The notes beneath the pieces were generated by a model. The model did no database searches and was not told the DNA's origin. It saw only the letters and a list, made by a program, of their open reading frames with translations. Positions 1 to 64,000 of a stretch of 64,000 nt of DNA are shown piece after piece. How positions within the stretch are numbered: the first letter of the stretch is position 1; each line of letters begins with the position of its first letter. The stretch covers positions 527,217 through 591,216 of the forward strand of contig NZ_JAAJBV010000001.1 of assembly GCF_011392075.1 (NCBI RefSeq), given 5' to 3'. The DNA is from Flavobacterium celericrescens (GTDB lineage: Bacteria > Bacteroidota > Bacteroidia > Flavobacteriales > Flavobacteriaceae). A program made the translations under genes and the position numbers.

Positions 1-1
1 T

Positions 2-667
2 CAAGCTACTAATGGAACTATTGGTACTACTCCAGTACTTGCAGGAGATGTTATTTTCACATCTAATCAAGGGGTTAAACAAGTTCATACAGGTTTAGAA
101 TTAGATTTTGTTTTCAAGCCAACTTCAAATATAGATGTAAAAGGTTTTGCTTCTATGGGTAATTGGGAATATGTTGATAAAGCAATTAGCACAAAATATG
201 ACGAAAGTTTAAATCCATTGTTAGTTGCTGAAACTGATTTAGATGGTGGAAAAGTTGGAGATGCTGCTCAAACTACATGGGGATTAGGTGCTAAGTATGA
301 GTTTATTAAAAACTTTTCAATTGATGCTGATTGGAGAAATTATGATAAATTATACGCAAACGTTGCTGCTAAAGATAATTTAGAATTACCAAGCTATGAT
401 TTAGTAGATGCAGGTATTTCATATAAAATGTTAGTTGGTAAAGACAAACAGAATTCTGTTAACTTTAGATTTAACATGAATAACGTTTTTGATGAGGTTT
501 ATTTATCTGAGTTAACTTCAAATATTAAAACTGATGCATTTATTAGTGGAACTTCTGGTCCTACATATCAATCTGCTGGTAGAGTTTATAAAGGAATTGC
601 AGATGGAAACCAAGGTTATTTCGGTTTCGGAAGAACATGGAACTTTACAATTCGTTATAACTTCTAA
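2..667 (+). CDS. TonB-dependent receptor, C-terminal part (5' truncated by window)
   Basis: The frame is open from base 2 with no start, so this is the last 221 residues of a longer gene. The visible protein is a string of alternating amphipathic strands rich in Gly, Asn and aromatic residues. It ends in WNFTIRYNF with a terminal Phe, the C-terminal signature of an outer-membrane beta-barrel. The segment with GNWEYVDKA, the YDLVDAGISYKM strand and NMNNVFDEVYLSEL matches the last barrel strands of Bacteroidota TonB-dependent receptors, which import siderophores, vitamins or glycans using TonB energy. The plug domain and any carboxypeptidase-like N-terminal domain lie outside the window, so the substrate cannot be guessed. 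A strong terminator follows 25 nt after the stop. Confidence 0.85.
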   Translation, partial: QATNGTIGTTPVLAGDVIFTSNQGVKQVHTGLELDFVFKPTSNIDVKGFASMGNWEYVDKAISTKYDESLNPLLVAETDLDGGKVGDAAQTTWGLGAKYEFIKNFSIDADWRNYDKLYANVAAKDNLELPSYDLVDAGISYKMLVGKDKQNSVNFRFNMNNVFDEVYLSELTSNIKTDAFISGTSGPTYQSAGRVYKGIADGNQGYFGFGRTWNFTIRYNF

Positions 668-689
668 TTCAATTTAGAAAACATATTTA

Positions 690-726
690 AACCTCTTGCT
701 CATTTTTTGAGTGAGAGGTTTTTTAT
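690..726 (+). terminator. Rho-independent terminator of the TonB receptor gene
   Basis: An 11-bp stem (CCTCTTGCTCA with TGAGTGAGAGG, one G-T wobble) closes a short T-rich loop and is followed directly by a T-run. Confidence 0.85.
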
Positions 727-738
727 TTCTTATATTTG
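707..738 (+). promoter_or_regulatory. Promoter of the small membrane protein gene
   Basis: An exact Bacteroidota -7 element (TATATTTG, 731-738) lies 21 nt after a TTG (707-709), close to the known -33/-7 spacing. The -33 box falls inside the preceding terminator. Confidence 0.6.
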
Positions 739-762
739 TAATTCACAATAAAAAAACTAACT

Positions 763-1188
763 ATGTATAACACGATTCTTTCTGTTCACTCTTATTTAGC
801 TTATGCGGCTTTGGGTTTATTATTTATTGCAACTATTAACGCTATTTTTGGACTTACATCTAAAGGTTTGTTTAAGTCAAAAGATAGAAGTATTTCATTG
901 TTTGCTTTGATTGTATGTCATATGCAATTATTAGCAGGTTTAATGCTATATTTTGTCTCTCCACTTGGATTAGAATCTTTCGGGCAAATGAAAGAAGCAG
1001 CTTTAAGATTAACTTCATTAGAGCATCCATTAATTAATATTATTGCATTAACACTAATTACAATTGGATGGTCAAAGCATAAAAAAGAAGAAAGTAACAA
1101 TGGTAAATTCAAAAAAATAGCCATTTTTTATACATTAGGATTACTTCTAATTTTATCAAGATTACCATGGGCTAATTGGTTAAACTAA
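763..1188 (+). CDS. Small four-helix integral membrane protein
   Basis: A 141-residue protein with four predicted membrane helices at about residues 8-28, 45-66, 87-102 and 118-135, and a short basic loop (HKKEE) before the last helix. Histidines in or near the first three helices (HSYLAY, VCHMQ, EHPLIN) could bind haem, and I recall similar Bacteroidota proteins sometimes being labelled cytochrome-b-like. That function is not shown here. It is monocistronic, with its own promoter and a 46-nt gap to the next gene. The exact function is unknown. Confidence 0.7.
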   Translation: MYNTILSVHSYLAYAALGLLFIATINAIFGLTSKGLFKSKDRSISLFALIVCHMQLLAGLMLYFVSPLGLESFGQMKEAALRLTSLEHPLINIIALTLITIGWSKHKKEESNNGKFKKIAIFYTLGLLLILSRLPWANWLN

Positions 1189-1234
1189 TCCTTTGGTACA
1201 CTATTTGGTAATAAGGATTTAAAACAAATTAAAG

Positions 1235-1711
1235 ATGAAAAAACTAAAATATATCATTCCGTTTGTGGTACTTATTACAGCAATAAGCAGTTTCTCTGAT
1301 ACAAGTAAAAATTTGGTCAGAGAAACAGCTATTTTGGATAGTATTAAAAAGCAAGATTCTCTAGCAATTATTGCCACCAAAAAGCAAGATTCTATCGATA
1401 ATTTAAAAACAAAATTTTTTAAAGGAAATGCTCATGCTTCTTATTATCATGATAGATTTACAGGAAGAAGAACAGCGAGCGGACAAATTTTCAACAACAA
1501 AAAATTTACAGCTGCTCATAGAACGCTTAAATTTGGCACAAAGGTAAAAGTAACAAGTATTGTTTCTAAAAAATCTGTTATTGTTACGGTTAACGATAGA
1601 GGTCCATTTGTAAAAGGAAGAGATATTGATTTGTCAAAAGCTGCTTTTATGAAAATTGCACCTTCAAAATACGGAGGACACATCAAAGTTAATCTTGAGC
1701 TTGTAGAATAA
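1235..1711 (+). CDS. RlpA-like double-psi beta-barrel protein (septal lytic transglycosylase family)
   Basis: A 158-residue exported protein: an N-terminal hydrophobic signal (residues 1-21), a Lys/Asp-rich linker that repeats KKQDS, then a double-psi beta-barrel at about residues 62-158. The barrel carries the family hallmarks ASYYHDRFTGRRTASG, AAHRTLKFGT and VNDRGPF. The His and Asp in the last two correspond to the catalytic residues of RlpA, which cleaves peptidoglycan glycan strands lacking stem peptides. There is no C-terminal SPOR domain, so septal targeting as in E. coli RlpA is uncertain. There is no obvious lipobox Cys, so it is probably periplasmic and soluble. Its stop codon abuts the stop of the convergent CYTH gene. 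Confidence 0.85.
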   Translation: MKKLKYIIPFVVLITAISSFSDTSKNLVRETAILDSIKKQDSLAIIATKKQDSIDNLKTKFFKGNAHASYYHDRFTGRRTASGQIFNNKKFTAAHRTLKFGTKVKVTSIVSKKSVIVTVNDRGPFVKGRDIDLSKAAFMKIAPSKYGGHIKVNLELVE

Positions 1712-2182
1712 TTAATTCCAATCTTTATAGGGAAAATTACTCAGATAAGCGTTATAATAACGATTATCTCCAGTAACTTCTTTGCCTAGCCAATTTGGTT
1801 TTTCAAATGTATCATTTTCGTTTTTAAGCTCAATTTCGGCTACTATTAAGCCATTATTTTCTCCATTAAAAACATCAACTTCATATATGTGCTTTCCAAG
1901 AGGTATTTCATAGCGAATTTTATCAATAACTCCTTTTTCACATAAAGGCAATAATTGCTCGGCTTCAGCAACTGGAATTTCTTTTTCCCATTCAAAACGG
2001 GTGGTTCCTGATTCGTTTCCTTTGCCTTTGATGGTAATAAAACCTTTGTTTCCTTTGATGCGAATTCTAACCGTACGTTCAGGATGCGAATTCAAATAAC
2101 CTTGAACAATTCGGTTTGAAAAACTACTTTCTGAAATAAAATCGGTTGAAGTGACTAAAAATTTACGTTCAATTTCTTTCAT
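1712..2182 (-). CDS. CYTH domain protein (triphosphate tunnel metalloenzyme family)
   Basis: A 156-residue single-domain protein opening with KEIERKF, the ExExK motif that names the CYTH/triphosphate tunnel metalloenzyme superfamily. Further family features are alternating charged beta strands (TVRIRIKGNKGFITIKGK, RFEWEKEIP, IVAEIELKNE) whose basic and acidic residues line the tunnel. Members hydrolyse inorganic triphosphate or nucleoside triphosphates, and some are adenylate cyclases. Short bacterial forms such as this one are most often tripolyphosphatases, which is inference from the family. It is divergent from dinB with a 72-nt spacer. Confidence 0.88.
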   Translation of the reverse strand: MKEIERKFLVTSTDFISESSFSNRIVQGYLNSHPERTVRIRIKGNKGFITIKGKGNESGTTRFEWEKEIPVAEAEQLLPLCEKGVIDKIRYEIPLGKHIYEVDVFNGENNGLIVAEIELKNENDTFEKPNWLGKEVTGDNRYYNAYLSNFPYKDWN

Positions 2183-2242
2183 GAATTCAAAAGGATATGG
2201 TCTAAAATGAGTTAGTATTTAATATTCTAATCAAATATACTA

Positions 2243-2250
2243 TAAATTTG
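2243..2250 (+). promoter_or_regulatory. -7 element of the dinB promoter, four bases from the ATG
   Basis: An exact TAAATTTG matches the Bacteroidota -7 consensus TAnnTTTG. Only four bases separate it from the dinB start codon at 2255, so transcription should begin at or inside the ATG (leaderless). No clear -33 TTG is seen. Confidence 0.5.
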
Positions 2251-2254
2251 TAAT

Positions 2255-3358
2255 ATGCTTACTCAAAACAACAATAGGAAAATTATTCATATCGACATGG
2301 ATGCATTTTACGCATCTGTGGAACAAATGGACAATCCTGAGTTGAGAGGAAAACCTTTAGCCGTTGGCGGCAGCGAAATTAGAGGCGTTGTAAGCGCAGC
2401 AAGTTATGAAGCAAGAAAATATGGCGTTAGAAGTGCAATTAGCGGCATACAGGCTAAAAAATTGTGTCCTGAGTTAATTTTTGTACGCCCTCGTTTTGAC
2501 CGTTATAGAGAAATTTCCAAAAAAATTCGAAAGATATTTCTCGATTATACGGATTTAGTTGAGCCGTTGTCGCTTGATGAAGCCTATTTAGACGTTACCG
2601 AAAATAAAAAAGGAAATCCAAGTGCTACCTTGATTGCACAGGAAATTAGAAAACGCATTTTTGAAGAAGTAGGTCTTACGGCTTCAGCGGGAATATCGGT
2701 GAATAAATTTGTGGCAAAAATTGCTTCCGATTACAATAAACCTAACGGACAAAAAACAGTGAACCCAGATGAGGTGGAAGCTTTTTTAGAAAAATTAGAT
2801 GTAAAAAAGTTTTATGGTATAGGAAAAGTTACTGCAGAAAAAATGTACCAATTAGGCCTTTTTACAGGTTTTGATTTGAAACAAAAACCATTAGAATATT
2901 TAGAAAAACATTTTGGCAATAGTGGTTTACATTATTATCAAATTGTGAGAGGCATTCATAACAGTGCAGTTAAACCGAATAGAAAAATAAAATCTGTTGG
3001 TGCTGAACGTACGTTTAACGAAAATTTATCTTCTGAAATTTATATGGAAGAGCGACTGCTAAATATTGCCAAAGAACTAGAAAAACGCTTGCAAAAAAGC
3101 AAAATTTCTGGAAAAACCATCACATTAAAAATCAAATATTCCGATTTTACTTTACAAACGAGAAGTAAAACATTACCTTATTTTGTAAATGACAAAGCCA
3201 TTATTGCAGATGTGGCTAAAGATTTATTGTATCAAGAACGTTTGAAAAATTCTGTAAGGTTATTAGGTATTTCAGTGCACAATTTAAATAATGAAGAGAA
3301 AAGCAAAACTTTTTTACCTCAAAAAAGTGTTTCAGTGCAATTGCGGTTTGAGTTTTAA
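2255..3358 (+). CDS. dinB: DNA polymerase IV (Y-family translesion polymerase)
   Basis: A 367-residue polymerase for lesion bypass. The catalytic motifs are intact: IDMDAFYASVE near residues 13-23 (D14 is the first metal ligand) and SLDEAYLDV with D108 and E109. The steric-gate and finger region YEARKYGVRSA, the thumb helix-hairpin-helix segment (FYGIGKVTAEKM) and the C-terminal little-finger domain (from about residue 245) are in the usual order. The protein ends QLRFEF, which resembles a beta-clamp-binding peptide. Start 2255 is required because the next Met lies inside the catalytic motif. No LexA-type box was recognised upstream. Confidence 0.95.
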   Translation: MLTQNNNRKIIHIDMDAFYASVEQMDNPELRGKPLAVGGSEIRGVVSAASYEARKYGVRSAISGIQAKKLCPELIFVRPRFDRYREISKKIRKIFLDYTDLVEPLSLDEAYLDVTENKKGNPSATLIAQEIRKRIFEEVGLTASAGISVNKFVAKIASDYNKPNGQKTVNPDEVEAFLEKLDVKKFYGIGKVTAEKMYQLGLFTGFDLKQKPLEYLEKHFGNSGLHYYQIVRGIHNSAVKPNRKIKSVGAERTFNENLSSEIYMEERLLNIAKELEKRLQKSKISGKTITLKIKYSDFTLQTRSKTLPYFVNDKAIIADVAKDLLYQERLKNSVRLLGISVHNLNNEEKSKTFLPQKSVSVQLRFEF

Positions 3359-3360
3359 TA

Positions 3361-3395
3361 AAAAATCCGTTCTGAATTTCAAAACGGATTTTTTG
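3361..3395. terminator. Shared bidirectional terminator between dinB and pyk
   Basis: The stem AATCCGTT/AACGGATT is flanked by A-runs on one side and T-runs on the other, so it can serve both converging genes. Confidence 0.8.
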
Positions 3396-3415
3396 TATTT
3401 ATAAAAGCTGAAATA

Positions 3416-4846
3416 TTAGTCTATTTCAGAAACCCTCAAGGTGTTCACCATTCCTTTTTCAACTACTGGCATAGCTGCTAAGTTGATAAGCATGTCTCCT
3501 TTGTTTACATATTTTTTTTCCACACAGATTTTATTGATATCGTCAATAGTATCGTCTGTGCTTACTAATTTGTCATAGAAAAACGCTCTTACACCCCATA
3601 AAAGATTTAATTGCGTTAATATTCTTCGGTTAGATGTAAATACTAAAATGTGCGATTTTGGTCGCCATGCAGAAACTTGAAATGCAGTATAACCAGAGTT
3701 AGTCAACGTTGTAATTGCTTTTGCATTAATAGCATCTGCCATTATTGCTGCATGATAACAAATCGATTTTGTAATAAAACGTTTGGTTCTAACATGTGGT
3801 TGTGTTAAAGGCACTTTAATTAGTGGAGAATCTTCAACGCTTTCAATAATACGAGTCATTGTTTGAATTACTTCCACTGGGTAATTTCCTACTGAAGTTT
3901 CACCAGACAACATTACAGCATCTGCACCATCCATTACAGAGTTAGCAACGTCGTTTACTTCTGCACGAGTTGGTGTTAAGCTTGTTATCATAGTTTCCAT
4001 CATTTGTGTTGCCACAATTACTGGAATTCGAGCTGTTTTGGCTCTATGAATTAATTTTTTCTGAATCAATGGTACTTCTTCCGCAGGAACTTCAACACCT
4101 AAATCACCACGAGCCACCATCAATCCATCACAGAAAGCAACAATTTTGTCAATATTTTCAACCGCTTCAGGTTTTTCAATCTTAGCAACAATCGGAATTT
4201 TATGATCCGAATGTTTTGCAATTAAATCTTGTAATTCTTCTAAGTCTTTAGGTGTTCTTACAAAAGAAAGCGCAATCCAATCAACTTTGTTTTCAATAGC
4301 AAAAATAGCGTCTTTGATGTCTTTTTTAGTTAAAGCAGGTAACGATACTTTTGTGTTTGGTAAGTTAACTCCTTTTTTTGATTTTAGTGGACCTCCTTGA
4401 ACCACCATTGCTTCAACCTCTGTATTTTTATCGGTTTTAGTTACTTCAAAAATTAGTTTTCCATCGTCTAATAAGATTCTTTCACCTGGATTTACATCTT
4501 TTGGAAACTCTTTGTAGTTCATATATACTCTAGAAGCAGTTCCTAGTACGTCTTCGGCAGTGGTAAAAGTAATGATGTCACCTTTGCTTACTACAACATC
4601 TTCTTTCATTACACCTACGCGTAGTTTTGGACCTTGTAAATCAGCTAATATAGAAGTGGTATATCCGTGTTCGTCGTTTAATTCTCTAATGATATTGATG
4701 CGTTCTGACACGTCTGTATAATCTGCATGCGAAAAATTAATTCTGAAAACATTAACTCCAGCATCAATCATGTTTTTAATTACTTCCTTTGAGCTACAGG
4801 CAGGACCTAAGGTAGCTACAATTTTAGTCTTTTTGTTCGTCGACAT
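3416..4846 (-). CDS. pyk: Pyruvate kinase
   Basis: A 476-residue glycolytic enzyme converting phosphoenolpyruvate and ADP to pyruvate and ATP. It has the N-terminal ATLGPACSS motif, DLQGPKLRVG, the metal and substrate segment VAKIEKPEAVENIDKI, MVARGDLGVEVP and the MDGADAVMLSGETSVGNYP loop. The B domain lies at about residues 70-165 and the C-terminal domain from about 345. Length is normal for a bacterial enzyme. It starts 4 nt after the stop of the IPExxxVDY gene, so the two are almost certainly co-transcribed. Confidence 0.97.
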   Translation of the reverse strand: MSTNKKTKIVATLGPACSSKEVIKNMIDAGVNVFRINFSHADYTDVSERINIIRELNDEHGYTTSILADLQGPKLRVGVMKEDVVVSKGDIITFTTAEDVLGTASRVYMNYKEFPKDVNPGERILLDDGKLIFEVTKTDKNTEVEAMVVQGGPLKSKKGVNLPNTKVSLPALTKKDIKDAIFAIENKVDWIALSFVRTPKDLEELQDLIAKHSDHKIPIVAKIEKPEAVENIDKIVAFCDGLMVARGDLGVEVPAEEVPLIQKKLIHRAKTARIPVIVATQMMETMITSLTPTRAEVNDVANSVMDGADAVMLSGETSVGNYPVEVIQTMTRIIESVEDSPLIKVPLTQPHVRTKRFITKSICYHAAIMADAINAKAITTLTNSGYTAFQVSAWRPKSHILVFTSNRRILTQLNLLWGVRAFFYDKLVSTDDTIDDINKICVEKKYVNKGDMLINLAAMPVVEKGMVNTLRVSEID

Positions 4847-4850
4847 TTTT

Positions 4851-5324
4851 TTAAAAAATTAAATTATTTTTAGATTTTAAATTCGTTGTTTCAATTGTAT
4901 AAGCTGTAGTTACATTTTTAATTGATAGCAATTTTTCTATCATATCCTCTTCATCAAAATCGTAATCAATGTTTTCAATTTTTAGTAGATAATCTGCTTT
5001 TTTATATTCTGGTAAAAGAAAAACAGTAATATCTACTTGATCAAATAATTGAGCGACTTTCTTTTTTGAAGTTACAATGGTGGTTTTGTTTTCTATTAAA
5101 CTCCATTGAACATCACTTTTTTCATCATCAAAAATGTAATTACTAAAAGCGCTTTTTCCTTCCGGAATGGCGATTTCAATGTTGGACTCATTTTTAATTA
5201 AACGAGTGTCCAAAATTTTATTGATGGCATAGGCTAATTTGTAATCATCTAACGAAGAATGAATCGCAATTAGTTCATAATCATCTGAAATAAAATCGTT
5301 TATTTGAATTTTATGAATGGCCAT
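4851..5324 (-). CDS. IPExxxVDY family protein
   Basis: An acidic, cytosolic protein of about 157 residues without signal peptide or membrane segment. The segment LLPEYKKADYLLKIEN corresponds to the family's namesake motif (here LPExxKADY), found in Bacteroidota and always of unknown role. I chose ATG at 5324 (MAIHKIQIND) over a TTG three codons upstream, because the conserved sequence starts at the ATG. It sits between rnc and pyk on the same strand, 4 nt before pyk, an arrangement I recall from other Flavobacteriaceae. A role linked to pyk is possible but unproven. Confidence 0.8.
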   Translation of the reverse strand: MAIHKIQINDFISDDYELIAIHSSLDDYKLAYAINKILDTRLIKNESNIEIAIPEGKSAFSNYIFDDEKSDVQWSLIENKTTIVTSKKKVAQLFDQVDITVFLLPEYKKADYLLKIENIDYDFDEEDMIEKLLSIKNVTTAYTIETTNLKSKNNLIF

Positions 5325-5426
5325 CAGATACAATTAGAATGTAAATATAGTATTAAAATCTATTAAAATTTTGCAGTTTAACGCTTCTTAACGTTAATTT
5401 ACTAACGCAAACGTTTTAGTTTTGAA

Positions 5427-6170
5427 TTATTTTTGAGAAATTTTTTCTTGTAGCGCAAAATAAGCTCTTTGTGAAGCTTTTTCTTCTGCTTTTTTCTTTG
5501 AAGTTGCTCGAGCTTTTGCTATAATTTTTTGATCAATAATTAATTTTACACCAAAATATTTTTGCCCTTCTATACCATTATCTTCCACAAAGTCAAATGA
5601 AAAAGGAATCTTTTCTTTTTGACACCATTCGATAATTAAACTTTTATAACTGATAACTTTTCCTTCTAATTTGGCAATATCAACATATTGTTTGATGATT
5701 TTTGTGCGAATAAATTTTTCACAATATTCAAATCCTCTGTCTAAATAAATTGCACCTATAAAAGCCTCAAATAAATTACCGTGAATATTTTCTCCAAATT
5801 GACTCGAACTGACTTTGCTTTCTACAAAGCTAACCAAATTGAAATCACGACCTAATTCATTCAAGTGTTCTCTACTTACAATTTTTGAACGCATTTTTGT
5901 TAAATAACCTTCATCTCCAGAAGGTACTTCATTGTACAAATGAGCAGCAATTACACTTCCTAACATAGCATCTCCAAGAAATTCTAATCGCTCATAGTTA
6001 AAAGGATTCCCTTTTTCATCTACTTTATTGGTAGAGCGATGGGTGAATGCTTTTTGATAATATTTTAATTCTTTGGGTTCAAAACCAAGAATAGAGGTAA
6101 TTTTTTTAAAAAAAATCCCGTCTTCTGGAGAACGGGAATTTTTTGTTATTTTTTTTAATAAACGACGCAT
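5427..6170 (-). CDS. rnc: Ribonuclease III
   Basis: A 247-residue double-stranded-RNA endonuclease for rRNA processing and structured mRNA turnover. The nine-residue signature ERLEFLGDA is intact (about residues 61-69), followed by the second acidic site in NLFEAFIGAIYLDRG. A C-terminal double-stranded RNA-binding domain occupies about residues 175-243 and ends with the ARATSKKKAEEKASQRA helix. A short basic N-terminal extension precedes the catalytic domain. It starts 4 nt after fabF, as part of the acpP-fabF-rnc operon that is also found in many other bacteria. Confidence 0.96.
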   Translation of the reverse strand: MRRLLKKITKNSRSPEDGIFFKKITSILGFEPKELKYYQKAFTHRSTNKVDEKGNPFNYERLEFLGDAMLGSVIAAHLYNEVPSGDEGYLTKMRSKIVSREHLNELGRDFNLVSFVESKVSSSQFGENIHGNLFEAFIGAIYLDRGFEYCEKFIRTKIIKQYVDIAKLEGKVISYKSLIIEWCQKEKIPFSFDFVEDNGIEGQKYFGVKLIIDQKIIAKARATSKKKAEEKASQRAYFALQEKISQK

Positions 6171-6174
6171 GAAA

Positions 6175-7428
6175 TTAGTCTTCTAATTTTTTAAATAATA
6201 CACACGCATTATGACCTCCAAAACCAAAAGTATTGCTCATAGCAACTTTAATTTCACGATTTTGAGCTTTGTTCAACGTTAAATTTAATGAAGGGTCAAT
6301 ATTTTCATCCACAGTAGTATGATTAATTGTTGGAGGAACAATACTGTTTTTCATTGCCAAAATAGAAGCAATAGCTTCAATAGCACCAGCAGCCCCTAGC
6401 AAATGACCAGTCATTGATTTTGTTGAATTGATGTTTATAGATTTTGCATGATCACCAAATACATGGCTAATTGCTTTTAATTCTGCAACATCACCAAGAG
6501 GTGTTGAAGTTCCGTGTGTATTGATGTGATCAACCATTTCGGGAGCCATTCCTGCATCTCGTAAGGTGTTTTCCATAACAGCAATAACTCCAATTCCTTC
6601 AGGATGTGGAGCTGTTAAATGATAAGCGTCAGAAGACATTCCTCCGCCACCAATTTCACAATAAATTTTAGCACCACGTGCTTTAGCGTGTTCATATTCT
6701 TCTAAAACCAATGCTCCTGCTCCTTCACCTAAAACAAAACCATCACGAGTAGCATCAAAAGGTCTTGAAGCTGTTTCTGGGCTTTCATTTCTTGTTGAAA
6801 GTGCGTGCATTGAATTAAACCCACCCATTCCTGCAATAGTAACAGCGGCTTCAGAACCACCAGAAATAATAACGTCACACATGCCTAAACGGATGTAGTT
6901 AAACGCATCAATCAAAGCGTTTGCAGAAGAAGCACAAGCTGAAACTGTTGTATAATTTGGACCCATATAGCCATTTCTCATAGAAATGTGAGCCGGTGCA
7001 ATATCAGCAATCATTTTAGGGATAAAAAATGGATTAAACTTTGGAGTTCCATCTCCTTTAGCATAATACATTACTTCATCTTGAAAAGTTTCTAAACCAC
7101 CAATTCCAGCACCCCAGATTACACCTACTCTGTGTTTATTCACATTTTCTTGGGTAATTCCAGCGTCTTTAATTGCTTCATCACTTGCGGCAATTGCATA
7201 TTGCGCAAATTTATCAAGTCTACGAGATTCTTTACGATCCATGTAATCTTCAATATTGAAGTTTTTTACTTCACAAGCAAATTTAGTTTTGTGTTTTTCT
7301 GTATCGTAATATGTTATAGGAGCAGCACCGCTTTTTCCAGTGATTAATCCTTCCCAGTATTCTTGAATATTATTTCCGATTGGAGTTAATGCCCCAAGAC
7401 CGGTTACAACAACGCGCTTTAATTGCAT
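6175..7428 (-). CDS. fabF: Beta-ketoacyl-[acyl-carrier-protein] synthase II
   Basis: A 417-residue condensing enzyme that elongates acyl-ACP with malonyl-ACP. The Cys-His-His triad is visible as SACASSANAL, NTHGTSTPLGD and KSMTGHLLGAAGAIEA. The N-terminus KRVVVTGLGALTPIGN and C-terminus SNTFGFGGHNACV are typical. It is downstream of acpP, whose product carries its substrate, but is separated by 198 nt holding two terminator-like hairpins, so fabF is probably expressed at a lower level than acpP. Confidence 0.97.
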   Translation of the reverse strand: MQLKRVVVTGLGALTPIGNNIQEYWEGLITGKSGAAPITYYDTEKHKTKFACEVKNFNIEDYMDRKESRRLDKFAQYAIAASDEAIKDAGITQENVNKHRVGVIWGAGIGGLETFQDEVMYYAKGDGTPKFNPFFIPKMIADIAPAHISMRNGYMGPNYTTVSACASSANALIDAFNYIRLGMCDVIISGGSEAAVTIAGMGGFNSMHALSTRNESPETASRPFDATRDGFVLGEGAGALVLEEYEHAKARGAKIYCEIGGGGMSSDAYHLTAPHPEGIGVIAVMENTLRDAGMAPEMVDHINTHGTSTPLGDVAELKAISHVFGDHAKSININSTKSMTGHLLGAAGAIEAIASILAMKNSIVPPTINHTTVDENIDPSLNLTLNKAQNREIKVAMSNTFGFGGHNACVLFKKLED

Positions 7429-7451
7429 AGTTTTTAATTTTCGGTTAATAT

Positions 7452-7499
7452 AAAAAAACCCAAAGTGCTTTTAATAATTACTAAAAGAAACAATGGGTA
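7452..7499 (-). promoter_or_regulatory. Terminator-like hairpin in the fabF leader
   Basis: On the minus strand ACCCA and CTTTTA pair with TAAAAG and TGGGT across an internal loop, and a run of seven T follows. The structure ends about 23 nt before the fabF ATG. It has the form of an intrinsic terminator or attenuator, but no alternative antiterminator fold was established. Confidence 0.4.
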
Positions 7500-7521
7500 T
7501 TACATATTTTTTTTATTGGTA

Positions 7522-7538
7522 TGATTGTAATACAATCA
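7522..7538. promoter_or_regulatory. 17-nt perfect palindrome between acpP and fabF
   Basis: Eight-base arms TGATTGTA and TACAATCA surround a central A. It could be an operator for a dimeric regulator or a small RNA hairpin. The cognate factor is unknown. Confidence 0.4.
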
Positions 7539-7573
7539 ATGTTTGCAAAATCTTATAAAAGATTTAAAACTGA

Positions 7574-7618
7574 AAGTAAAAAATAACAACATCCACAAAG
7601 GTTGCCCTTTATGGATGT
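7574..7618 (-). terminator. Hairpin terminator just after acpP
   Basis: On the minus strand ACATCCATAAAG and CTTTGTGGATGT form a 12-bp stem with one wobble pair and a six-base loop, followed by a T-rich tract. It starts 8 nt after the acpP stop. Partial read-through would give more acpP than fabF-rnc mRNA. Confidence 0.7.
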
Positions 7619-7626
7619 CTTAAATA

Positions 7627-7863
7627 TTATTTTTTAGCTTCCTCGATGTAAGAGATAGCTTGACCTACAGTAGCAATGTTTTCAGCTTGGTCGTCTGGAA
7701 TTTGAATATCAAATTCTTTTTCGAACTCCATAATAAGCTCAACAGTGTCTAATGAATCAGCTCCTAAATCGTTAGTGAAGCTTGCTTCTGTTACAACTTC
7801 GTTTTCGTCAACACCTAATTTGTCTACGATAATCGCTTTTACTCTTGATGCAATGTCTGACAT
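7627..7863 (-). CDS. acpP: Acyl carrier protein
   Basis: A 78-residue acidic four-helix protein. The phosphopantetheine attachment site is Ser37 in [10 protein letters not shown]. The sequence [20 protein letters not shown] is the canonical helix II region. It shuttles acyl chains for fatty-acid synthesis and is used by FabF, encoded downstream. It is first in its operon, with a well-matched promoter and its own terminator immediately downstream, which fits the high abundance known for ACP. Confidence 0.97.
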
Positions 7864-7893
7864 AATCTTTTAATTTTTAATTTAATTTGTTGG

Positions 7894-7922
7894 CAAAAAT
7901 AAAAAACTTTATTTTAAAACAA
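7894..7922 (-). promoter_or_regulatory. acpP promoter
   Basis: On the minus strand TTG (7920-7922) is followed after 18 nt by an exact -7 element TATTTTTG (7894-7901), about 30 nt before the acpP start. Confidence 0.65.
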
Positions 7923-8036
7923 CATTTTTGTTACTAAATGTGACTACGAATTTAAAAAAAATAATTCACAAAGGCTTCTTTTTTTTATTTTTTACCAATT
8001 TTTATTCTTTTTTTTGTGGGAAGAAATCAATACGAA

Positions 8037-8594
8037 ATGAAAAATATTGTGCTTTTTGCTTCCGGAAATGGGTCAAATGCCGAAGAAATAATTAGGTATT
8101 TTAAAAAAAATAACCAAGGAACTGTAGTCGCTATCTTTTCTAACAAACCAGATGCCAAAGTGTTAGATAGAGCAAAAAATCATGACATTCCAACAGTAGT
8201 TTTTTCGCGAGCCCAGTTAAATGAAGGATTTGTACTTGAAAAATTATACCAATTTCAGCCTGATTTAATTGTTTTGGCGGGATTTTTATTAAAATTTCCA
8301 GAAAATATATTAAAGGAATATTCAAAAGTGATTAACATTCATCCTGCTTTATTACCAAAATATGGTGGAAAAGGAATGTATGGAATGAATGTGCACCAAG
8401 CCGTTCTTGATAATAAAGAAAAAGAAACAGGAATTACGATTCATTATGTTAACGAACATTATGATGAAGGAGAATTTATTTTTCAAAAAGCAGTAAATAT
8501 TGAAGATTGCAAAACTGCCGAAGAAATTGCACAAAAAGTTCACGAATTAGAACACCAATATTTTCCTGAGGTAATAGCTAATTTAATAAAGTAA
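8037..8594 (+). CDS. purN: Phosphoribosylglycinamide formyltransferase
   Basis: A protein of about 185 residues that transfers formyl from 10-formyl-tetrahydrofolate to GAR in purine synthesis. The phosphate-binding loop ASGNGSNAEEII and the catalytic segment NIHPALLPKYGGKGMYG (Asn and His), with the downstream Asp in YVNEHYDEGEF, are all present. I chose ATG 8037 (MKNIVLFASG) rather than GTG 8016, which would add seven residues absent from the family. It heads a tight three-gene unit with 3-nt gaps to the next gene and then rnhA, and is divergent from acpP. Confidence 0.93.
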   Translation: MKNIVLFASGNGSNAEEIIRYFKKNNQGTVVAIFSNKPDAKVLDRAKNHDIPTVVFSRAQLNEGFVLEKLYQFQPDLIVLAGFLLKFPENILKEYSKVINIHPALLPKYGGKGMYGMNVHQAVLDNKEKETGITIHYVNEHYDEGEFIFQKAVNIEDCKTAEEIAQKVHELEHQYFPEVIANLIK

Positions 8595-8597
8595 GTT

Positions 8598-9215
8598 ATG
8601 AAAGCTTTGTATTTAAATATATTGCTAATTTTTATTCTCAATGTAAATCTTGTTTTTAGTCAAGATAAGATAGAGTTAAAAGAATTTGGATTTAGCATGA
8701 ATTATCCTGAAGGTTGGTTTGCTTATGATAGCAATCAAATAGTTTCTAATCTTAAGCAATATGATTTTAATAAGGATGAAATTGACAGATTTTCAAAACA
8801 AGTTATAAAATCAGTTGAATATATATCTTTACTGAAGTATGAAAAAGGAAAGTATTCAGGTATTATTCCTACTATCAATATTAGAGTCGATAAAAACCCA
8901 ACAAAAGATATTTTAGAGTTGCAAAAAGCACTTTATTTGTCATTAGAACAAAACAAAGCTACTTTTACGAATTTGCATTTTATCGAAAAATCGAATATAG
9001 TAGATATTGAAGGAACTAAAATCATAAGAACTATATTTAGTTACACTTTAAAAAGCGAAAATGTTGAATATAAATTAAAGTCATACAAGGTTTTAATTCC
9101 CGTAGGAAAATTTTATATTAACATTAATTTTATAGAGGAAGAAAATAAAGAAAACAACTCGATTTTATATGAAGAATTAATAAATTCTATTAAAATAATA
9201 AATTTAGAAAAATAA
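8598..9215 (+). CDS. Exported protein of unknown function
   Basis: A 205-residue protein with a signal peptide (about residues 1-21, ending NLVFSQ) and a mature region that opens with KEFGFSMNYPEGW. That opening resembles the start of PsbP/Mog1-like small alpha/beta domains, an impression only. No catalytic motif is recognised. Predicted periplasmic or surface location is unexpected for a gene wedged with 3-nt spacers between purN and rnhA, so co-transcription need not mean a shared pathway. It is markedly AT-rich and Lys/Ile/Asn-rich. Confidence 0.7.
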   Translation: MKALYLNILLIFILNVNLVFSQDKIELKEFGFSMNYPEGWFAYDSNQIVSNLKQYDFNKDEIDRFSKQVIKSVEYISLLKYEKGKYSGIIPTINIRVDKNPTKDILELQKALYLSLEQNKATFTNLHFIEKSNIVDIEGTKIIRTIFSYTLKSENVEYKLKSYKVLIPVGKFYININFIEEENKENNSILYEELINSIKIINLEK

Positions 9216-9218
9216 TAA

Positions 9219-9698
9219 ATGCCACACGAAGTCCACATATACACTGATGGTGCTGCCAAGGGAAATCCTGGACCAGCTGGCTATGGCGTGGTGATGGAAA
9301 TGGTTGGAACGCCCTACAAAAAAGAATTTTACGAAGGTTTTCGGCTGTCTACTAATAATAGAATGGAATTATTAGCTGTAATTGTTGGTTTAGAAAAATT
9401 AAAAAACCCAAAAACCAAAATTTTAGTGGTTTCTGATTCCAAATACGTTGTAGATGCTGTTGAAAAAAGATGGGTGTTCCAATGGGAAAAAATCGGTTTC
9501 AAAGCCAAAAAAAATCCCGATTTATGGATACGTTTTTTAAAAGCATATCGAAAACATCAGGTGGATTTTCAATGGGTAAAAGGACATAATAGTCATCCCC
9601 AAAATGAACGATGTGATGCATTAGCTGTAATGGCTTCGCAACAAAACAACTTGTCTATTGACGAGTTCTATGAAAAGGAAGAATCAAAATTAATTTAG
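9219..9698 (+). CDS. rnhA: Ribonuclease HI
   Basis: A 159-residue enzyme degrading RNA in RNA-DNA hybrids. The active-site carboxylates sit in YTDGAAKGNPGPAG, NRMELLAVI, VSDSKYVVDAV and the last Asp of ERCDALA. WVKGHNSHPQNE supplies the conserved His of the catalytic loop. Length is standard and no hybrid-binding N-terminal domain is present. It is third in the purN unit. Confidence 0.95.
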   Translation: MPHEVHIYTDGAAKGNPGPAGYGVVMEMVGTPYKKEFYEGFRLSTNNRMELLAVIVGLEKLKNPKTKILVVSDSKYVVDAVEKRWVFQWEKIGFKAKKNPDLWIRFLKAYRKHQVDFQWVKGHNSHPQNERCDALAVMASQQNNLSIDEFYEKEESKLI

Positions 9699-9757
9699 CA
9701 AATCAGTTGAATTAAAGACGCGTTTTTATTTTCTGCTAAATCCATTTCAATATTTCT

Positions 9758-9765
9758 TATATTTG
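9758..9765 (+). promoter_or_regulatory. -7 element upstream of the small CAL67264-type gene
   Basis: Exact TATATTTG, 49 nt before the start codon. The -33 box is unclear. Confidence 0.45.
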
Positions 9766-9814
9766 CTACCCGAAATTTCTCGAAACTCAAATCAAAAATA
9801 TAACTTCATAGATT

Positions 9815-9997
9815 ATGGGAATGAATAAAAATACAATCTTGGCTTGGGCAACTTTTATTATGATTTTAATGGGTTTGCTTTTAATTGGTTTAGGAATTTA
9901 TAGATATGCAGATGTTGCCGGATGGGGATTTTCTGCTGTTGGTGTAGGTTTCTTTGCTATCGCGTGGGTTTTTAATGCGTTGAAAGGGAGAGTATAA
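9815..9997 (+). CDS. CAL67264 family small membrane protein
   Basis: A 60-residue protein with two hydrophobic helices (about residues 7-28 and 35-55) separated by IYRYADVAGWG. Size and sequence match what I recall of the CAL67264 family, a short Flavobacteriaceae-restricted membrane protein of unknown role. A second in-frame ATG two codons downstream (9821) is an equally possible start. It lies upstream of ettA, with an 85-nt gap of simple AATCTAA-type repeats. Confidence 0.75.
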   Translation: MGMNKNTILAWATFIMILMGLLLIGLGIYRYADVAGWGFSAVGVGFFAIAWVFNALKGRV

Positions 9998-10082
9998 TTA
10001 AATTAAGAATTAAGAATTTTGACTATTATAAATCCAATAATCTAAAGTTCTAATAATCTAACAATCAAATCAATATAAAAAA

Positions 10083-11774
10083 ATGTCAGACGATAAGAAA
10101 GTAATTTTCTCAATGCAAAAATTGAGTAAAAGCTATCAAGGAAGTGATAAACAAGTATTAAAAAATATCTATTTAAGTTTCTTTTATGGGGCAAAAATCG
10201 GTATTTTAGGTCTAAATGGTTCGGGAAAATCTTCATTATTAAAGATTATTGCTGGTGTGGATAAAAACTATCAAGGGGATGTGGTTTTTGCACCAGGATA
10301 TACTGTTGGTTATTTAGAACAAGAGCCTCAATTAGACGAAACTAAGACAGTGATTGAAGTAGTTCGTGAAGGAGCTGCTGAAATTTTTGCTTTACTTGAA
10401 GAATTTAACAAGATTAATGACGATTTTGGTTTGCCAGAAGTATATGAAGATGCCGATAAAATGCAAAAATTGATGGATCGACAAGCTGAACTACAAGACA
10501 GAATTGACGCTTGTGGAGCTTGGGAAATCGATACCAAATTAGAAATTGCAATGGACGCACTTCGTACCCCTGATTCTGATACACCAATTAGTGTATTGTC
10601 TGGTGGAGAAAAGCGTCGAGTAGCTTTGTGTCGTTTATTATTGCAACAACCTGATGTGTTGTTATTGGATGAGCCAACAAACCACTTAGATGCAGAATCG
10701 GTACTATGGCTAGAGCAACATTTACAACAATATGCCGGAACTGTTATTGCAGTTACGCACGACCGTTATTTCTTAGATAATGTAGCAGGTTGGATTTTGG
10801 AATTAGATAGAGGAGAAGGTATTCCATGGAAAGGAAATTATTCTTCTTGGTTAGACCAAAAATCAAAACGTATGGAGCAAGAAGAAAAAGTTGCTTCAAA
10901 ACGTAGAAAAACATTAGAACGTGAGTTAGATTGGGTTCGTCAAGGAGCAAAAGGACGTCAAACGAAGCAAAAAGCGCGTTTGCAAAATTATGACAAACTC
11001 TTAAATGAAGACCAAAAAGAATTAGATGAAAAATTAGAAATCTACATTCCAAATGGACCTCGATTAGGCACAAATGTAATTGAAGCTAAAGGAGTTGCAA
11101 AAGCATTTGGAGATAAATTATTATACGACGATTTGAATTTTGTACTTCCTCAAGCAGGAATAGTTGGAATTATTGGTCCTAATGGCGCAGGAAAATCAAC
11201 TATTTTCAGAATGATTATGGGAGAAGAAAAACCAGATGCGGGTTCTTTTACTATTGGAGACACAGTTAAAATAGCTTACGTAGATCAATCACACTCAAAT
11301 ATTGATGTAAACAAATCGATTTGGGAAAACTTCTGTGATGGTCAAGAACTAATTTTGATGGGCGGAAGACAAGTAAATTCGAGAGCTTATTTATCTCGTT
11401 TTAATTTTGGCGGAAGCGATCAAAATAAAAAAGTAGCCACTTTGTCTGGAGGAGAACGTAATAGACTTCACTTGGCAATGACATTAAAAGAAGAAGGAAA
11501 CGTATTGCTGTTGGATGAGCCTACTAATGATCTGGATGTAAACACATTGCGAGCATTAGAAGAAGGTTTAGAAAATTTCGCAGGCTGTGCCGTAATTATT
11601 TCCCACGACCGTTGGTTTTTAGATAGAGTTTGTACACATATTTTGGCTTTTGAAGGAGATTCTCAAGTATATTGTTTTGAAGGAAGCTTCTCAGAATATG
11701 AAGAAAACAAGAAAAAACGCCTTGGAAAAGACGTGGTTCCAACAAGAATAAAATACAAAAAATTAATTAGATAA
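10083..11774 (+). CDS. ettA: Energy-dependent translational throttle protein EttA (ABC-F ATPase)
   Basis: A 563-residue protein with two ABC ATPase domains and no membrane segment. Walker A motifs are GLNGSGKSS (about residue 43) and GPNGAGKST (about 366), with signature motifs LSGGEKRRVA and LSGGERNRLH and Walker B segments LLLDEPTNHLDAES and LLLDEPTNDLDVNT. The arm and basic linker (KSKRMEQEEKVASKRRKTLE) between domains are typical of ABC-F factors that bind the ribosomal E site and gate early elongation by ADP/ATP ratio. Length and arrangement fit EttA rather than Uup. Confidence 0.94.
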   Translation: MSDDKKVIFSMQKLSKSYQGSDKQVLKNIYLSFFYGAKIGILGLNGSGKSSLLKIIAGVDKNYQGDVVFAPGYTVGYLEQEPQLDETKTVIEVVREGAAEIFALLEEFNKINDDFGLPEVYEDADKMQKLMDRQAELQDRIDACGAWEIDTKLEIAMDALRTPDSDTPISVLSGGEKRRVALCRLLLQQPDVLLLDEPTNHLDAESVLWLEQHLQQYAGTVIAVTHDRYFLDNVAGWILELDRGEGIPWKGNYSSWLDQKSKRMEQEEKVASKRRKTLERELDWVRQGAKGRQTKQKARLQNYDKLLNEDQKELDEKLEIYIPNGPRLGTNVIEAKGVAKAFGDKLLYDDLNFVLPQAGIVGIIGPNGAGKSTIFRMIMGEEKPDAGSFTIGDTVKIAYVDQSHSNIDVNKSIWENFCDGQELILMGGRQVNSRAYLSRFNFGGSDQNKKVATLSGGERNRLHLAMTLKEEGNVLLLDEPTNDLDVNTLRALEEGLENFAGCAVIISHDRWFLDRVCTHILAFEGDSQVYCFEGSFSEYEENKKKRLGKDVVPTRIKYKKLIR

Positions 11775-11782
11775 ACATTTGT

Positions 11783-11816
11783 TAAAAAAATCCCGAATAT
11801 ATTCGGGATTTTTTTA
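11783..11816. terminator. Terminator after ettA
   Basis: Perfect stem TCCCGAATATATTCGGGA flanked by A- and T-runs. It is symmetrical and therefore possibly bidirectional. Confidence 0.85.
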
Positions 11817-11848
11817 CCTTTAAACCTTTCATTTTACCCCTTATTTAA

Positions 11849-14047
11849 ATGAACTTCCTAAAGCGATATTTTTTTATAATCTTTTTAAGTGTTAGTTTTC
11901 AAGGACTTGTTGCACAAGTTAATGATACAGATAGCGCTAAATCTAAAGAATTGTTAAAAAAAGCAGGCAAAAGTTTTTTGGATTTAGAATGTCAAAAATC
12001 ATTAAATTTTGCTAAAGCTTCACTTGAAATTTCTTTAAAAAATGAAGATTATTTGCAATCAGCTAAAGCATATAACTTAATTGGACTAAACTTTGAGGAA
12101 TTTTCAGATTATAAAAAGGCGATTGAGTTTTATCATAAAGGATTAGAATTTGCAAATAAAACCACTAATGACACCGTTAAAGGATGGCTGTACAATAACT
12201 TAGGAAACGTTTATTGTTATCGAAAAATAAATTTCAAAAAAGGAATTGAAAATTATAAAAAAGGAATTTATTTTTCTGAAAAACTTAACGATCAATATGA
12301 AATTACCTTTTCAAAACTAAATATTGGAAGTGCTTATTTTGCTATCGAAGATTTTAATACAGGGATTAGGTATTTTAATGAAATCAAGAATTACGTCGAC
12401 AAAGAAGGCGAATTAGAGGCAAAAATTTCTTTAAATTCTAACTTTGGATTGTATTATAATCATCTCAATAATTTTAAAAAAGCAGAAGAATATTATATAA
12501 AAGCAGTTGAGTTTTGTGAACAAAATGACATAGAACTAATCAAGTCAAATGCAGTGGTGGTTTATAAAGATATTTCAAATCTTTATTTTAAAATGAAAAA
12601 TTTTGAAAAAGCACACCACTATTTACTTAAGCATGAAGAACTTAAAGATAAAATCTATAATGAAGATAGAATTAATGAGGTAAAAGTTGCTGGATTAGCT
12701 ATTCAACAGGATGAAATAAATAGAAAAATCAGCCAAATTGAAGCTCAGAAAAAAATACAAGATGAAAAATTAAAAAACAATCGACAATTCATCATTTTTT
12801 CGAGTATTATTGTTTTTATCTTGATTTTATTATTGCTTTCGTTTGTTAGAAATAATAGATTGAAAGCTAAAATTAATAAAAAACTGCAAAAAGCCAATTT
12901 AGAATTATTAGAAGCCAAAGAAAAAGCCGAAGAAGCATCTCAATTAAAAACACAATTTATTTCAACAATAAGTCATGAATTAAGAACGCCTTTATATGGA
13001 GTGGTTGGGATTACTGATATAATATTAGACGAACACAAAGAATTAGCTAATAGCCCACACTTAAAATCATTAAAATTTTCGGCTAAATATTTACTTTCGT
13101 TGGTAAACGATATTTTGAAAGTATATAAAATTGAGGAAAAACAAGTGGTTTTAGACGAAATGGTTTTTAATATTTATGACGAATTAGCCATAATAAAAGA
13201 TTCGCTATACTTCTTAGCAATCAAAAACAGTAACCAAATTCATATTGATGTTGATAGCAATATTCCTGAAGTTGTAATTGGCGACAAGATACGTTTATCG
13301 CAAATTTTTATTAATCTTATTAGTAATTCTTTGAAGTTTACTACTAATGGTTATGTAACGGTTAGAGCTAGTTTAGTAGAAAAAATTGGAAGTAAAACTC
13401 AAATTAAATTTCAAGTAATTGATAACGGAATAGGAATTGCGAAGAAAGACCAAGAAAAGGTTTTTGAAAAATTTGTACAAGTAGTTAGAAAAGAAGATGA
13501 CTATCAAGGAACTGGGCTTGGATTAACTATTGTAAAAAAAATGGTAGAATTGTTCAAAGGAACAATTACATTAGAAAGCGAAGAAAACAAAGGAACTGCC
13601 GTAATATTTGTTCTTCCGTTTGAATCAGACGTTGAAAAAGCAGGTACAATTATAAATAACTTAAAAGTTGATTTGTCAAGCAAACGAGATTACAAAATAT
13701 TGGTTGTAGAAGACAACAAAATCAATCAAGTAGTAACGAGAAAGCTGCTAGAAAACAATAATTTTAAATGTGAAATAGTTGATGATGGTTATGCCGCAAT
13801 AGAAATATTAGAAAAAACCAATTTTGATGCTATTTTGATGGATATAAATATGCCATTAATTAATGGTTTTGAAACCTCTAAAATTATCAGACAAAAAGGC
13901 AATACTATTCCTATTATTGCGGTTACGGCTTTTGATAAGCAAGACATCGAAGAAAAAATAAAAGAAGCAAAAATCGACGAAGTTATTGTAAAACCATTCG
14001 ACAGTAAAAAGTTATTTGAAGTTATAAAACGATTCGTGGAAGAGTAG
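11849..14047 (+). CDS. Hybrid sensor histidine kinase with TPR sensor and receiver domain
   Basis: A 732-residue membrane kinase. Order: signal sequence (1-22), periplasmic tetratricopeptide repeats (about 35-270), a coiled-coil stretch, one membrane helix (about 313-333), a second coiled coil, HisKA with the phosphorylated His376 in SHELRTPLYG, HATPase_c (about 475-615; N box ISNSLKFT, G boxes DNGIGIA and GTGLGLTI), and a C-terminal receiver with Asp665 in MDINMP and the switch Lys in VIVKPFD. There is no output DNA-binding domain, so phosphate probably passes to an unlinked phosphotransfer protein or regulator. It is monocistronic and no partner is adjacent. The ligand is unknown; TPR sensors usually sense protein or peptide partners. 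Confidence 0.93.
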   Translation: MNFLKRYFFIIFLSVSFQGLVAQVNDTDSAKSKELLKKAGKSFLDLECQKSLNFAKASLEISLKNEDYLQSAKAYNLIGLNFEEFSDYKKAIEFYHKGLEFANKTTNDTVKGWLYNNLGNVYCYRKINFKKGIENYKKGIYFSEKLNDQYEITFSKLNIGSAYFAIEDFNTGIRYFNEIKNYVDKEGELEAKISLNSNFGLYYNHLNNFKKAEEYYIKAVEFCEQNDIELIKSNAVVVYKDISNLYFKMKNFEKAHHYLLKHEELKDKIYNEDRINEVKVAGLAIQQDEINRKISQIEAQKKIQDEKLKNNRQFIIFSSIIVFILILLLLSFVRNNRLKAKINKKLQKANLELLEAKEKAEEASQLKTQFISTISHELRTPLYGVVGITDIILDEHKELANSPHLKSLKFSAKYLLSLVNDILKVYKIEEKQVVLDEMVFNIYDELAIIKDSLYFLAIKNSNQIHIDVDSNIPEVVIGDKIRLSQIFINLISNSLKFTTNGYVTVRASLVEKIGSKTQIKFQVIDNGIGIAKKDQEKVFEKFVQVVRKEDDYQGTGLGLTIVKKMVELFKGTITLESEENKGTAVIFVLPFESDVEKAGTIINNLKVDLSSKRDYKILVVEDNKINQVVTRKLLENNNFKCEIVDDGYAAIEILEKTNFDAILMDINMPLINGFETSKIIRQKGNTIPIIAVTAFDKQDIEEKIKEAKIDEVIVKPFDSKKLFEVIKRFVEE

Positions 14048-14133
14048 AGAATTAATTTACAGGTATAATTTTGTTTTATAACAACATTCATGAAATTGAA
14101 TTTATCCTAACAAATCTATTAAAATTCTCTCAG

Positions 14134-14176
14134 GTTTAAACTTTTAAACACATAAACTTTTAAACTTCTAAACTAT
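14134..14176. repeat. Short AT-rich iterated motif upstream of the PfkB gene
   Basis: TAAACTTT/TAAACTTCT units recur about four times. Low-complexity intergenic repeat without a recognised function. Confidence 0.5.
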
Positions 14177-14180
14177 AACT

Positions 14181-14188
14181 TATCTTTG
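14181..14188 (+). promoter_or_regulatory. -7 element of the PfkB-kinase promoter
   Basis: Exact TATCTTTG, 23 nt before the start codon at 14212. No TTG -33 box is present; the iterated TAAACTTT tract occupies that position. Confidence 0.5.
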
Positions 14189-14211
14189 CACCTTATTTCA
14201 AATTCAATTTA

Positions 14212-15141
14212 ATGAACAAACTATTAATAGTAGGAACAGTAGCTTTTGATGCTATTGAAACGCCTTTCGGGAAAACGGATAAAATTTTAGGTGGAGCCGC
14301 AACTTATATTGGTTTATCATCTTCATTTTTTAATGTAGATGCAGCAGTAGTTTCTGTGGTTGGAGAAGATTTTCCAAAGGAATATTTAGATTTATTAGAA
14401 AATAAAGGAGTGAATATCGAAGGAATCGAAATCGTAAAAGGAGGAAAAACATTCTTTTGGAGTGGAAAATATCACAACGATTTAAATTCTCGCGACACTT
14501 TAGTAACAGAATTAAACGTGTTGGCAGATTTTAATCCAGTGGTGCCACAAGCGTATAAAAATTCAGATGTAGTTTTATTAGGAAACTTACATCCAATTGT
14601 GCAATCAGGTGTGTTAAATCAAATGACAGAAAGACCAAAACTAGTCGTTTTAGACACCATGAACTTTTGGATGGATTGTGCCTTACCAGAATTATTAGAC
14701 GTTATCAAACGTGTAGACGTTATTACTATCAACGATGAAGAAGCGCGTCAGTTATCAGGAGAATATTCTTTGGTAAAAGCGGCAGCTAAAATTCATACAA
14801 TGGGGCCAAAATATGTGGTTATCAAAAAAGGAGAACACGGAGCGTTATTGTTCCACAATAAAGACGTATTCTTTGCTCCAGCATTACCATTAGAAGAAGT
14901 GTTTGATCCAACAGGAGCTGGTGATACTTTCGCAGGAGGTTTCGCAGGTTATATTGCACAATCAGAAAATATTTCGTTTGACAATATGAAAAACGGAATT
15001 ATTCATGGCTCAAACTTAGCTTCGTTCTGCGTGGAAAAATTTGGAACAGAAAGAATGGTTGACCTTGACAAAAAAGAAGTTAACACTAGATTAAAACAAT
15101 TCAAAGCTTTAACGCAATTTGAAGTGGAATTAGAAGAATAA
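14212..15141 (+). CDS. PfkB family carbohydrate/nucleoside kinase
   Basis: A 309-residue ribokinase-type kinase. The N-terminal glycine pair is in KILGGAATYIGLS, and the C-terminal ATP and catalytic-base motif is DPTGAGDTFAGGFAGY with the catalytic Asp in GAGD. These enzymes phosphorylate a sugar or nucleoside hydroxyl with ATP. It lies immediately upstream of purF, and I recall this gene near purF in other flavobacteria. A nucleoside or ribose substrate would therefore suit the context, though the sequence alone cannot fix it. A terminator separates the two genes. Confidence 0.9.
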   Translation: MNKLLIVGTVAFDAIETPFGKTDKILGGAATYIGLSSSFFNVDAAVVSVVGEDFPKEYLDLLENKGVNIEGIEIVKGGKTFFWSGKYHNDLNSRDTLVTELNVLADFNPVVPQAYKNSDVVLLGNLHPIVQSGVLNQMTERPKLVVLDTMNFWMDCALPELLDVIKRVDVITINDEEARQLSGEYSLVKAAAKIHTMGPKYVVIKKGEHGALLFHNKDVFFAPALPLEEVFDPTGAGDTFAGGFAGYIAQSENISFDNMKNGIIHGSNLASFCVEKFGTERMVDLDKKEVNTRLKQFKALTQFEVELEE

Positions 15142-15145
15142 AAAC

Positions 15146-15174
15146 GTGCCTCGAATTTTCGGGGCATTTTTTGT
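15146..15174 (+). terminator. Terminator between the PfkB gene and purF
   Basis: Stem GCCTCGAA/TTCGGGGC with one wobble, followed by a T-run. Confidence 0.75.
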
Positions 15175-15221
15175 TTCAAAAAGAATAAGAATTACAACAA
15201 CCTACAACAACACAACAACTT

Positions 15222-17120
15222 ATGAGTGACGCTATACAACACGAATGTGGAATTGCATTACTACGATTAAAAAAACCGTTAGAATTCTATAAAGAAAAAT
15301 ACGGAACCGCTTTTTATGGAGTACAAAAAATGTACTTACTTATGGAAAAGCAACACAACCGCGGTCAAGACGGAGCTGGATTAGCAAGTATTAAATTGGA
15401 TGTAAATCCAGGTGAAAGATACATTAGCCGTATTCGTTCAAACGACCCACAACCTATTAAGGATATCTTTGCTCAAATCAACGACAGAATCAGTCGTGAG
15501 TTGGAAGAACATCCAGAATATCAAAACAATGTGGCGCTTCAAAAACAAAATATTCCATATTTGGGAGAAGTGTTTTTGGGTCACGTTCGTTATGGAACTT
15601 TCGGTAAAAATAGCATTGAAAGTGTTCACCCATTTTTACGTCAAAACAATTGGATGCACCGTAATTTAATTGTAGCGGGAAATTTTAACATGACGAATGT
15701 AAAGGAGTTGTTTCAAAATTTAATTGACTTAGGACAACATCCAAAACAAATGGCCGATACTGTTACCGTAATGGAAAAAATCGGACATTTTTTAGATGAT
15801 GAGGTTACCGAATTATACAAACAATGCAAACAAGAAGGATACTCTAAACAGGAAGCTTCACCAGTTATCGGAGAACGATTAAATATACAACGCATTTTAG
15901 AACGCGCTTCTCGTAATTTCGATGGAGGATACGCAATGGCTGGACTTTTCGGTCATGGCGATTCGTTCGTTTTGCGCGATCCTGCTGGAATTCGTCCTGC
16001 GTATTTCTACGAAGATGATGAAATTGTAGTGGTGGCTTCTGAACGTCCGGTAATTCAAACGGTTTTCAACGTTGCTTTCGAAAAAGTGCAAGAATTAAAT
16101 CCAGGAAGTGCTATCATCATCAAGAAAAACGGAAATGTTTCAGTTCAAGAAGTGAGAACTCCGTTAATCAAAAAAGCATGTTCGTTTGAGCGTATTTATT
16201 TTTCTCGCGGAAGCGATGCTGAAATTTATAACGAGCGAAAAGAATTAGGAAAATTAATCTTCCCAAGTGTTTTAAAAGCCATCGATAATGATACCGATAA
16301 TACGGTTTTCTCGTTTATTCCAAATACAGCAGAAACTTCTTTTTACGGAATGTCTGAAGCAGCTCAAGATTTCTTAAATCAAAGAAAAGCCAAAGCAATT
16401 ATCGAGCAAAAAGATACCTTAACGGAAGACACTTTGAAAGAATTACTTTCGGTAAAAATCAGAACGGAGAAAATTGCGATTAAAGACGCAAAATTAAGAA
16501 CGTTTATTACTGAAGATAGCAGTCGTGATGATTTAGTAGCGCACGTTTACGACGTAACGTATGGAGTAGTAAAACCGACGGATAATTTGGTAATTATTGA
16601 TGATAGTATTGTAAGAGGAACTACTTTAAAACAAAGTATCATTAAAATGATGGATCGTTTGCAACCAAAGAAAATTGTCGTGGTTTCATCAGCGCCTCAA
16701 ATTCGTTATCCTGATTGTTACGGAATCGATATGGCGAAATTAGAAGGTTTAGTGGCTTTCAGAGCGGCATTAGAATTATTAAGAGAACGCAATTTATATC
16801 ATATTGTAGAAGAGGTTTATCAAAAGTCAAAAGCACAAGAAGATTTTAATGATGCAGATGTGGTGAATTATGTAAAAGAAATTTACGCACCATTTACAGA
16901 TCAAGAAATTTCAGATAAAATTGCCGAAATGCTTACACCAGATAACACAAAGGCAGAAGTGAAAATTATATACCAAACGGTGGAAGATTTGCATAGAGCT
17001 TGCCCGAAAAACTTAGGTGACTGGTATTTCACAGGAGATTATCCAACAGATGGTGGAAATAGAGTAGTAAACCGAGCTTTTATGAATTTTTATGAAGGAA
17101 AAGATGCTCGTGCATATTAA
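15222..17120 (+). CDS. purF: Amidophosphoribosyltransferase
   Basis: A 632-residue first enzyme of purine synthesis, making phosphoribosylamine from PRPP and glutamine. The N-terminal glutaminase nucleophile is Cys9 (HECGIA), so an eight-residue propeptide should be removed. Glutamine-binding elements HNRGQDGAG and HVRYGTFG follow. The PRPP-binding motif VIIDDSIVRGTT is near residues 457-468. The protein is longer than the roughly 500-residue E. coli enzyme, with extra residues inside the phosphoribosyltransferase half and at the C-terminus. I recall longer PurF forms in Bacteroidota, and no frameshift is apparent. The two tandem RNA units follow directly after its stop. Confidence 0.93.
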   Translation: MSDAIQHECGIALLRLKKPLEFYKEKYGTAFYGVQKMYLLMEKQHNRGQDGAGLASIKLDVNPGERYISRIRSNDPQPIKDIFAQINDRISRELEEHPEYQNNVALQKQNIPYLGEVFLGHVRYGTFGKNSIESVHPFLRQNNWMHRNLIVAGNFNMTNVKELFQNLIDLGQHPKQMADTVTVMEKIGHFLDDEVTELYKQCKQEGYSKQEASPVIGERLNIQRILERASRNFDGGYAMAGLFGHGDSFVLRDPAGIRPAYFYEDDEIVVVASERPVIQTVFNVAFEKVQELNPGSAIIIKKNGNVSVQEVRTPLIKKACSFERIYFSRGSDAEIYNERKELGKLIFPSVLKAIDNDTDNTVFSFIPNTAETSFYGMSEAAQDFLNQRKAKAIIEQKDTLTEDTLKELLSVKIRTEKIAIKDAKLRTFITEDSSRDDLVAHVYDVTYGVVKPTDNLVIIDDSIVRGTTLKQSIIKMMDRLQPKKIVVVSSAPQIRYPDCYGIDMAKLEGLVAFRAALELLRERNLYHIVEEVYQKSKAQEDFNDADVVNYVKEIYAPFTDQEISDKIAEMLTPDNTKAEVKIIYQTVEDLHRACPKNLGDWYFTGDYPTDGGNRVVNRAFMNFYEGKDARAY

Positions 17121-17128
17121 AAAGCGCG

Positions 17129-17180
17129 TTTCATCGACTTTTTATTTCGTTTAACAATTTTTTTACAAGTATATAATATC
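17129..17180 (+). promoter_or_regulatory. Putative promoter of RNA copy 1
   Basis: The boxes TTTAACAATT (17150-17159) and TAATATCTTG (17174-17183) are the only blocks kept in both copies besides TTTCATCGA, and sit about one promoter length apart. They depart from the TTG/TAnnTTTG consensus. Start of transcription is probably around 17185-17190. The matching region of copy 2 is 17338-17389. Confidence 0.5.
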
Positions 17181-17272
17181 TTGTTCTACTTTAGCTCTAC
17201 CAGAAAATTAGTAGGTTAAGTTTTATGGTAGATTTGGGGCAAAAAGGGTGAAAGTAATTTCACCTTTTTTTA
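17178..17272 (+). ncRNA. Structured small RNA, copy 1
   Basis: No start codon or reading frame explains the conservation. The body folds as a long hairpin: TCTACCA (17196-17202) pairs with TGGTAGA (17226-17232), the stem extending inward through AAAATTA and TAAGTTTT with a bulged G around a GTAGGT loop. A GGGGC-AAAAA linker then leads to an intrinsic terminator, GGTGAAA/TTTCACC with four loop bases and seven T. The likely product is 85-90 nt. It may belong to a known Flavobacteria RNA family (6S-Flavo and Flavo-1 are ones to test), but I could not confirm either. Confidence 0.7.
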
Positions 17273-17386
17273 TGTAGTAAATTTAAATTTTTATAAGAAA
17301 AATCGCTTTTTGTGAATTAATCATGTAATTAAATGCATTTCATCGAATATTTGTGCTATTTAACAATTATTTTATGCTAGCATAAC

Positions 17387-17481
17387 ATCTTGTTCTACTT
17401 TAGCTCTACCAGAAAATTAGTAGGTTAAGTTTTATGGTAGATTTGGGGCAAAAAGGGTGAAAGCAATTTCACCTTTTTTAT
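17387..17481 (+). ncRNA. Structured small RNA, copy 2
   Basis: Identical to copy 1 over 87 nt except T to C at 17464, which lies in the terminator loop and does not disturb pairing. The T-run is one base shorter. The copy has its own promoter-like boxes upstream and its own terminator, so it should be expressed independently. It is followed 27 nt later by the sodA terminator, which reads the other way. Confidence 0.7.
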
Positions 17482-17507
17482 TGTCAGAATAAAAATTGGT
17501 AAAATAC

Positions 17508-17545
17508 AAAAAAGCCGAAGAGTCGCCATACTCTTCGGCTTTTTC
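17508..17545. terminator. Terminator of sodA
   Basis: Perfect 10-bp stem AGCCGAAGAG/CTCTTCGGCT with flanking A- and T-runs on both sides. It ends the minus-strand sodA transcript and can also stop plus-strand read-through from the RNA units. Confidence 0.85.
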
Positions 17546-17563
17546 TGTTTATTTTGTTGTTTT

Positions 17564-18169
17564 TTATTTTGCCGCTGCAAAACGTTTTGCTACTTCAACC
17601 CAGTTAATTACATTAAAGAAAGCCTCAATATAATCAGGACGACGGTTTTGATAATGTAAGTAGTAAGCATGTTCCCAAACATCCATTCCTAAGATTGGTT
17701 GACCGCCACAAGCCACACCTGGCATTAATGGGTTGTCTTGGTTTGGAGTTGAACAAACTTCTAATTTCCCATCTTTCACACATAACCAAGCCCATCCTGA
17801 ACCAAAACGAGTAGCTCCAGCTTTAGCAAATTCTGCTTTAAAAGCATCAAATGAACCAAAAGCTGCGTCAATTGCAGTAGCTAATTCACCTGTTGGTAAA
17901 CCACCACCATTTGGCGACATAATTTCCCAAAACATAGTGTGATTATAATGTCCACCACCATTGTTGCGAACTGGCATGTTGTTCATGTCTAAATTTTTCA
18001 TCAAATCTTCGATAGATTTTCCTTCTAAATCACTTCCCGCAATAGCAGCGTTTAAGTTGGTAACGTATGCGTTGTGGTGTTTAGAATGATGAATTTCCAT
18101 TGTTCTAGCGTCAATATGTGGTTCCAATGCATCGTATGCATAAGGTAATTGTGGTAATTCGAAAGCCAT
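17564..18169 (-). CDS. sodA: Superoxide dismutase, Mn/Fe family (Mn-like residues)
   Basis: A 201-residue cytosolic enzyme converting superoxide to oxygen and peroxide. Metal ligands are His27 (in MEIHHSKHH), the second His in [10 protein letters not shown], and Asp and His of [11 protein letters not shown]. The outer-sphere Gln is in the C-terminal half ([10 protein letters not shown]), as in Mn enzymes, rather than in the N-terminal position of Fe enzymes. Metal use by sequence is only suggestive and a cambialistic enzyme is possible. It is monocistronic, with its own promoter and terminator. Confidence 0.95.
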
Positions 18170-18202
18170 AATATTTTATTTTTAGATTAGTAATATTTTC
18201 AC

Positions 18203-18231
18203 CAAATTTACAAATTAAACTTCGGAATCAA
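18203..18231 (-). promoter_or_regulatory. sodA promoter
   Basis: On the minus strand TTTTTG (TTG at 18229-18231) is followed after 18 nt by an exact -7 element TAAATTTG (18203-18210), about 33 nt before the sodA ATG. Confidence 0.6.
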
Positions 18232-18276
18232 AAATAGATAGTTTCTATACCACTATTATTAAGATAAATATAACAT

Positions 18277-21200
18277 TTGAAAACAACAGCTTTTACGATA
18301 TATGATGCTTCGGCTGGTTCAGGAAAAACCTATACGCTAACGAAAGAATACTTAAAAATTCTTTTCTTGGCTTCAAATGACGATGCCTATCGTAAAATTC
18401 TAGCCATCACTTTTACCAACAAAGCGGTAGAAGAAATGAAAACCCGAATCGTTTCGAGTTTGTACCAGTTTTCATTGGATAACACTTCCGATAAAGAGAT
18501 GGATTTATTGAAAGATGTTGCTTTGGAAACCAAATTAAGTATTGCTACTTTAAAAGATAAATCGAAAGCCATCATCAAAAATATCATTCACAATTATGCA
18601 GCGTTTGATATTTCTACGATTGATAAATTCACGCACAAAGTTATCCGAACTTTTGCCCAAGATTTGAATTTACCTCCGAATTTTGAGGTATCGCTAGAAA
18701 CCGATTCATTGTTACAAGAGGCGATTGACTTGGTGATTTCTAAAGCGGGTGATGATGTGAGCTTAACCAAATTACTCATCGAATTTTCAAAAGAAAAAAC
18801 CGACGACGATAAAAACTGGGACATTTCGGCCGAATTATTAAAGGTTGCCCAATTGATTACCAACGAAAACAATTCGGAAGAAATCAAAGAATTGTCTGAA
18901 AAAAGTATCGACGATTTCGGAATTGTAAAAAAGAAATTACAAGAAGAAATCAAACAGTTAAAACTCGATTGTAAAGCAATTGCTCAAAGTATTTTGGATT
19001 CGATTGATGTAAATGGAGTTTCAAGAAAATCGTTTTACAGAAGTTTGGTTCCTAATTTTTTAGAGAAAATTGTTGATGATAAAATTGCGATTAATGAAAC
19101 TGTAATCAAATATTTAGATGGTTCAGAAAGTGGTTATTCCAAAACCGTTCCACAATCCGATAAAGATTTTATTGATGAAAAAGCTTCCGAAATTTTAACT
19201 TCGGTGCTAACAATCAATGAAAAAGTTGGAAAAATTTCAATGTACGAAGCTTTTTTGCAAAACCTAAATCCTTTGTCGTTATTAAACACGATTTATCAAG
19301 AATTCAAACAAATTCAGGAAGAACAAAATTTAGTTTCGATTTCCGATTTCAATAAAATTATTCACAACGAAATTCAAAATCAGCCAGCCCCTTTTATTTA
19401 TGAGCGTTTGGGTGAAAAATACCGTCATTATTTTATCGATGAATTTCAGGATACTTCAGTGATGCAATGGCAAAATTTAATTCCGTTAATCGATAATGCA
19501 CTTTCGGGTCAAGACGATTTTGGCCAGCAAGGAACTTTGATGTTGGTTGGCGATCCAAAACAAGCGATTTACCGTTGGCGTGGTGGAAAAGCCGAACAAT
19601 TTATCGATTTAGCGAAAGAAGATAAAAAACACAATCCATTTTCAAATAAAGACAAAGAAACGCTTCGTTTGGGTACGAATTACCGAAGTTATAGCGAAGT
19701 GATTCAGTTTAATAATGCGTTTTTCAAGCAATTGTCGGATAAATTTGAAAATCCAGATTATAAAAATTTATACGAAAATCTTTCACATCAAGAAATCAAT
19801 TCCAAAATGGGCGGTTATGTGAATTTGTCGTTTATCGAAGTGCCAGAAGACGAAACGGAAGTCGAAGGTTTTGATTCGGACAACGATTCTATTTCGGTAA
19901 AAGATAAGTTTTATTTGAATCAAACGTTGCGAACCGTTGAAAAATGTATCGCAAACGGATTTGAATACAAAGATATCGTCTTGCTTACACGAACCAAAGC
20001 GCCTGGAATTAAATTAGCAAATTTCTTAACCGAAAACAGCGTTCCGATTTTGTCTTCCGAAACCTTATTGATTCAAAATGCAACCGAAGTGAAGTTGTTG
20101 ATTGCGTTGCTTCGTTATTTGAAAAATCCAAAAGACGATGAATCAAAAGTGTATTTCTTGTATTTTATTGCGAAATATTTGCAATCGGAAATAGCAATTC
20201 ATGATTTTATTTTGGCTTCGAAAGATAAAAATTCGGAAGAATTAGAAACTTTTTTGAAAACTATCGGAATTGAAATTTCGTTCAAAAATTGCAAGAAGAA
20301 ATCATTATACGAAGCAGTTGAAATTTTAATTGCGACTTTCTTAAATGATAAAGTGAATACTTCGTATTTGCAATATTTCTTGGATTTGGTATTGGAAAAA
20401 GACGTGAAAGCCCAATCGAGTATTGCGGATTTCTTAGAATATTGGGATAAAATTGGCTATCAAAAAAGTATTCCATCACCAGAAGGAACTAATGCAGTTC
20501 GCATCATGACGATTCATAAATCAAAAGGATTGGAGTTTTCAGTGGTGATTTTTCCGTTTGCGGAAGAAAACTTTTCAAGCAAACCAAAAGACAAATTGTG
20601 GATTCCGTTGGAAGACGCGAATGTGGATTTTCCGAAAGCATTAATCAACAATAAAAAAGAAGTGGAAACTTACGGAAACGAAGCCAAAGCTATTTTTCAA
20701 ACCAAAAATCAAGAAGAAGTTTTAGATACAATTAATGTGTTGTACGTGGCATTAACACGTGCCGAAGAACAGTTGTATGTAATTTCGAATAAACTGAAAA
20801 CGAAAAAAGGTGATTTGGTTACCAATAACTTATCATATTATTTTCTAGAGTTTTTGCAAAATATCGGGAAATATGAAGAAACTAAATCAGAATACGAGTT
20901 CGGAAATCCAAATAGAATTTCAACTAGCAAAGCTCACGAAGGTAAAAACAATCAAATTGGAATTGTTTCACACAAATTAAATCCAAAAAACATCAAAATC
21001 GCTCAACGCGAAGCTTTAATGTGGGGAACAGTTCAGCAGGACGCGATTAACTTTGGTAATATTTTGCACGAAATCATGGCGTTTATTCATACGAAAGAAG
21101 ATGTGGATTTGGCTATTCAAAAAGCAACGGAATTAGGGTTGATAACGTTTTCCCAAAATGTAATTTTTAAAGAAACAATTGATAAAATTGTGAATCATGA

Positions 21201-21465
21201 AGAATTGATTTCGTTTTTTGATGCCGATGCAAAAGTTTTCAATGAACAAAATATCATCAAAAAAGCTACTAAAACTATTAAGCCTGATAGAGTTGTAATC
21301 AAAGATAATTTGGCTTATTTGTTAGATTATAAAACGGGTGAAAAACATAACAAACATAAAGCACAATTAGAAGAATACGAATTGGCTTTACAGCAAATGA
21401 AATATACAGTTGCAAAAAAAGCACTTATATATATAGGTGATAGTATAGAAATAGTAACTTTGTGA
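18277..21465 (+). CDS. AddA-like UvrD/Rep helicase-nuclease (double-strand break end processing)
   Basis: A 1062-residue superfamily 1 helicase. Walker A is ASAGSGKT (residues 11-18), motif II is IDEFQDT (D388), the Q-linked motif is [13 protein letters not shown], motif V is [12 protein letters not shown] and motif VI is [10 protein letters not shown]. The C-terminus carries a RecB-family nuclease motif LLDYKTG (D1017, K1019). This is the AddA/RecB architecture that resects DNA ends for RecA loading. The start is TTG at 18277; no ATG lies upstream in frame and Walker A begins only ten residues later. Its likely partner, the AddB-like nuclease, lies 2.8 kb downstream beyond kbl and the ompA-family gene. 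It is only 107 nt from divergent sodA. Confidence 0.92.
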
Positions 21466-21496
21466 CCATAAAATAATAACAACAAACAACAATAAT

Positions 21497-22693
21497 ATGT
21501 ACGGAAAAATTCAACAACACCTACAAAACGAATTAAATACCATTCAAGAAAACGGATTGTTCAAAAAAGAACGCATTATTACTTCACCTCAAGGCGCAGA
21601 AATTACGATTTCGACTGGTGAAACAGTTTTAAATTTTTGTGCAAATAATTATTTAGGACTTTCCTCACATCCAGAAGTAGTACAAGCAGCAAAAGATGCT
21701 TTAGATTCACATGGATTCGGAATGTCATCTGTGCGTTTTATTTGTGGAACGCAAGATATTCACAAAGAATTAGAACAAAAAATCGCAAATTTCTACGGAA
21801 CAGAAGATACTATTTTATACGCAGCGGCTTTTGATGCTAACGGTGGAGTTTTCGAACCTTTATTAGGAGAAGAAGATTGTATTATATCGGATTCGTTAAA
21901 TCATGCATCAATTATTGATGGTGTTCGTTTGTGTAAAGCAGCGCGTTATCGCTACGAAAATTCTAACATGGAAGACTTAGAGCAACAGTTAATCAAAGCA
22001 ACTGAAGCTGGTCACCGTTTTAAATTGATTGTAACTGACGGAGTTTTTTCAATGGACGGACTAGTAGCGCCATTAGATAAAATATGTGATTTAGCAGATA
22101 AGTATGATGCTATGGTGATGGTTGACGAATGTCACGCTGCAGGTTTCATTGGAGCTACAGGAAAAGGAACATTAGAAGCTAAAGGAGTAATGGGAAGAGT
22201 AGATATCATCACAGGAACACTTGGAAAAGCACTTGGTGGAGCTATGGGTGGTTATACAACAGCCAAAAAAGAAATCATTGAAATCTTGCGTCAACGTTCA
22301 CGTCCATATTTGTTTTCAAATTCATTAGCGCCTTCAATTGTTGGTGCTTCTTTAAAAGTTTTCGAATTATTAGAAAAAGATACCACGCTTAGAGATAAAT
22401 TAGAGTGGAATACAAACTATTTTAAAGCTGGTATGCGAAAAGCGGGGTTGGATTTCATAGATGGAGATTCGGCAATTGTTCCAGTGATGCTGTATGATGC
22501 TAAGCTATCACAAGTAATGGCGGAAAAATTATTAGAAAAAGGAATTTATGTGATAGGGTTTTTCTTTCCAGTTGTTCCTAAAGATAAAGCGCGTATTAGA
22601 GTGCAACTTTCGGCAGCTCATACACAAGAGCATCTGGATAAAGCAATAGCTGCTTTTGCTGAGGTTGGTAAAGATTTAGGAATAATCAAGTAA
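21497..22693 (+). CDS. kbl: Glycine C-acetyltransferase (2-amino-3-ketobutyrate CoA ligase)
   Basis: A 398-residue PLP enzyme of the alpha-oxoamine synthase family. The cofactor lysine is K244 in [14 protein letters not shown], preceded by [16 protein letters not shown], whose Asp binds the PLP nitrogen. [15 protein letters not shown] near the N-terminus and the [15 protein letters not shown] segment fit Kbl, which cleaves 2-amino-3-oxobutyrate with CoA into glycine and acetyl-CoA during threonine breakdown. The threonine dehydrogenase partner is not adjacent. 8-amino-7-oxononanoate synthase is the main alternative, but overall similarity favours Kbl. Confidence 0.92.
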
Positions 22694-22750
22694 AATCGGA
22701 CAGAAAAGCAATTTTTTTTAACAAAACTTTTTGTAGTTGAAAAAAAATAG

Positions 22751-22758
22751 TACTTTTG
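22751..22758 (+). promoter_or_regulatory. -7 element of the OmpA-family gene
   Basis: Exact TACTTTTG, 36 nt before the start. A TTTTTG 17 nt upstream may be the -33 box, slightly closer than usual. Confidence 0.5.
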
Positions 22759-22794
22759 TTCTAATTATAACGCATTGTAATTAAATAAATAAGT

Positions 22795-24198
22795 ATGAAA
22801 CATTTAAACAAATTATTTGCTGCTGCATTATTGTTTGCTGGATTAACATCGCAAGCACAAGATAGCAACAACCCATGGGCTGTGTCTTTTGGGGTAAACG
22901 GAGTGGACACTAAAGTTAGTGCTGTAGGTAACGATAGTCCAAAATGGATTCAATTAATTAATGTTGATAAGAACTGGAATGTTTTACCTTCAGTTTCTTA
23001 TGTAAACGTATCTAGATACGTTGGAGATGGTTTTTCTTTTGGATTAGCTGGATCTGTAAACAAAATTGACAAATGGGTTTCTAGAGTTCCTGGAACTTTA
23101 GCTACTGATTTAGTTTCTAATCCTGGGGATTTATCTTACTACGGAATTGATGCTACAGTAAAATATAGCTTCATGGAATTATTAAAATCTAAATGGTTAG
23201 ATCCATCTGCTCATATTGGTGGAGGTTACACTTTCTTTGGTGATGCTTCTGCAGGTACTGTTAATGGAGGTTTAGGATTAACTTTTTGGTTAACAGAAGG
23301 TGTTGGTTTACAATTCCAATCTACTTACAAACATTCATTTGATGATACTAGAGTTGCTAACGCTGATGTACCAACTCATATCCAACATTTTGCTGGTTTA
23401 ACTTTCAAATTTGGAGGTAAAGACACAGATAATGATGGTATTTATGACAAAGATGATGCATGTCCAGAAGTTGCTGGTTTACCAGAATTCAAAGGATGTC
23501 CTGATACTGATAAAGATGGTATCCAAGATTCAGCTGACTCTTGTCCAGAAGTTGCTGGTTTAGCTGAATTTAATGGTTGTCCTGATACAGACGGAGACGG
23601 AATCATCGATTCAGAAGATGCTTGTGTTGATGTTAAAGGAACTAAAATCATGAAAGGTTGTCCAGATGCAGACGGTGACGGTGTAGCTGATAAAGATGAT
23701 AATTGTCCTGCAGTTAAAGGTGCAAAAGATAACGCTGGTTGTCCTTGGCCTGATACAGATGGAGACAGTGTAATTGATAAAGATGACAAATGTCCAACTG
23801 TAGCTGGAACTGTAGCTAACAATGGTTGTCCTGAAGTATCTGATGATGCTATCAAAAAATTAAACGATTATGCAAAAACTATCTTGTTTAACTCTGGAAA
23901 ATCTTCTTTCCAAAAACAAACAATGCCAGTTTTACAAGCTATTACTGCTATCTTAAAAGAATATCCAACTGCTAAATTCTCTATCGAAGGTCACACTGAT
24001 TCTGATGGTAAAGATGCTTCTAACTTAAAATTATCTCAAGATAGAGCAGCAGCTGTTAAAAATTATTTAGTAGAGAATGGTATCGATGCTTCTAGATTAA
24101 CTTCAGAAGGTTTCGGAGAGGCTAAACCAATTGACTCTAACAAAACTGCTAAAGGTAAAGCTAACAACAGAAGAGTAGAAGTGAAATTAGTTAAATAA
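22795..24198 (+). CDS. OmpA family outer membrane protein with thrombospondin type 3 repeats
   Basis: A 467-residue outer-membrane protein. It has a signal peptide (1-21, ending TSQAQ), an N-terminal eight-stranded barrel-like domain (about 25-205), then five to six calcium-binding thrombospondin type 3 repeats ([19 protein letters not shown] type, about 208-350), and a C-terminal OmpA peptidoglycan-binding domain (about 360-467) with [11 protein letters not shown] and the NRRVEV end. It should tether the outer membrane to peptidoglycan. Codon choice is biased towards a narrow set, as in highly expressed genes. It has its own promoter and terminator. Confidence 0.93.
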
Positions 24199-24220
24199 TT
24201 TCTTTCTAAAATATACTAAG

Positions 24221-24250
24221 AAACGTCCCGATATTTCGGGACGTTTTTTT
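24221..24250 (+). terminator. Terminator of the OmpA-family gene
   Basis: Stem AACGTCCCGA/TCGGGACGTT followed by seven T. It ends 11 nt before the start of the AddB-like gene. Confidence 0.85.
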
Positions 24251-24261
24251 ATTTTTATAAA

Positions 24262-27039
24262 ATGAAACAAGATACTTTTTTAGATAAGTTAAGCGCCATT
24301 ATTTTATCACAATCTGATATTGAATTGTCGAATTGTTTGATTGTTTTACCCAATAAAAGAGCCAAGGTGTTTCTTTTAGAAAGTTTAAAAAATCAATTAG
24401 ATACTACCTCATTTGCACCAACTATCATTAGTATTGAAGATTTCATTCAAGAAATTTCTAGCCTTCGTACTATTGATCCAATTGAATTATTATTCGAATT
24501 CTACGAAGTCTACCTTTCCGTTACCGAAAAAACGGACCAGCAAACCTTTGAAGAATTTGCCACTTGGGCAAAAACTACCATTCAAGATTTTAATGAAATC
24601 GATAGATATCTATTAGATCCAAATCATATTTTCTCTTATTTAGAAGATATCGAAGCATTAAAACGTTGGGATTTACAACCACAAGACAAAACCAAATTAA
24701 TTACAACTCATTTAGAGTTTTGGGCGAAATTGCCATTATATTACGAATCGTTTTACAAGCATTTATTAAAAAAAGGAATTGGTTACCAAGGTTTATTGTA
24801 CAGAGAAGCAGTGAGAAACTTAGCTTCATTTACCACAACAATTACCAATCAAATCTATTTTGCAGGGTTCAACGCTTTAAATCAAGCGGAAGAACGCATA
24901 TTCAAACACTTAGCCAACGAAAACAAAGCCAAAATTTATTGGGATATCGATGAGGTTTTTTTGAACGATTCCTATCACGATGCTGGTTTGTTCATTCGAA
25001 AGTTTAAAAAAGAATGGAAACCTTTCGTAAATCAAGATTTCGAATGGGTGGTGAATCATTTTAGTGAAGAAAAAAATATCGAAATCATAGGTACACCAAA
25101 AAGTATCGGTCAAGCCAAAATTGTAGGAACTATTGTTGAAAAGATTCAATCTGAAAACCCATATTTAGAAAAAACCGCTGTTGTTTTAGGTGACGAAAAT
25201 CTGTTGCTTCCTGTTTTATACGGTTTGCCTGAATCAGTTGATGCGTTGAATATTACGATGGGTTATCCAAGTAAAAATAATCCTGCGCAATTGTTGATTA
25301 GTAAGTTGTTCAAGTTGCATACCAATGCTAAACAGCGAAATGAAAAAAGCTACACGTTCTATTACAAAGAAGTTTTAGATATCCTGAATCATCCTTTGGT
25401 GGAACCGTATTGCAAAGTAGAAGAAGTTGTAAAAGTGATTAATAACAACAATTTTACCTTCTTTTCCAACCAAAAATTATTCAGTTTATACGAAGAGAAA
25501 TATCCAAATACAGAAAACAAATTCTTTCAATTGCTCTTCACACGTTGGGACGATTCTATTTCCGATATTTTAGCGAATTTGAATTCGATTTTACTTACCA
25601 TAAAAACCTATTTAAGTAATGACGATGCCGAAGAAAAAGTAACGAAAGCTTTTGTGTATTCTGTTTTTAAAACGATAAATAAATTAACCAATTACCACGA
25701 AACGTATAATCAAATCGAAAGTTTGCCATCGCTTCAAGCCATTTACAAGCAAATTATCGATTTAGCCGAAGTTTCTTTTGAAGGTGAGCCTTTGAGCGGT
25801 CTTCAAGTGATGGGTGTTTTAGAAAGCCGTGTATTGGATTTTGAAAACGTGATTATCACTTCGGTTAATGAAGGTAAATTTCCAGCTGGGAAATCGCAAA
25901 ATTCATTCATTCCGTATGATGTAAAAAAAGAATTAGGTTTGCCAACGTACAAAGAAAAAGATGCGATTTATTGCTATCACTTTTATCATTTGTTATTGCG
26001 TGCAAAAAATGTGTGGTTACTTTATAATACCGATAACGAAGGAATTGATGCTGGCGAAAAAAGTCGTTTCATTACCCAATTAGAAATTGAGAAACAACCA
26101 AAACACAATATTACAAGCACCATTTACAATGCGGTTTTACCCGAAAAAGCATACGAACCAGTTACCATTCCAAAAACCGATAAAATCTTAACCCGTTTAC
26201 ACGAAATCGCAACCGATAAAGGATTTTCTCCATCGTCGTTGACGAATTATATTCGAAATCCGTTACAGTTTTACATGCAACGTATTTTACGAATCAACGA
26301 AGCGGATGAAGTGGAAGAAAACATCGCAGTGAATACTTTGGGAACTATTATTCACAATGCGTTGGAAGAATTGTATACGCCCTATTTGAATCAGTTTTTG
26401 GCATTGCATCATATTGAAGCGATGGAAGCTAAAATTGAAGAAGTAATACTGAAACATTTCAAAGAAATTTACAAAGAAGGTGAAATTACAAAAGGGAAAA
26501 ACCTATTAGCTTTTGAAGTAGCCAAACGAAATGTTTACAACTTCCTACAATTAGAAAAGAAAGACATCGAAGCAGGTCAAGCTATAAAAGTATTGCTGTT
26601 AGAAGCGAGTTTGTCTTGTGAAATCGAAGTAAAATCATTGCCTTTTCCAATAAAAATAGCAGGTAAAGTAGACCGAATTGAAGAGCGCGATGCCACTATC
26701 AGAATCATCGATTATAAAACTGGAAAAGTTGATGGGAACAGCTTAAAAATTCAAGATTTTGGTGATTTGACTTCGGATATTAAAAATGAAAAAATCATTC
26801 AGTTGTTGTGCTATGCCTTGATGTTTGAAAATCACGAATTAAAACAAAATAGAGAAGTTTCCGCAGGAATTGTTTCGTTTAAAAACATGAAAAATGGTTT
26901 TTTACCTTTCGGATTAGGAAAAGGAAAAGATGCTGAACTTGTTATTTCAAATGTTATTTTACAAGATTTTAAATCGGAATTAGAAACGTTGATTGTAGAA
27001 ATTTTCAATCCAGAAATTCCCTTTAAAGAAAAAATTTAG
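24262..27039 (+). CDS. AddB-like PD-(D/E)XK nuclease
   Basis: A 925-residue protein with a degenerate helicase-like N-terminal region: LIVLPNKRAKVFLLESL stands where AddA has Walker A, but no GKT is present. A middle region contains LEGEPLSGLQVMGVLESRVLDF-like helicase folds, in which GVLESRVLDFENVI resembles SF1 motif V. The C-terminus is a RecB-type nuclease (about 655-900) with GTIIHNALEE, GKVDRIEERD and RIIDYKTGKV. This is the expected partner of the AddA-like protein. The iron-sulfur cysteines known from Bacillus AddB are not evident, so any cluster is probably absent. Expression must rely on read-through of, or a promoter around, the terminator just upstream. Confidence 0.85.
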   Translation: MKQDTFLDKLSAIILSQSDIELSNCLIVLPNKRAKVFLLESLKNQLDTTSFAPTIISIEDFIQEISSLRTIDPIELLFEFYEVYLSVTEKTDQQTFEEFATWAKTTIQDFNEIDRYLLDPNHIFSYLEDIEALKRWDLQPQDKTKLITTHLEFWAKLPLYYESFYKHLLKKGIGYQGLLYREAVRNLASFTTTITNQIYFAGFNALNQAEERIFKHLANENKAKIYWDIDEVFLNDSYHDAGLFIRKFKKEWKPFVNQDFEWVVNHFSEEKNIEIIGTPKSIGQAKIVGTIVEKIQSENPYLEKTAVVLGDENLLLPVLYGLPESVDALNITMGYPSKNNPAQLLISKLFKLHTNAKQRNEKSYTFYYKEVLDILNHPLVEPYCKVEEVVKVINNNNFTFFSNQKLFSLYEEKYPNTENKFFQLLFTRWDDSISDILANLNSILLTIKTYLSNDDAEEKVTKAFVYSVFKTINKLTNYHETYNQIESLPSLQAIYKQIIDLAEVSFEGEPLSGLQVMGVLESRVLDFENVIITSVNEGKFPAGKSQNSFIPYDVKKELGLPTYKEKDAIYCYHFYHLLLRAKNVWLLYNTDNEGIDAGEKSRFITQLEIEKQPKHNITSTIYNAVLPEKAYEPVTIPKTDKILTRLHEIATDKGFSPSSLTNYIRNPLQFYMQRILRINEADEVEENIAVNTLGTIIHNALEELYTPYLNQFLALHHIEAMEAKIEEVILKHFKEIYKEGEITKGKNLLAFEVAKRNVYNFLQLEKKDIEAGQAIKVLLLEASLSCEIEVKSLPFPIKIAGKVDRIEERDATIRIIDYKTGKVDGNSLKIQDFGDLTSDIKNEKIIQLLCYALMFENHELKQNREVSAGIVSFKNMKNGFLPFGLGKGKDAELVISNVILQDFKSELETLIVEIFNPEIPFKEKI

Positions 27040-27041
27040 TT

Positions 27042-27130
27042 AGCCACGGATTAAAGGATTTTCACAGATTCCAAATCCTGCTAATCTGTGAAATCTGTGT
27101 CTTTGATATTTTGCGTGCTTTGCGGTTAAA
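27042..27130. repeat. Intergenic palindromic repeat with GCAAAG-type tail
   Basis: GATTTTCACAGATT (27057-27070) is inverted as AATCTGTGAAATC (27083-27095). It is followed by TTGCGTGCTTTGCGGTTAAA (27111-27130), which recurs inverted at 27933-27952 with three mismatches. It resembles short dispersed intergenic repeats common in Flavobacterium genomes. Confidence 0.65.
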
Positions 27131-27133
27131 TAA

Positions 27134-27916
27134 CTAAACCCTTTTCAAAAAACCACTCAAAACCGCCAACAATTCCGCTTGGTTTTCAAAGTGACTCATG
27201 TGGCCGTCTTCAAAAGTGGTGAGTTGTACTTGCGTGCCTTCAATTTGTTCTAAATTGTCATCATAATTTAAAACTGGGTCTTTTTTACCTAAAATAAGTT
27301 GAATCGGGTAAGGTGCAAAATGCAAAATAACTTCGCGATCTTTTCTAATTTTCATGCCTTCCAATGCGGCAACAATACCTTGAAGTGGCGTTTTTAAAGC
27401 TTCTAATTTTACTTCTTCGATAATATCTGCTAAACGTTCACGATTGTCTTCACTAAACAAATTAGCAATGCTCATACGAATGAATGCCGAATAATTTTGC
27501 TTCACCGCTACAATCGCTCTATCACGATTTACTTTTCGTTCGTCGCTATCGGCTCTTGAAGTGGAGTTTTGTAATACAATTCCTTTTATATTATCAGGGT
27601 ACAATTCGGCGAAAGCCAGTGCTACATAACCGCCCATCGAATGTCCAATCAAAACTGTTTTTCTGATTTTTAATTCGTGCAACACATGATGCACCATATC
27701 GGCTTGGTCTTCCATCGTGTGGACATAACCCAAACATTCGGTTTCGCCATGACCTAATAAATCGATAGTAATAATGCGGTGTTTCTTTACCAATTCAGGA
27801 ATAAAAGCCTTCCACATCGATTGATTCTCCAAAAAACCATGCAACAAAACCACAGCCGTTCCTTTTCCTTGGTCGGTGTAACTGATTTTGGTGTTTTTGA
27901 AGTTGGTGGTTTTCAT
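27134..27916 (-). CDS. Alpha/beta hydrolase
   Basis: A protein of about 260 residues with the complete hydrolase triad: oxyanion-hole HGFLENQSMW, nucleophile Ser in IGHSMGGYVALAF, Asp in GKKDPVLNY and His in DGHMSHFEN. I chose ATG 27916 (MKTTNFKNTK) because the upstream extension to 27952 lies inside a repeat element and adds non-family residues. There is no signal peptide. The substrate is unknown; esterase, thioesterase and C-C hydrolase all share this fold. The gene is bracketed by an inverted pair of 20-nt repeats (27111-27130 and 27933-27952). Confidence 0.9.
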   Translation of the reverse strand: MKTTNFKNTKISYTDQGKGTAVVLLHGFLENQSMWKAFIPELVKKHRIITIDLLGHGETECLGYVHTMEDQADMVHHVLHELKIRKTVLIGHSMGGYVALAFAELYPDNIKGIVLQNSTSRADSDERKVNRDRAIVAVKQNYSAFIRMSIANLFSEDNRERLADIIEEVKLEALKTPLQGIVAALEGMKIRKDREVILHFAPYPIQLILGKKDPVLNYDDNLEQIEGTQVQLTTFEDGHMSHFENQAELLAVLSGFLKRV

Positions 27917-27932
27917 GAGGGCAAAGTTAGGG

Positions 27933-27990
27933 TTTAAACGCAAAGAGCGCAAAGTTTTTTCGCAAAGTGTGCAAGGATTTTCTCACCACA
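27933..27990. repeat. Intergenic GCAAAG-type repeat
   Basis: TTTAAACGCAAAGAGCGCAA (27933-27952) is an inverted 17/20 match to 27111-27130. It continues with a second unit (CGCAAAGTGTGCAAGG). A TTGTCATTCCGTAGGAAT-type stretch follows near 27996. Confidence 0.6.
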
Positions 27991-28057
27991 AACTTGTCAT
28001 TCCGTAGGAATCTCATAAAGAGATGTTTTTAGTACGACAAGATTGTAAATAAAAACG

Positions 28058-28065
28058 TATTTTTG
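28058..28065 (+). promoter_or_regulatory. -7 element of the abiH promoter
   Basis: Exact TATTTTTG, 20 nt before the abiH start. The -33 box is not clear. Confidence 0.5.
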
Positions 28066-28085
28066 AGAAAAGCATTTTTAGATTT

Positions 28086-29330
28086 ATGAACAGATTAGTG
28101 ATTATTGGAAACGGTTTTGATTTAGCACATGGTTTGCCAACAAGTTACAGGGATTTTATTAATAATTACTGGACAAATGGAAATATTAGAAAAAAGGACG
28201 ATAATTTATGTACTTTAGATATAGATAGTTCTATTCCGATTAATAATGTAAAAGGTTATCAAGATATTTTAAATTTACTTGAAGATAAATCAATGTTTCC
28301 AAATTTACAAAAGCAAGGAAATTGCACTTTTATTGAGGATATAGGAAACTATAGGGTAAAAACCGTTATGATGTTCAAGAATGGGTTTTTTGAAAAAATC
28401 AATCAAAACCTATCAATTCAAAATTGGGTTGATATTGAAAACGAATATTATAGGCAATTAAAAAATATTATTGGTTCAGATAAATCATATTTACAAGTTG
28501 GAGAGGACTTGTTAAGGGTGAAAAAGGAAAAAGTAAAGATACTTAATCAGGAATTATTAGAAATCAAGTTATTGTTTGAAAATTATTTAATAGAGAAAAT
28601 TTTAAAAGAATATAATTTTAAAAATTTCAGAGGTGAAAATCAGGATTTTTTTAAAGTATTAGGGTTGCTAAAACCTATTTCGGTTTTTAGCAATGAGAAT
28701 GATATTTTAGATGAATTTTCTAACAAAGAAGATAAAAATGAGATAAAAAATAAATTCAAAAAAGAGAAAATAGAAAAGATTGAAAATGGAGTTTATTTAT
28801 TAAATTTTAATTATACTTATACTGCTTTCAAATATTTTGAATTACTTAAAAATGATTTAAATGATGTAAAGCTCAATCACATTCATGGTATATTGGGTAA
28901 TGATACGGACAATAAGATAAATTTTGGTTTTGGAGATGAGATGGATGAAGATTATAAATTAATTGAAAATATTAATGATAATGAATATTTAAGAAATTTC
29001 AAATCTTTTCAATATTTGCAAAATTCAAATTATAGTGACTTGTTAAGCTATATTGACAGTAATAAGTTTCAGGTTTTAATCTTGGGACATTCATGTGGGT
29101 TGTCGGATAGAACACTTTTAAACACAATATTTGAGCATGAAAATTGCCGTTCAATAAAACCTTATTTTTATGAAGTTAAAGATGAACAAGGGAAAGTAAT
29201 TGACGATAACTATACAGAAATAATCCAAAACATATCTCGTCATTTCAATAATAAAAAATTAATGAGAGAAAAGATTGTAAATAAAAAACTTTGTCAACCA
29301 TTACCACAAATTCAATTACCAAAAAAATAA
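28086..29330 (+). CDS. AbiH family abortive-infection (phage defence) protein
   Basis: A 414-residue protein opening with LVIIGNGFDLAHGLPTSYRDF, the nucleotide-binding-like GNGFDxxHGxxTxY motif that defines AbiH. Conserved downstream blocks are LNFNYTYT (about 238-245), LNHIHG, NFGFGDEMDEDY and LILGHSCGLSDRTLL. AbiH of Lactococcus protects against phage; the mechanism is not settled. The gene is very AT-rich (runs of Lys, Asn, Ile) compared with its neighbours and lies between dispersed repeats, which suggests horizontal acquisition. It is followed after 3 nt by a DUF1398 gene on the same strand, giving a probable two-gene transcript. Confidence 0.85.
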   Translation: MNRLVIIGNGFDLAHGLPTSYRDFINNYWTNGNIRKKDDNLCTLDIDSSIPINNVKGYQDILNLLEDKSMFPNLQKQGNCTFIEDIGNYRVKTVMMFKNGFFEKINQNLSIQNWVDIENEYYRQLKNIIGSDKSYLQVGEDLLRVKKEKVKILNQELLEIKLLFENYLIEKILKEYNFKNFRGENQDFFKVLGLLKPISVFSNENDILDEFSNKEDKNEIKNKFKKEKIEKIENGVYLLNFNYTYTAFKYFELLKNDLNDVKLNHIHGILGNDTDNKINFGFGDEMDEDYKLIENINDNEYLRNFKSFQYLQNSNYSDLLSYIDSNKFQVLILGHSCGLSDRTLLNTIFEHENCRSIKPYFYEVKDEQGKVIDDNYTEIIQNISRHFNNKKLMREKIVNKKLCQPLPQIQLPKK

Positions 29331-29333
29331 AAT

Positions 29334-29726
29334 ATGTTCACCATCCAACAAATTCACGAAGCACACGCCAAAGTAAAAAGCGGTGCTGATTTTCCAAAAT
29401 ACATGCAAGACATAATTGCGCTTGGTGTTACTTCTTTCGAAACTTTTGTATTTGATAATCACACCAATTATTATGGTGCCAATGATTTTCAGACTTCGTC
29501 AATTGGTTTTTCAGAAACCTTAACTATTGCTGATGAAAGTAACGTTGAGCAATTCAAATCCGACTTAAAATCGCACCAACAAGGCAACACCGATTACATG
29601 ACGTTTTTACACGATTGCGCTAAATCTGGCGTTGAAAAATGGATTGTGGTAATGGATAAAATGACATGCAGTTATTATGACAAAGCTGGGAATGAAATGG
29701 TGGTGGAAGTGATTCCATCTGTTTAA
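29334..29726 (+). CDS. DUF1398 family protein
   Basis: A 130-residue soluble protein resembling the DUF1398/YbcV family (FTIQQIHEAHAKVKSGADFP, GVTSFETFVFDNHTNYYG, VEKWIVVMDKMTCSYYD). No catalytic motif is evident. Members are scattered in bacteria, including a prophage region of E. coli, and have no known role. Base composition is closer to the genome norm than abiH, so the pair may not have arrived together. The 3-nt gap still implies co-transcription. Confidence 0.8.
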   Translation: MFTIQQIHEAHAKVKSGADFPKYMQDIIALGVTSFETFVFDNHTNYYGANDFQTSSIGFSETLTIADESNVEQFKSDLKSHQQGNTDYMTFLHDCAKSGVEKWIVVMDKMTCSYYDKAGNEMVVEVIPSV

Positions 29727-29733
29727 TATTTTA

Positions 29734-29789
29734 GGAACACAGATTTAAGAAATTACATAAATTTTAAAAATTTCTCCAATCTGTGTTCC
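29734..29789. repeat. Long imperfect palindrome after the DUF1398 gene
   Basis: GGAACACAGATT (29734-29745) is inverted exactly at 29778-29789, with further pairing of AAGAAATT and AATTTCT inside. It shares the AATCTGTG core with the repeat at 27042-27130. Confidence 0.7.
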
Positions 29790-29822
29790 AAAAAAAAAAC
29801 GGCTCACATTTCTGCAAGCCGT
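29789..29822 (-). terminator. Terminator of the aminopeptidase P gene
   Basis: On the minus strand ACGGCT/AGCCGT flanks a 12-base loop and is followed by ten T, 31 nt after the stop. Confidence 0.7.
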
Positions 29823-29853
29823 CTATACTGTAAACTGAGACTGAGACTGAAAA

Positions 29854-31146
29854 CTAACTATTCATTATCGCTTCAATTTCTTCAATTTCAATTGGAATAT
29901 TGCGCATTAAATTGAATGCTGCTCCTTTTTCTTGAATCACCATATCGTCTTCTAAACGAATACCAAAACCTTCTTTCGGAATGTAAATTCCTGGTTCAAC
30001 AGTGAAAACCATATTCGCTTGCATTGGTTCGTGTAATAAACCGTAATCGTGCGTATCTAATCCCATGTGGTGAGACGTTCCGTGCATGAAATATTTTTTA
30101 TACGCTGGCCAATCTGGATTTTCGTTTTGTACATCGGCTTTGTCGATTAATCCTAAACCTAGTAATTCAGAAGTCATGATTTTACCTACTTCTACATGAT
30201 ATTGTTTCCATAAGGTTCCAGGAACCAACATTTTTGTAGCTTCGTTTTTCACATTTAAAACGGCATTGTAAACCGCTTTTTGTCTATCTGTAAAACGACC
30301 CGAAACCGGAACCATACGCGTCATATCGCTTGAATAATTCGCATATTCTGCACCAACGTCTAATAAAATCAAATCACCAGCTTTACATTGTTGGTTGTTT
30401 TCAATGTAGTGCAATACATTCGCGTTATTTCCAGAAGCAATAATTGGTGTGTAAGCAAAACCTTTCGAACGATTTCTTAGAAATTCATGTGCAAATTCGG
30501 CTTCAATTTCGTATTCCATAACGTTTGGTTTTACGAATTGCAACACTCTTCTAAAACCTTTTTCGGTAATATCACACGCTTTTTGGATTAAATCCAATTC
30601 TTCACTTTCTTTAACCGAACGTAATCTTTGTAAAATAGGATTCGATTTTTCTACTTTGTGTGCTGGATAATTTTCTTTCCACCATTTGATAAAACGCGTT
30701 TCACGAGTTTCGGTTTCGATAACCGCTCTGTAATGTTCGTTAGTGTTGATGTAAATCGTATCAGCATACGCCATGATTTCTTTCAACGTTTTGTGGAAAT
30801 CTTGTAACCAAATCACCGATTTAATTCCAGAAACTTCAAAAGCTCTTTCTTTGGTAAGTTTTTCGCCTTCCCAAATCGCAATGTGCTCATTCGTTTCTTT
30901 TAAGAATAAAATTTCTTTCAAATGTTCGTAAGGCGCATCTGGAAAAAGTAACAAAATACTTTCTTCTTGGTCTACGCCAGATAAATATAAAATATCTCTA
31001 TGTTGTGCAAAAGGCAATGTGCTATCAGCACTTACTGGATAAATATCGTTTGAATTGAATACCGCAACGCTGTTAGGTTTCATTTGAGCTGTGAATTTTG
31101 CTCTGTTTTTCACGTATAAATCGCGGTCTATTTGATGGTATTTCAT
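29854..31146 (-). CDS. pepP: Xaa-Pro aminopeptidase (aminopeptidase P family, M24B)
   Basis: A cytosolic metallopeptidase of about 430 residues removing N-terminal residues preceding proline. The N-terminal creatinase-like domain spans about 1-165. The pita-bread catalytic domain holds the five ligands: Asp of LLDVGAEYANY, Asp of SSDMTRMVPV, His in GTSHHMGLDTHD, Glu in VFTVEPGIYIP and Glu in IRLEDDMVI. I chose ATG 31146 (MKYHQIDRDLY) rather than the upstream TTG-type start at 31209, because the extra 21 residues are hydrophobic, non-family and overlap the promoter. It is monocistronic. Confidence 0.93.
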   Translation of the reverse strand: MKYHQIDRDLYVKNRAKFTAQMKPNSVAVFNSNDIYPVSADSTLPFAQHRDILYLSGVDQEESILLLFPDAPYEHLKEILFLKETNEHIAIWEGEKLTKERAFEVSGIKSVIWLQDFHKTLKEIMAYADTIYINTNEHYRAVIETETRETRFIKWWKENYPAHKVEKSNPILQRLRSVKESEELDLIQKACDITEKGFRRVLQFVKPNVMEYEIEAEFAHEFLRNRSKGFAYTPIIASGNNANVLHYIENNQQCKAGDLILLDVGAEYANYSSDMTRMVPVSGRFTDRQKAVYNAVLNVKNEATKMLVPGTLWKQYHVEVGKIMTSELLGLGLIDKADVQNENPDWPAYKKYFMHGTSHHMGLDTHDYGLLHEPMQANMVFTVEPGIYIPKEGFGIRLEDDMVIQEKGAAFNLMRNIPIEIEEIEAIMNS

Positions 31147-31169
31147 GGTGTGTGATTTTTTTCGATTTT

Positions 31170-31177
31170 CAAAAATA
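31170..31177 (-). promoter_or_regulatory. -7 element of the pepP promoter
   Basis: Exact TATTTTTG on the minus strand, 23 nt before the ATG at 31146. This supports the shorter gene start. Confidence 0.5.
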
Positions 31178-31264
31178 AAAAGATAAAAATGAAAAGTTGT
31201 TAAAAGCAATAGAAATTTTGTAGAAGTGCAATGTTTTGGCTAATTTTCAACAAATTTTTTCGAG

Positions 31265-33874
31265 ATGAAGCAAATTACTATCCTGTTTTTATTGATTGTG
31301 CAATCAACAATTGCTCAAAATTCGTTGTTTAATCAAGTCGAAGCTAAAAATATCGGACCAACTATCATGAGTGGTCGTGTGGTAGATTTGGCAGTAAACC
31401 CAAAAAACACAACAGAATTTTACGTTGCGTATGCTACAGGCGGACTTTGGTATACCAATAATAACGGAACTTCTTTTTCTCCAGTGATGGATTCGGCAGA
31501 AACAGTGAATTGTGGTTCAGTTACGGTGGATTGGAATTCGGGAACCATTTGGGTAGGAACGGGTGAAGTAAATGCTTCGCGTTCGTCTTATGCTGGAGTT
31601 GGGGTTTTAAAATCTTCGGATAAAGGCAAAACTTGGGAAAATTTAGGGTTAAAAGATTCGCATCACATTAGCCGAATTTGGGTAAACCCAAGCAATTTGA
31701 ATGAAATTGTAGTCGCTGCTGTCGGACATTTATACACAACCAATAAAGAAAGAGGAATTTACAAATCAACTGATGGTGGAAAAACTTGGAAGCAAACTTT
31801 GTTTGTAGCGGAAGATGCTGGAATTATTGATTTAGCTGTTTCGAAAAACAATCCAAAAATTATGTTTGCGGCGTCTTGGCAAAAAGATAGAAAAGCGTGG
31901 CATTTTGATGGTGATGGAGAAAAATCAGGGATTTATAAAAGTGAAGATGGCGGAACTTCGTGGAAATTAGTTTCCACAAAAGAAAGCGGATTTCCTGCTA
32001 ATGAAGACGTGGGAAGAATTGGTTTGGCACTATTCAATGAAAATGTGATTTATGCCGTTGTTGATAATCAAAATAAGAGACCAAATAGTAAAGTAGATAA
32101 GCCAAAAGATGCTAATGAAGCTTTGTTTCAAACGGAAGTAATAGGTTGTGAATTATACAAATCAGAAGACGGAGGAAAATCGTGGAAGCGAACTCATGAA
32201 AAACACGTTGATGATATGTATTATACTTATGGTTATTATTTTGCAAACATTTCTTTGGATACAAATAATCAAAATCGTGTTTATATAGGTGGCGTTCCAT
32301 TGTTGTTTTCAGAAGATGGAGGAAAAACTTTCACTGCTATTTCTAAAGAAAATGTACATGCCGATCATCATGTAACTTGGATTAATCCAGAGAATCCAAA
32401 TCATATTATTAACGGAAATGATGGTGGTTTAAATATTTCGTACGATAATGGAGCACATTGGATAAAATGCAATAATGAAGCAGTTGGTCAATTGTATGCG
32501 GTGAATGTAGATTATCAAGAAAATTATAATGTCTATGGAGGGTTGCAAGATAATGGTGTATGGTTCGGAAATAGTGATTATGAAAAAAGTGTAGCTTGGC
32601 ACCAAGAAGGGAAATATCCGTATCAAGAAATAATTGGTGGTGATGGAATGCAAATTCAAATTGATAGTCGCAATACAAATGTGGTTTTTACGGGTTATCA
32701 ATTTGGAAACTATTATAGAATCAATCAAAAAGAAGGAAAGTTTGATTTTATTTCTCCAAAAGCTTCAAAAGAAGAAAAACCATATCGCTTCAACTGGCAA
32801 ACGCCGATTTTATTGTCTTCGCACAACCAAGATATTTTATATATGGGTTCTAACTTCTTGCATCGTTCTATGAATCAAGGCGAAACTTGGGAAAAGATTT
32901 CAGAAGATTTAACAAATGGAGCAAAAGAAGGAAATGTAGCTTTTGGAACGTTGACGACTATTTCAGAAAGTAACTTCCAGTTCGGCTTACTTTATACTGG
33001 TTCTGATGATGGAAAAATTCACGTTTCAAAAGATGGTGGTGTTTCTTGGCAATTGATTTCGGGTAATTTACCTCAAAATTTATGGGTTTCAAGAGTTGTG
33101 GCTTCGTCTCACAAAAAAGAAAGAGTTTATGCGACTTTGAATGGTTATAGAAGCGATATTTTTGAAAGTTACGTTTTTGTTTCGGAAGATTATGGGAAAA
33201 ATTGGACGGCTATTTCTGATGGCTTAACGCAAGCAGTTAATGTAATTGTTGAAGATACTGAAAATGAAAACATTTTATACGTTGGAACTGATAATAGCTT
33301 ATTTATTTCATTAGACAAAGGAATAACTTGGCAAGATTTTTCAATCGGAATGCCAAATGTTGCAGTTCATGATGCGGTAATTCAAAACAAAGCGAAAGAA
33401 TTAATTGTTGGAACTCATGGTCGCTCTATTTATAAAATGGATGTTTCTAAAGTGCAAGCGCTTTCGGTTGATGTTTTGAATAAAACATTATATTTGTTTG
33501 ACTTGAATGACCGAATTAAATCGGAGCGCTGGGGAAGTAGAGGATATGCTTGGGGAGAAGTAGCCGAGCCTACACAAAAAATTTGGTTTTATACCAATAT
33601 AGATGGAATTGTAGCTATTTCGATTACAAATGAAGCTGGAATGATAGTTTACAAAGAAACAGTAGAAGCTAAAAAAGGATTGAATACATTTACTTATGAT
33701 TATTCAGTTTCAAATAAGTCGGCTGAAGAATGGAATAAAAAAGATAAAAAAATCAAAATCAAATTGGCGGAGAACAAGAAGTTTTATTTGCCCGTTGGTA
33801 AATATAAAGTAACGGTTTCAAAAGATAAACATTTATCAATTAAATCGTTTGAAGTTAATGCACCTAAAAAATAA
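31265..33874 (+). CDS. Secreted sialidase-fold (VPS10/BNR repeat) protein
   Basis: An 869-residue protein with a signal peptide (1-17, ending TIAQ) and about ten Asp-box repeats of the SxDxGxxW type spread over residues 110-690 (for example SSDKGKTW, STDGGKTW, SEDGGTSW, SKDGGVSW, SEDYGKNW, SLDKGITW). These imply one or two large beta-propellers as in VPS10 and sialidase folds. Sialidase catalytic Arg triads are not evident, so enzymatic activity is doubtful. The C-terminal 130 residues form a beta-rich domain without a T9SS sorting signature. Such proteins are frequent in Bacteroidota, with unknown roles. A ChaN-like gene follows 4 nt later. Confidence 0.85.
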   Translation: MKQITILFLLIVQSTIAQNSLFNQVEAKNIGPTIMSGRVVDLAVNPKNTTEFYVAYATGGLWYTNNNGTSFSPVMDSAETVNCGSVTVDWNSGTIWVGTGEVNASRSSYAGVGVLKSSDKGKTWENLGLKDSHHISRIWVNPSNLNEIVVAAVGHLYTTNKERGIYKSTDGGKTWKQTLFVAEDAGIIDLAVSKNNPKIMFAASWQKDRKAWHFDGDGEKSGIYKSEDGGTSWKLVSTKESGFPANEDVGRIGLALFNENVIYAVVDNQNKRPNSKVDKPKDANEALFQTEVIGCELYKSEDGGKSWKRTHEKHVDDMYYTYGYYFANISLDTNNQNRVYIGGVPLLFSEDGGKTFTAISKENVHADHHVTWINPENPNHIINGNDGGLNISYDNGAHWIKCNNEAVGQLYAVNVDYQENYNVYGGLQDNGVWFGNSDYEKSVAWHQEGKYPYQEIIGGDGMQIQIDSRNTNVVFTGYQFGNYYRINQKEGKFDFISPKASKEEKPYRFNWQTPILLSSHNQDILYMGSNFLHRSMNQGETWEKISEDLTNGAKEGNVAFGTLTTISESNFQFGLLYTGSDDGKIHVSKDGGVSWQLISGNLPQNLWVSRVVASSHKKERVYATLNGYRSDIFESYVFVSEDYGKNWTAISDGLTQAVNVIVEDTENENILYVGTDNSLFISLDKGITWQDFSIGMPNVAVHDAVIQNKAKELIVGTHGRSIYKMDVSKVQALSVDVLNKTLYLFDLNDRIKSERWGSRGYAWGEVAEPTQKIWFYTNIDGIVAISITNEAGMIVYKETVEAKKGLNTFTYDYSVSNKSAEEWNKKDKKIKIKLAENKKFYLPVGKYKVTVSKDKHLSIKSFEVNAPKK

Positions 33875-33878
33875 ACTT

Positions 33879-34730
33879 ATGAAAAAAATAGTATTCAATC
33901 TTTTTTTGTTTGCCACAATAATTGGTTTTTCTCAAGAGAAAAAAGCATATCAAATTTTTGATAAAAATGGCAAAAAGTCATCCTATGAAAAAGTTTTAAA
34001 AGCTGGAGAAAAATCAGATGTTGTTTTGTTTGGTGAATATCATGATAATTCAGTTGTGCATTGGTTGCAATTAGAATTTACGAAGGATTTAGCAGAAAAG
34101 AGAGAATTGGTTTTAGGAGCGGAAATGCTAGAAGCAGATAATCAAATACAATTAAATCAATATTTAGATGGGGAAATTAATCAAAAACAGTTAGATTCTA
34201 CCGCTCGACTTTGGAAAAATTATAAAACCGATTATAAGCCTTTAGTCGATTTTGCAAAGGAGAAAAAAATTAATTTTATCGCTACAAATGTGCCTCGAAG
34301 ATATGCTTCGTTAGTATTTAAAAAAGATTTGGTGGCTTTGGATTCACTTTCGGTTCAAGAAAAATCTTGGATAGCACCATTACCAATTGAATTTGATGTG
34401 AATTTGCCGGGTTATCAAAGTATGATGCAAATGCAAGGAGGTCATGCAGGTGATAAAATGCCAAAAGCTCAGGCTATAAAAGATGCTACGATGGCTTATT
34501 TTATCAATAAAAACCGAAAAGAGAACAGTGTTTTTGTTCATTACAACGGAACTTACCATTCAGACAACTATGAAGGGATAAATTGGTATTTGAAAAAATA
34601 CGACTCTGGCATAAAAATTGTAACAATTGCAACCGTAGAACAAAAAGATTTGTTAAAATTAGAAGCTGAACATTATAATAAAGCCGACTTTATTCTCGTT
34701 ATAGATGAAGATGTAACAAAAACGTATTAA
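33879..34730 (+). CDS. ChaN family (haem-binding-type) protein
   Basis: A protein of about 283 residues with a signal peptide (1-19, ending GFSQ). The core matches the ChaN/Tiki-like fold: VVLFGEYHDNSVVHWLQLEF near the N-terminus, LGAEMLEAD, the NFIATNVPRRYAS segment and VFVHYNGTYHSD. ChaN of Campylobacter binds haem and is linked to iron uptake, and related folds include proteases. No Cys lipobox is seen, so it is probably soluble periplasmic. I chose ATG 33879, right after the preceding stop; the longer frame from 33849 overlaps that gene and lacks a leading signal peptide. It is probably in an operon with the sialidase-fold gene and the following lipoprotein. Confidence 0.85.
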   Translation: MKKIVFNLFLFATIIGFSQEKKAYQIFDKNGKKSSYEKVLKAGEKSDVVLFGEYHDNSVVHWLQLEFTKDLAEKRELVLGAEMLEADNQIQLNQYLDGEINQKQLDSTARLWKNYKTDYKPLVDFAKEKKINFIATNVPRRYASLVFKKDLVALDSLSVQEKSWIAPLPIEFDVNLPGYQSMMQMQGGHAGDKMPKAQAIKDATMAYFINKNRKENSVFVHYNGTYHSDNYEGINWYLKKYDSGIKIVTIATVEQKDLLKLEAEHYNKADFILVIDEDVTKTY

Positions 34731-34757
34731 ATTCGTCTTTAATAAAACCATTGATCA

Positions 34758-35630
34758 ATGAAAAAATTTGTAGTTTTAATCACCATAATATTTGCGGGAA
34801 TTTCTTTTTTCTCATGCGAAGACTTAGATGATAAGCAAGAAGAACCGCAATTAATTATTAAATTCAGATTCGATCCAAATCAGGTACGTTTGAATAATTT
34901 AGGACAACCATCTAGTGTTGCGCCAGGTAATGCTGCACAATCTCCTGATATCAATTTTATTTCCGCACATTATTTCGAATTAGCACCAACAGCTTTTACG
35001 CAATTAGGAGATGGAACAGTTTTGTACCATGCGCCTGAAACGACTGAAGGTGGAGCAGTTGCAATAGATTTTGATCAAGCGGTTATTGTGGGTGAAGGAG
35101 AGGCTTTTTTAAAAATCCCATTGAGCCAAGTAGCTCAAGGAAATTATGAGTACGTCCGTGTTTCATTGTCTTACCAAGATTATAATATTTCAGTTAGAAA
35201 TAATGGAGTAGATTACGACGGAAGATTGGCTAGTTTTGTTGGTTATAACACCTATATCAATACACATTCGATTGGTAGTAATTCTTTTCCAGTAAATGCA
35301 AATCGTTTACAAGGATATTGGGCGTTTGCGCTGAATGATTTTCCTTATGCAACTTCAGGTCAAGCCCCAGCTGGAGCAACCACAGTGCCAAATCCTATTG
35401 CTAGCACATCGCCAATTCCTGCTGGATCTTGTGTGGTAACAGGAAAATTCACTGAGAATTTAGTTATTAATGGCAATGAGTCAAGAGATGTTGTTGTAAC
35501 ACTTTCATTATCAATTAACAACAGTTTTGAATGGCAAGAAGTAACAGCTGATGGTAAGTATGAACCTTCAATAGGTGAAAATGTTGTAGATATGGGATTA
35601 AGAGGGTTAATTCCAAGCTATACAAAATAA
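34758..35630 (+). CDS. Lipoprotein of unknown function
   Basis: A 290-residue protein with a lipoprotein signal ending in the lipobox FFSC (Cys20), followed by acidic residues EDLDD that often mark surface export in Bacteroidota. The body is beta-strand rich with extended Gly/Pro/Ser loops and no catalytic motif that I recognise. It may bind a carbohydrate or a partner protein at the cell surface, an inference from location only. It follows the ChaN-like gene after 27 nt and is separated from sdhC by 175 nt holding the sdh promoter. Confidence 0.75.
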   Translation: MKKFVVLITIIFAGISFFSCEDLDDKQEEPQLIIKFRFDPNQVRLNNLGQPSSVAPGNAAQSPDINFISAHYFELAPTAFTQLGDGTVLYHAPETTEGGAVAIDFDQAVIVGEGEAFLKIPLSQVAQGNYEYVRVSLSYQDYNISVRNNGVDYDGRLASFVGYNTYINTHSIGSNSFPVNANRLQGYWAFALNDFPYATSGQAPAGATTVPNPIASTSPIPAGSCVVTGKFTENLVINGNESRDVVVTLSLSINNSFEWQEVTADGKYEPSIGENVVDMGLRGLIPSYTK

Positions 35631-35736
35631 TTATTTCGTAAAAATAATATACATAGCACTTTTTAAACTGCATAACTTGTTGATATTCAACAGAAGTTAA
35701 ATTATTTTAAATTCATTATAAATTAGCTCTAAAAGG

Positions 35737-35767
35737 TTGTAGTTAATTTCAAATAGCTGTATTTTTG
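35737..35767 (+). promoter_or_regulatory. sdhCAB promoter
   Basis: TTG at 35737-35739 and an exact -7 element TATTTTTG at 35760-35767, separated by 20 nt, match the Bacteroidota consensus closely. The predicted leader is about 35 nt. Confidence 0.75.
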
Positions 35768-35805
35768 TTTTGATTTTTATAAAACTATTACAATCAAATA
35801 AAATT

Positions 35806-36669
35806 ATGGCAAAATCAGCACTTTTAAAGTCATCTATCGCAAAGAAATATTGGATGGCTCTTACGGGTTTATTTTTATGCTTGTTTTTGGCGGGTCACTT
35901 AGCAGGAAATCTTCAATTACTTGTTCCTAACAATGCGTTGAATTTCAATCAGTATGCGTTGTTTATGACTTCCAATCCGGCAGTAAAATTACTTTCTTAT
36001 TTAACTTACATTTCTATTTTATTCCACGCTATTGATGGAATATTGTTAACAATCCAAAACAAAAAAGCTAGACCAATTGGTTATGCTAAAACAGATGGTT
36101 CTTCAAGTAGTTTTGCTTCTAGAAACATGGCAGTTTTAGGAACTATTATTTTGGTTTTTATTGCTACACACATGGTGAATTTTTGGGCAAAAATGCATTT
36201 TGACAAAAATATGCCTTTAATGACAAAGACTATTGAAGTTCAAGGAAACAAACAAGTGTTTTATGTTGGAACTCAAGTTGGCCAATATTTTCCTGTTGAG
36301 CAAGTTGCAAAAGAAGGTGAAAAGCTTGAGCAAGGAATGATGCCTAAGCAATTTGTTATTAAGAATAAAACAGAATTGCATTATAGTCAAGCAGATGTTA
36401 AAACTGCAGATTTGTATAAAGATTTGTATAAGATTACTTTAGATTTCTTTAAAGATGCTAAATATGGGTTGTATTTTACAATAGGATATGTTTTAGCAAT
36501 GTTGGCTTTAGCTTTTCACTTATGGCATGGTTTTCAAAGTGCTTTTCAATCTTTGGGGGCTAACAGTTCAAAATTAACTCCAGCAATTAAATTCTTCGGG
36601 AAGGCTTTTGCAATTGTAGTTCCGTTATTGTTTGCAATCATTCCAGTTATCTTACACTTTAAAAAATAA
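35806..36669 (+). CDS. sdhC: Succinate dehydrogenase cytochrome b subunit
   Basis: A 287-residue single-chain membrane anchor with five predicted helices, corresponding to the diheme type B succinate:quinone oxidoreductase. Histidines likely to bind haem include those in LFLAGHLAGNL, ILFHAIDG, IATHMVNFW and AFHLWHGFQSAFQ. I chose ATG 35806 (MAKSALLKSS) since the longer frame from 35770 runs over the promoter region. A soluble insertion between helices (about residues 130-215) is as expected for the Bacteroidota form. It is first gene of sdhCAB. Confidence 0.94.
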   Translation: MAKSALLKSSIAKKYWMALTGLFLCLFLAGHLAGNLQLLVPNNALNFNQYALFMTSNPAVKLLSYLTYISILFHAIDGILLTIQNKKARPIGYAKTDGSSSSFASRNMAVLGTIILVFIATHMVNFWAKMHFDKNMPLMTKTIEVQGNKQVFYVGTQVGQYFPVEQVAKEGEKLEQGMMPKQFVIKNKTELHYSQADVKTADLYKDLYKITLDFFKDAKYGLYFTIGYVLAMLALAFHLWHGFQSAFQSLGANSSKLTPAIKFFGKAFAIVVPLLFAIIPVILHFKK

Positions 36670-36687
36670 TCAACATCAGTATATATT

Positions 36688-38697
36688 ATGAAGTTAGATT
36701 CTAAAATACCAGAAGGGCCATTAAAAGACAAATGGACCAATCATAAAGACCATTTAAAATTAGTTGCTCCAAATAATAGACCAAAAATTGATATTATTGT
36801 CGTGGGTACTGGTTTAGCTGGAGCTTCGGCTGCTGCTTCTCTTGGAGAAATGGGGTACAATGTAAAAGCATTTTGTTTTCAAGATTCGCCTCGTAGAGCA
36901 CACTCAATTGCTGCGCAAGGTGGAGTTAATGCAGCAAAAAATTATCAAAATGACGGTGATAGTGTTTACCGTCTTTTCTACGATACAATTAAAGGTGGTG
37001 ACTACCGTGCTCGTGAAGCAAACGTTCACCGTTTAGCAGAAGTTTCAGGAAATATTATCGACCAATGTGTTGCACAAGGGGTTCCTTTTGCTCGCGAATA
37101 TGGCGGAATGTTAGATAACCGTTCGTTTGGTGGAACACAAGTACAGCGTACTTTCTACGCAGCTGGACAAACAGGACAACAATTATTATTAGGAGCATAT
37201 TCTGCTTTATCAAGACAAATCGGACTAGGACGTGTAAAAATGTACAACCGTCACGAAATGTTAGATTTAGTAAAAGTTGATGGAAAAGCTCGTGGAATTA
37301 TTGCTCGTGATTTAATTACAGGGGAAATTCAAAGACATTCGGCTCATGCTGTAGTTATTGCTTCTGGAGGTTATGGAAATGTATATTTTCTTTCTACAAA
37401 TGCAATGGGAAGTAATGTTACTGCTGGATGGAAAGTTCACAAACAAGGAGCTTTATTTGCAAATCCATGTTATGTACAAATTCACCCAACATGTATTCCA
37501 GTTCACGGAACAAATCAATCTAAATTAACGTTGATGTCAGAATCGTTACGTAATTCAGGACGAATTTGGGTTCCAAAGAAAAAAGAAGATGCAGAAGCAA
37601 TCAGAGCTGGTAAATTAAAACCAACTCAAATTGCTGAAGAAGATAGAGATTACTATTTAGAAAGAAGATATCCTGCGTTTGGTAACTTAGTACCTCGTGA
37701 CGTAGCTTCAAGAGCAGCAAAAGAAAGATGTGATGCTGGTTATGGAATTGAAGCTAACGATACTAACGAAGGAGTTTACTTAGATTTCTCTACTGAGATT
37801 CAAAATAAAGGAAAACAAGCAGCTTATGCTAAAGGAAATCATAATCCAACTGCTGAAGAAATTACAGCTTTAGGAAAACAGTGGTTAGAAGAGAAATATG
37901 GTAACTTGTTTACAATGTATCAAAAAATCACGGATGAAAATCCTTATGAAACGCCAATGAAAATTTACCCAGCAGTTCACTATACTATGGGTGGTGTTTG
38001 GGTTGATTATAACTTACAATCTACAATTCCAGGTTGTTTCGTAGCGGGTGAGGCTAACTTCTCTGACCACGGAGCTAACCGTCTAGGAGCTTCGGCTTTA
38101 ATGCAAGGTTTAGCAGATGGATATTTTGTATTACCATATACAATTTCTAACTACTTAGCAGACGAAATTAGAACTGGAAAAATCTCAACAGATTCTCCAG
38201 AATTCCTAGAAGCAGAAGCAAGAGTTAAAGATTCAATTAGTAAATTCTTAAACAACAACGGTACAAAATCAGTTGATTATTTCCACAAAAAATTAGGTTT
38301 AATTATGTGGAATAAAGTAGGAATGGGAAGAAATGAAGCTGGCTTAAAAGAAGCTATTGCTGAAATCGCTCAATTAAAAGAAGATTTCTACAAAGATGTT
38401 TATGTTCCTGGAAGTGCAGATGAATTTAATACAGAATTAGAAAAAGTATTAAGAGTTGCAGATTTTATAGAACTAGGTCAATTAATGGCAATGGATGCTT
38501 TACAACGTAAAGAATCTTGTGGAGGTCACTTCCGTGAAGAATATCAAGATGCAGAAGGTGAAACATTACGTGATGACGAAAACTTCAAATTTGTTGGAGC
38601 TTGGGAATATAAAGGTGATGACATCAGCAAAGAAGAACTTCACAAAGAGGAATTGAAATACGAAGAAATTAAAATTGCAGCTAGAAATTACAAATAA
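36688..38697 (+). CDS. sdhA: Succinate dehydrogenase/fumarate reductase flavoprotein subunit
   Basis: A 669-residue flavoprotein oxidising succinate to fumarate. The FAD dinucleotide fold is [16 protein letters not shown] (about 37-52), the covalent FAD histidine lies in [11 protein letters not shown], and substrate-site segments are [14 protein letters not shown] and [20 protein letters not shown]. Length and an extended middle region fit the type B (Bacteroidota, epsilon-like) enzyme rather than the roughly 590-residue E. coli SdhA. It follows sdhC after 18 nt and precedes sdhB by 6 nt. Confidence 0.97.
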
Positions 38698-38703
38698 TAG
38701 ATT

Positions 38704-39465
38704 ATGAGTGCAGCAAAAAATATAAACATAAACCTTAAAATTTGGCGTCAAAAGAATGCTAGTTCTAAAGGTAGCATGGAAACTTATAAATTAGATAATG
38801 TTTCTACTGCAAGTTCGTTTTTGGAAATGTTAGACCAATTAAACGAGCAATTAATTAACGAAAAGAAAGAACCAGTAGCATTTGATCACGATTGTCGTGA
38901 AGGTATTTGTGGTATGTGTTCTTTATACATCAACGGACGTGCTCACGGACCTGATACAGGAATTACTACTTGTCAGTTACACATGCGAATGTTTAATGAT
39001 GGTGATACAATTTACATCGAACCTTGGAGAAGTAAAGCATTCCCAGTAATCAAAGATTTAGTGGTTGATAGAACTGCTTTCGATAGAATTCAGCAAGCAG
39101 GAGGTTTCGTATCAGTAAACACTTCAGGAAATACGATTGACGCTAACTCAATTCCAGTTCCTAAAGACGATGCAGACAAGGCTTTTGAAGCAGCTGCATG
39201 TATTGGATGTGGAGCTTGTGTTGCGACTTGTAAAAATGGTTCTGCGATGTTATTCGTTGGAGCTAAAGTATCGCAATACGCTTTGTTACCACAAGGTAAA
39301 GTAGAAGCTACAAATCGTGTTTTAAATATGGTACGTCAGATGGACGAAGAAGGATTCGGAAATTGTACAAACACTGGAGCATGTGAAATCGAATGTCCAA
39401 AAGGAATTTCTTTAGAAAACATCGCTCGTATGAACAGAGAATTTTTAAAAGCATCAGTGAAATAA
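38704..39465 (+). CDS. sdhB: Succinate dehydrogenase/fumarate reductase iron-sulfur subunit
   Basis: A 253-residue electron-transfer subunit. The 2Fe-2S cluster is bound by [16 protein letters not shown] and the later Cys of TTCQLHM. The C-terminal half holds [15 protein letters not shown] and [12 protein letters not shown] for the 4Fe-4S and 3Fe-4S clusters. It connects the SdhA flavin with the SdhC haems. A strong terminator lies about 24 nt after the stop, closing a three-gene operon without a second anchor subunit. Confidence 0.97.
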
Positions 39466-39488
39466 TTCATTGAAACTTCAAAATAATA

Positions 39489-39522
39489 AAAACGCATTCA
39501 TTCATTTGGATGCGTTTTTTGT
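39489..39522 (+). terminator. Terminator of sdhCAB
   Basis: Stem AAACGCATTCA/TGGATGCGTTT (one wobble) with a six-base loop and a T-run. Confidence 0.85.
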
Positions 39523-39593
39523 TTTAAATATTTCTTAAACATTATTAAATGAAAAGAATAAAATGGTATTTTTAACGTGATAAATTAGTCAAT

Positions 39594-40046
39594 ATGAAAC
39601 AGCTATTTCTTTTGTTTTTCTTTCTTTTTTCAATTTCAGGGATATCGCAAACTAATGTTTTAGTAATACAAAAGTTAAATTCTAAATTTACTAAAGAAAT
39701 TAAGGAGAACAAGCGTATTAAAGTATGGACAAAAGATGGGCAAAAAATTTATGGAAGATTCACAATAAAAGATTCCACAAGTATTATAATTGAAGAAAAA
39801 GTTATACTATTAGAAGACATCATAAAAATGAAGAAAAAATCACTTTTTGGAACCATAGCAAATCCTATTTTTATTGTTTATGGCTCCTTTATGATAATTG
39901 CTGGTGTGGTAACAGTTGGTTCAGGCGGTTGGGGTGCAATTATTGGAGGAAGTTTTATTATTGGAGGAATGCCATTGGTTCTAATACCATCAATTTCTAA
40001 TAAATATTCAATACAAGATTGGGAGTATTCAATAAAAATAAGATAA
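39594..40046 (+). CDS. Exported membrane-associated protein of unknown function
   Basis: A 150-residue protein with a signal peptide (1-19, ending GISQ), a small beta-rich region that looks Sm-like in pattern (VWTKDGQKIYGRFTIKDSTSI, then a valine/isoleucine strand), and two closely spaced Gly-rich hydrophobic helices (about 88-132). No family is recognised. Its TAA directly abuts the ATG of the next gene, so the two are translated from one mRNA. Confidence 0.65.
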   Translation: MKQLFLLFFFLFSISGISQTNVLVIQKLNSKFTKEIKENKRIKVWTKDGQKIYGRFTIKDSTSIIIEEKVILLEDIIKMKKKSLFGTIANPIFIVYGSFMIIAGVVTVGSGGWGAIIGGSFIIGGMPLVLIPSISNKYSIQDWEYSIKIR

Positions 40047-40811
40047 ATGAAAATAGCACTTTTTCAAACCAAATTAGCTTGGGAAAATACAGAGGTCAAT
40101 CGAACATATATCGAAGAATATTTTTTGAATGAAGACGAATCATTTGATTTATTTGTATTGCCCGAAATGTTCAATTCTGGTTTTACCATGAATCCATCGG
40201 CTGTAGCTGAAACTATGGAAGGAGAAACTATAAATTGGATGGAATCATTAGCTTTAGAAAAAAATTGCGCTATTTGTGGAAGTTTGGTAATTTCAGAAAA
40301 CAGTAAATTTTATAATCGATTTGTTTTTGTGCATCCAAGTGGTAAAATAGATTTTTACAATAAAAGACATCTTTTTACACTTGCTGGAGAAGATAAAGTC
40401 TACACAAAAGGAACTGAAAAAGTTATTGTAAACTATAAAAATTGGAACATTTGCCTTCAAATATGTTACGATTTGCGTTTTCCAGTTTTTGTTCGAAATG
40501 TTGAAAATTACGATTTACTATTGTATGTTGCCAATTGGCCAAAGCCACGAATTAATGCTTGGGATACATTATTAAAATCACGCGCCATAGAAAATATGTG
40601 CTACACGATTGGAGTTAACAGAATAGGTGAAGATGCCAATAAATTGGAATACCCAGGACATTCGCAGGTAATTGATTTTCTTGGGAATCAAGTGATAAAT
40701 TGTGAAAATGAATCAGGTGTTTATATTATTAATTTAGATAAACAAGCACAGCTAGAAGCGCGTGAAAAATTTAGTTTTTTAAATGATAGAGATGATTTTT
40801 CTTTAATCTAA
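40047..40811 (+). CDS. Carbon-nitrogen hydrolase (omega-amidase type)
   Basis: A 254-residue nitrilase-superfamily amidase. The Glu-Lys-Cys triad is seen in VLPEMFNSGF, YNKRHLFTLAGE and LQICYDLRFPVF. The overall sequence suits the YafV/omega-amidase branch, which hydrolyses alpha-keto-glutaramate and similar amides as metabolite repair in the cytosol. Its 3' end overlaps the convergent Ig-like gene by 9 nt. Confidence 0.9.
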   Translation: MKIALFQTKLAWENTEVNRTYIEEYFLNEDESFDLFVLPEMFNSGFTMNPSAVAETMEGETINWMESLALEKNCAICGSLVISENSKFYNRFVFVHPSGKIDFYNKRHLFTLAGEDKVYTKGTEKVIVNYKNWNICLQICYDLRFPVFVRNVENYDLLLYVANWPKPRINAWDTLLKSRAIENMCYTIGVNRIGEDANKLEYPGHSQVIDFLGNQVINCENESGVYIINLDKQAQLEAREKFSFLNDRDDFSLI

Positions 40812-42407
40812 ATCAAAATCTTGTTCTACATCCCAATTCGCTCTAACGTCAATTTGTTTTGAAAAATAAATAATTTCTTCGGCTTGTTTTTTAGCTAAGT
40901 AATCACCCGTGTCCCAAACACCATTCGCATTGTCATCATAAATAACTCGCAAAGTGTATATTTTAGGTTCAATTGTTTCAAAGGTTATTGAAGTTTCTTT
41001 ACTCGAAGTTTTTGAATAAAATATTTCGCCTTTATCATCAAGCACTTCTAAAATAAATGGAAATCGTTTCACACCAGTTAGATTTACTTTTAAATTTCCA
41101 TAATCTGAAAATAGTTTTGTTTTGAAATCAAACTGTAAAGAATCGTTTTTATCATCATAAAAATCTACAATTGCTTCGGGCAAAATTTCTAAACTATACT
41201 TTTGGTCTTCTTCCTTAACAAAATCAAAAAGAATTTCTTGATTGTATTCATCATATTTAGATGTAAATGCAACAGCAACAGAATCTTTATTTCTTAAGAC
41301 TATTTTAGAATTATCAATTGATTTTATAGGTGTTGCTGTAATTAAAGAAAATTGCTCTCTAAAAGCTAAAACGCCTTGTATTTTACTATCAATTTTTAAA
41401 CTATCAGCCTCTTTTAATTTTTTAAATTTTGTAGTAAAGGTTTTGCTATAATTTCCATTTTCAACGGTTATATCTAACGAATCTAATTCTATGTTTGGAT
41501 AAAACAATTGAACAGAATCTTTGTCTTTTTGTGGAAATTTTGTCAATTTAATTGGAATGTTTTCCTGACCTTTTTTTGCAGAAACTTTCATGTTTTTGGC
41601 ATCACCCTCATAAGCCATGAAAAGTTTGTTATTGCTTTCTTGTGTAGGTTTTTCAGCTTTGAAAGGTACTTTTTCAGCAAATAATTCTAATTCATACATG
41701 GTTTCAGTAGGAATAGAAATAGGTTCATTAAAAAAAGCAATTTTATCACTTTTAGGATCAAATTTATTATTGCCAGCTTTGTCTTTAAGTGCTATTATGT
41801 GATAATTTCCTTCTTTCAAATTTTCTAGTGCAAATACTTTCAAACTATCTAAAGTATTTGTAACATACAAAGGAGTTTCTTTGTAAACGGTTGAGTCAGT
41901 AAAGGTTTTGGCGTCATACAACATAACACTTACAAAATTATCGGGTTTTTGTAAGTAAGCATCTTTGATTTTTCCAACTACAGTTAATGAATCAATATAG
42001 TTTCCAGTAGAAAAAACATATTTGAATTGAGAATACGGATTCCCTTCATTGTTATCAGTTATACTTTGACCAAAATTGAAACTGTAAGTTGTGTTTTCTT
42101 GTAATGTATCGGCTATTTTAATAGAAATAAATTTACTTGCACTTCCTTGAGGAACAATTGTGGGTTGCTTTTTCATAGGAGGAGAAATAATCAACTGTTT
42201 GTTGATGTCTTTTACTTTAATCAATTCATCAAAATTGATTTTTATTTCGTTTCCTTTAAAATTTGTTGTAAAATTATCAGGGTAACTGTTTACTATTTTT
42301 GGAGCTATTGTGTCTTTTTTACCACCTGTAATTGTACCTCTTTTTGCACAATTTGTAAAGAACAACAGTGTACAAGATAAAAGGGCAAGATATTTAAGTT
42401 TTGTCAT
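40803..42407 (-). CDS. Ig-like domain lipoprotein
   Basis: A 534-residue protein with a lipoprotein signal (FFTNC, Cys20) and an N-terminal SbsA/Big-5-type Ig-like domain (about 35-130: APKIVNSYPDNFTTNFKG, INFDELIKVKD). The rest is beta-rich with repeated short strands, a carboxypeptidase-regulatory-like segment near 190-235 (LENLKEGNYHIIALKDKAGNNKFD) and another near 470-510 (IYTLRVIYDDNANGVWDTGDY). It is a common Flavobacteriaceae cell-envelope protein without known function. comF lies 66 nt upstream on the same strand. Confidence 0.85.
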   Translation of the reverse strand: MTKLKYLALLSCTLLFFTNCAKRGTITGGKKDTIAPKIVNSYPDNFTTNFKGNEIKINFDELIKVKDINKQLIISPPMKKQPTIVPQGSASKFISIKIADTLQENTTYSFNFGQSITDNNEGNPYSQFKYVFSTGNYIDSLTVVGKIKDAYLQKPDNFVSVMLYDAKTFTDSTVYKETPLYVTNTLDSLKVFALENLKEGNYHIIALKDKAGNNKFDPKSDKIAFFNEPISIPTETMYELELFAEKVPFKAEKPTQESNNKLFMAYEGDAKNMKVSAKKGQENIPIKLTKFPQKDKDSVQLFYPNIELDSLDITVENGNYSKTFTTKFKKLKEADSLKIDSKIQGVLAFREQFSLITATPIKSIDNSKIVLRNKDSVAVAFTSKYDEYNQEILFDFVKEEDQKYSLEILPEAIVDFYDDKNDSLQFDFKTKLFSDYGNLKVNLTGVKRFPFILEVLDDKGEIFYSKTSSKETSITFETIEPKIYTLRVIYDDNANGVWDTGDYLAKKQAEEIIYFSKQIDVRANWDVEQDFDLD

Positions 42408-42473
42408 TGTCTTTAAAAATGAGGTTACAAAATAACAACTATAATTGCTTTAAACATAAAATTTTAGTAATTT

Positions 42474-43157
42474 TTATGAATCTGTATATGCAATTGTAAT
42501 AATGCTAATTTTTGTATTGGGAATTTTTAACAAAGCTCTTGCACAAGCTTCTAATGTGGCGCCAGAAGTTATAACGTCATCTACCAACAAAAAATGTTTA
42601 CCTGAATCTGCTGTTGTATATTTTACGTCAAAAAGAGAATTATTGACTTCAGCTCGAGCTTCTTTGCTTTTTTTAGTTTGTGATTTTGAGTACACATTTC
42701 TATATAAGAGTGTTTCATTGTAACCAATTTCTAAATTTTCTGAAAGCGCTTTACAAAATGTTGTTACTTGATTATAACCTCTCTCTTTTAGGCGTTTTTG
42801 ATGGAGTGGAACTGGAATTATTTCAGAAAAAGCATGCTCTTTTGCAATTTCTTTTAAATCATTTGCATACCAATTTCCAAGAAAAGTGCCAATTTCTTGA
42901 TGGTTTCTATATTTTAAATTGTGAATTAGATTTTGCACAACACCTTTTTTGTGAAAATAAAGCATTGCGCAAGAAAATTCAATTGGGATTATGCCATAAA
43001 ATTTTTTTGTTGTATAATTGTCTTTTAAAAGATGATGTTGGGTAAGCGGAAGTTGATGCCTGCAATCGGTACAAATTATTTTTTCGTTTTGTAATAAAAG
43101 AGAATTACAGCCATTACATAATTTGGGAAAAAGTAAGTTTATCAGGTTTTTTAGCAT
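42474..43157 (-). CDS. ComF family phosphoribosyltransferase-like protein
   Basis: A 227-residue protein with an N-terminal zinc-ribbon (CNGCNSLLL and ICTDCRHQLP) and a C-terminal type I phosphoribosyltransferase fold holding the PRPP loop LLVDDVITSGATLEACA. VPLHQKRLKERGYNQ is a further ComF hallmark. ComF acts in DNA uptake in naturally competent bacteria and is widely kept elsewhere. No other competence genes are nearby. It is divergent from the coiled-coil gene at 43220. Confidence 0.92.
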   Translation of the reverse strand: MLKNLINLLFPKLCNGCNSLLLQNEKIICTDCRHQLPLTQHHLLKDNYTTKKFYGIIPIEFSCAMLYFHKKGVVQNLIHNLKYRNHQEIGTFLGNWYANDLKEIAKEHAFSEIIPVPLHQKRLKERGYNQVTTFCKALSENLEIGYNETLLYRNVYSKSQTKKSKEARAEVNNSLFDVKYTTADSGKHFLLVDDVITSGATLEACARALLKIPNTKISIITIAYTDS

Positions 43158-43219
43158 TTTATCGATTTATCAAAACAAATTTAACATTTTTAAATACTTT
43201 CGTAATACAATATTAAGAA

Positions 43220-44017
43220 ATGGCAATTAGAAAAAACAAAATTACAAAAATCAGCATCATTATTTTGATGTTGTTATTGTTGTTTTTTAGTGTCAAATAT
43301 TACAAAGTAAAAGAAGAGTTAACGACATTTAAAGAGCATTCAGAATTAGAAATAAAAGTTCTTGAAAGTCAACTTGGAGAAATACTTCATAAATATGATT
43401 CATTGAGTGAAGAATCAAAACATAATGCAGAATTAATAGCATTGAACATAGATTCTAAATCAATTAATGATGAATCAACTTCACAAATTAATTCAACTGC
43501 TAGTTCAATTAATGACTCTATTGTTTTTTATGCAAAAAGAGCTCAAGAGTTAAACACTCAAATTGCTCAAAAGAAACAAGCAATAGCTGATAATTCTAAA
43601 GCTTCTCAAAATACTAGTCAAGCAAATCTTTATAAATTATCTGCATCTAATATTAATGCTAAAGGAGTAAAGATATATTCTGATTTGTATAAAGCTAATA
43701 ATTCACAAATTCAGCAATTGAGAGTTTGTTATACTTTACAAAGAAACGACGTTGTCAAATCTGGGTCAAGAAAAATATACATTCAGGTTGTAAATCCTAA
43801 AAATCAAATTATTTCTAAAGACAATTCATATGTTGAAGATGCTTTAGGAGCAAGATTACAATTTAGTGCAATTTCTGAAGTTAATTACAATAAGAAAGAC
43901 ACAGATGTTTGTGCTTATGTTGATCTAGAAAAAAACAAAACTATTAAAGGGAATTATATCATAAATATTTACAGTGATTTCACTAAAATTGGTTCTACAA
44001 TTTTCGAATACAAATAA
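43220..44017 (+). CDS. Membrane-anchored coiled-coil protein of unknown function
   Basis: A 265-residue protein with a basic N-terminus, one membrane helix (about 10-27), and a long predicted coiled coil (about 30-150, rich in Glu, Lys, Ser, Gln). A beta-rich C-terminal domain (about 150-265: LRVCYTLQRNDVVKSGSRKIYIQVVNPK, DVCAYVDLEKNKTIKGNYIINIYSD) faces the periplasm. I recall similar flavobacterial proteins of unknown function next to glyS. A near-consensus -7 element (TACTTTCG) lies upstream. Confidence 0.7.
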   Translation: MAIRKNKITKISIIILMLLLLFFSVKYYKVKEELTTFKEHSELEIKVLESQLGEILHKYDSLSEESKHNAELIALNIDSKSINDESTSQINSTASSINDSIVFYAKRAQELNTQIAQKKQAIADNSKASQNTSQANLYKLSASNINAKGVKIYSDLYKANNSQIQQLRVCYTLQRNDVVKSGSRKIYIQVVNPKNQIISKDNSYVEDALGARLQFSAISEVNYNKKDTDVCAYVDLEKNKTIKGNYIINIYSDFTKIGSTIFEYK

Positions 44018-44064
44018 TTTGTATTTAATTCTTTAAAAACTTTTCTTTATTCCATTCCTATTTT

Positions 44065-44072
44065 TACTTTTG
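44065..44072 (+). promoter_or_regulatory. -7 element of the glyS promoter, four bases from the ATG
   Basis: Exact TACTTTTG ends 4 nt before the glyS ATG (44077), the same geometry as at dinB. The transcript should be leaderless or nearly so. Confidence 0.5.
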
Positions 44073-44076
44073 CATT

Positions 44077-45618
44077 ATGGCAAAACAAGATGATATATTT
44101 AAAAATGTAGTTTCGCATGCAAAAGAATACGGATTTATTTTTCCGTCAAGCGAAATATACGATGGACTTAGTGCAGTATATGACTATGCACAAAATGGTG
44201 TTGAATTAAAAAAGAACATCCGTGAATATTGGTGGAAAGCAATGGTGCAAATGCACGAAAACATTGTTGGTTTAGACGCTGCAATATTGATGCATCCAAC
44301 TACTTGGAAAGCTTCTGGACACGTTGATGCGTTTAACGATCCATTAATCGATAATAAAGATTCTAAAAAAAGATATCGTGCCGATGTTTTAATTGAGGAT
44401 TATGCCGAAAAATTAAATCAAAAAGCACAAAAAGAAATTGACAAAGCACGTGAGCGTTTTGGAGCTTCATTTGATGAAGAGCAATACAAAACAACGAATC
44501 CTCGTGTGATGGAATATTTGTCTAAAAAGAAGGAAATTCTGGAAAGAATGGCGCGCTCTTTAGAGACAGAAAACCTTACTGATGTTAAAGCTTTAATTGA
44601 AGAATTAGAAATTGCTTGTCCAGAAAGTGGTTCAAAAAACTGGACAGATGTGAAGCAATTCAACTTAATGTTCGGAACAAAATTGGGAGCTTCTGCTGAA
44701 AATGCAATGGATTTATATTTGCGTCCGGAAACAGCTCAAGGTATTTTCGTAAACTTTTTAAACGTTCAGAAAACGGGTCGTATGAAAGTTCCTTTCGGAA
44801 TTGCTCAAACTGGTAAAGCGTTTAGAAATGAAATCGTTGCTAGACAATTTATTTTCCGTATGCGCGAATTTGAACAAATGGAAATGCAGTTTTTCGTAAA
44901 GCCAGGTGAAGAAATGAAATGGTACGAATACTGGAAAACAACACGTTTAAATTGGCATTTGTCGCTTGGTTTAGGAAAGGAAAATTATCGTTTTCATGAC
45001 CATGAAAAACTAGCTCATTATGCTAATGCTGCAGCTGACATCGAATTCAATTTCCCATTCGGATTTAAAGAATTAGAAGGAATTCACTCAAGAACCGATT
45101 TCGATTTGAAAGCGCACGAACAATTTTCAGGTAAAAAAATACAATATTTTGACAACGAGACTAATTCAAACTACACGCCTTATGTGGTAGAAACTTCGGT
45201 TGGTTTAGACAGAATGTTCTTGGCGGTTTTCTCAAACTCGTTACAAGAAGAAACATTAGAAGACGGTTCAACAAGAACAGTTTTACGTTTGCCTTCTGTT
45301 TTGGCACCTACAAAAGCAGCTGTTTTACCATTAGTTAAAAAAGATGGTTTGCCAGAAGTTGCCAACAAAATCATCGAAGATTTAAAATGGGATTTCAATG
45401 TAGCATACGATGAAAAAGATGCTGTTGGAAGACGTTACAGAAGACAAGATGCTTTAGGAACTCCATTTTGTATTACAGTAGATCATCAAACTTTAGAAGA
45501 TGAAACGGTAACCATTCGTCATAGAGATTCAATGCAACAAGATAGAGTGAAGATTTCAGAATTACGAAATATCATCAATAACGAAGTTTCCATGAGAAAC
45601 TGGTTGATGAAAATGTAA
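44077..45618 (+). CDS. glyS: Glycine--tRNA ligase (homodimeric type)
   Basis: A 513-residue class II synthetase of the single-chain alpha2 type. Catalytic signatures are the N-terminal IFPSSEIYDGLSAVYDYAQNG, AQGIFVNF with PFGIAQTGKAFRNEI (motif 2 region), RMREFEQMEMQFF and motif 3 SVGLDRMFLAVF. The anticodon-binding domain starts near residue 405. The C-terminus is MRNWLMKM. The last 31 nt including the stop recur 3 kb downstream, with a synonymous AGA/CGA difference, marking a recombination boundary. Confidence 0.97.
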   Translation: MAKQDDIFKNVVSHAKEYGFIFPSSEIYDGLSAVYDYAQNGVELKKNIREYWWKAMVQMHENIVGLDAAILMHPTTWKASGHVDAFNDPLIDNKDSKKRYRADVLIEDYAEKLNQKAQKEIDKARERFGASFDEEQYKTTNPRVMEYLSKKKEILERMARSLETENLTDVKALIEELEIACPESGSKNWTDVKQFNLMFGTKLGASAENAMDLYLRPETAQGIFVNFLNVQKTGRMKVPFGIAQTGKAFRNEIVARQFIFRMREFEQMEMQFFVKPGEEMKWYEYWKTTRLNWHLSLGLGKENYRFHDHEKLAHYANAAADIEFNFPFGFKELEGIHSRTDFDLKAHEQFSGKKIQYFDNETNSNYTPYVVETSVGLDRMFLAVFSNSLQEETLEDGSTRTVLRLPSVLAPTKAAVLPLVKKDGLPEVANKIIEDLKWDFNVAYDEKDAVGRRYRRQDALGTPFCITVDHQTLEDETVTIRHRDSMQQDRVKISELRNIINNEVSMRNWLMKM

Positions 45619-45622
45619 TAAA
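45592..45622 (+). repeat. Left direct repeat: genuine 3' end of glyS
   Basis: This stretch encodes MRNWLMKM and the stop codon. It matches 48606-48636 at 30 of 31 positions, with 27 consecutive identities (45596-45622). Confidence 0.9.
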
Positions 45623-45628
45623 TAAATG

Positions 45629-45661
45629 AATCCCAAAAAATATTTTTTTTGGGATTTTTAA
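45629..45661 (+). terminator. Terminator directly after glyS, within the insert
   Basis: AATCCCAAAAAA pairs with TTTTTTGGGATT, followed by T-rich sequence. It lies 11 nt before the protease gene start. Confidence 0.75.
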
Positions 45662-45671
45662 TAAATTTTTT

Positions 45672-46973
45672 ATGTGCAAAAAGTGTAGTTTTCTAGTTGC
45701 GTTTTTACTTTTTTTTAAATTTAATTATTCTCAAGAGCATGTTCTTCTTGACACTATAAATAATGAAGTTTTTAAAAATGAAATTGAACAATTTTATCTT
45801 GTCCAATCAAAAAAGACAGAGGCGATTATTAGTCAATTGGAGAACTATAAAGTAAAAGAAGAAATGAAGGAAATTTTTGCAAATAAAAAGGCAAATTTTC
45901 TTCAAGACTTAAAAAATAGAAAATATCTTTATCATAAAGAAATTTCTCCTGTCATTGAAAAAATCTTTGATGATATAAAAGCAAAAAATCCCAATGAAAA
46001 TTTTAATGAAATTAAAATTATTCTTGCTTTAGGAGAAGAAATTAATGCTTATAATTATGGGGAAGGAATTGTTGCAATAAATTTACCGTTGATAATAAAT
46101 GTTAATGATGAATTAGAGTTAAGTTTTATTATTTGCCATGAAATTGCACATCAAAAGCTAAATCATGTTTTTAGTTCAATACAAAGCCAATCGCAAAAGG
46201 GAAACTCAAGTGAAATGATTGAAAAGGCAAAAGAATTAAAAAAAGTTAAATACAATAGAAGTGGTTTAGCAAAAAACGAAGTAAAGAATTTTGTGTATGG
46301 AGCAAGAAGATTTAGTAGAGAGAAAGAACAACAAGCTGATTCTTTAGGTTTTGTTTATTTTAGAAATACTAATCCGAAGTTTGTTCTAAAATCAGTAGAA
46401 GCTTTAGCTAATCTTAAATATGTTGACAAAGATAAAGATTCTTTGACTAGTAAAGATTATCATGAAATCTTTGAAAATTCAAAAGTTGTATTTCAAGAGG
46501 AGTGGATTGAAACAGAAGATTTTCAAGATTATTACTATCAAACCAATACAGGAATATGGAATATAGATTCGCTCAGAACGCATCCAGATATTGATTTAAG
46601 AGTTAAATATTTGAAAAACACATTTAAAATTGATGAATCTCAAATATACGAATTCAATAAACTAAATTACATTTCATTAAAATCTAAAAGCAAATATGAT
46701 GAGATTGTTATGTTGTTTTATTTAAAAGAATATGGAAAATCATTATATAAAACGATGATTTTATTAAAGGATGATAAAGAAAATCCTATTTTAAAAAAAA
46801 TGATGTATGATAATTTATTTATGATATCAGAGTATAAGAGTCAATATAAATTAAATCAATGTTTAGAAACAGAATCACCCTATAATTCTAAAAGTTATAA
46901 TGCTTTTTTGAGTTTTATTAGAAATTTAAGAAAAGCCACTTTAAGTCAAATAATAAGTATTTATGAGTATTAA
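45672..46973 (+). CDS. Secreted M48-type zinc metallopeptidase
   Basis: A 433-residue exported protein with a signal peptide (1-20, ending NYSQ). The zinc site is CHEIAHQKLNH (His156, Glu157, His160) with the third ligand Glu219 in SREKEQQADSLG, the M48 ExxAD pattern. A coiled N-terminal region (about 25-100) precedes the catalytic core (about 105-240), and about 190 residues of unknown fold follow. Unlike HtpX-type M48 proteins it has no membrane helices. Its stop overlaps the next start by 11 nt, so the two products are translationally coupled. It is part of the glyS-adjacent insert. Confidence 0.85.
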   Translation: MCKKCSFLVAFLLFFKFNYSQEHVLLDTINNEVFKNEIEQFYLVQSKKTEAIISQLENYKVKEEMKEIFANKKANFLQDLKNRKYLYHKEISPVIEKIFDDIKAKNPNENFNEIKIILALGEEINAYNYGEGIVAINLPLIINVNDELELSFIICHEIAHQKLNHVFSSIQSQSQKGNSSEMIEKAKELKKVKYNRSGLAKNEVKNFVYGARRFSREKEQQADSLGFVYFRNTNPKFVLKSVEALANLKYVDKDKDSLTSKDYHEIFENSKVVFQEEWIETEDFQDYYYQTNTGIWNIDSLRTHPDIDLRVKYLKNTFKIDESQIYEFNKLNYISLKSKSKYDEIVMLFYLKEYGKSLYKTMILLKDDKENPILKKMMYDNLFMISEYKSQYKLNQCLETESPYNSKSYNAFLSFIRNLRKATLSQIISIYEY

Positions 46974-48537
46974 AATAAAAAAAATAATATTGTTCTTTTT
47001 TTTAACGAGTTTTGGTTTACAAGCACAAATTCAAAAAATAAGCGATTTATCTAATAATCAATTTTTAGATTCAAAAATTATATATGATAATAATGGAGAA
47101 GATGTTTGGGGCTATTTTTTGTTATATAAAGGTGATAAAAAAAGTAAATCAATTCAAGAATATCAATTTGTAATTTTGGATAAGAACTTAAATAAAGTTG
47201 GTTCAAACAAATTTCAGCAGGAGTTTTCAAATCACTGGTTTACAGAAGCTTTTCCGAATATTGATTATCTTAATAAAAATGAAAATGAATTAATTTTCGG
47301 AATAGATTTTGATAATAGGTACGATTTTGGTTCTTTTTTGTTTAGAAAAATTGATTTAAAGACTTTTGAAATTAGTTCAGCTTATTTTTCTAGAAATGAA
47401 CAATTAATTCAAGATAATGGATTAATTCAAAATTTTGATGAAAAGAAATTATTGCCTGATTTTTTTGTTCCAGTTGCAAATAAAGGATTTATTAAGTACG
47501 AAAGAGAGTATAAAGGGAAAAATGAATTTTCTAGTTTGTCTGAATTTAGAAAGGCGGATTTTAAAGGTTATAGTTTTTATGATTTGAATTTGAAAAAAAA
47601 ATGGGAAGTAAAATATAAGTTAACTGAAGATTCTGGTGAAAATTGTTATAGCGAATTTGCTAATGACAAATATTTTGTTGTAAGAAAGAATTTCTATGGT
47701 AAAGTATACAAAGGGAAAAACAAATATTTTTATGAAGTTAAAGATATATCAACAGGACAGGACATTATTTCAATCCCAATAGAAGATTTTAAATACACCT
47801 ATGTAAATAACAAAGTATTTATTCAAGATAATAAGATTTATATTTTTGATAGAATTTATGAATTTGACAAGAAAAATGAAATTTATCAAAAAAAATGTTT
47901 AGGTATTTCAAAGCGAGTATATGATATTGATAAAAAAACATTTTTAGAGCAAAAATTCATGTTTTGGACTGATTTGGCAAAATTTCATAAGATTTCAAAA
48001 TATGGTGAAATAAAAGGCATATTTATTCATTTGTTGGATTTCAAAATAACTTCAGAAGGTAAGACGATGATAGTTGGTGAGGGTTATTTTACAGGTCAGC
48101 AAAGCACTATTATAAAAAATTTATACACATTTGAACTAGATAGTGAGTTTAAAGTTGAATCATTCGGAGAAATTGAAACACAAAAAACTACATATTCCGA
48201 TTATGTTGCTTATGGAGATAAACTTGAAGCCAATAATTTATTTGATTTTATGTATTCGCAAAAGATTCGAAGTGATGAATTTGTTTATTTTTATAGTGAT
48301 AATGAGGTAAAAAGAGGTTTTTTAGATTCGGTATTGCCAGAACTTTCAGAACTTTTACCAGACAATTGGGTTTTAGGGATTGTTGTATATTCAGATGGAG
48401 AATTTAAGCATCAAAAAATAAAATTAAAGACTAATAAAGGCAAAATATATCCTCTGAAAGCAAAAAAAGGGTTTATTATACTTCAAGAGGTATCTAAAAC
48501 TGATAATGAAATTCGATTAGAAAAGATTGATTATTAA
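46963..48537 (+). CDS. Secreted protein of unknown function coupled to the M48 protease
   Basis: A 524-residue protein with a signal peptide (1-21, ending LQAQ) and a beta-rich body. Aromatic and acidic strand-turn patterns (DFDNRYDFGSFLFRKIDLKTFEISS, YFYEVKDISTGQDIISIPIEDF) suggest a beta-propeller-like fold. No family or catalytic residue is recognised and no sorting domain is visible. The start ATG lies inside the end of the protease gene. It could be substrate, inhibitor or partner of the protease; this is inference from coupling alone. Confidence 0.7.
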   Translation: MSIKIKKIILFFFLTSFGLQAQIQKISDLSNNQFLDSKIIYDNNGEDVWGYFLLYKGDKKSKSIQEYQFVILDKNLNKVGSNKFQQEFSNHWFTEAFPNIDYLNKNENELIFGIDFDNRYDFGSFLFRKIDLKTFEISSAYFSRNEQLIQDNGLIQNFDEKKLLPDFFVPVANKGFIKYEREYKGKNEFSSLSEFRKADFKGYSFYDLNLKKKWEVKYKLTEDSGENCYSEFANDKYFVVRKNFYGKVYKGKNKYFYEVKDISTGQDIISIPIEDFKYTYVNNKVFIQDNKIYIFDRIYEFDKKNEIYQKKCLGISKRVYDIDKKTFLEQKFMFWTDLAKFHKISKYGEIKGIFIHLLDFKITSEGKTMIVGEGYFTGQQSTIIKNLYTFELDSEFKVESFGEIETQKTTYSDYVAYGDKLEANNLFDFMYSQKIRSDEFVYFYSDNEVKRGFLDSVLPELSELLPDNWVLGIVVYSDGEFKHQKIKLKTNKGKIYPLKAKKGFIILQEVSKTDNEIRLEKIDY

Positions 48538-48605
48538 TTCTGTTTTATTAAACTATATAATGTTTTGTTTTTTTATTAGAAACAATTTAAAGCAAATGAT
48601 TTTTA

Positions 48606-48636
48606 ATGCGAAACTGGTTGATGAAAATGTAATAAA
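48606..48636 (+). repeat. Right direct repeat: relic of a glyS 3' end
   Basis: It reads ATG then MRNWLMKM and stop in frame, as does the end of glyS, but with CGA instead of AGA for Arg. Sequence upstream of 48606 shows no glyS similarity. The strong terminator at 48651-48685 follows 14 nt later and was probably the original glyS terminator. Confidence 0.85.
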
Positions 48637-48650
48637 CGAACCAAAATAAG

Positions 48651-48685
48651 TAATAAGACCTTCTTTTTGAAGGTCTTATTTTTTT
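48651..48685 (+). terminator. Terminator after the glyS 3'-end relic
   Basis: AATAAGACCTT pairs with AAGGTCTTATT around a short T-rich loop, followed by a T-run. Confidence 0.8.
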
Positions 48686-48692
48686 AACTTTG
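48685..48692 (+). promoter_or_regulatory. -7 element of the LytS/LytTR operon
   Basis: Exact TAACTTTG, 13 nt before the kinase start, placed directly at the end of the preceding terminator. Confidence 0.5.
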
Positions 48693-48705
48693 TTCAAAAT
48701 AGTGT

Positions 48706-49434
48706 ATGAATTGGATAATTGTATATAGTGTTGTTTTAATTCTATTAATCATAGGATTGTTGTGGCTTTGGAATCACAATAGAAAACTGATGCAAGCACT
48801 TCAAGACTTTCAAAAGCAAAATGCGGAAGTTTATGAAAAGGCCAAGTTTTTAGAACTCGAAAACATCAGCTCGAAACTTAATCCGCATTTGTTTAAAAAT
48901 ATTTTAAATTCGATTCAATCGCATGCGTATCAAACCTATTATGCCATTGATAAAATGTCAGGTGTTTTGGATTATATTTTATACGAAAGTCAGAAAAACA
49001 GAGTCACTCCAAAAGACGAATTGTATTTTACACAACAACTTATCGAAGTCAATAAAATCAAGTTAAGTCCACTTTTTGAATTGTCAGTAAAGACAAAAAT
49101 TGATACTGAAGATTCCTTTTATAACAAGCCAGTAATTCCGCCCTTAATTACAGTGGATTTAATTGAAAACGCATTTAAACATGCTGATATTCAAAGTTCG
49201 GATTCGTTTATAAATATCGTTTTAGAATGTCGAAATGCTTATTTTAAGATTACGGTTTCCAATAAAATATCTTCGCAACCTAAATTACTAAAAGAAAACA
49301 GCGGTATCGGATTGCAAAATCTTGAAAAACGCTTGAAGTTAATTTACGGAAACAACTACAAACTCAATATTGGAATTGATGGCGATTCCTATGTAGCACA
49401 ACTAAAAATAGATTTCAAAGATGCAACAGCTTAA
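48706..49434 (+). CDS. LytS-type sensor histidine kinase (His_kinase family)
   Basis: A 242-residue kinase with a single N-terminal membrane helix (about 4-22), a short coiled coil, and the His_kinase domain with phospho-acceptor His61 in KLNPHLFKNILNSIQ. It is followed by a degenerate ATPase domain with the N box DLIENAFKHAD and G box GIGLQNLEKRL. There is no sensor domain beyond the membrane helix, so the stimulus may be membrane state or a partner protein. It overlaps the response-regulator gene by 14 nt, an evident two-component pair. Confidence 0.92.
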   Translation: MNWIIVYSVVLILLIIGLLWLWNHNRKLMQALQDFQKQNAEVYEKAKFLELENISSKLNPHLFKNILNSIQSHAYQTYYAIDKMSGVLDYILYESQKNRVTPKDELYFTQQLIEVNKIKLSPLFELSVKTKIDTEDSFYNKPVIPPLITVDLIENAFKHADIQSSDSFINIVLECRNAYFKITVSNKISSQPKLLKENSGIGLQNLEKRLKLIYGNNYKLNIGIDGDSYVAQLKIDFKDATA

Positions 49435-50134
49435 ATGTGTTTTGTTAGATGATGAAATTCCAGGGTTGACTTATTTGAAGTTGCTCTGCGAACAAATTCC
49501 TGAAATTGAAATCGTAAAATCATTCAATGACCCATTGCTTTTTATCAAAGAACAAGAAAAATTAGATTACGATTTATGTATCTGCGATATCGAAATGCCA
49601 GGTTTAAAAGGAACAGAAGTAGCACAATTAATTCAATCGAAAATGATTTTGTTCACAACGGCTTACAAAGAATTTGCAGTTGAAGCTTTTGAGTTGAATG
49701 CTGTTGATTATTTAACTAAGCCATTAAAAAAAGAACGTTTGCAAGTTGCCATAGAAAAAGCACTATTGCGTAAGGAACAAATAGCACCAATTGCTCAAAC
49801 CATTCAATGGCAAACCGAAAAAGGAAAAGCGGTTTTACAAATTGAAAATATTTTGCACATCCAAACATCAGCAATTGATAGTCGCGACAAGCAAATGATT
49901 TACGATAATCAAATCATTACTTTGAAAAACATTACATTTGAAAAATTAAAGCACTTATTACCTTCAAATTCGTATTGTCAAATCAATAAAAACGAAATAA
50001 TTCGTTTGCATTGTGTGACTTTTTTTACGGCTGATCAAATTGATACTTCTATTGTATTTCAAAACAAAAAAATGGTACTTTCCATAGGGAATAGTTATAA
50101 AGCTGAGTTTTCAGAGAAAATGAAAAATTTCTAA
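49421..50134 (+). CDS. LytTR-family response regulator
   Basis: A 237-residue regulator with an N-terminal receiver (phospho-Asp56 in CDIEMPGLKG, conserved Lys in YLTKPLKK) and a C-terminal LytTR DNA-binding domain (about 135-237, with the LPSNSYCQINKNEIIRL region). LytTR proteins bind paired direct repeats about one turn apart. The CPA2 antiporter gene begins 135 nt downstream and is a plausible target, though no repeat pair was identified there. Confidence 0.93.
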   Translation: MQQLKCVLLDDEIPGLTYLKLLCEQIPEIEIVKSFNDPLLFIKEQEKLDYDLCICDIEMPGLKGTEVAQLIQSKMILFTTAYKEFAVEAFELNAVDYLTKPLKKERLQVAIEKALLRKEQIAPIAQTIQWQTEKGKAVLQIENILHIQTSAIDSRDKQMIYDNQIITLKNITFEKLKHLLPSNSYCQINKNEIIRLHCVTFFTADQIDTSIVFQNKKMVLSIGNSYKAEFSEKMKNF

Positions 50135-50268
50135 GTGGCTTCATTACATTTTTTTCTTTTTTCATTACATAAACAAGTTCCTTTTTTACAATCCAGATTT
50201 TACAAAAGAGAATATTTAGAAATTTGTAATTGAATATTGAAAGTATTCTAATCAAAAAAACAAGAAGT

Positions 50269-52548
50269 ATGAAGAATTACAAAAACAGCATTTTCTATAT
50301 TGTCATTATCGGATTTTTCTCGTTTCTAATGTATTGGATTTTCAAACAAGGAAAAATTCTTGAAGATGTTAATGTACAAGAGAAAATATCTGGAAATTCC
50401 AATTGGCAAGACTTTATCAATTCGCTAACGCATAATTTACAACATCCATTAGCAATTTTGTTAGCACAAATTGTCACCATAATTTTAGTAGCAAAGCTAT
50501 TTGGTTGGATTTGTCGTAAAATTGGACAACCTTCAGTAATTGGAGAAATTGTTGCCGGAATTATGCTTGGGCCTTCTTTTTTCGGACACTATTTTCCAGA
50601 ATTTTCAGCATTATTATTTCCAGTTGCTTCTTTGCCTAATTTGCAGTTTTTAAGTCAAATTGGTTTAATTCTTTTCATGTTTGTAATAGGAATGGAATTG
50701 GATTTAAAAGTGCTTAAAAACAAAGCGCATGACGCTGTAGTGATAAGTCATGCTAGTATAATTATTCCGTTTGCTTTGGGAGTTTGTTTGGCGTATTACA
50801 TTTATACTTCTTTTGCACCAGAAGGGGTTCAATTTTTGTCATTTGCTTTGTTTATAGGAATTGCAATGAGTATTACTGCTTTTCCAGTTTTAGCCCGAAT
50901 TGTTCAAGAACGAGGTTTACATAAAACCAAATTAGGTGCTATGGTGATTACGTGTGCTGCGGCTGACGATATTACGGCTTGGTGTTTATTAGCGGTTGTA
51001 ATTGCAATTGTAAAAGCGGGCTCTTTTGTAAGTTCTATTTATGTGATATTACTTGCGGTAGCTTATGTTTTCTTGATGTTAAAGTTTGTGAGACCATTTT
51101 TAAAACGAGTGGGCGATTTGTATGCTACACAAGAAAAAATGAGCAAACCTGTTGTGGCGATTTTTTTTGTAACGCTTCTAATTTCGTCTTATGCAACAGA
51201 AGTTATTGGAATTCATGCTCTTTTTGGGGCATTTATGGCAGGAATTATAATGCCAGATAATATGAAATTTAGAAATATTTTCATCGAAAAAATCGAAGAC
51301 GTTTCTATCGTTTTATTACTGCCTTTGTTTTTTGTCTTTACAGGTTTACGAACAAAAATAGGATTAATTGATGATCCATATTTGTGGAAAGTTACCGGAT
51401 TTATTGTTTTAGTTGCCGTTGTGGGTAAATTTTTAGGAAGTGCTTTAGCCGCCCGATTCGTTGGACAAAATTGGAAAGATAGTTTAACTATTGGAGCCTT
51501 AATGAACACGCGAGGCTTAATGGAATTAGTGGTTTTAAATATTGGTTTCGATTTAGGCGTTTTAACACCACAAGTTTTTGCTATGATGGTAATTATGGCT
51601 TTAGTAACCACTTTTATGACAGGTCCAGCTTTGAGTTTAATTGATAAAATTTTCAAAACTTCATTTGTTGCGGAAATTACGGATAAGATTATTGAACAAG
51701 CTAAATTTAAAGTTTTAATTTCTTTCGGAGATAACAATAACGGAAAAGTTCTAACCCGTTTAGCACATTTTTTCACAAAAAAGCAAGAACAAAATTCACT
51801 ATTAACAGCCATGCATTTGTCGCATGCAAATGAAGTGAATCAGTTTAGTATTGGCGAATATGAAAAAAATAGTTTTGAACCTATTTTAGCAACTTCTCAA
51901 GAACTGAATGTTAATGTAACCACACTTTTTAAGGTGTCAAATGATATTGATGCTGATATTTGCAAAGTAGCTAATCAAGGTGAATTTGATTTGTTGTTAA
52001 TTGGATTAGGACAATCGATTTATGAAGGAAGTTTGTTGGGTAAAATTTTAGGTTTTACCACTCGAATCATTACGCCAGACCGATTATTAAACACATTTAC
52101 AGGTAAAGAAAACTTGTTTGAAGAAGATGTTTTTGATGAACGAACGCGTTATATTATTAATAAAACAGAAGTTCCATTAGGGATTTTAATCGATAAAAAT
52201 TTCGAAAACGCAGGAACTGTTTTCATCCCGATTTTTGATGAAAAAGATATTTTCTTGATTCAATATGCTAAAAAATTAATCTATAATAATCAATCGCAAG
52301 TTTCGATATTAGATGTTAGAGAAATTGTAAAAAACAATATCGAATTAAAAGAAGAAATAAGAGCAATTGAACAAGTTACACCTAATCATATTGCTGTTTT
52401 AAACGATAAAAAAATAGACAAAGATTTCTTAAAATCACAAGATTTAATGGTGGTAAGTTTAGATAGTTGGAAAAAATTGGTTGAAACCAGAAGTACTTGG
52501 TTGTCAAGCACACCTTCTACATTGATTATTCAAGAAGGAAAGGAATAG
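50269..52548 (+). CDS. CPA2-family cation:proton antiporter with C-terminal USP-like domain
   Basis: A protein of about 759 residues. There is a first hydrophobic helix (about 7-23), then a Na+/H+ exchanger core of about 12 helices (about 60-465) with GQPSVIGEIVAGIMLGPS, the acidic pair in AADDITAW and the LMNTRGLMELVVLN segment of CPA2 transporters. About 290 cytosolic residues follow, resembling universal-stress-protein folds (FKVLISFGDN and FDLLLIGLGQSIYEGSLLG). I chose ATG 50269 (MKNYKNS) over the TTG at 50230. It exchanges Na+ or K+ for protons. Its position after a LytTR pair hints at ion or envelope-stress control. Confidence 0.9.
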   Translation: MKNYKNSIFYIVIIGFFSFLMYWIFKQGKILEDVNVQEKISGNSNWQDFINSLTHNLQHPLAILLAQIVTIILVAKLFGWICRKIGQPSVIGEIVAGIMLGPSFFGHYFPEFSALLFPVASLPNLQFLSQIGLILFMFVIGMELDLKVLKNKAHDAVVISHASIIIPFALGVCLAYYIYTSFAPEGVQFLSFALFIGIAMSITAFPVLARIVQERGLHKTKLGAMVITCAAADDITAWCLLAVVIAIVKAGSFVSSIYVILLAVAYVFLMLKFVRPFLKRVGDLYATQEKMSKPVVAIFFVTLLISSYATEVIGIHALFGAFMAGIIMPDNMKFRNIFIEKIEDVSIVLLLPLFFVFTGLRTKIGLIDDPYLWKVTGFIVLVAVVGKFLGSALAARFVGQNWKDSLTIGALMNTRGLMELVVLNIGFDLGVLTPQVFAMMVIMALVTTFMTGPALSLIDKIFKTSFVAEITDKIIEQAKFKVLISFGDNNNGKVLTRLAHFFTKKQEQNSLLTAMHLSHANEVNQFSIGEYEKNSFEPILATSQELNVNVTTLFKVSNDIDADICKVANQGEFDLLLIGLGQSIYEGSLLGKILGFTTRIITPDRLLNTFTGKENLFEEDVFDERTRYIINKTEVPLGILIDKNFENAGTVFIPIFDEKDIFLIQYAKKLIYNNQSQVSILDVREIVKNNIELKEEIRAIEQVTPNHIAVLNDKKIDKDFLKSQDLMVVSLDSWKKLVETRSTWLSSTPSTLIIQEGKE

Positions 52549-52568
52549 TTTAAGGTTGATTATTAAGT

Positions 52569-52604
52569 AAAAAACCTCAAATTTCAAATGAAATTTGAGG
52601 TTTT
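52569..52604. terminator. Bidirectional terminator between the antiporter gene and thiL
   Basis: Perfect stem AAAACCTCAAATTTC/GAAATTTGAGGTTTT with a four-base loop, between converging genes. Confidence 0.85.
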
Positions 52605-52639
52605 ATATTTTATGAATACTAAAAACAGACTACTGAACA

Positions 52640-53686
52640 CTACTCACTCAAAGCATTCCAGCCTCTAGCTTTTAATTCAATTTTTGTGTTAGCTCTGGTT
52701 ACCAAATGCATACCTTCGCTAGCTTGCGTCATGTGACCAATAACTGTAAAGTTTGGATTGCCTTTGATTTTATCATAATCTTCCATTTTTATTGTGAATA
52801 ACAATTCATAATCTTCGCCACCACTTAAAGCAATAGTTGTAATGTCTAAATTAAATTCTTCGCATACATTAATTAACTGTGGGTCAACTGGAATTTTTTC
52901 TTCATATATGTTACAACCTACATTACTTTGTTTGCACAAATGCATAATTTCCGATGATAATCCGTCAGAAACATCAATCATTGATGTTGGTTTAAATTCT
53001 AATTTTTCAAACAATTCTTTCAAGTCTTTGCGCGCCTCAGGTTTTAATTGTCGCTCAATTAAGTATGTATAAGGTTCTAAATCAGGTTGGTTGTTTGGAT
53101 TTACTTGGAAAACCTGTTTTTCACGTTCTAATACTTGCAATCCCATGTAAGCCGCACCAATATCACCTGAAACAACTAATAAATCTGAAACTTGAGCGCC
53201 ATTTCTATACACAATATCATCTAGATTTGCTTCACCAATTGCAGTAATGCTAATGATTAATCCTTTTTGCGAAGAAGTAGTATCGCCACCAATTACATCT
53301 ACATTGTATACTTTTGATGCCATAGTGATTCCATCAAATAATTCTTCTAGCGCTTCAAGCGGAAAACGATTCGAAACGGCTATTGAAACGGTAATTTGTG
53401 TTGGCTTAGCATTCATTGCACAAATATCAGAAAGATTAGCCACAACTGCTTTGTAGCCCAAATGACGTAACGGCATATAGGCCAAATCAAAATGAACACC
53501 TTCAACTAATAAATCTGTTGAAACTACCGCTTTTTTTGTACCAAAATCCAACACAGCAGCATCATCACCAATACTTTTTAAAGTGGATTCTTGATTAATT
53601 GTAAAATGTTTGGTTAAATGATCAATTAAGCCAAATTCGCCTAACTGTGATAAACTGGTTTTGGCTTGGTCTTTATTTTCTAACAT
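52640..53686 (-). CDS. thiL: Thiamine-monophosphate kinase
   Basis: A 348-residue ATP-dependent kinase making thiamine pyrophosphate from thiamine monophosphate, the last step of TPP synthesis. Signatures: SIGDDAAVLDFGTKK, STDLLVEGVHFDL, GGDTTSSQKG, VVSGDIGAAYMGLQ, MIDVSDGLSSEIMHL and SGGEDYELLFT. No TPP riboswitch was seen upstream, where only a palindromic repeat and a standard promoter are found. It is monocistronic. Confidence 0.95.
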   Translation of the reverse strand: MLENKDQAKTSLSQLGEFGLIDHLTKHFTINQESTLKSIGDDAAVLDFGTKKAVVSTDLLVEGVHFDLAYMPLRHLGYKAVVANLSDICAMNAKPTQITVSIAVSNRFPLEALEELFDGITMASKVYNVDVIGGDTTSSQKGLIISITAIGEANLDDIVYRNGAQVSDLLVVSGDIGAAYMGLQVLEREKQVFQVNPNNQPDLEPYTYLIERQLKPEARKDLKELFEKLEFKPTSMIDVSDGLSSEIMHLCKQSNVGCNIYEEKIPVDPQLINVCEEFNLDITTIALSGGEDYELLFTIKMEDYDKIKGNPNFTVIGHMTQASEGMHLVTRANTKIELKARGWNALSE

Positions 53687-53706
53687 GGATATTCGTCTTT
53701 TTTTTG

Positions 53707-53737
53707 CAAAGATAGTGTTAATGTGTCAATGCGCCAA
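53707..53737 (-). promoter_or_regulatory. thiL promoter
   Basis: On the minus strand TTG (53735-53737) is followed after 20 nt by an exact TATCTTTG (53707-53714), 20 nt before the thiL ATG. Its -33 box overlaps the edge of the adjacent palindrome. Confidence 0.65.
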
Positions 53738-53796
53738 TTAGACAATTAGTCAATGATTTTAATTGGTACATTGCTTTATTGGCTAATTGTCTAATT
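53736..53796. repeat. Palindromic intergenic repeat between thiL and recX
   Basis: Left arm 53736-53754 and right arm 53778-53796 are 19-nt inverted copies with one mismatch (AATTAGACAATTAGTCAAT). It overlaps the recX stop codon and can act as a recX 3'-end hairpin. It is of a type often scattered in Flavobacterium genomes. Confidence 0.75.
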
Positions 53797-54262
53797 CATT
53801 CAACTTGTCATAAATCAGAGAGGTTTCATAGCCTTTACGCAATAAAAAGTCAACAAATTTTTTGTTTTTCTTTTGTCCTTTTCGTTCAGTACTGTTTTCC
53901 CAATTTTTTTCAGCTATTGCATGAAAATTTTCTAAATAGATTGTTTCAGGGATTTCTTTTAAAGCAATTTCAATAATTTTAGAAGAGATATTTCTGAACT
54001 TTAATTCATTTATAATGCGGTTTTTACCCCAAAATTTATAATTGTGTTTGCCGCGAACGAAACTTTGAGCAAAACGTTCTTCGTTAATGAAATTATTTTC
54101 GATGAGATAAATTAAAATTTGTTCTTTTTCGGAAGGTGAAATTTTATAGGAATATAATTTTTCTTCAACTTCTTTATAGCAGCGTTCTTGGTAAGCACAA
54201 TAATATTCCAGTTTCCCTTGTATTTGTTGAACGGAAAGAGTTTCGGCGTTTTTGTTTTTCAA
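53783..54262 (-). CDS. recX: RecX family regulatory protein
   Basis: A 159-residue all-helical protein built from the three-helix RecX repeats (AYQERCYKEVEEKL, LIENNFINEERFAQSFVRGKHNYKFWGKNR and a third at the C-terminus). RecX restrains RecA filaments. The start is TTG at 54262: a stop lies a few codons upstream and there is no internal Met that would preserve the first repeat. The C-terminal codons lie in the palindromic repeat. recA is not nearby. Confidence 0.88.
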   Translation of the reverse strand: MKNKNAETLSVQQIQGKLEYYCAYQERCYKEVEEKLYSYKISPSEKEQILIYLIENNFINEERFAQSFVRGKHNYKFWGKNRIINELKFRNISSKIIEIALKEIPETIYLENFHAIAEKNWENSTERKGQKKNKKFVDFLLRKGYETSLIYDKLNELDN

Positions 54263-54314
54263 TTTCTTAACGATTTCTTAAGCAAGATTATTAACAAAAA
54301 TACTGATTATCAAA

Positions 54315-54322
54315 TAAATTTG
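54315..54322 (+). promoter_or_regulatory. -7 element upstream of the giant T9SS gene
   Basis: Exact TAAATTTG, 62 nt before the start. The -33 position holds TTAAC rather than TTG. Confidence 0.45.
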
Positions 54323-54370
54323 CATAAATTAGCCAGCTTTTTTTTAAATAAAAGAGGCAATAATTAGATA

Positions 54371-54375
54371 CCCCC
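54371..54375 (+). promoter_or_regulatory. C-run leader motif before the giant T9SS gene
   Basis: ACCCCCTAT ends its C-run 9 nt before the ATG. The same C5 motif (CCCCCTA) occurs 12 nt before the start of the next gene, at 61256-61260. A run of five C is rare in this AT-rich DNA. Confidence 0.4.
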
Positions 54376-54384
54376 TATATAATT

Positions 54385-57300
54385 ATGAAAATAAGATTAC
54401 TTCTGATTACTACATTATTCTCGGCTTTGAGCTGGGGACAAATATCAATTCCAAATACTACACCAATAGTAGAAAATTTTAATTCTTTAGGAACAAGTGC
54501 AACCGCAGCTTTGCCAACGGGTTGGAAATTTTCAGGTGCTGGTTCTGCAGCGCCTACATGGGCAGCAGGAGGAAATTTTACGGCAGTTAATCTGCAAGCC
54601 TCTTCTGGGGCTCCTGCCGGAGGAGGAAGATATAATTGGGGAAATACAGCAGCGACCGATAGATCATTAGGAATAATGACTTCAGGTAGTTATGCTAGTC
54701 CAAATAGTATAATGGTGTATTATAGAAACACTAATGTTTCAAATCTTACACAGTTAACAGTTTCGTATAATTTAGAACGATATAGAACCAATACTGCTGC
54801 TGCATCAGTTCAATTTTATTATTCTACAGATGGTAGCACATGGACAGCAGTTGCTGCAGGAAATGTAGCTGCAGCATCATTGCCAACAGGTGCTAGCGCT
54901 TATAATTTTACACCAGGATTAACTGTAAATGTTTCAGCTTTTAATATTACAGGGTTAAATATACCTACTAATGGGGATGTTTATTTAAGATGGAATTTAA
55001 ATACTACTGGAGGAAATTCTCAAGGAATTGGTATTGATGATGTAAGTTTAACAGCGACTTTTGCCCCTATAATTACAGATGCAGTAGACTATTGTAATTT
55101 ACAATCTCCGCCAAATGGTACAATTACACAAGGAGGAGCTTTCAACGTCTATGCACAAGCTTATGAACTTGGAGTTACTGAAGCAGCTGGTATAGGAACA
55201 GGAATTTCTGGCTGGATAGGTTACAGCGCTTCAAATACAGATCCTAGTACTGCTGGTTGGACTTGGATTCCGGCAACTTTTAATACTCAGGTTGGAAATA
55301 ATGATGAGTTAATGGCTGATATTGGTACACCACTGACACCAGGGACATATTATTATGCTTCTCGTTTTCAATTAAATGGTGGGCCATACAGATATGGAGG
55401 ATATAATGGTGGTTTTTGGGATGGAACTACCAATGTAAATGGAGTTTTAACGGTTAATCCATCTATAGTTGATTATTGTAATGTGCAATTTCCTGCGAAT
55501 GGAACAATTGCTGCGGGCGCACCATTTACAGTTTATGCTCAAGTGTATGAGCCTGGTGTTACTGAAGCCGCTGGTGCTGGTTCAGGAATTCAAGCTTGGA
55601 TAGGGTACAACACAACAGATAATGATCCTAGTTTAGCGGCTTGGACATGGTTGCCAGCAACATTTAATGTACAATCAGGAAATAATGATGAGTTTCAATT
55701 AGAAATTGGTTCGGCTCTTCCTGCGGGAACATATTATTATGCTTCTCGTTTTCAGTTAGGAACGGGTGCTTATCGTTATGGAGGATATAATGGTGGTTTT
55801 TGGAATGGAACTACTAATGTAAATGGAGTTTTAACAGTTACCGCTCCAGAAATTAATCTTTTAGGTAATGCAACTCCTATCTCAGATGGAGACGCTACAC
55901 CAATATTAGCAGATGACACAAACTTTGGAAGTGTGGTTGTATCTACTAATATTGTTAAAACATTCACTATTCAAAATACTGGAAATTCTAATTTAACAGT
56001 TTCAAATATTACATTAGGAACTGGTTCAGTTTTTACAATAGGTGGAATTACTTTACCAGCTACTATTACAGCAGGAAGTTCAACAACTTTTACAGTTACC
56101 TTTAATAGTGCTGTGGCTGGATCTTTTAATGATATTGTTACTATTATCAATAACGACAACAATGAAGGAATTTATGATTTTGCTATTACCGCAACAGCAA
56201 CAGCAGCAGTGCTAAACTGTGCTGACTTATTTATTTCAGAATATATTGAAGGAAGTAGCAATAATAAGGTTATAGAAATTTATAATCCAACAGCAGCTCC
56301 AATTAATTTAGCTACCTATGATTTAGCTTACTATAATAATGGTAGTGCAACGGTATCAGCAACTTTTGCTTTATCTGGAACAATACCTGCTTATGGAACT
56401 CATGTGGTTAGTAATTCTGCTTCTTCTGCTGCTATTTTAGCATTGTCTAATCAAACAACTGGAGGAATGACTTTTAATGGGGATGATGCAATTGCTTTAA
56501 GAAAGTCAGGTGTTAATATTGATATTGTAGGTCAAATAGGACTTGACCCAGGATCAGAATGGGGTGCAGGAAATCAATCAACTGCCGATAACACAATTAT
56601 TAGAAATTTTGCCATTCAAATAGGAGATGCTAATGGAGCAGATGCTTTTAATCCAGCAACAGAATGGACAGGTTATGCTACGGATTATATTGCTGATTTA
56701 GGAATGCATTCTTCTTCATGTGCGCCTGCAATGCCTGAAATCAATGTACAAGGAAATGCAGTAACAATTATTGATGGAGATGCAACTCCAATAGCAGGAG
56801 ATGATACCTTTTTTGGTTCAGCTGATGTAGCGGGTGGAACTATTGTTAAGACATTTACTATTCAAAACATTGGAACTGCGGTATTAAATATTGGGGCTAT
56901 TACAATTGGAGGTGTTCACTCAGCTGATTTTACTGTGACCGCTTTACCATCTGCAACAGTTGCTGCAGGTAGTTCAACAACTTTTCAAGTAACTTTTGAT
57001 CCATCTGCGGTTGGTTTAAGAGATGCAACAATATCAATAGTAAATGATGATGCAAGTGAAAATCCTTATAATTATTCAATTCAAGGAAATGGATTTATCA
57101 CACCTAATATCGTTTTAAATTCTGCAAATCCAGCTGTAGCCGCATCAACTATAACACAAGGAACTACTAATAATGTTATCTATGCTTTTGATTTAAGTGT
57201 TACAGGTGCAAATGCAACACTTAATAATATGATTTTTAATACATCTGGAACTTATGCGGCTTCAAATATTACCAATTTTAAATTATGGTATTCAACAGAC

Positions 57301-60300
57301 GCAATATTTAATAGTGGTGTAGATTCCAATATTGAAAATGAAACTGCTACATTAGGAGTTGGTTCACATACTTTTACAGCTTTCACACAGGTTATAAACG
57401 CAGGAACAACAGGTTATTTCTTTATTACAACAGATATACCTTGTACTTCTACAGATGGAAACACAATAGTGGTTAATGCAATTACAACTGCTGATTTAAC
57501 ATTTGTATTAGGTAATAAATCAGGAACTGCCTTTGCAAGTGGTACGCATACAATACAAAGCGCTACACCAAATAATGTAACTGGTGCAATGACTTCTGTG
57601 TGTGAAAATGGATCGGTAACAATTAGTTGGACGGCTCCAACAGGATGTAGCGATAATGTGTTGGTTTTTGCAACAAATGGAACTTTTACAGCTGCAATTC
57701 CATCAGGAACAGGAGCTGCTTATACAGATAACACATTGTTTGGAGCTGGTTCTGCTTTTGATGGAGGGTTTACGGTATACAAAAATACTGGAACATCAGT
57801 GACTGTTACAGGTTTGACAAATGGAACAACCTACAGATTTAAAATTTTTACTAGAAATGATTTAAACTGGAGTAGTGGGGTTGAAGTAACTTGTACGCCA
57901 GTTATGACATATTGTGCTTCAGGTCCAACATCTAATTTAGACTCAGAAATAGAAAACGTTGTTCTTGTAGGGGTAAATAATACAATTTCTAATAACACAA
58001 CAGATGTTTGTACTACAGGTGTAAATAATTATACAGCAATGAGTGCTGACTTAGAAGTTGGTGCGTCATATAATTTAAGTGTTGAATTTGGAGATTGTAG
58101 TAATGGAACTCAATATGATGGTGCAGCAGGTGTTTGGATTGATTGGAATGGCGATGGAGATTTTGATGATGCAAATGAAACAATAGGAACAACATTAGTA
58201 GCTGTTTCGGCTGGAAATGTGATTCAAAACTTCACAATTACAGTACCAGGAGCTCAGGCTTTAGGTTTTTATAGAATGAGAATTGTTCAAAGAGAAGCAG
58301 GTACATTAGCAACAATTGCACCTTGTGGAACATTTACATATGGTTCAACAGAAGATTATACAGTTGAAGTGATAAATTCATGTGTGCCAACACATAGTAT
58401 TGTTTCCTTTACTCCTACTTCTGGTCCAGCAGCTACTGAAATAACAATAACAGGGACTGGTTTTACAGCGGGAACACAAGTTGCTTTTGATGGAATTGCA
58501 GCTGTAGTTACTTATGTAAATGCAACAACATTATTAGTCGAAGTTCCTTTAACCGCTTCAGGTGTAATTCAAGAGCTAACATTAATTGAAGGAGGATGTT
58601 CAATTAAATCAGCTACAAACTTTACATTAATTGAGAGCTCTGGGTCTTGTACATCATCAGCTTTTACAGATTTAATTATTTCTGAAGTTTATGATTCAAA
58701 TGGAGGGAATGGATGGTATATGGAATTATATAATCCAACAGCAGTTGCAATTGATTTGGATGCAGTTGGAACGGATTATGTATTAGAACGTTATGCAAAT
58801 ATCGGAGATGTAACTCCATCGAGAACTATTGATTTAACTGGAATTGTGCCTCCGTATAGTGTATTTACACTACGAATAGGTGATGCTTCACCAAATCCTT
58901 GTAGCACTATTGTTTATGATTTTACTTCACTTGGTGCTGGAATTAACGAAAATGATGAAATTAGATTAACTAAAAATGGAGCACAACATGATGTAGTGTA
59001 TTGCCCGAATGAAATAGGATATACAATTACTAGAAATGTTGGCGGGACAGGTCCGTCTGTTGTTTATAACGCAGGTGATTGGACTTTAAATTCAACAGAA
59101 ACATGTACAGATATCGGATTGTTCACATTACCAAATAATTTACCAACAGTAACTGCAAATCCAACTGATGTAAATGGTTGTGGAACTACTGCTAGTTTTA
59201 CAGTAACTGCAACCCCTTCAGGTGTTGGTGTTTTAACATATCAATGGTATTATAATGATGGTGTTGCTGTAGGATGGAATGCTGTTAATGCGGTTTCTTT
59301 TGCAGGTGTTACTGCTTCAGGATTTACTACTGCAACATTAGATTTGTCAGGTGCTATAGGAAACATCAATGGGTATCAATTTTATTGCGCAGTTATTCAA
59401 GATGGAACCTGTACAGCAGCATCAGATGCAGCTCAACTAAGAATATTATCAACTACTTGGAATGGTACAACGTGGTCAAATGGAATTCCAAACTTAACAA
59501 TTTTAGCAATAATTAATGGTCCATATAATACAACAACAAATGGAGATATTGATGCGTGTAGTATTGTAGTAAATACTGGGTTTACAGCAACCATTACTTC
59601 TGGACGTTATTTTAATATTCAAAATGATGTCACTGTAAATGGTACATTAAACGTATTGAATAATGGCTCGTTAGTTCAAATTAATGATTTAGGAATTAAT
59701 ACAGGAAATATTTCATATGAGCGAATAGCTTCAGTAAAACTTCAAGATTATGTGTATTGGTCTTCTCCAGTAAGTGGATTTGATGTAAATAGTATTTCAC
59801 CATTAACTCCAGCTTATTATCATTGGTTATGGAACCCAACAGTTGCAAATCCAAATGGAGGTCAAGGAAATTGGCAAAATGCATCTTCATTGATGACAGC
59901 AGGTCAAGGGTTTATTGTGAGAGCACCAAATGGTTTTAGTAATGCGGTAAACCAAAACTGGGTGGCTAATTTTAATAATGGTGTGCCAAACAATGGTATT
60001 TATACTCCAGCAATTTCTAGAGGAAGTGATATTGGAGCAGGCTCAGCAGGGCCAAATGGAGTGATGCGATTAGCTACTGATGATAATTGGAATTTGTTAG
60101 GAAATCCATATCCTTCAGCAATAAGTATTAATTCATTCTTATTAGCAAATCCACAATTAGATGGTTTTGTAAGACTTTGGACTCATGGTACATTGCCTAG
60201 TAGTGCTACAGCCGATCCTTTTTATAACAATTTTGTGTCAAATTATACTGCGGCTGATTATGTTGCAATTAATGGTTCTGGAGCAACAAGTGGAGCCGGA

Positions 60301-61140
60301 ACACTAAGCGTTGTTGGAGGTGGTCAAGGATTCTTCGTTTTAATGAATCCAGGTGCTGCAACATCAACAACAGCTTTGTTTAATAATGCAATGCGAGACA
60401 AAAATTACTCAAATGGTCAATTTTATAGAATGAGTTCTGAAGACAAAAACACAACTATTGCTCCATCTGAAAGACATGGAATTTGGTTAGATTTGGTTAG
60501 TTCAACAAATGAAACTACAAGAACTTTAGTAGCATATGTTACAGGCGCAACAACTGCCAGAGATAGAATGTTTGATGCAATTACAGATTATAAAAGCGGA
60601 CAAAATTTCTATTCAATATTAAATAATGATATTTTCGCAATTCAAGGTAGATCAGTTCCGTTTGATGTGAACGATAAAGTGGATATGGGAATTAAAATTT
60701 CAACAGCTGGAACCTACACAATTGCTATTGGAGAAGTTGATGGGTTATTTACTCAAGGTCAAGATATCTATTTAGAAGATAAGCTATTAAATATAATTCA
60801 TGATTTAAGAGCAAATCCATATTCATTTACTACAATAGCAGGACAAATTAATGATAGATTTGTTTTAAGATATACTAATACAACGCTAGGGAATGATGAT
60901 TTTGAAAATTTTGATGAAACTGTTTATGTAATTTCAAATGATATGATAGAAGTTATTTCTACTAATGAAATCATTCAAAAAGTTGAAATATTTGATGTCT
61001 TGGGAAGAAGAATAGTTGCTGAACAAAATATTGATTCGAATAATATTAAGTTTAATTCTATTTTGAAAACAAACAGCGCTTTAATAATTTATATCACGTT
61101 AGAAAACGGTAAAAAAATTGTTAAGAAGACAATTTATTAA
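54385..61140 (+). CDS. Giant multidomain secreted protein with T9SS type C sorting domain
   Basis: A 2251-residue surface or secreted protein. Order: signal peptide (1-19), jelly-roll-like domain (about 25-230), two 128-residue tandem repeats (235-362, 363-490; DYCNxQ starts), choice-of-anchor D (about 488-600), lamin-tail domain (about 610-770), second choice-of-anchor D (about 784-905), a beta domain, fibronectin III-like (about 1069-1174), GEVED domain (about 1232-1335; [13 protein letters not shown]), IPT/TIG (about 1338-1415), second lamin-tail (about 1426-1575), Ig-like (about 1586-1690), then a 480-residue module and the T9SS type C sorting domain (about 2165-2251; [13 protein letters not shown]). 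It is probably an adhesin or scaffold; no catalytic site is seen. A terminator follows. Confidence 0.92.
55087..55854 (+). repeat. Tandem 384-bp in-frame duplication inside the giant gene
   Basis: Two 128-codon units start at 55087 and 55471 with exact register. Their ends (around 55396 and 55780) are almost identical in DNA as well as protein, implying recent duplication or gene conversion, while the middles have diverged. Confidence 0.9.
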
Positions 61141-61161
61141 ATAAAATAATACCATATATTT

Positions 61162-61194
61162 AAAAAACCAGCTAAATTCTAGCTGGTTTTATAT
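61162..61194 (+). terminator. Terminator of the giant T9SS gene
   Basis: AAACCAGCTA pairs exactly with TAGCTGGTTT around a five-base loop, followed by a T-rich tail. Confidence 0.8.
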
Positions 61195-61236
61195 TTTAAA
61201 TTTCATTCTATGTTATGTAATTTAAAATAAGTTTAT

Positions 61237-61244
61237 TATGTTTG
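61237..61244 (+). promoter_or_regulatory. -7 element of the metalloprotease gene
   Basis: Exact TATGTTTG, 28 nt before the ATG. The -33 region is weak. The CCCCC leader motif lies between it and the start. Confidence 0.5.
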
Positions 61245-61272
61245 TGTTTAGAAAACCCCCTAATCTAATACT

Positions 61273-64000
61273 ATGAAAAAAACAATACTATCATTGTTTT
61301 TCTTCTTGGCTATATTATCTATGTATGGACAAGAAAAAAGAGCTTGGAAACAAGTAGAAAAATCACTTAATTTTTCCCATGAAAAAATCAGAAGATCAAG
61401 TTTACCAACGGATTACAAGTTGTATGAATTTGATTATGAGACATTCGAAAAACAATTGGTTAATGTTCCCAATAGAGATAACTTTTTTGGAGTATCTGAA
61501 GTAATTGTGTCTATTCCTTCTGCGAATGGGGAATTTGAAGATTTTAGAATTGTCGAAGCGTCAACTTTTGAAGAAAGCCTTCAAGCGCAATTTCCTGAAA
61601 TTCGTTCTTTTGCTGGTCAAGGAGTAAAAGATCCTTCAAAAATTATCCGTTTTAGTTTATCACCTTATAACGGTCTAAGCGCTATAATTCGTTCTGGTTC
61701 TGAGCAAACAACATTTATTATTGATCCTATTTCTATGGATTACAAAACAGTAATTGTATTTGATAGAGCAAAATCTACAAAAGCAGCTGGAAACTTTATT
61801 TGTACAACAGAAGAAGCTGTAAAGGAATTTGGTCCAGAAATTAATAAAGGTGGAAATGAAATTTTAAATAATGCCGATGATGCTACATTGAGAAGATTTA
61901 GATTAGCGCTTTCTTGTACAGGCGAGTATGCAAACTACTTTGGAGCAACAAGTTCAGCTCAAGTAGCGTTAGTTAATGCTGCATTTAATGCAACAATGAC
62001 GAGAGTTAACGGAATATTTGAAATGGATTTTAATGCAACAATGCAAATTATTGCAACAAATAACAATGTTATTTATTATAACTCTACAACAGATCCATAT
62101 TCTCCATCTGCAAGTATGGCAAATTGGAATTCAGAATTGCAAGCAACATTAACTTCTGTAATTACAGAGGCAAATTATGACGTAGGACATTTATTTGGAG
62201 CTGATGGAGGAGGAGGTAATGCTGGTTGTATAGGATGTGTTTGTGTAAATGGATCAAAAGGGAGTGGAATTACGTCTCCTGCAGATGCTATTCCTCAAGG
62301 AGATAATTTTGATGTTGATTATGTTGCTCATGAATTAGGACATCAATTTGGTGGAAATCACACATTTTCTTTTAGTACAGAAAATAATGCGGTTAATATG
62401 GAGCCAGGTTCTGGTGTAGCGATTATGGGTTATGCGGGTATTACTGGAGCAACAGATGTAGCAGCTCATTCAATTGCTATTTTTCATGCAGGCTCAATTC
62501 AACAAGTAACTAATAATATCAAAGGCAAAACATGTCAAACAAATATCGCTATTGCAAATGCTGTTCCAGTTCCTTCAGCGGTAGCTACAAAAACATTGCC
62601 AATAGGTACTGCTTTTAAACTAGTAGGTACAGCAACAGACGCAAATGCAGGAGATGTTTTGACCTATTGTTGGGAACAAGTTGATGATGCAACAACTGTT
62701 GGTGCAGCAGCGTCTTACCCTTCAGGAACTAAAACGAATGGAGCAAACTTTCGTTCATACATGCCCGAATTAAATGGAACTCGTTATTTTCCAAAAATGG
62801 CAGATCACGTTTCAAATGGAGTTGCTGGAAACATGTGGGAGATAATTCCTACAATTGCCAGAACATTAAATTTTAGGATGACTGTTAGAGATAATAGACC
62901 TGGTGGAGGAAATAATGAAAGTGTAAATACGGCTGTAACTTTTGATGCAACTAAAGGGCCATTTACAGTAACATCACAGGCAACAGCTGGAATAAATTAC
63001 CCTCAGGCTTCAACACAAACGGTAACATGGACTGTAAATAGTACAAATACAATGACTGGTGCAGCAAATGTTAATATTAAATTATCAACAGATGGTGGAG
63101 TAACATTTCCAATTACATTATTAGCTAACACTCCAAATGATGGAACACAAACAGTAACTATTCCAAACGTATTTGCGCCATATTGTAGAATTTTAATTGA
63201 ACCAACTGCAAATGATTTTTATGCAATAAATACTGCAAATTTCGCTATTGGATATGCTGTTTCACAAGTATGTAATTCTTATACAGGAACACCAACAACA
63301 GGTACTATCCCACAAGGGAGTTATGCTGGATGGTCAATTAACATACCAGATAGTTTTACAATTTCGGATGCCAATATTACAACGGCTATTACTCATGTTA
63401 GAAGAAATCAAGTGTATGCATTTGTTAGAAGTCCTCAAAGTGTAGATGTAGATTTGTTTCAAGGTGGTAGTTGCGCAAATGCAATTACAAATTTGAACGG
63501 AACTTTTGATGATGAATCTGCAACCGCTGCTGGATGTGGGACTACAAATAATTTTGGAAATATGAGACCATTAGCATCATTAACTGGTTTTGATGGATTG
63601 AATTCAGCAGGGAATTGGATTTTCGCGGCAGCAGATGCTACTACAGATACAAGAACAGGAACAGTTGATAGTTTTACTATTCAATTATGTTATAATTCAG
63701 TTGTTGAAACTCCAATCGCTTGTGGTACAATTTCCACCACATGGAATGGTTCTTCGTGGAGTAATGGCGCGCCATTGCGTAATGTTGCAGTAACGTTTGC
63801 GGGTAACTACACCTCTACTGGAGATTTAGAAGCTTGTTCGGTAACGGTTAATAGTGGTGCCAATGTAGTTTTCAATGCGGGTCATACTTTAATAGTAGGT
63901 GGAAGCGTTACTGTAAACACAGGCGGAAGCTTAACCATTAATAACAATGCAGCATTGCGTCAAATAGACAATGCAGCAGTAAATTCAGGAAACATCATTG
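61273..64000 (+). CDS. Secreted reprolysin-like metzincin protease (3' truncated by window)
   Basis: An open frame of 909 visible codons runs off the window. It has a signal peptide (1-19, ending SMYGQ) and a propeptide-like region (about 20-200). The catalytic domain holds the metzincin zinc site HELGHQFGGNH (His353, Glu354, His357, His363) and a downstream Met-turn (IMGYAG). Beta domains follow, then a proprotein-convertase P-type domain (about 660-815: GSYAGWSINIPD ... GNWIFAAADATTDTRTGTVDSF). The last visible part, starting TTWNGSSWSNG, is homologous to residues 1690 onward of the preceding giant protein. A T9SS type C sorting domain is therefore expected several hundred residues beyond the window. 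Probably an extracellular protease. Confidence 0.92.
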   Translation, partial: MKKTILSLFFFLAILSMYGQEKRAWKQVEKSLNFSHEKIRRSSLPTDYKLYEFDYETFEKQLVNVPNRDNFFGVSEVIVSIPSANGEFEDFRIVEASTFEESLQAQFPEIRSFAGQGVKDPSKIIRFSLSPYNGLSAIIRSGSEQTTFIIDPISMDYKTVIVFDRAKSTKAAGNFICTTEEAVKEFGPEINKGGNEILNNADDATLRRFRLALSCTGEYANYFGATSSAQVALVNAAFNATMTRVNGIFEMDFNATMQIIATNNNVIYYNSTTDPYSPSASMANWNSELQATLTSVITEANYDVGHLFGADGGGGNAGCIGCVCVNGSKGSGITSPADAIPQGDNFDVDYVAHELGHQFGGNHTFSFSTENNAVNMEPGSGVAIMGYAGITGATDVAAHSIAIFHAGSIQQVTNNIKGKTCQTNIAIANAVPVPSAVATKTLPIGTAFKLVGTATDANAGDVLTYCWEQVDDATTVGAAASYPSGTKTNGANFRSYMPELNGTRYFPKMADHVSNGVAGNMWEIIPTIARTLNFRMTVRDNRPGGGNNESVNTAVTFDATKGPFTVTSQATAGINYPQASTQTVTWTVNSTNTMTGAANVNIKLSTDGGVTFPITLLANTPNDGTQTVTIPNVFAPYCRILIEPTANDFYAINTANFAIGYAVSQVCNSYTGTPTTGTIPQGSYAGWSINIPDSFTISDANITTAITHVRRNQVYAFVRSPQSVDVDLFQGGSCANAITNLNGTFDDESATAAGCGTTNNFGNMRPLASLTGFDGLNSAGNWIFAAADATTDTRTGTVDSFTIQLCYNSVVETPIACGTISTTWNGSSWSNGAPLRNVAVTFAGNYTSTGDLEACSVTVNSGANVVFNAGHTLIVGGSVTVNTGGSLTINNNAALRQIDNAAVNSGNII

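Follow-up and report, generated by a model that had tools for sequence, protein, structure and literature searches.

The OmrA and OmrB small RNAs (sRNAs) of enterobacteria are tandem siblings that depend on Hfq and are driven by OmpR, which also controls outer-membrane genes. The LhrC sRNAs of Listeria occur as several near-identical copies, mostly in tandem, and have envelope-related targets. In Bacteroides, the paralogous sRNAs FopS and GibS are multicopy and carry canonical sigma-A promoters, and FopS represses the mRNAs of outer-membrane SusC transporters (PMC11697453). The family has 14 copies in B. thetaiotaomicron, classed as intergenic, antisense or 3'-UTR-derived, and FopS is reported to be conserved within Bacteroidaceae; the marks of the family are its R1 seed sequence and RbpB binding (PMC11697453). 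Closer in organism are Rfp11, Rfp13, Rfp15 and Rfp18 of Flavobacterium psychrophilum, structured RNAs conserved in other species. In Rfp18, which folds into three or more stem-loops, the third pairs with metalloprotease mRNAs, and the Rfp11 promoter is SM6, ECF-type, CGT (PMC9723704). Control by sRNAs in Flavobacteriaceae is barely charted in the literature searched, and the RNA described below is not mentioned in the article listings and text passages covered by that search. Tables of non-coding RNAs exist for F. psychrophilum (the Rfp RNAs, PMC9723704) and for F. columnare (PMC5395568).

Two tandem units between purF and sodA

The window, that is, the whole 64,000-nt stretch of Flavobacterium celericrescens DNA analysed here, had been the subject of a sequence-only reading, which described two sRNA-type units after purF that repeat without a gap at a 209-nt offset. 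A repeat search of the window bears this out, placing two tandem units 209 nt apart in the interval between the following genes:

15222 to 17120, forward strand: purF (open reading frame), the upstream neighbour of the array
17564 to 18169, reverse strand: sodA, a superoxide dismutase gene (open reading frame), convergent with and downstream of the array

The names purF and sodA rest on resemblance. A 103-nt stretch occurs twice at the 209-nt spacing (17173-17275 and 17382-17484) with 96% identity, and each copy is preceded by a 53-nt stretch, 72% identical, at the same offset. This upstream part is more than diverged spacer and contains a conserved direct repeat with 20-bp spacing. As had been read, a single base of the terminator loop separates the RNA bodies of the two copies; the predicted RNAs (17199-17271, 73 nt, versus 17408-17479, 72 nt) also end in T runs of unequal length. 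By blastn, the whole 2.8-Mb genome contains no copies of the unit beyond the two in the array. The duplication is common and not peculiar to this window, as at least two distinct copies were found in 61 of 85 strand-wise arrays.

Two other elements in the neighbourhood may be recorded here. A 15-bp inverted repeat without mismatches, flanked by T runs (17509-17544), is likely the sodA terminator, possibly a bidirectional one, and 11849-14047 encodes a 732-aa protein that by eye resembles a hybrid sensor kinase whose N-terminal half is TPR-like.

Start, parts and fold of the predicted RNA

Across 175 distinct copies (100 from the genus and 75 from other genera) the promoter is conserved as TA at -12/-11, TT at -8/-7 and G at -5, all at a fixed distance from ACCA. 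The sigma-A box TAnnTTTG sits at -12 to -5 according to PMC9723704, and from the match to it at these positions transcription is predicted to begin with the A of ACCA, at 17199 and at 17408. With a start at 17199, the TCT of TCTACCA/TGGTAGA falls outside the predicted RNA, so the 7-bp stem of the sequence-only reading loses its outer 3 bp; this TCT also varies in relatives. The parts are:

17187 to 17194, forward strand: -7 box of copy 1, sigma-A type, TACTTTAG (TA/TT/G columns conserved in the 175 copies; consensus from PMC9723704)
17396 to 17403, forward strand: -7 box of copy 2, TACTTTAG (sequence and conserved columns)
17199 to 17271, forward strand: predicted sRNA of copy 1, 73 nt (alignment, covariance model)
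17408 to 17479, forward strand: predicted sRNA of copy 2, 72 nt (alignment, covariance model)
17199 to 17229, forward strand: 5' hairpin of copy 1, with a GUAGG(U) loop that is a candidate seed (folding, pair counts)
17230 to 17240, forward strand: linker of copy 1, AGATTTGGGGC, a candidate seed (alignments A2 and A3)
17241 to 17271, forward strand: intrinsic terminator of copy 1 (double changes in 7 of 8 counted pairs)

The predicted RNA begins with a hairpin that ACCA/UGGU closes and whose loop is GUAGG(U); the 11-nt linker, AGAUUUGGGGC, and a terminator follow. A core of about 47 nt is near-invariant across genera, both strands of the stem included, with the exposed loop and linker ranking among its best-conserved segments. 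This agrees with the earlier suggestions that the loop and the UUUGGGGCAAAAA linker are candidate seeds, since both are near-invariant, that each unit has its own promoter-like boxes and terminator, and that the units are sibling sRNA-type elements under strong constraint. With a promoter and an intrinsic terminator for each copy, and without a conserved open reading frame, the array has the composition of trans-acting sibling sRNAs.

When 94-nt stretches of the two copies were compared with 200 shuffles, the z scores were -3.5 and -3.6, with 0 and 2 shuffles folding as well; for the predicted RNA itself (74 nt folded, 200 shuffles) z was -2.8 and 4 shuffles folded as well. Of six sequences folded, five have the shape of hairpin, linker and terminator as their minimum-energy fold. 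In the window's own copy only the centroid shows the hairpin, the minimum-energy fold pairing CCAGA with UUUGG of the linker, and RNAalifold on alignment A2 favours an alternative akin to this pairing. Given these alternative folds, it is possible that the RNA switches between the hairpin and the other structure. The covariation that the earlier reading had proposed as support is clear in the terminator, in the 7 of 8 pairs already mentioned, and sparse in the 5' hairpin, where only 3 of 11 pairs show double changes; the hairpin is therefore supported more by conservation than by covariation. In close relatives (loci L003, L004, L005, L006, L009, L011 and L021) some copies have another terminator stem, GGGTACGC...GCGTGCC, with the core unchanged.

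Might the near-invariant core instead be a short gene, in which ATGGTAGATTTGGGGCAAAAA... codes for a conserved peptide? A start reading MVDLGQK can be found in most of the 175 copies. However, in 10 of the 175 one extra nucleotide separates the ATG from the linker, and the A run is anywhere from 2 to 7 long, so that the frame and end of the peptide differ. Third positions of codons, too, show no less invariance than the first two. I rejected the candidate on these length changes, which break the frame, and regard a peptide gene as very improbable.

Distribution of the RNA and its place in the genome

Rfam 15 gave zero families at gathering score for the window, 6S-Flavo and Flavo-1 included, so the membership in these two families that the sequence-only reading wished to see checked was not found at that score. 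Over the two units, with permissive filters, the best match was no better than E 0.07, and the window search gave no Rfam link between this RNA and any Bacteroides sRNA family. A blastn search with one unit matched 250 of 299 sampled Flavobacterium genomes, a lower bound because the search was quick and few candidates were scored per genome.

Two covariance models were then used, R1, built from 34 copies, and R2, a broader model. R1 matched 239 of 299 genomes and 192 of 236 genera of Flavobacteriaceae, with up to 7 matches per genome. In the order-level sample 32 of 246 genomes matched, and all 32 are Flavobacteriaceae. In the class-level sample, searched with R2, there were matches in 10 of 295 genomes, six of them in the genus (the window's own genome counted) and the other four weak and without the core. 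When 36 previously matchless genomes (14 of the genus, 18 of the family and 4 of other families) were searched again with R2, three weak matches appeared; one, L100, is perhaps a degenerate relative. A pattern scan found at least 80 loci in Flavobacterium, Algibacter, Winogradskyella, Tamlana, Psychroserpens, Mariniflexile, Gaetbulibacter and others. Algibacter, Tamlana, Psychroserpens, Mariniflexile, Gaetbulibacter and the other genera listed are presumably Flavobacteriaceae; Winogradskyella is so placed in the NCBI taxonomy. Conservation across a bacterial family excludes a chance origin. Five loci of the genus are identical over 300 nt to named records, four of which carry the label Flavobacterium; the fifth locus (L028) matches a record (L129) from a metagenome bin with the label Lentimicrobium, a hint that this bin is mislabelled or mixed.

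The place of the array is nearly always the same. purF lies beside it in 86 of 88 fetched loci, a set in which some genomes are counted twice and the window's own locus three times, and among the pattern-scan matches listed the end of purF is within 1.6 kb in 75 of 80 loci. Of the five other listed loci, two have sodA without purF, one is merely 1.2 kb long, and two (L119, L140) have neither gene. sodA is present in most of the 88 fetched loci and in 68 of 80 among the pattern-scan matches listed. Off-site copies occur in L055, where the flanking genes are one for an ABC-transporter ATPase and one like recX (both named by eye), and in L061.

So close an association invites the explanation that the array is a 3'-UTR or terminator element of purF, conserved because it ends and processes the purF transcript. 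purF is directly upstream in those 86 of 88 loci and there is no terminator hairpin between purF and copy 1. Against this, each copy has conserved promoter columns and a double box of its own (described below), conservation of the core far exceeds the terminator, and copies are found away from purF (L055, L061, L119 and L140); I consider the explanation improbable. A non-transcribed repeat or mobile element, to which the tandem repetition and varying copy number might point, is hardly credible, as the place is fixed across the family, promoter-type conservation lies at fixed distances, the terminators covary and the genome has just two copies.

Two classes of copies

Outside Flavobacterium the copies fall into two classes. 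Every one of 28 multi-copy arrays has C at the bulged base of the hairpin 3' strand in its first copy after purF and U in a later one; written with T for U, the orders are CT in 20 arrays, CTT in four, CCCCT in two, and CTC and CCT in one each. Over the 85 nt upstream, same-class copies across genomes have mean identities of 0.515 and 0.506, and the two copies within one array a lower mean of 0.434. The nearest neighbour beyond its own array shares the class for 55 of 56 copies. The simplest reading of these comparisons is an old duplication, of which both products would have been kept apart outside Flavobacterium. In 33 Flavobacterium arrays the bodies of the first and last copies are 87% identical on average, and the upstream regions 59%. 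Classes kept separately in this way make the retention of near-identical sRNAs a testable question.

A double box upstream of the promoter

Upstream of the promoter is a direct repeat, in the genus approximately GCATTTCATCGA...GTTCAACAATTTTT, whose column similarity peaks at 20 bp in the genus and in other genera alike. Its geometry is 20 bp from start to start, equal to 11 bp between 9-bp units, and it extends from about -73 to -35. In the window the repeat is found at:

17130 to 17159, forward strand: double box of copy 1, a predicted regulator site (pattern with 1 mismatch; matrix score 42.0)
17339 to 17368, forward strand: double box of copy 2 (pattern with 2 mismatches; matrix score 41.3)

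The matrix was trained on genus copies, with five shuffled windows, one strand each, as the control. The next-best site in the window scores 11.2 (at 43132) and the shuffle maximum is 10.9. Using a stricter pattern (at most 3 mismatches), I found 54 matches in seven genomes versus 20 for the reversed pattern, and 11 versus 2 in the window's own genome; setting aside 17 matches that are sRNA copies gives 37 versus 20 reversed. A looser pattern showed no genome-wide enrichment (76 matches, 84 in the control).

The next-best site introduces a second predicted member of a regulon:

43138 to 43167, forward strand: double box of the second predicted regulon member (pattern in 7 of 7 genomes; matrix score 11.2, near the shuffle maximum of 10.9)
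43220 to 44017, forward strand: 265-aa protein, predicted co-regulated gene (no Pfam match; orthologues behind a double box)

Orthologues of this gene have the double box upstream in 7 of 7 genomes, with 41-78% protein identity in the six relatives. A DUF5916-type gene stands behind a box in 5 of 7 genomes (by Pfam in the window's own genome only, by eye in the others). In single genomes or pairs, box matches precede genes for a GEVED protein, adhesin- or fibronectin-type proteins, a CAP-like lipoprotein and a TPR-like protein, the last two identified by eye, and in the window's own genome also an outer-membrane barrel gene. At the gene for an OmpA-PD40 protein, box halves spaced by 20 bp occur in the window's own genome and four relatives; in three of the five (L276, L313 and L314) one half overlaps an inverted repeat that is apparently the terminator of the upstream gene. 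The -7 box lies 32 bp from the C of the second box half at the sRNA and at 43220, 33 bp from it at the GEVED gene and farther at others. Several box matches (L362/L397, L366, L369, L371 and L373) have no clear downstream gene. From these positions I predict a double-box regulon of the sRNAs and surface-type genes, and since the promoter motif also precedes some predicted surface-protein genes, the RNAs likely help to control the cell surface. The predicted regulon offers a direct route to the regulator and the targets.

As for that regulator, a LytTR-type response regulator is my leading guess for the protein that binds the double box. Promoters controlled by LytTR have direct repeats mostly 12 bp apart, in a minority 11 or 13, upstream of -35 (PMC6193735). 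The sRNA double box, with its gap in the range of 11-13 bp and its position just upstream of the promoter, has this spacing and placement. LytTR half-sites have the approximate consensus [TA][AC][CA]GTTN[AG][TG], which the half-sites of the genus fit only in part; L044 has ACAGTTTAT and GCAGTTCGT. Autoregulated LytTR systems carry the box at the regulator's own gene (PMC6193735). At six LytTR (PF04397) loci there was no double box above chance (best score 10.1, shuffles 10.9), and with all six within the shuffle range I rejected LytTR autoregulation through the double box.

About 32 kb from the sRNA array the window also contains a LytS-type histidine kinase gene (48706-49434) followed by a response regulator gene (49421-50134). 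The latter, a seventh LytTR gene, has a divergent LytTR domain (18.4 bits, under the Pfam cut-off of 22.6) and lies about 5 kb beyond the box gene at 43220-44017, a position that alone is no evidence.

Targets and function

In a search of the window's own genome for complements, the linker pattern and the loop pattern each had two perfect sites beyond the array; the context of target sites was taken from the first 30 matches of each pattern. A loop-complementary site with one mismatch lies in the OmpA-PD40 leader (L276), the single candidate pursued; it is not conserved, being absent from four orthologous leaders (L313-L316). The TTTGCACC matches before two open reading frames (L231 and L234) were set aside, as they resemble -7 promoter boxes. 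Loop complements TTAACCTACTWA with at most one mismatch number 46 in the window's own genome versus 138 for the reversed pattern, a difference that base order alone may explain.

The explanation that I favour, with moderate confidence, is that the units are tandem, redundant sibling sRNAs with their own sigma-A promoters, likely pairing with mRNAs, which form the RNA arm of a cell-surface regulon. One regulator, acting on the direct repeat spaced by 20 bp, would switch on the sRNA copies and surface genes together, each copy being transcribed from its own sigma-A promoter into an RNA of about 73 nt. Like OmrA and OmrB, the RNAs would then adjust envelope mRNAs by pairing through the GUAGGUU loop, the GAUUUGGGGC linker or both, with the dose set by copy number.

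These observations also bear on a different role, in which the core is recognised by an RNA-binding protein or by a second RNA, the dose being set through titration by the copies and not through mRNA pairing. Some 47 near-invariant nucleotides, both stem strands among them, go beyond the needs of a short seed; the copy number varies, reaching 7 matches in one genome; and the searches made gave no conserved target. Such a decoy is nevertheless rather unlikely, with one copy of the motif per RNA and with exposed loop and linker among its most conserved parts.

Taken further, the mRNA-pairing sibling sRNAs might be a core sRNA of Flavobacteriaceae, two distinct tandem paralogues after purF since early in the family and the RNA arm of an unrecognised double-box surface regulon, which would be for bacteroidetes what OmpR/OmrAB or sigma-E/RybB-MicA are as a layer of envelope control. 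I put this forward only tentatively.

Comparison with known systems

An RNA without an Rfam match, present in 192 of 236 sampled genera and nearly always at one locus, is now described by two covariance models. Nearest to it in kind is the FopS family, likewise composed of multicopy Bacteroidota sRNAs with sigma-A promoters; unlike the tandem purF-sodA units, the FopS copies are not described as one array. Nearest in organism are the Rfp RNAs, which resemble the purF-sodA RNA in being structured, conserved Flavobacterium sRNAs, and it may be another Rfp RNA of F. psychrophilum. From the available descriptions the fit is poor for Rfp18, with at least three stem-loops versus the two hairpins predicted here, and for Rfp11, whose SM6 ECF-type promoter differs from the conserved TAnnTTnG box of sigma-A type. 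LhrC shares the near-identical tandem copies and is unrelated in sequence and organism. Finally, OmrA and OmrB are unrelated in sequence and alike in their arrangement as tandem siblings.
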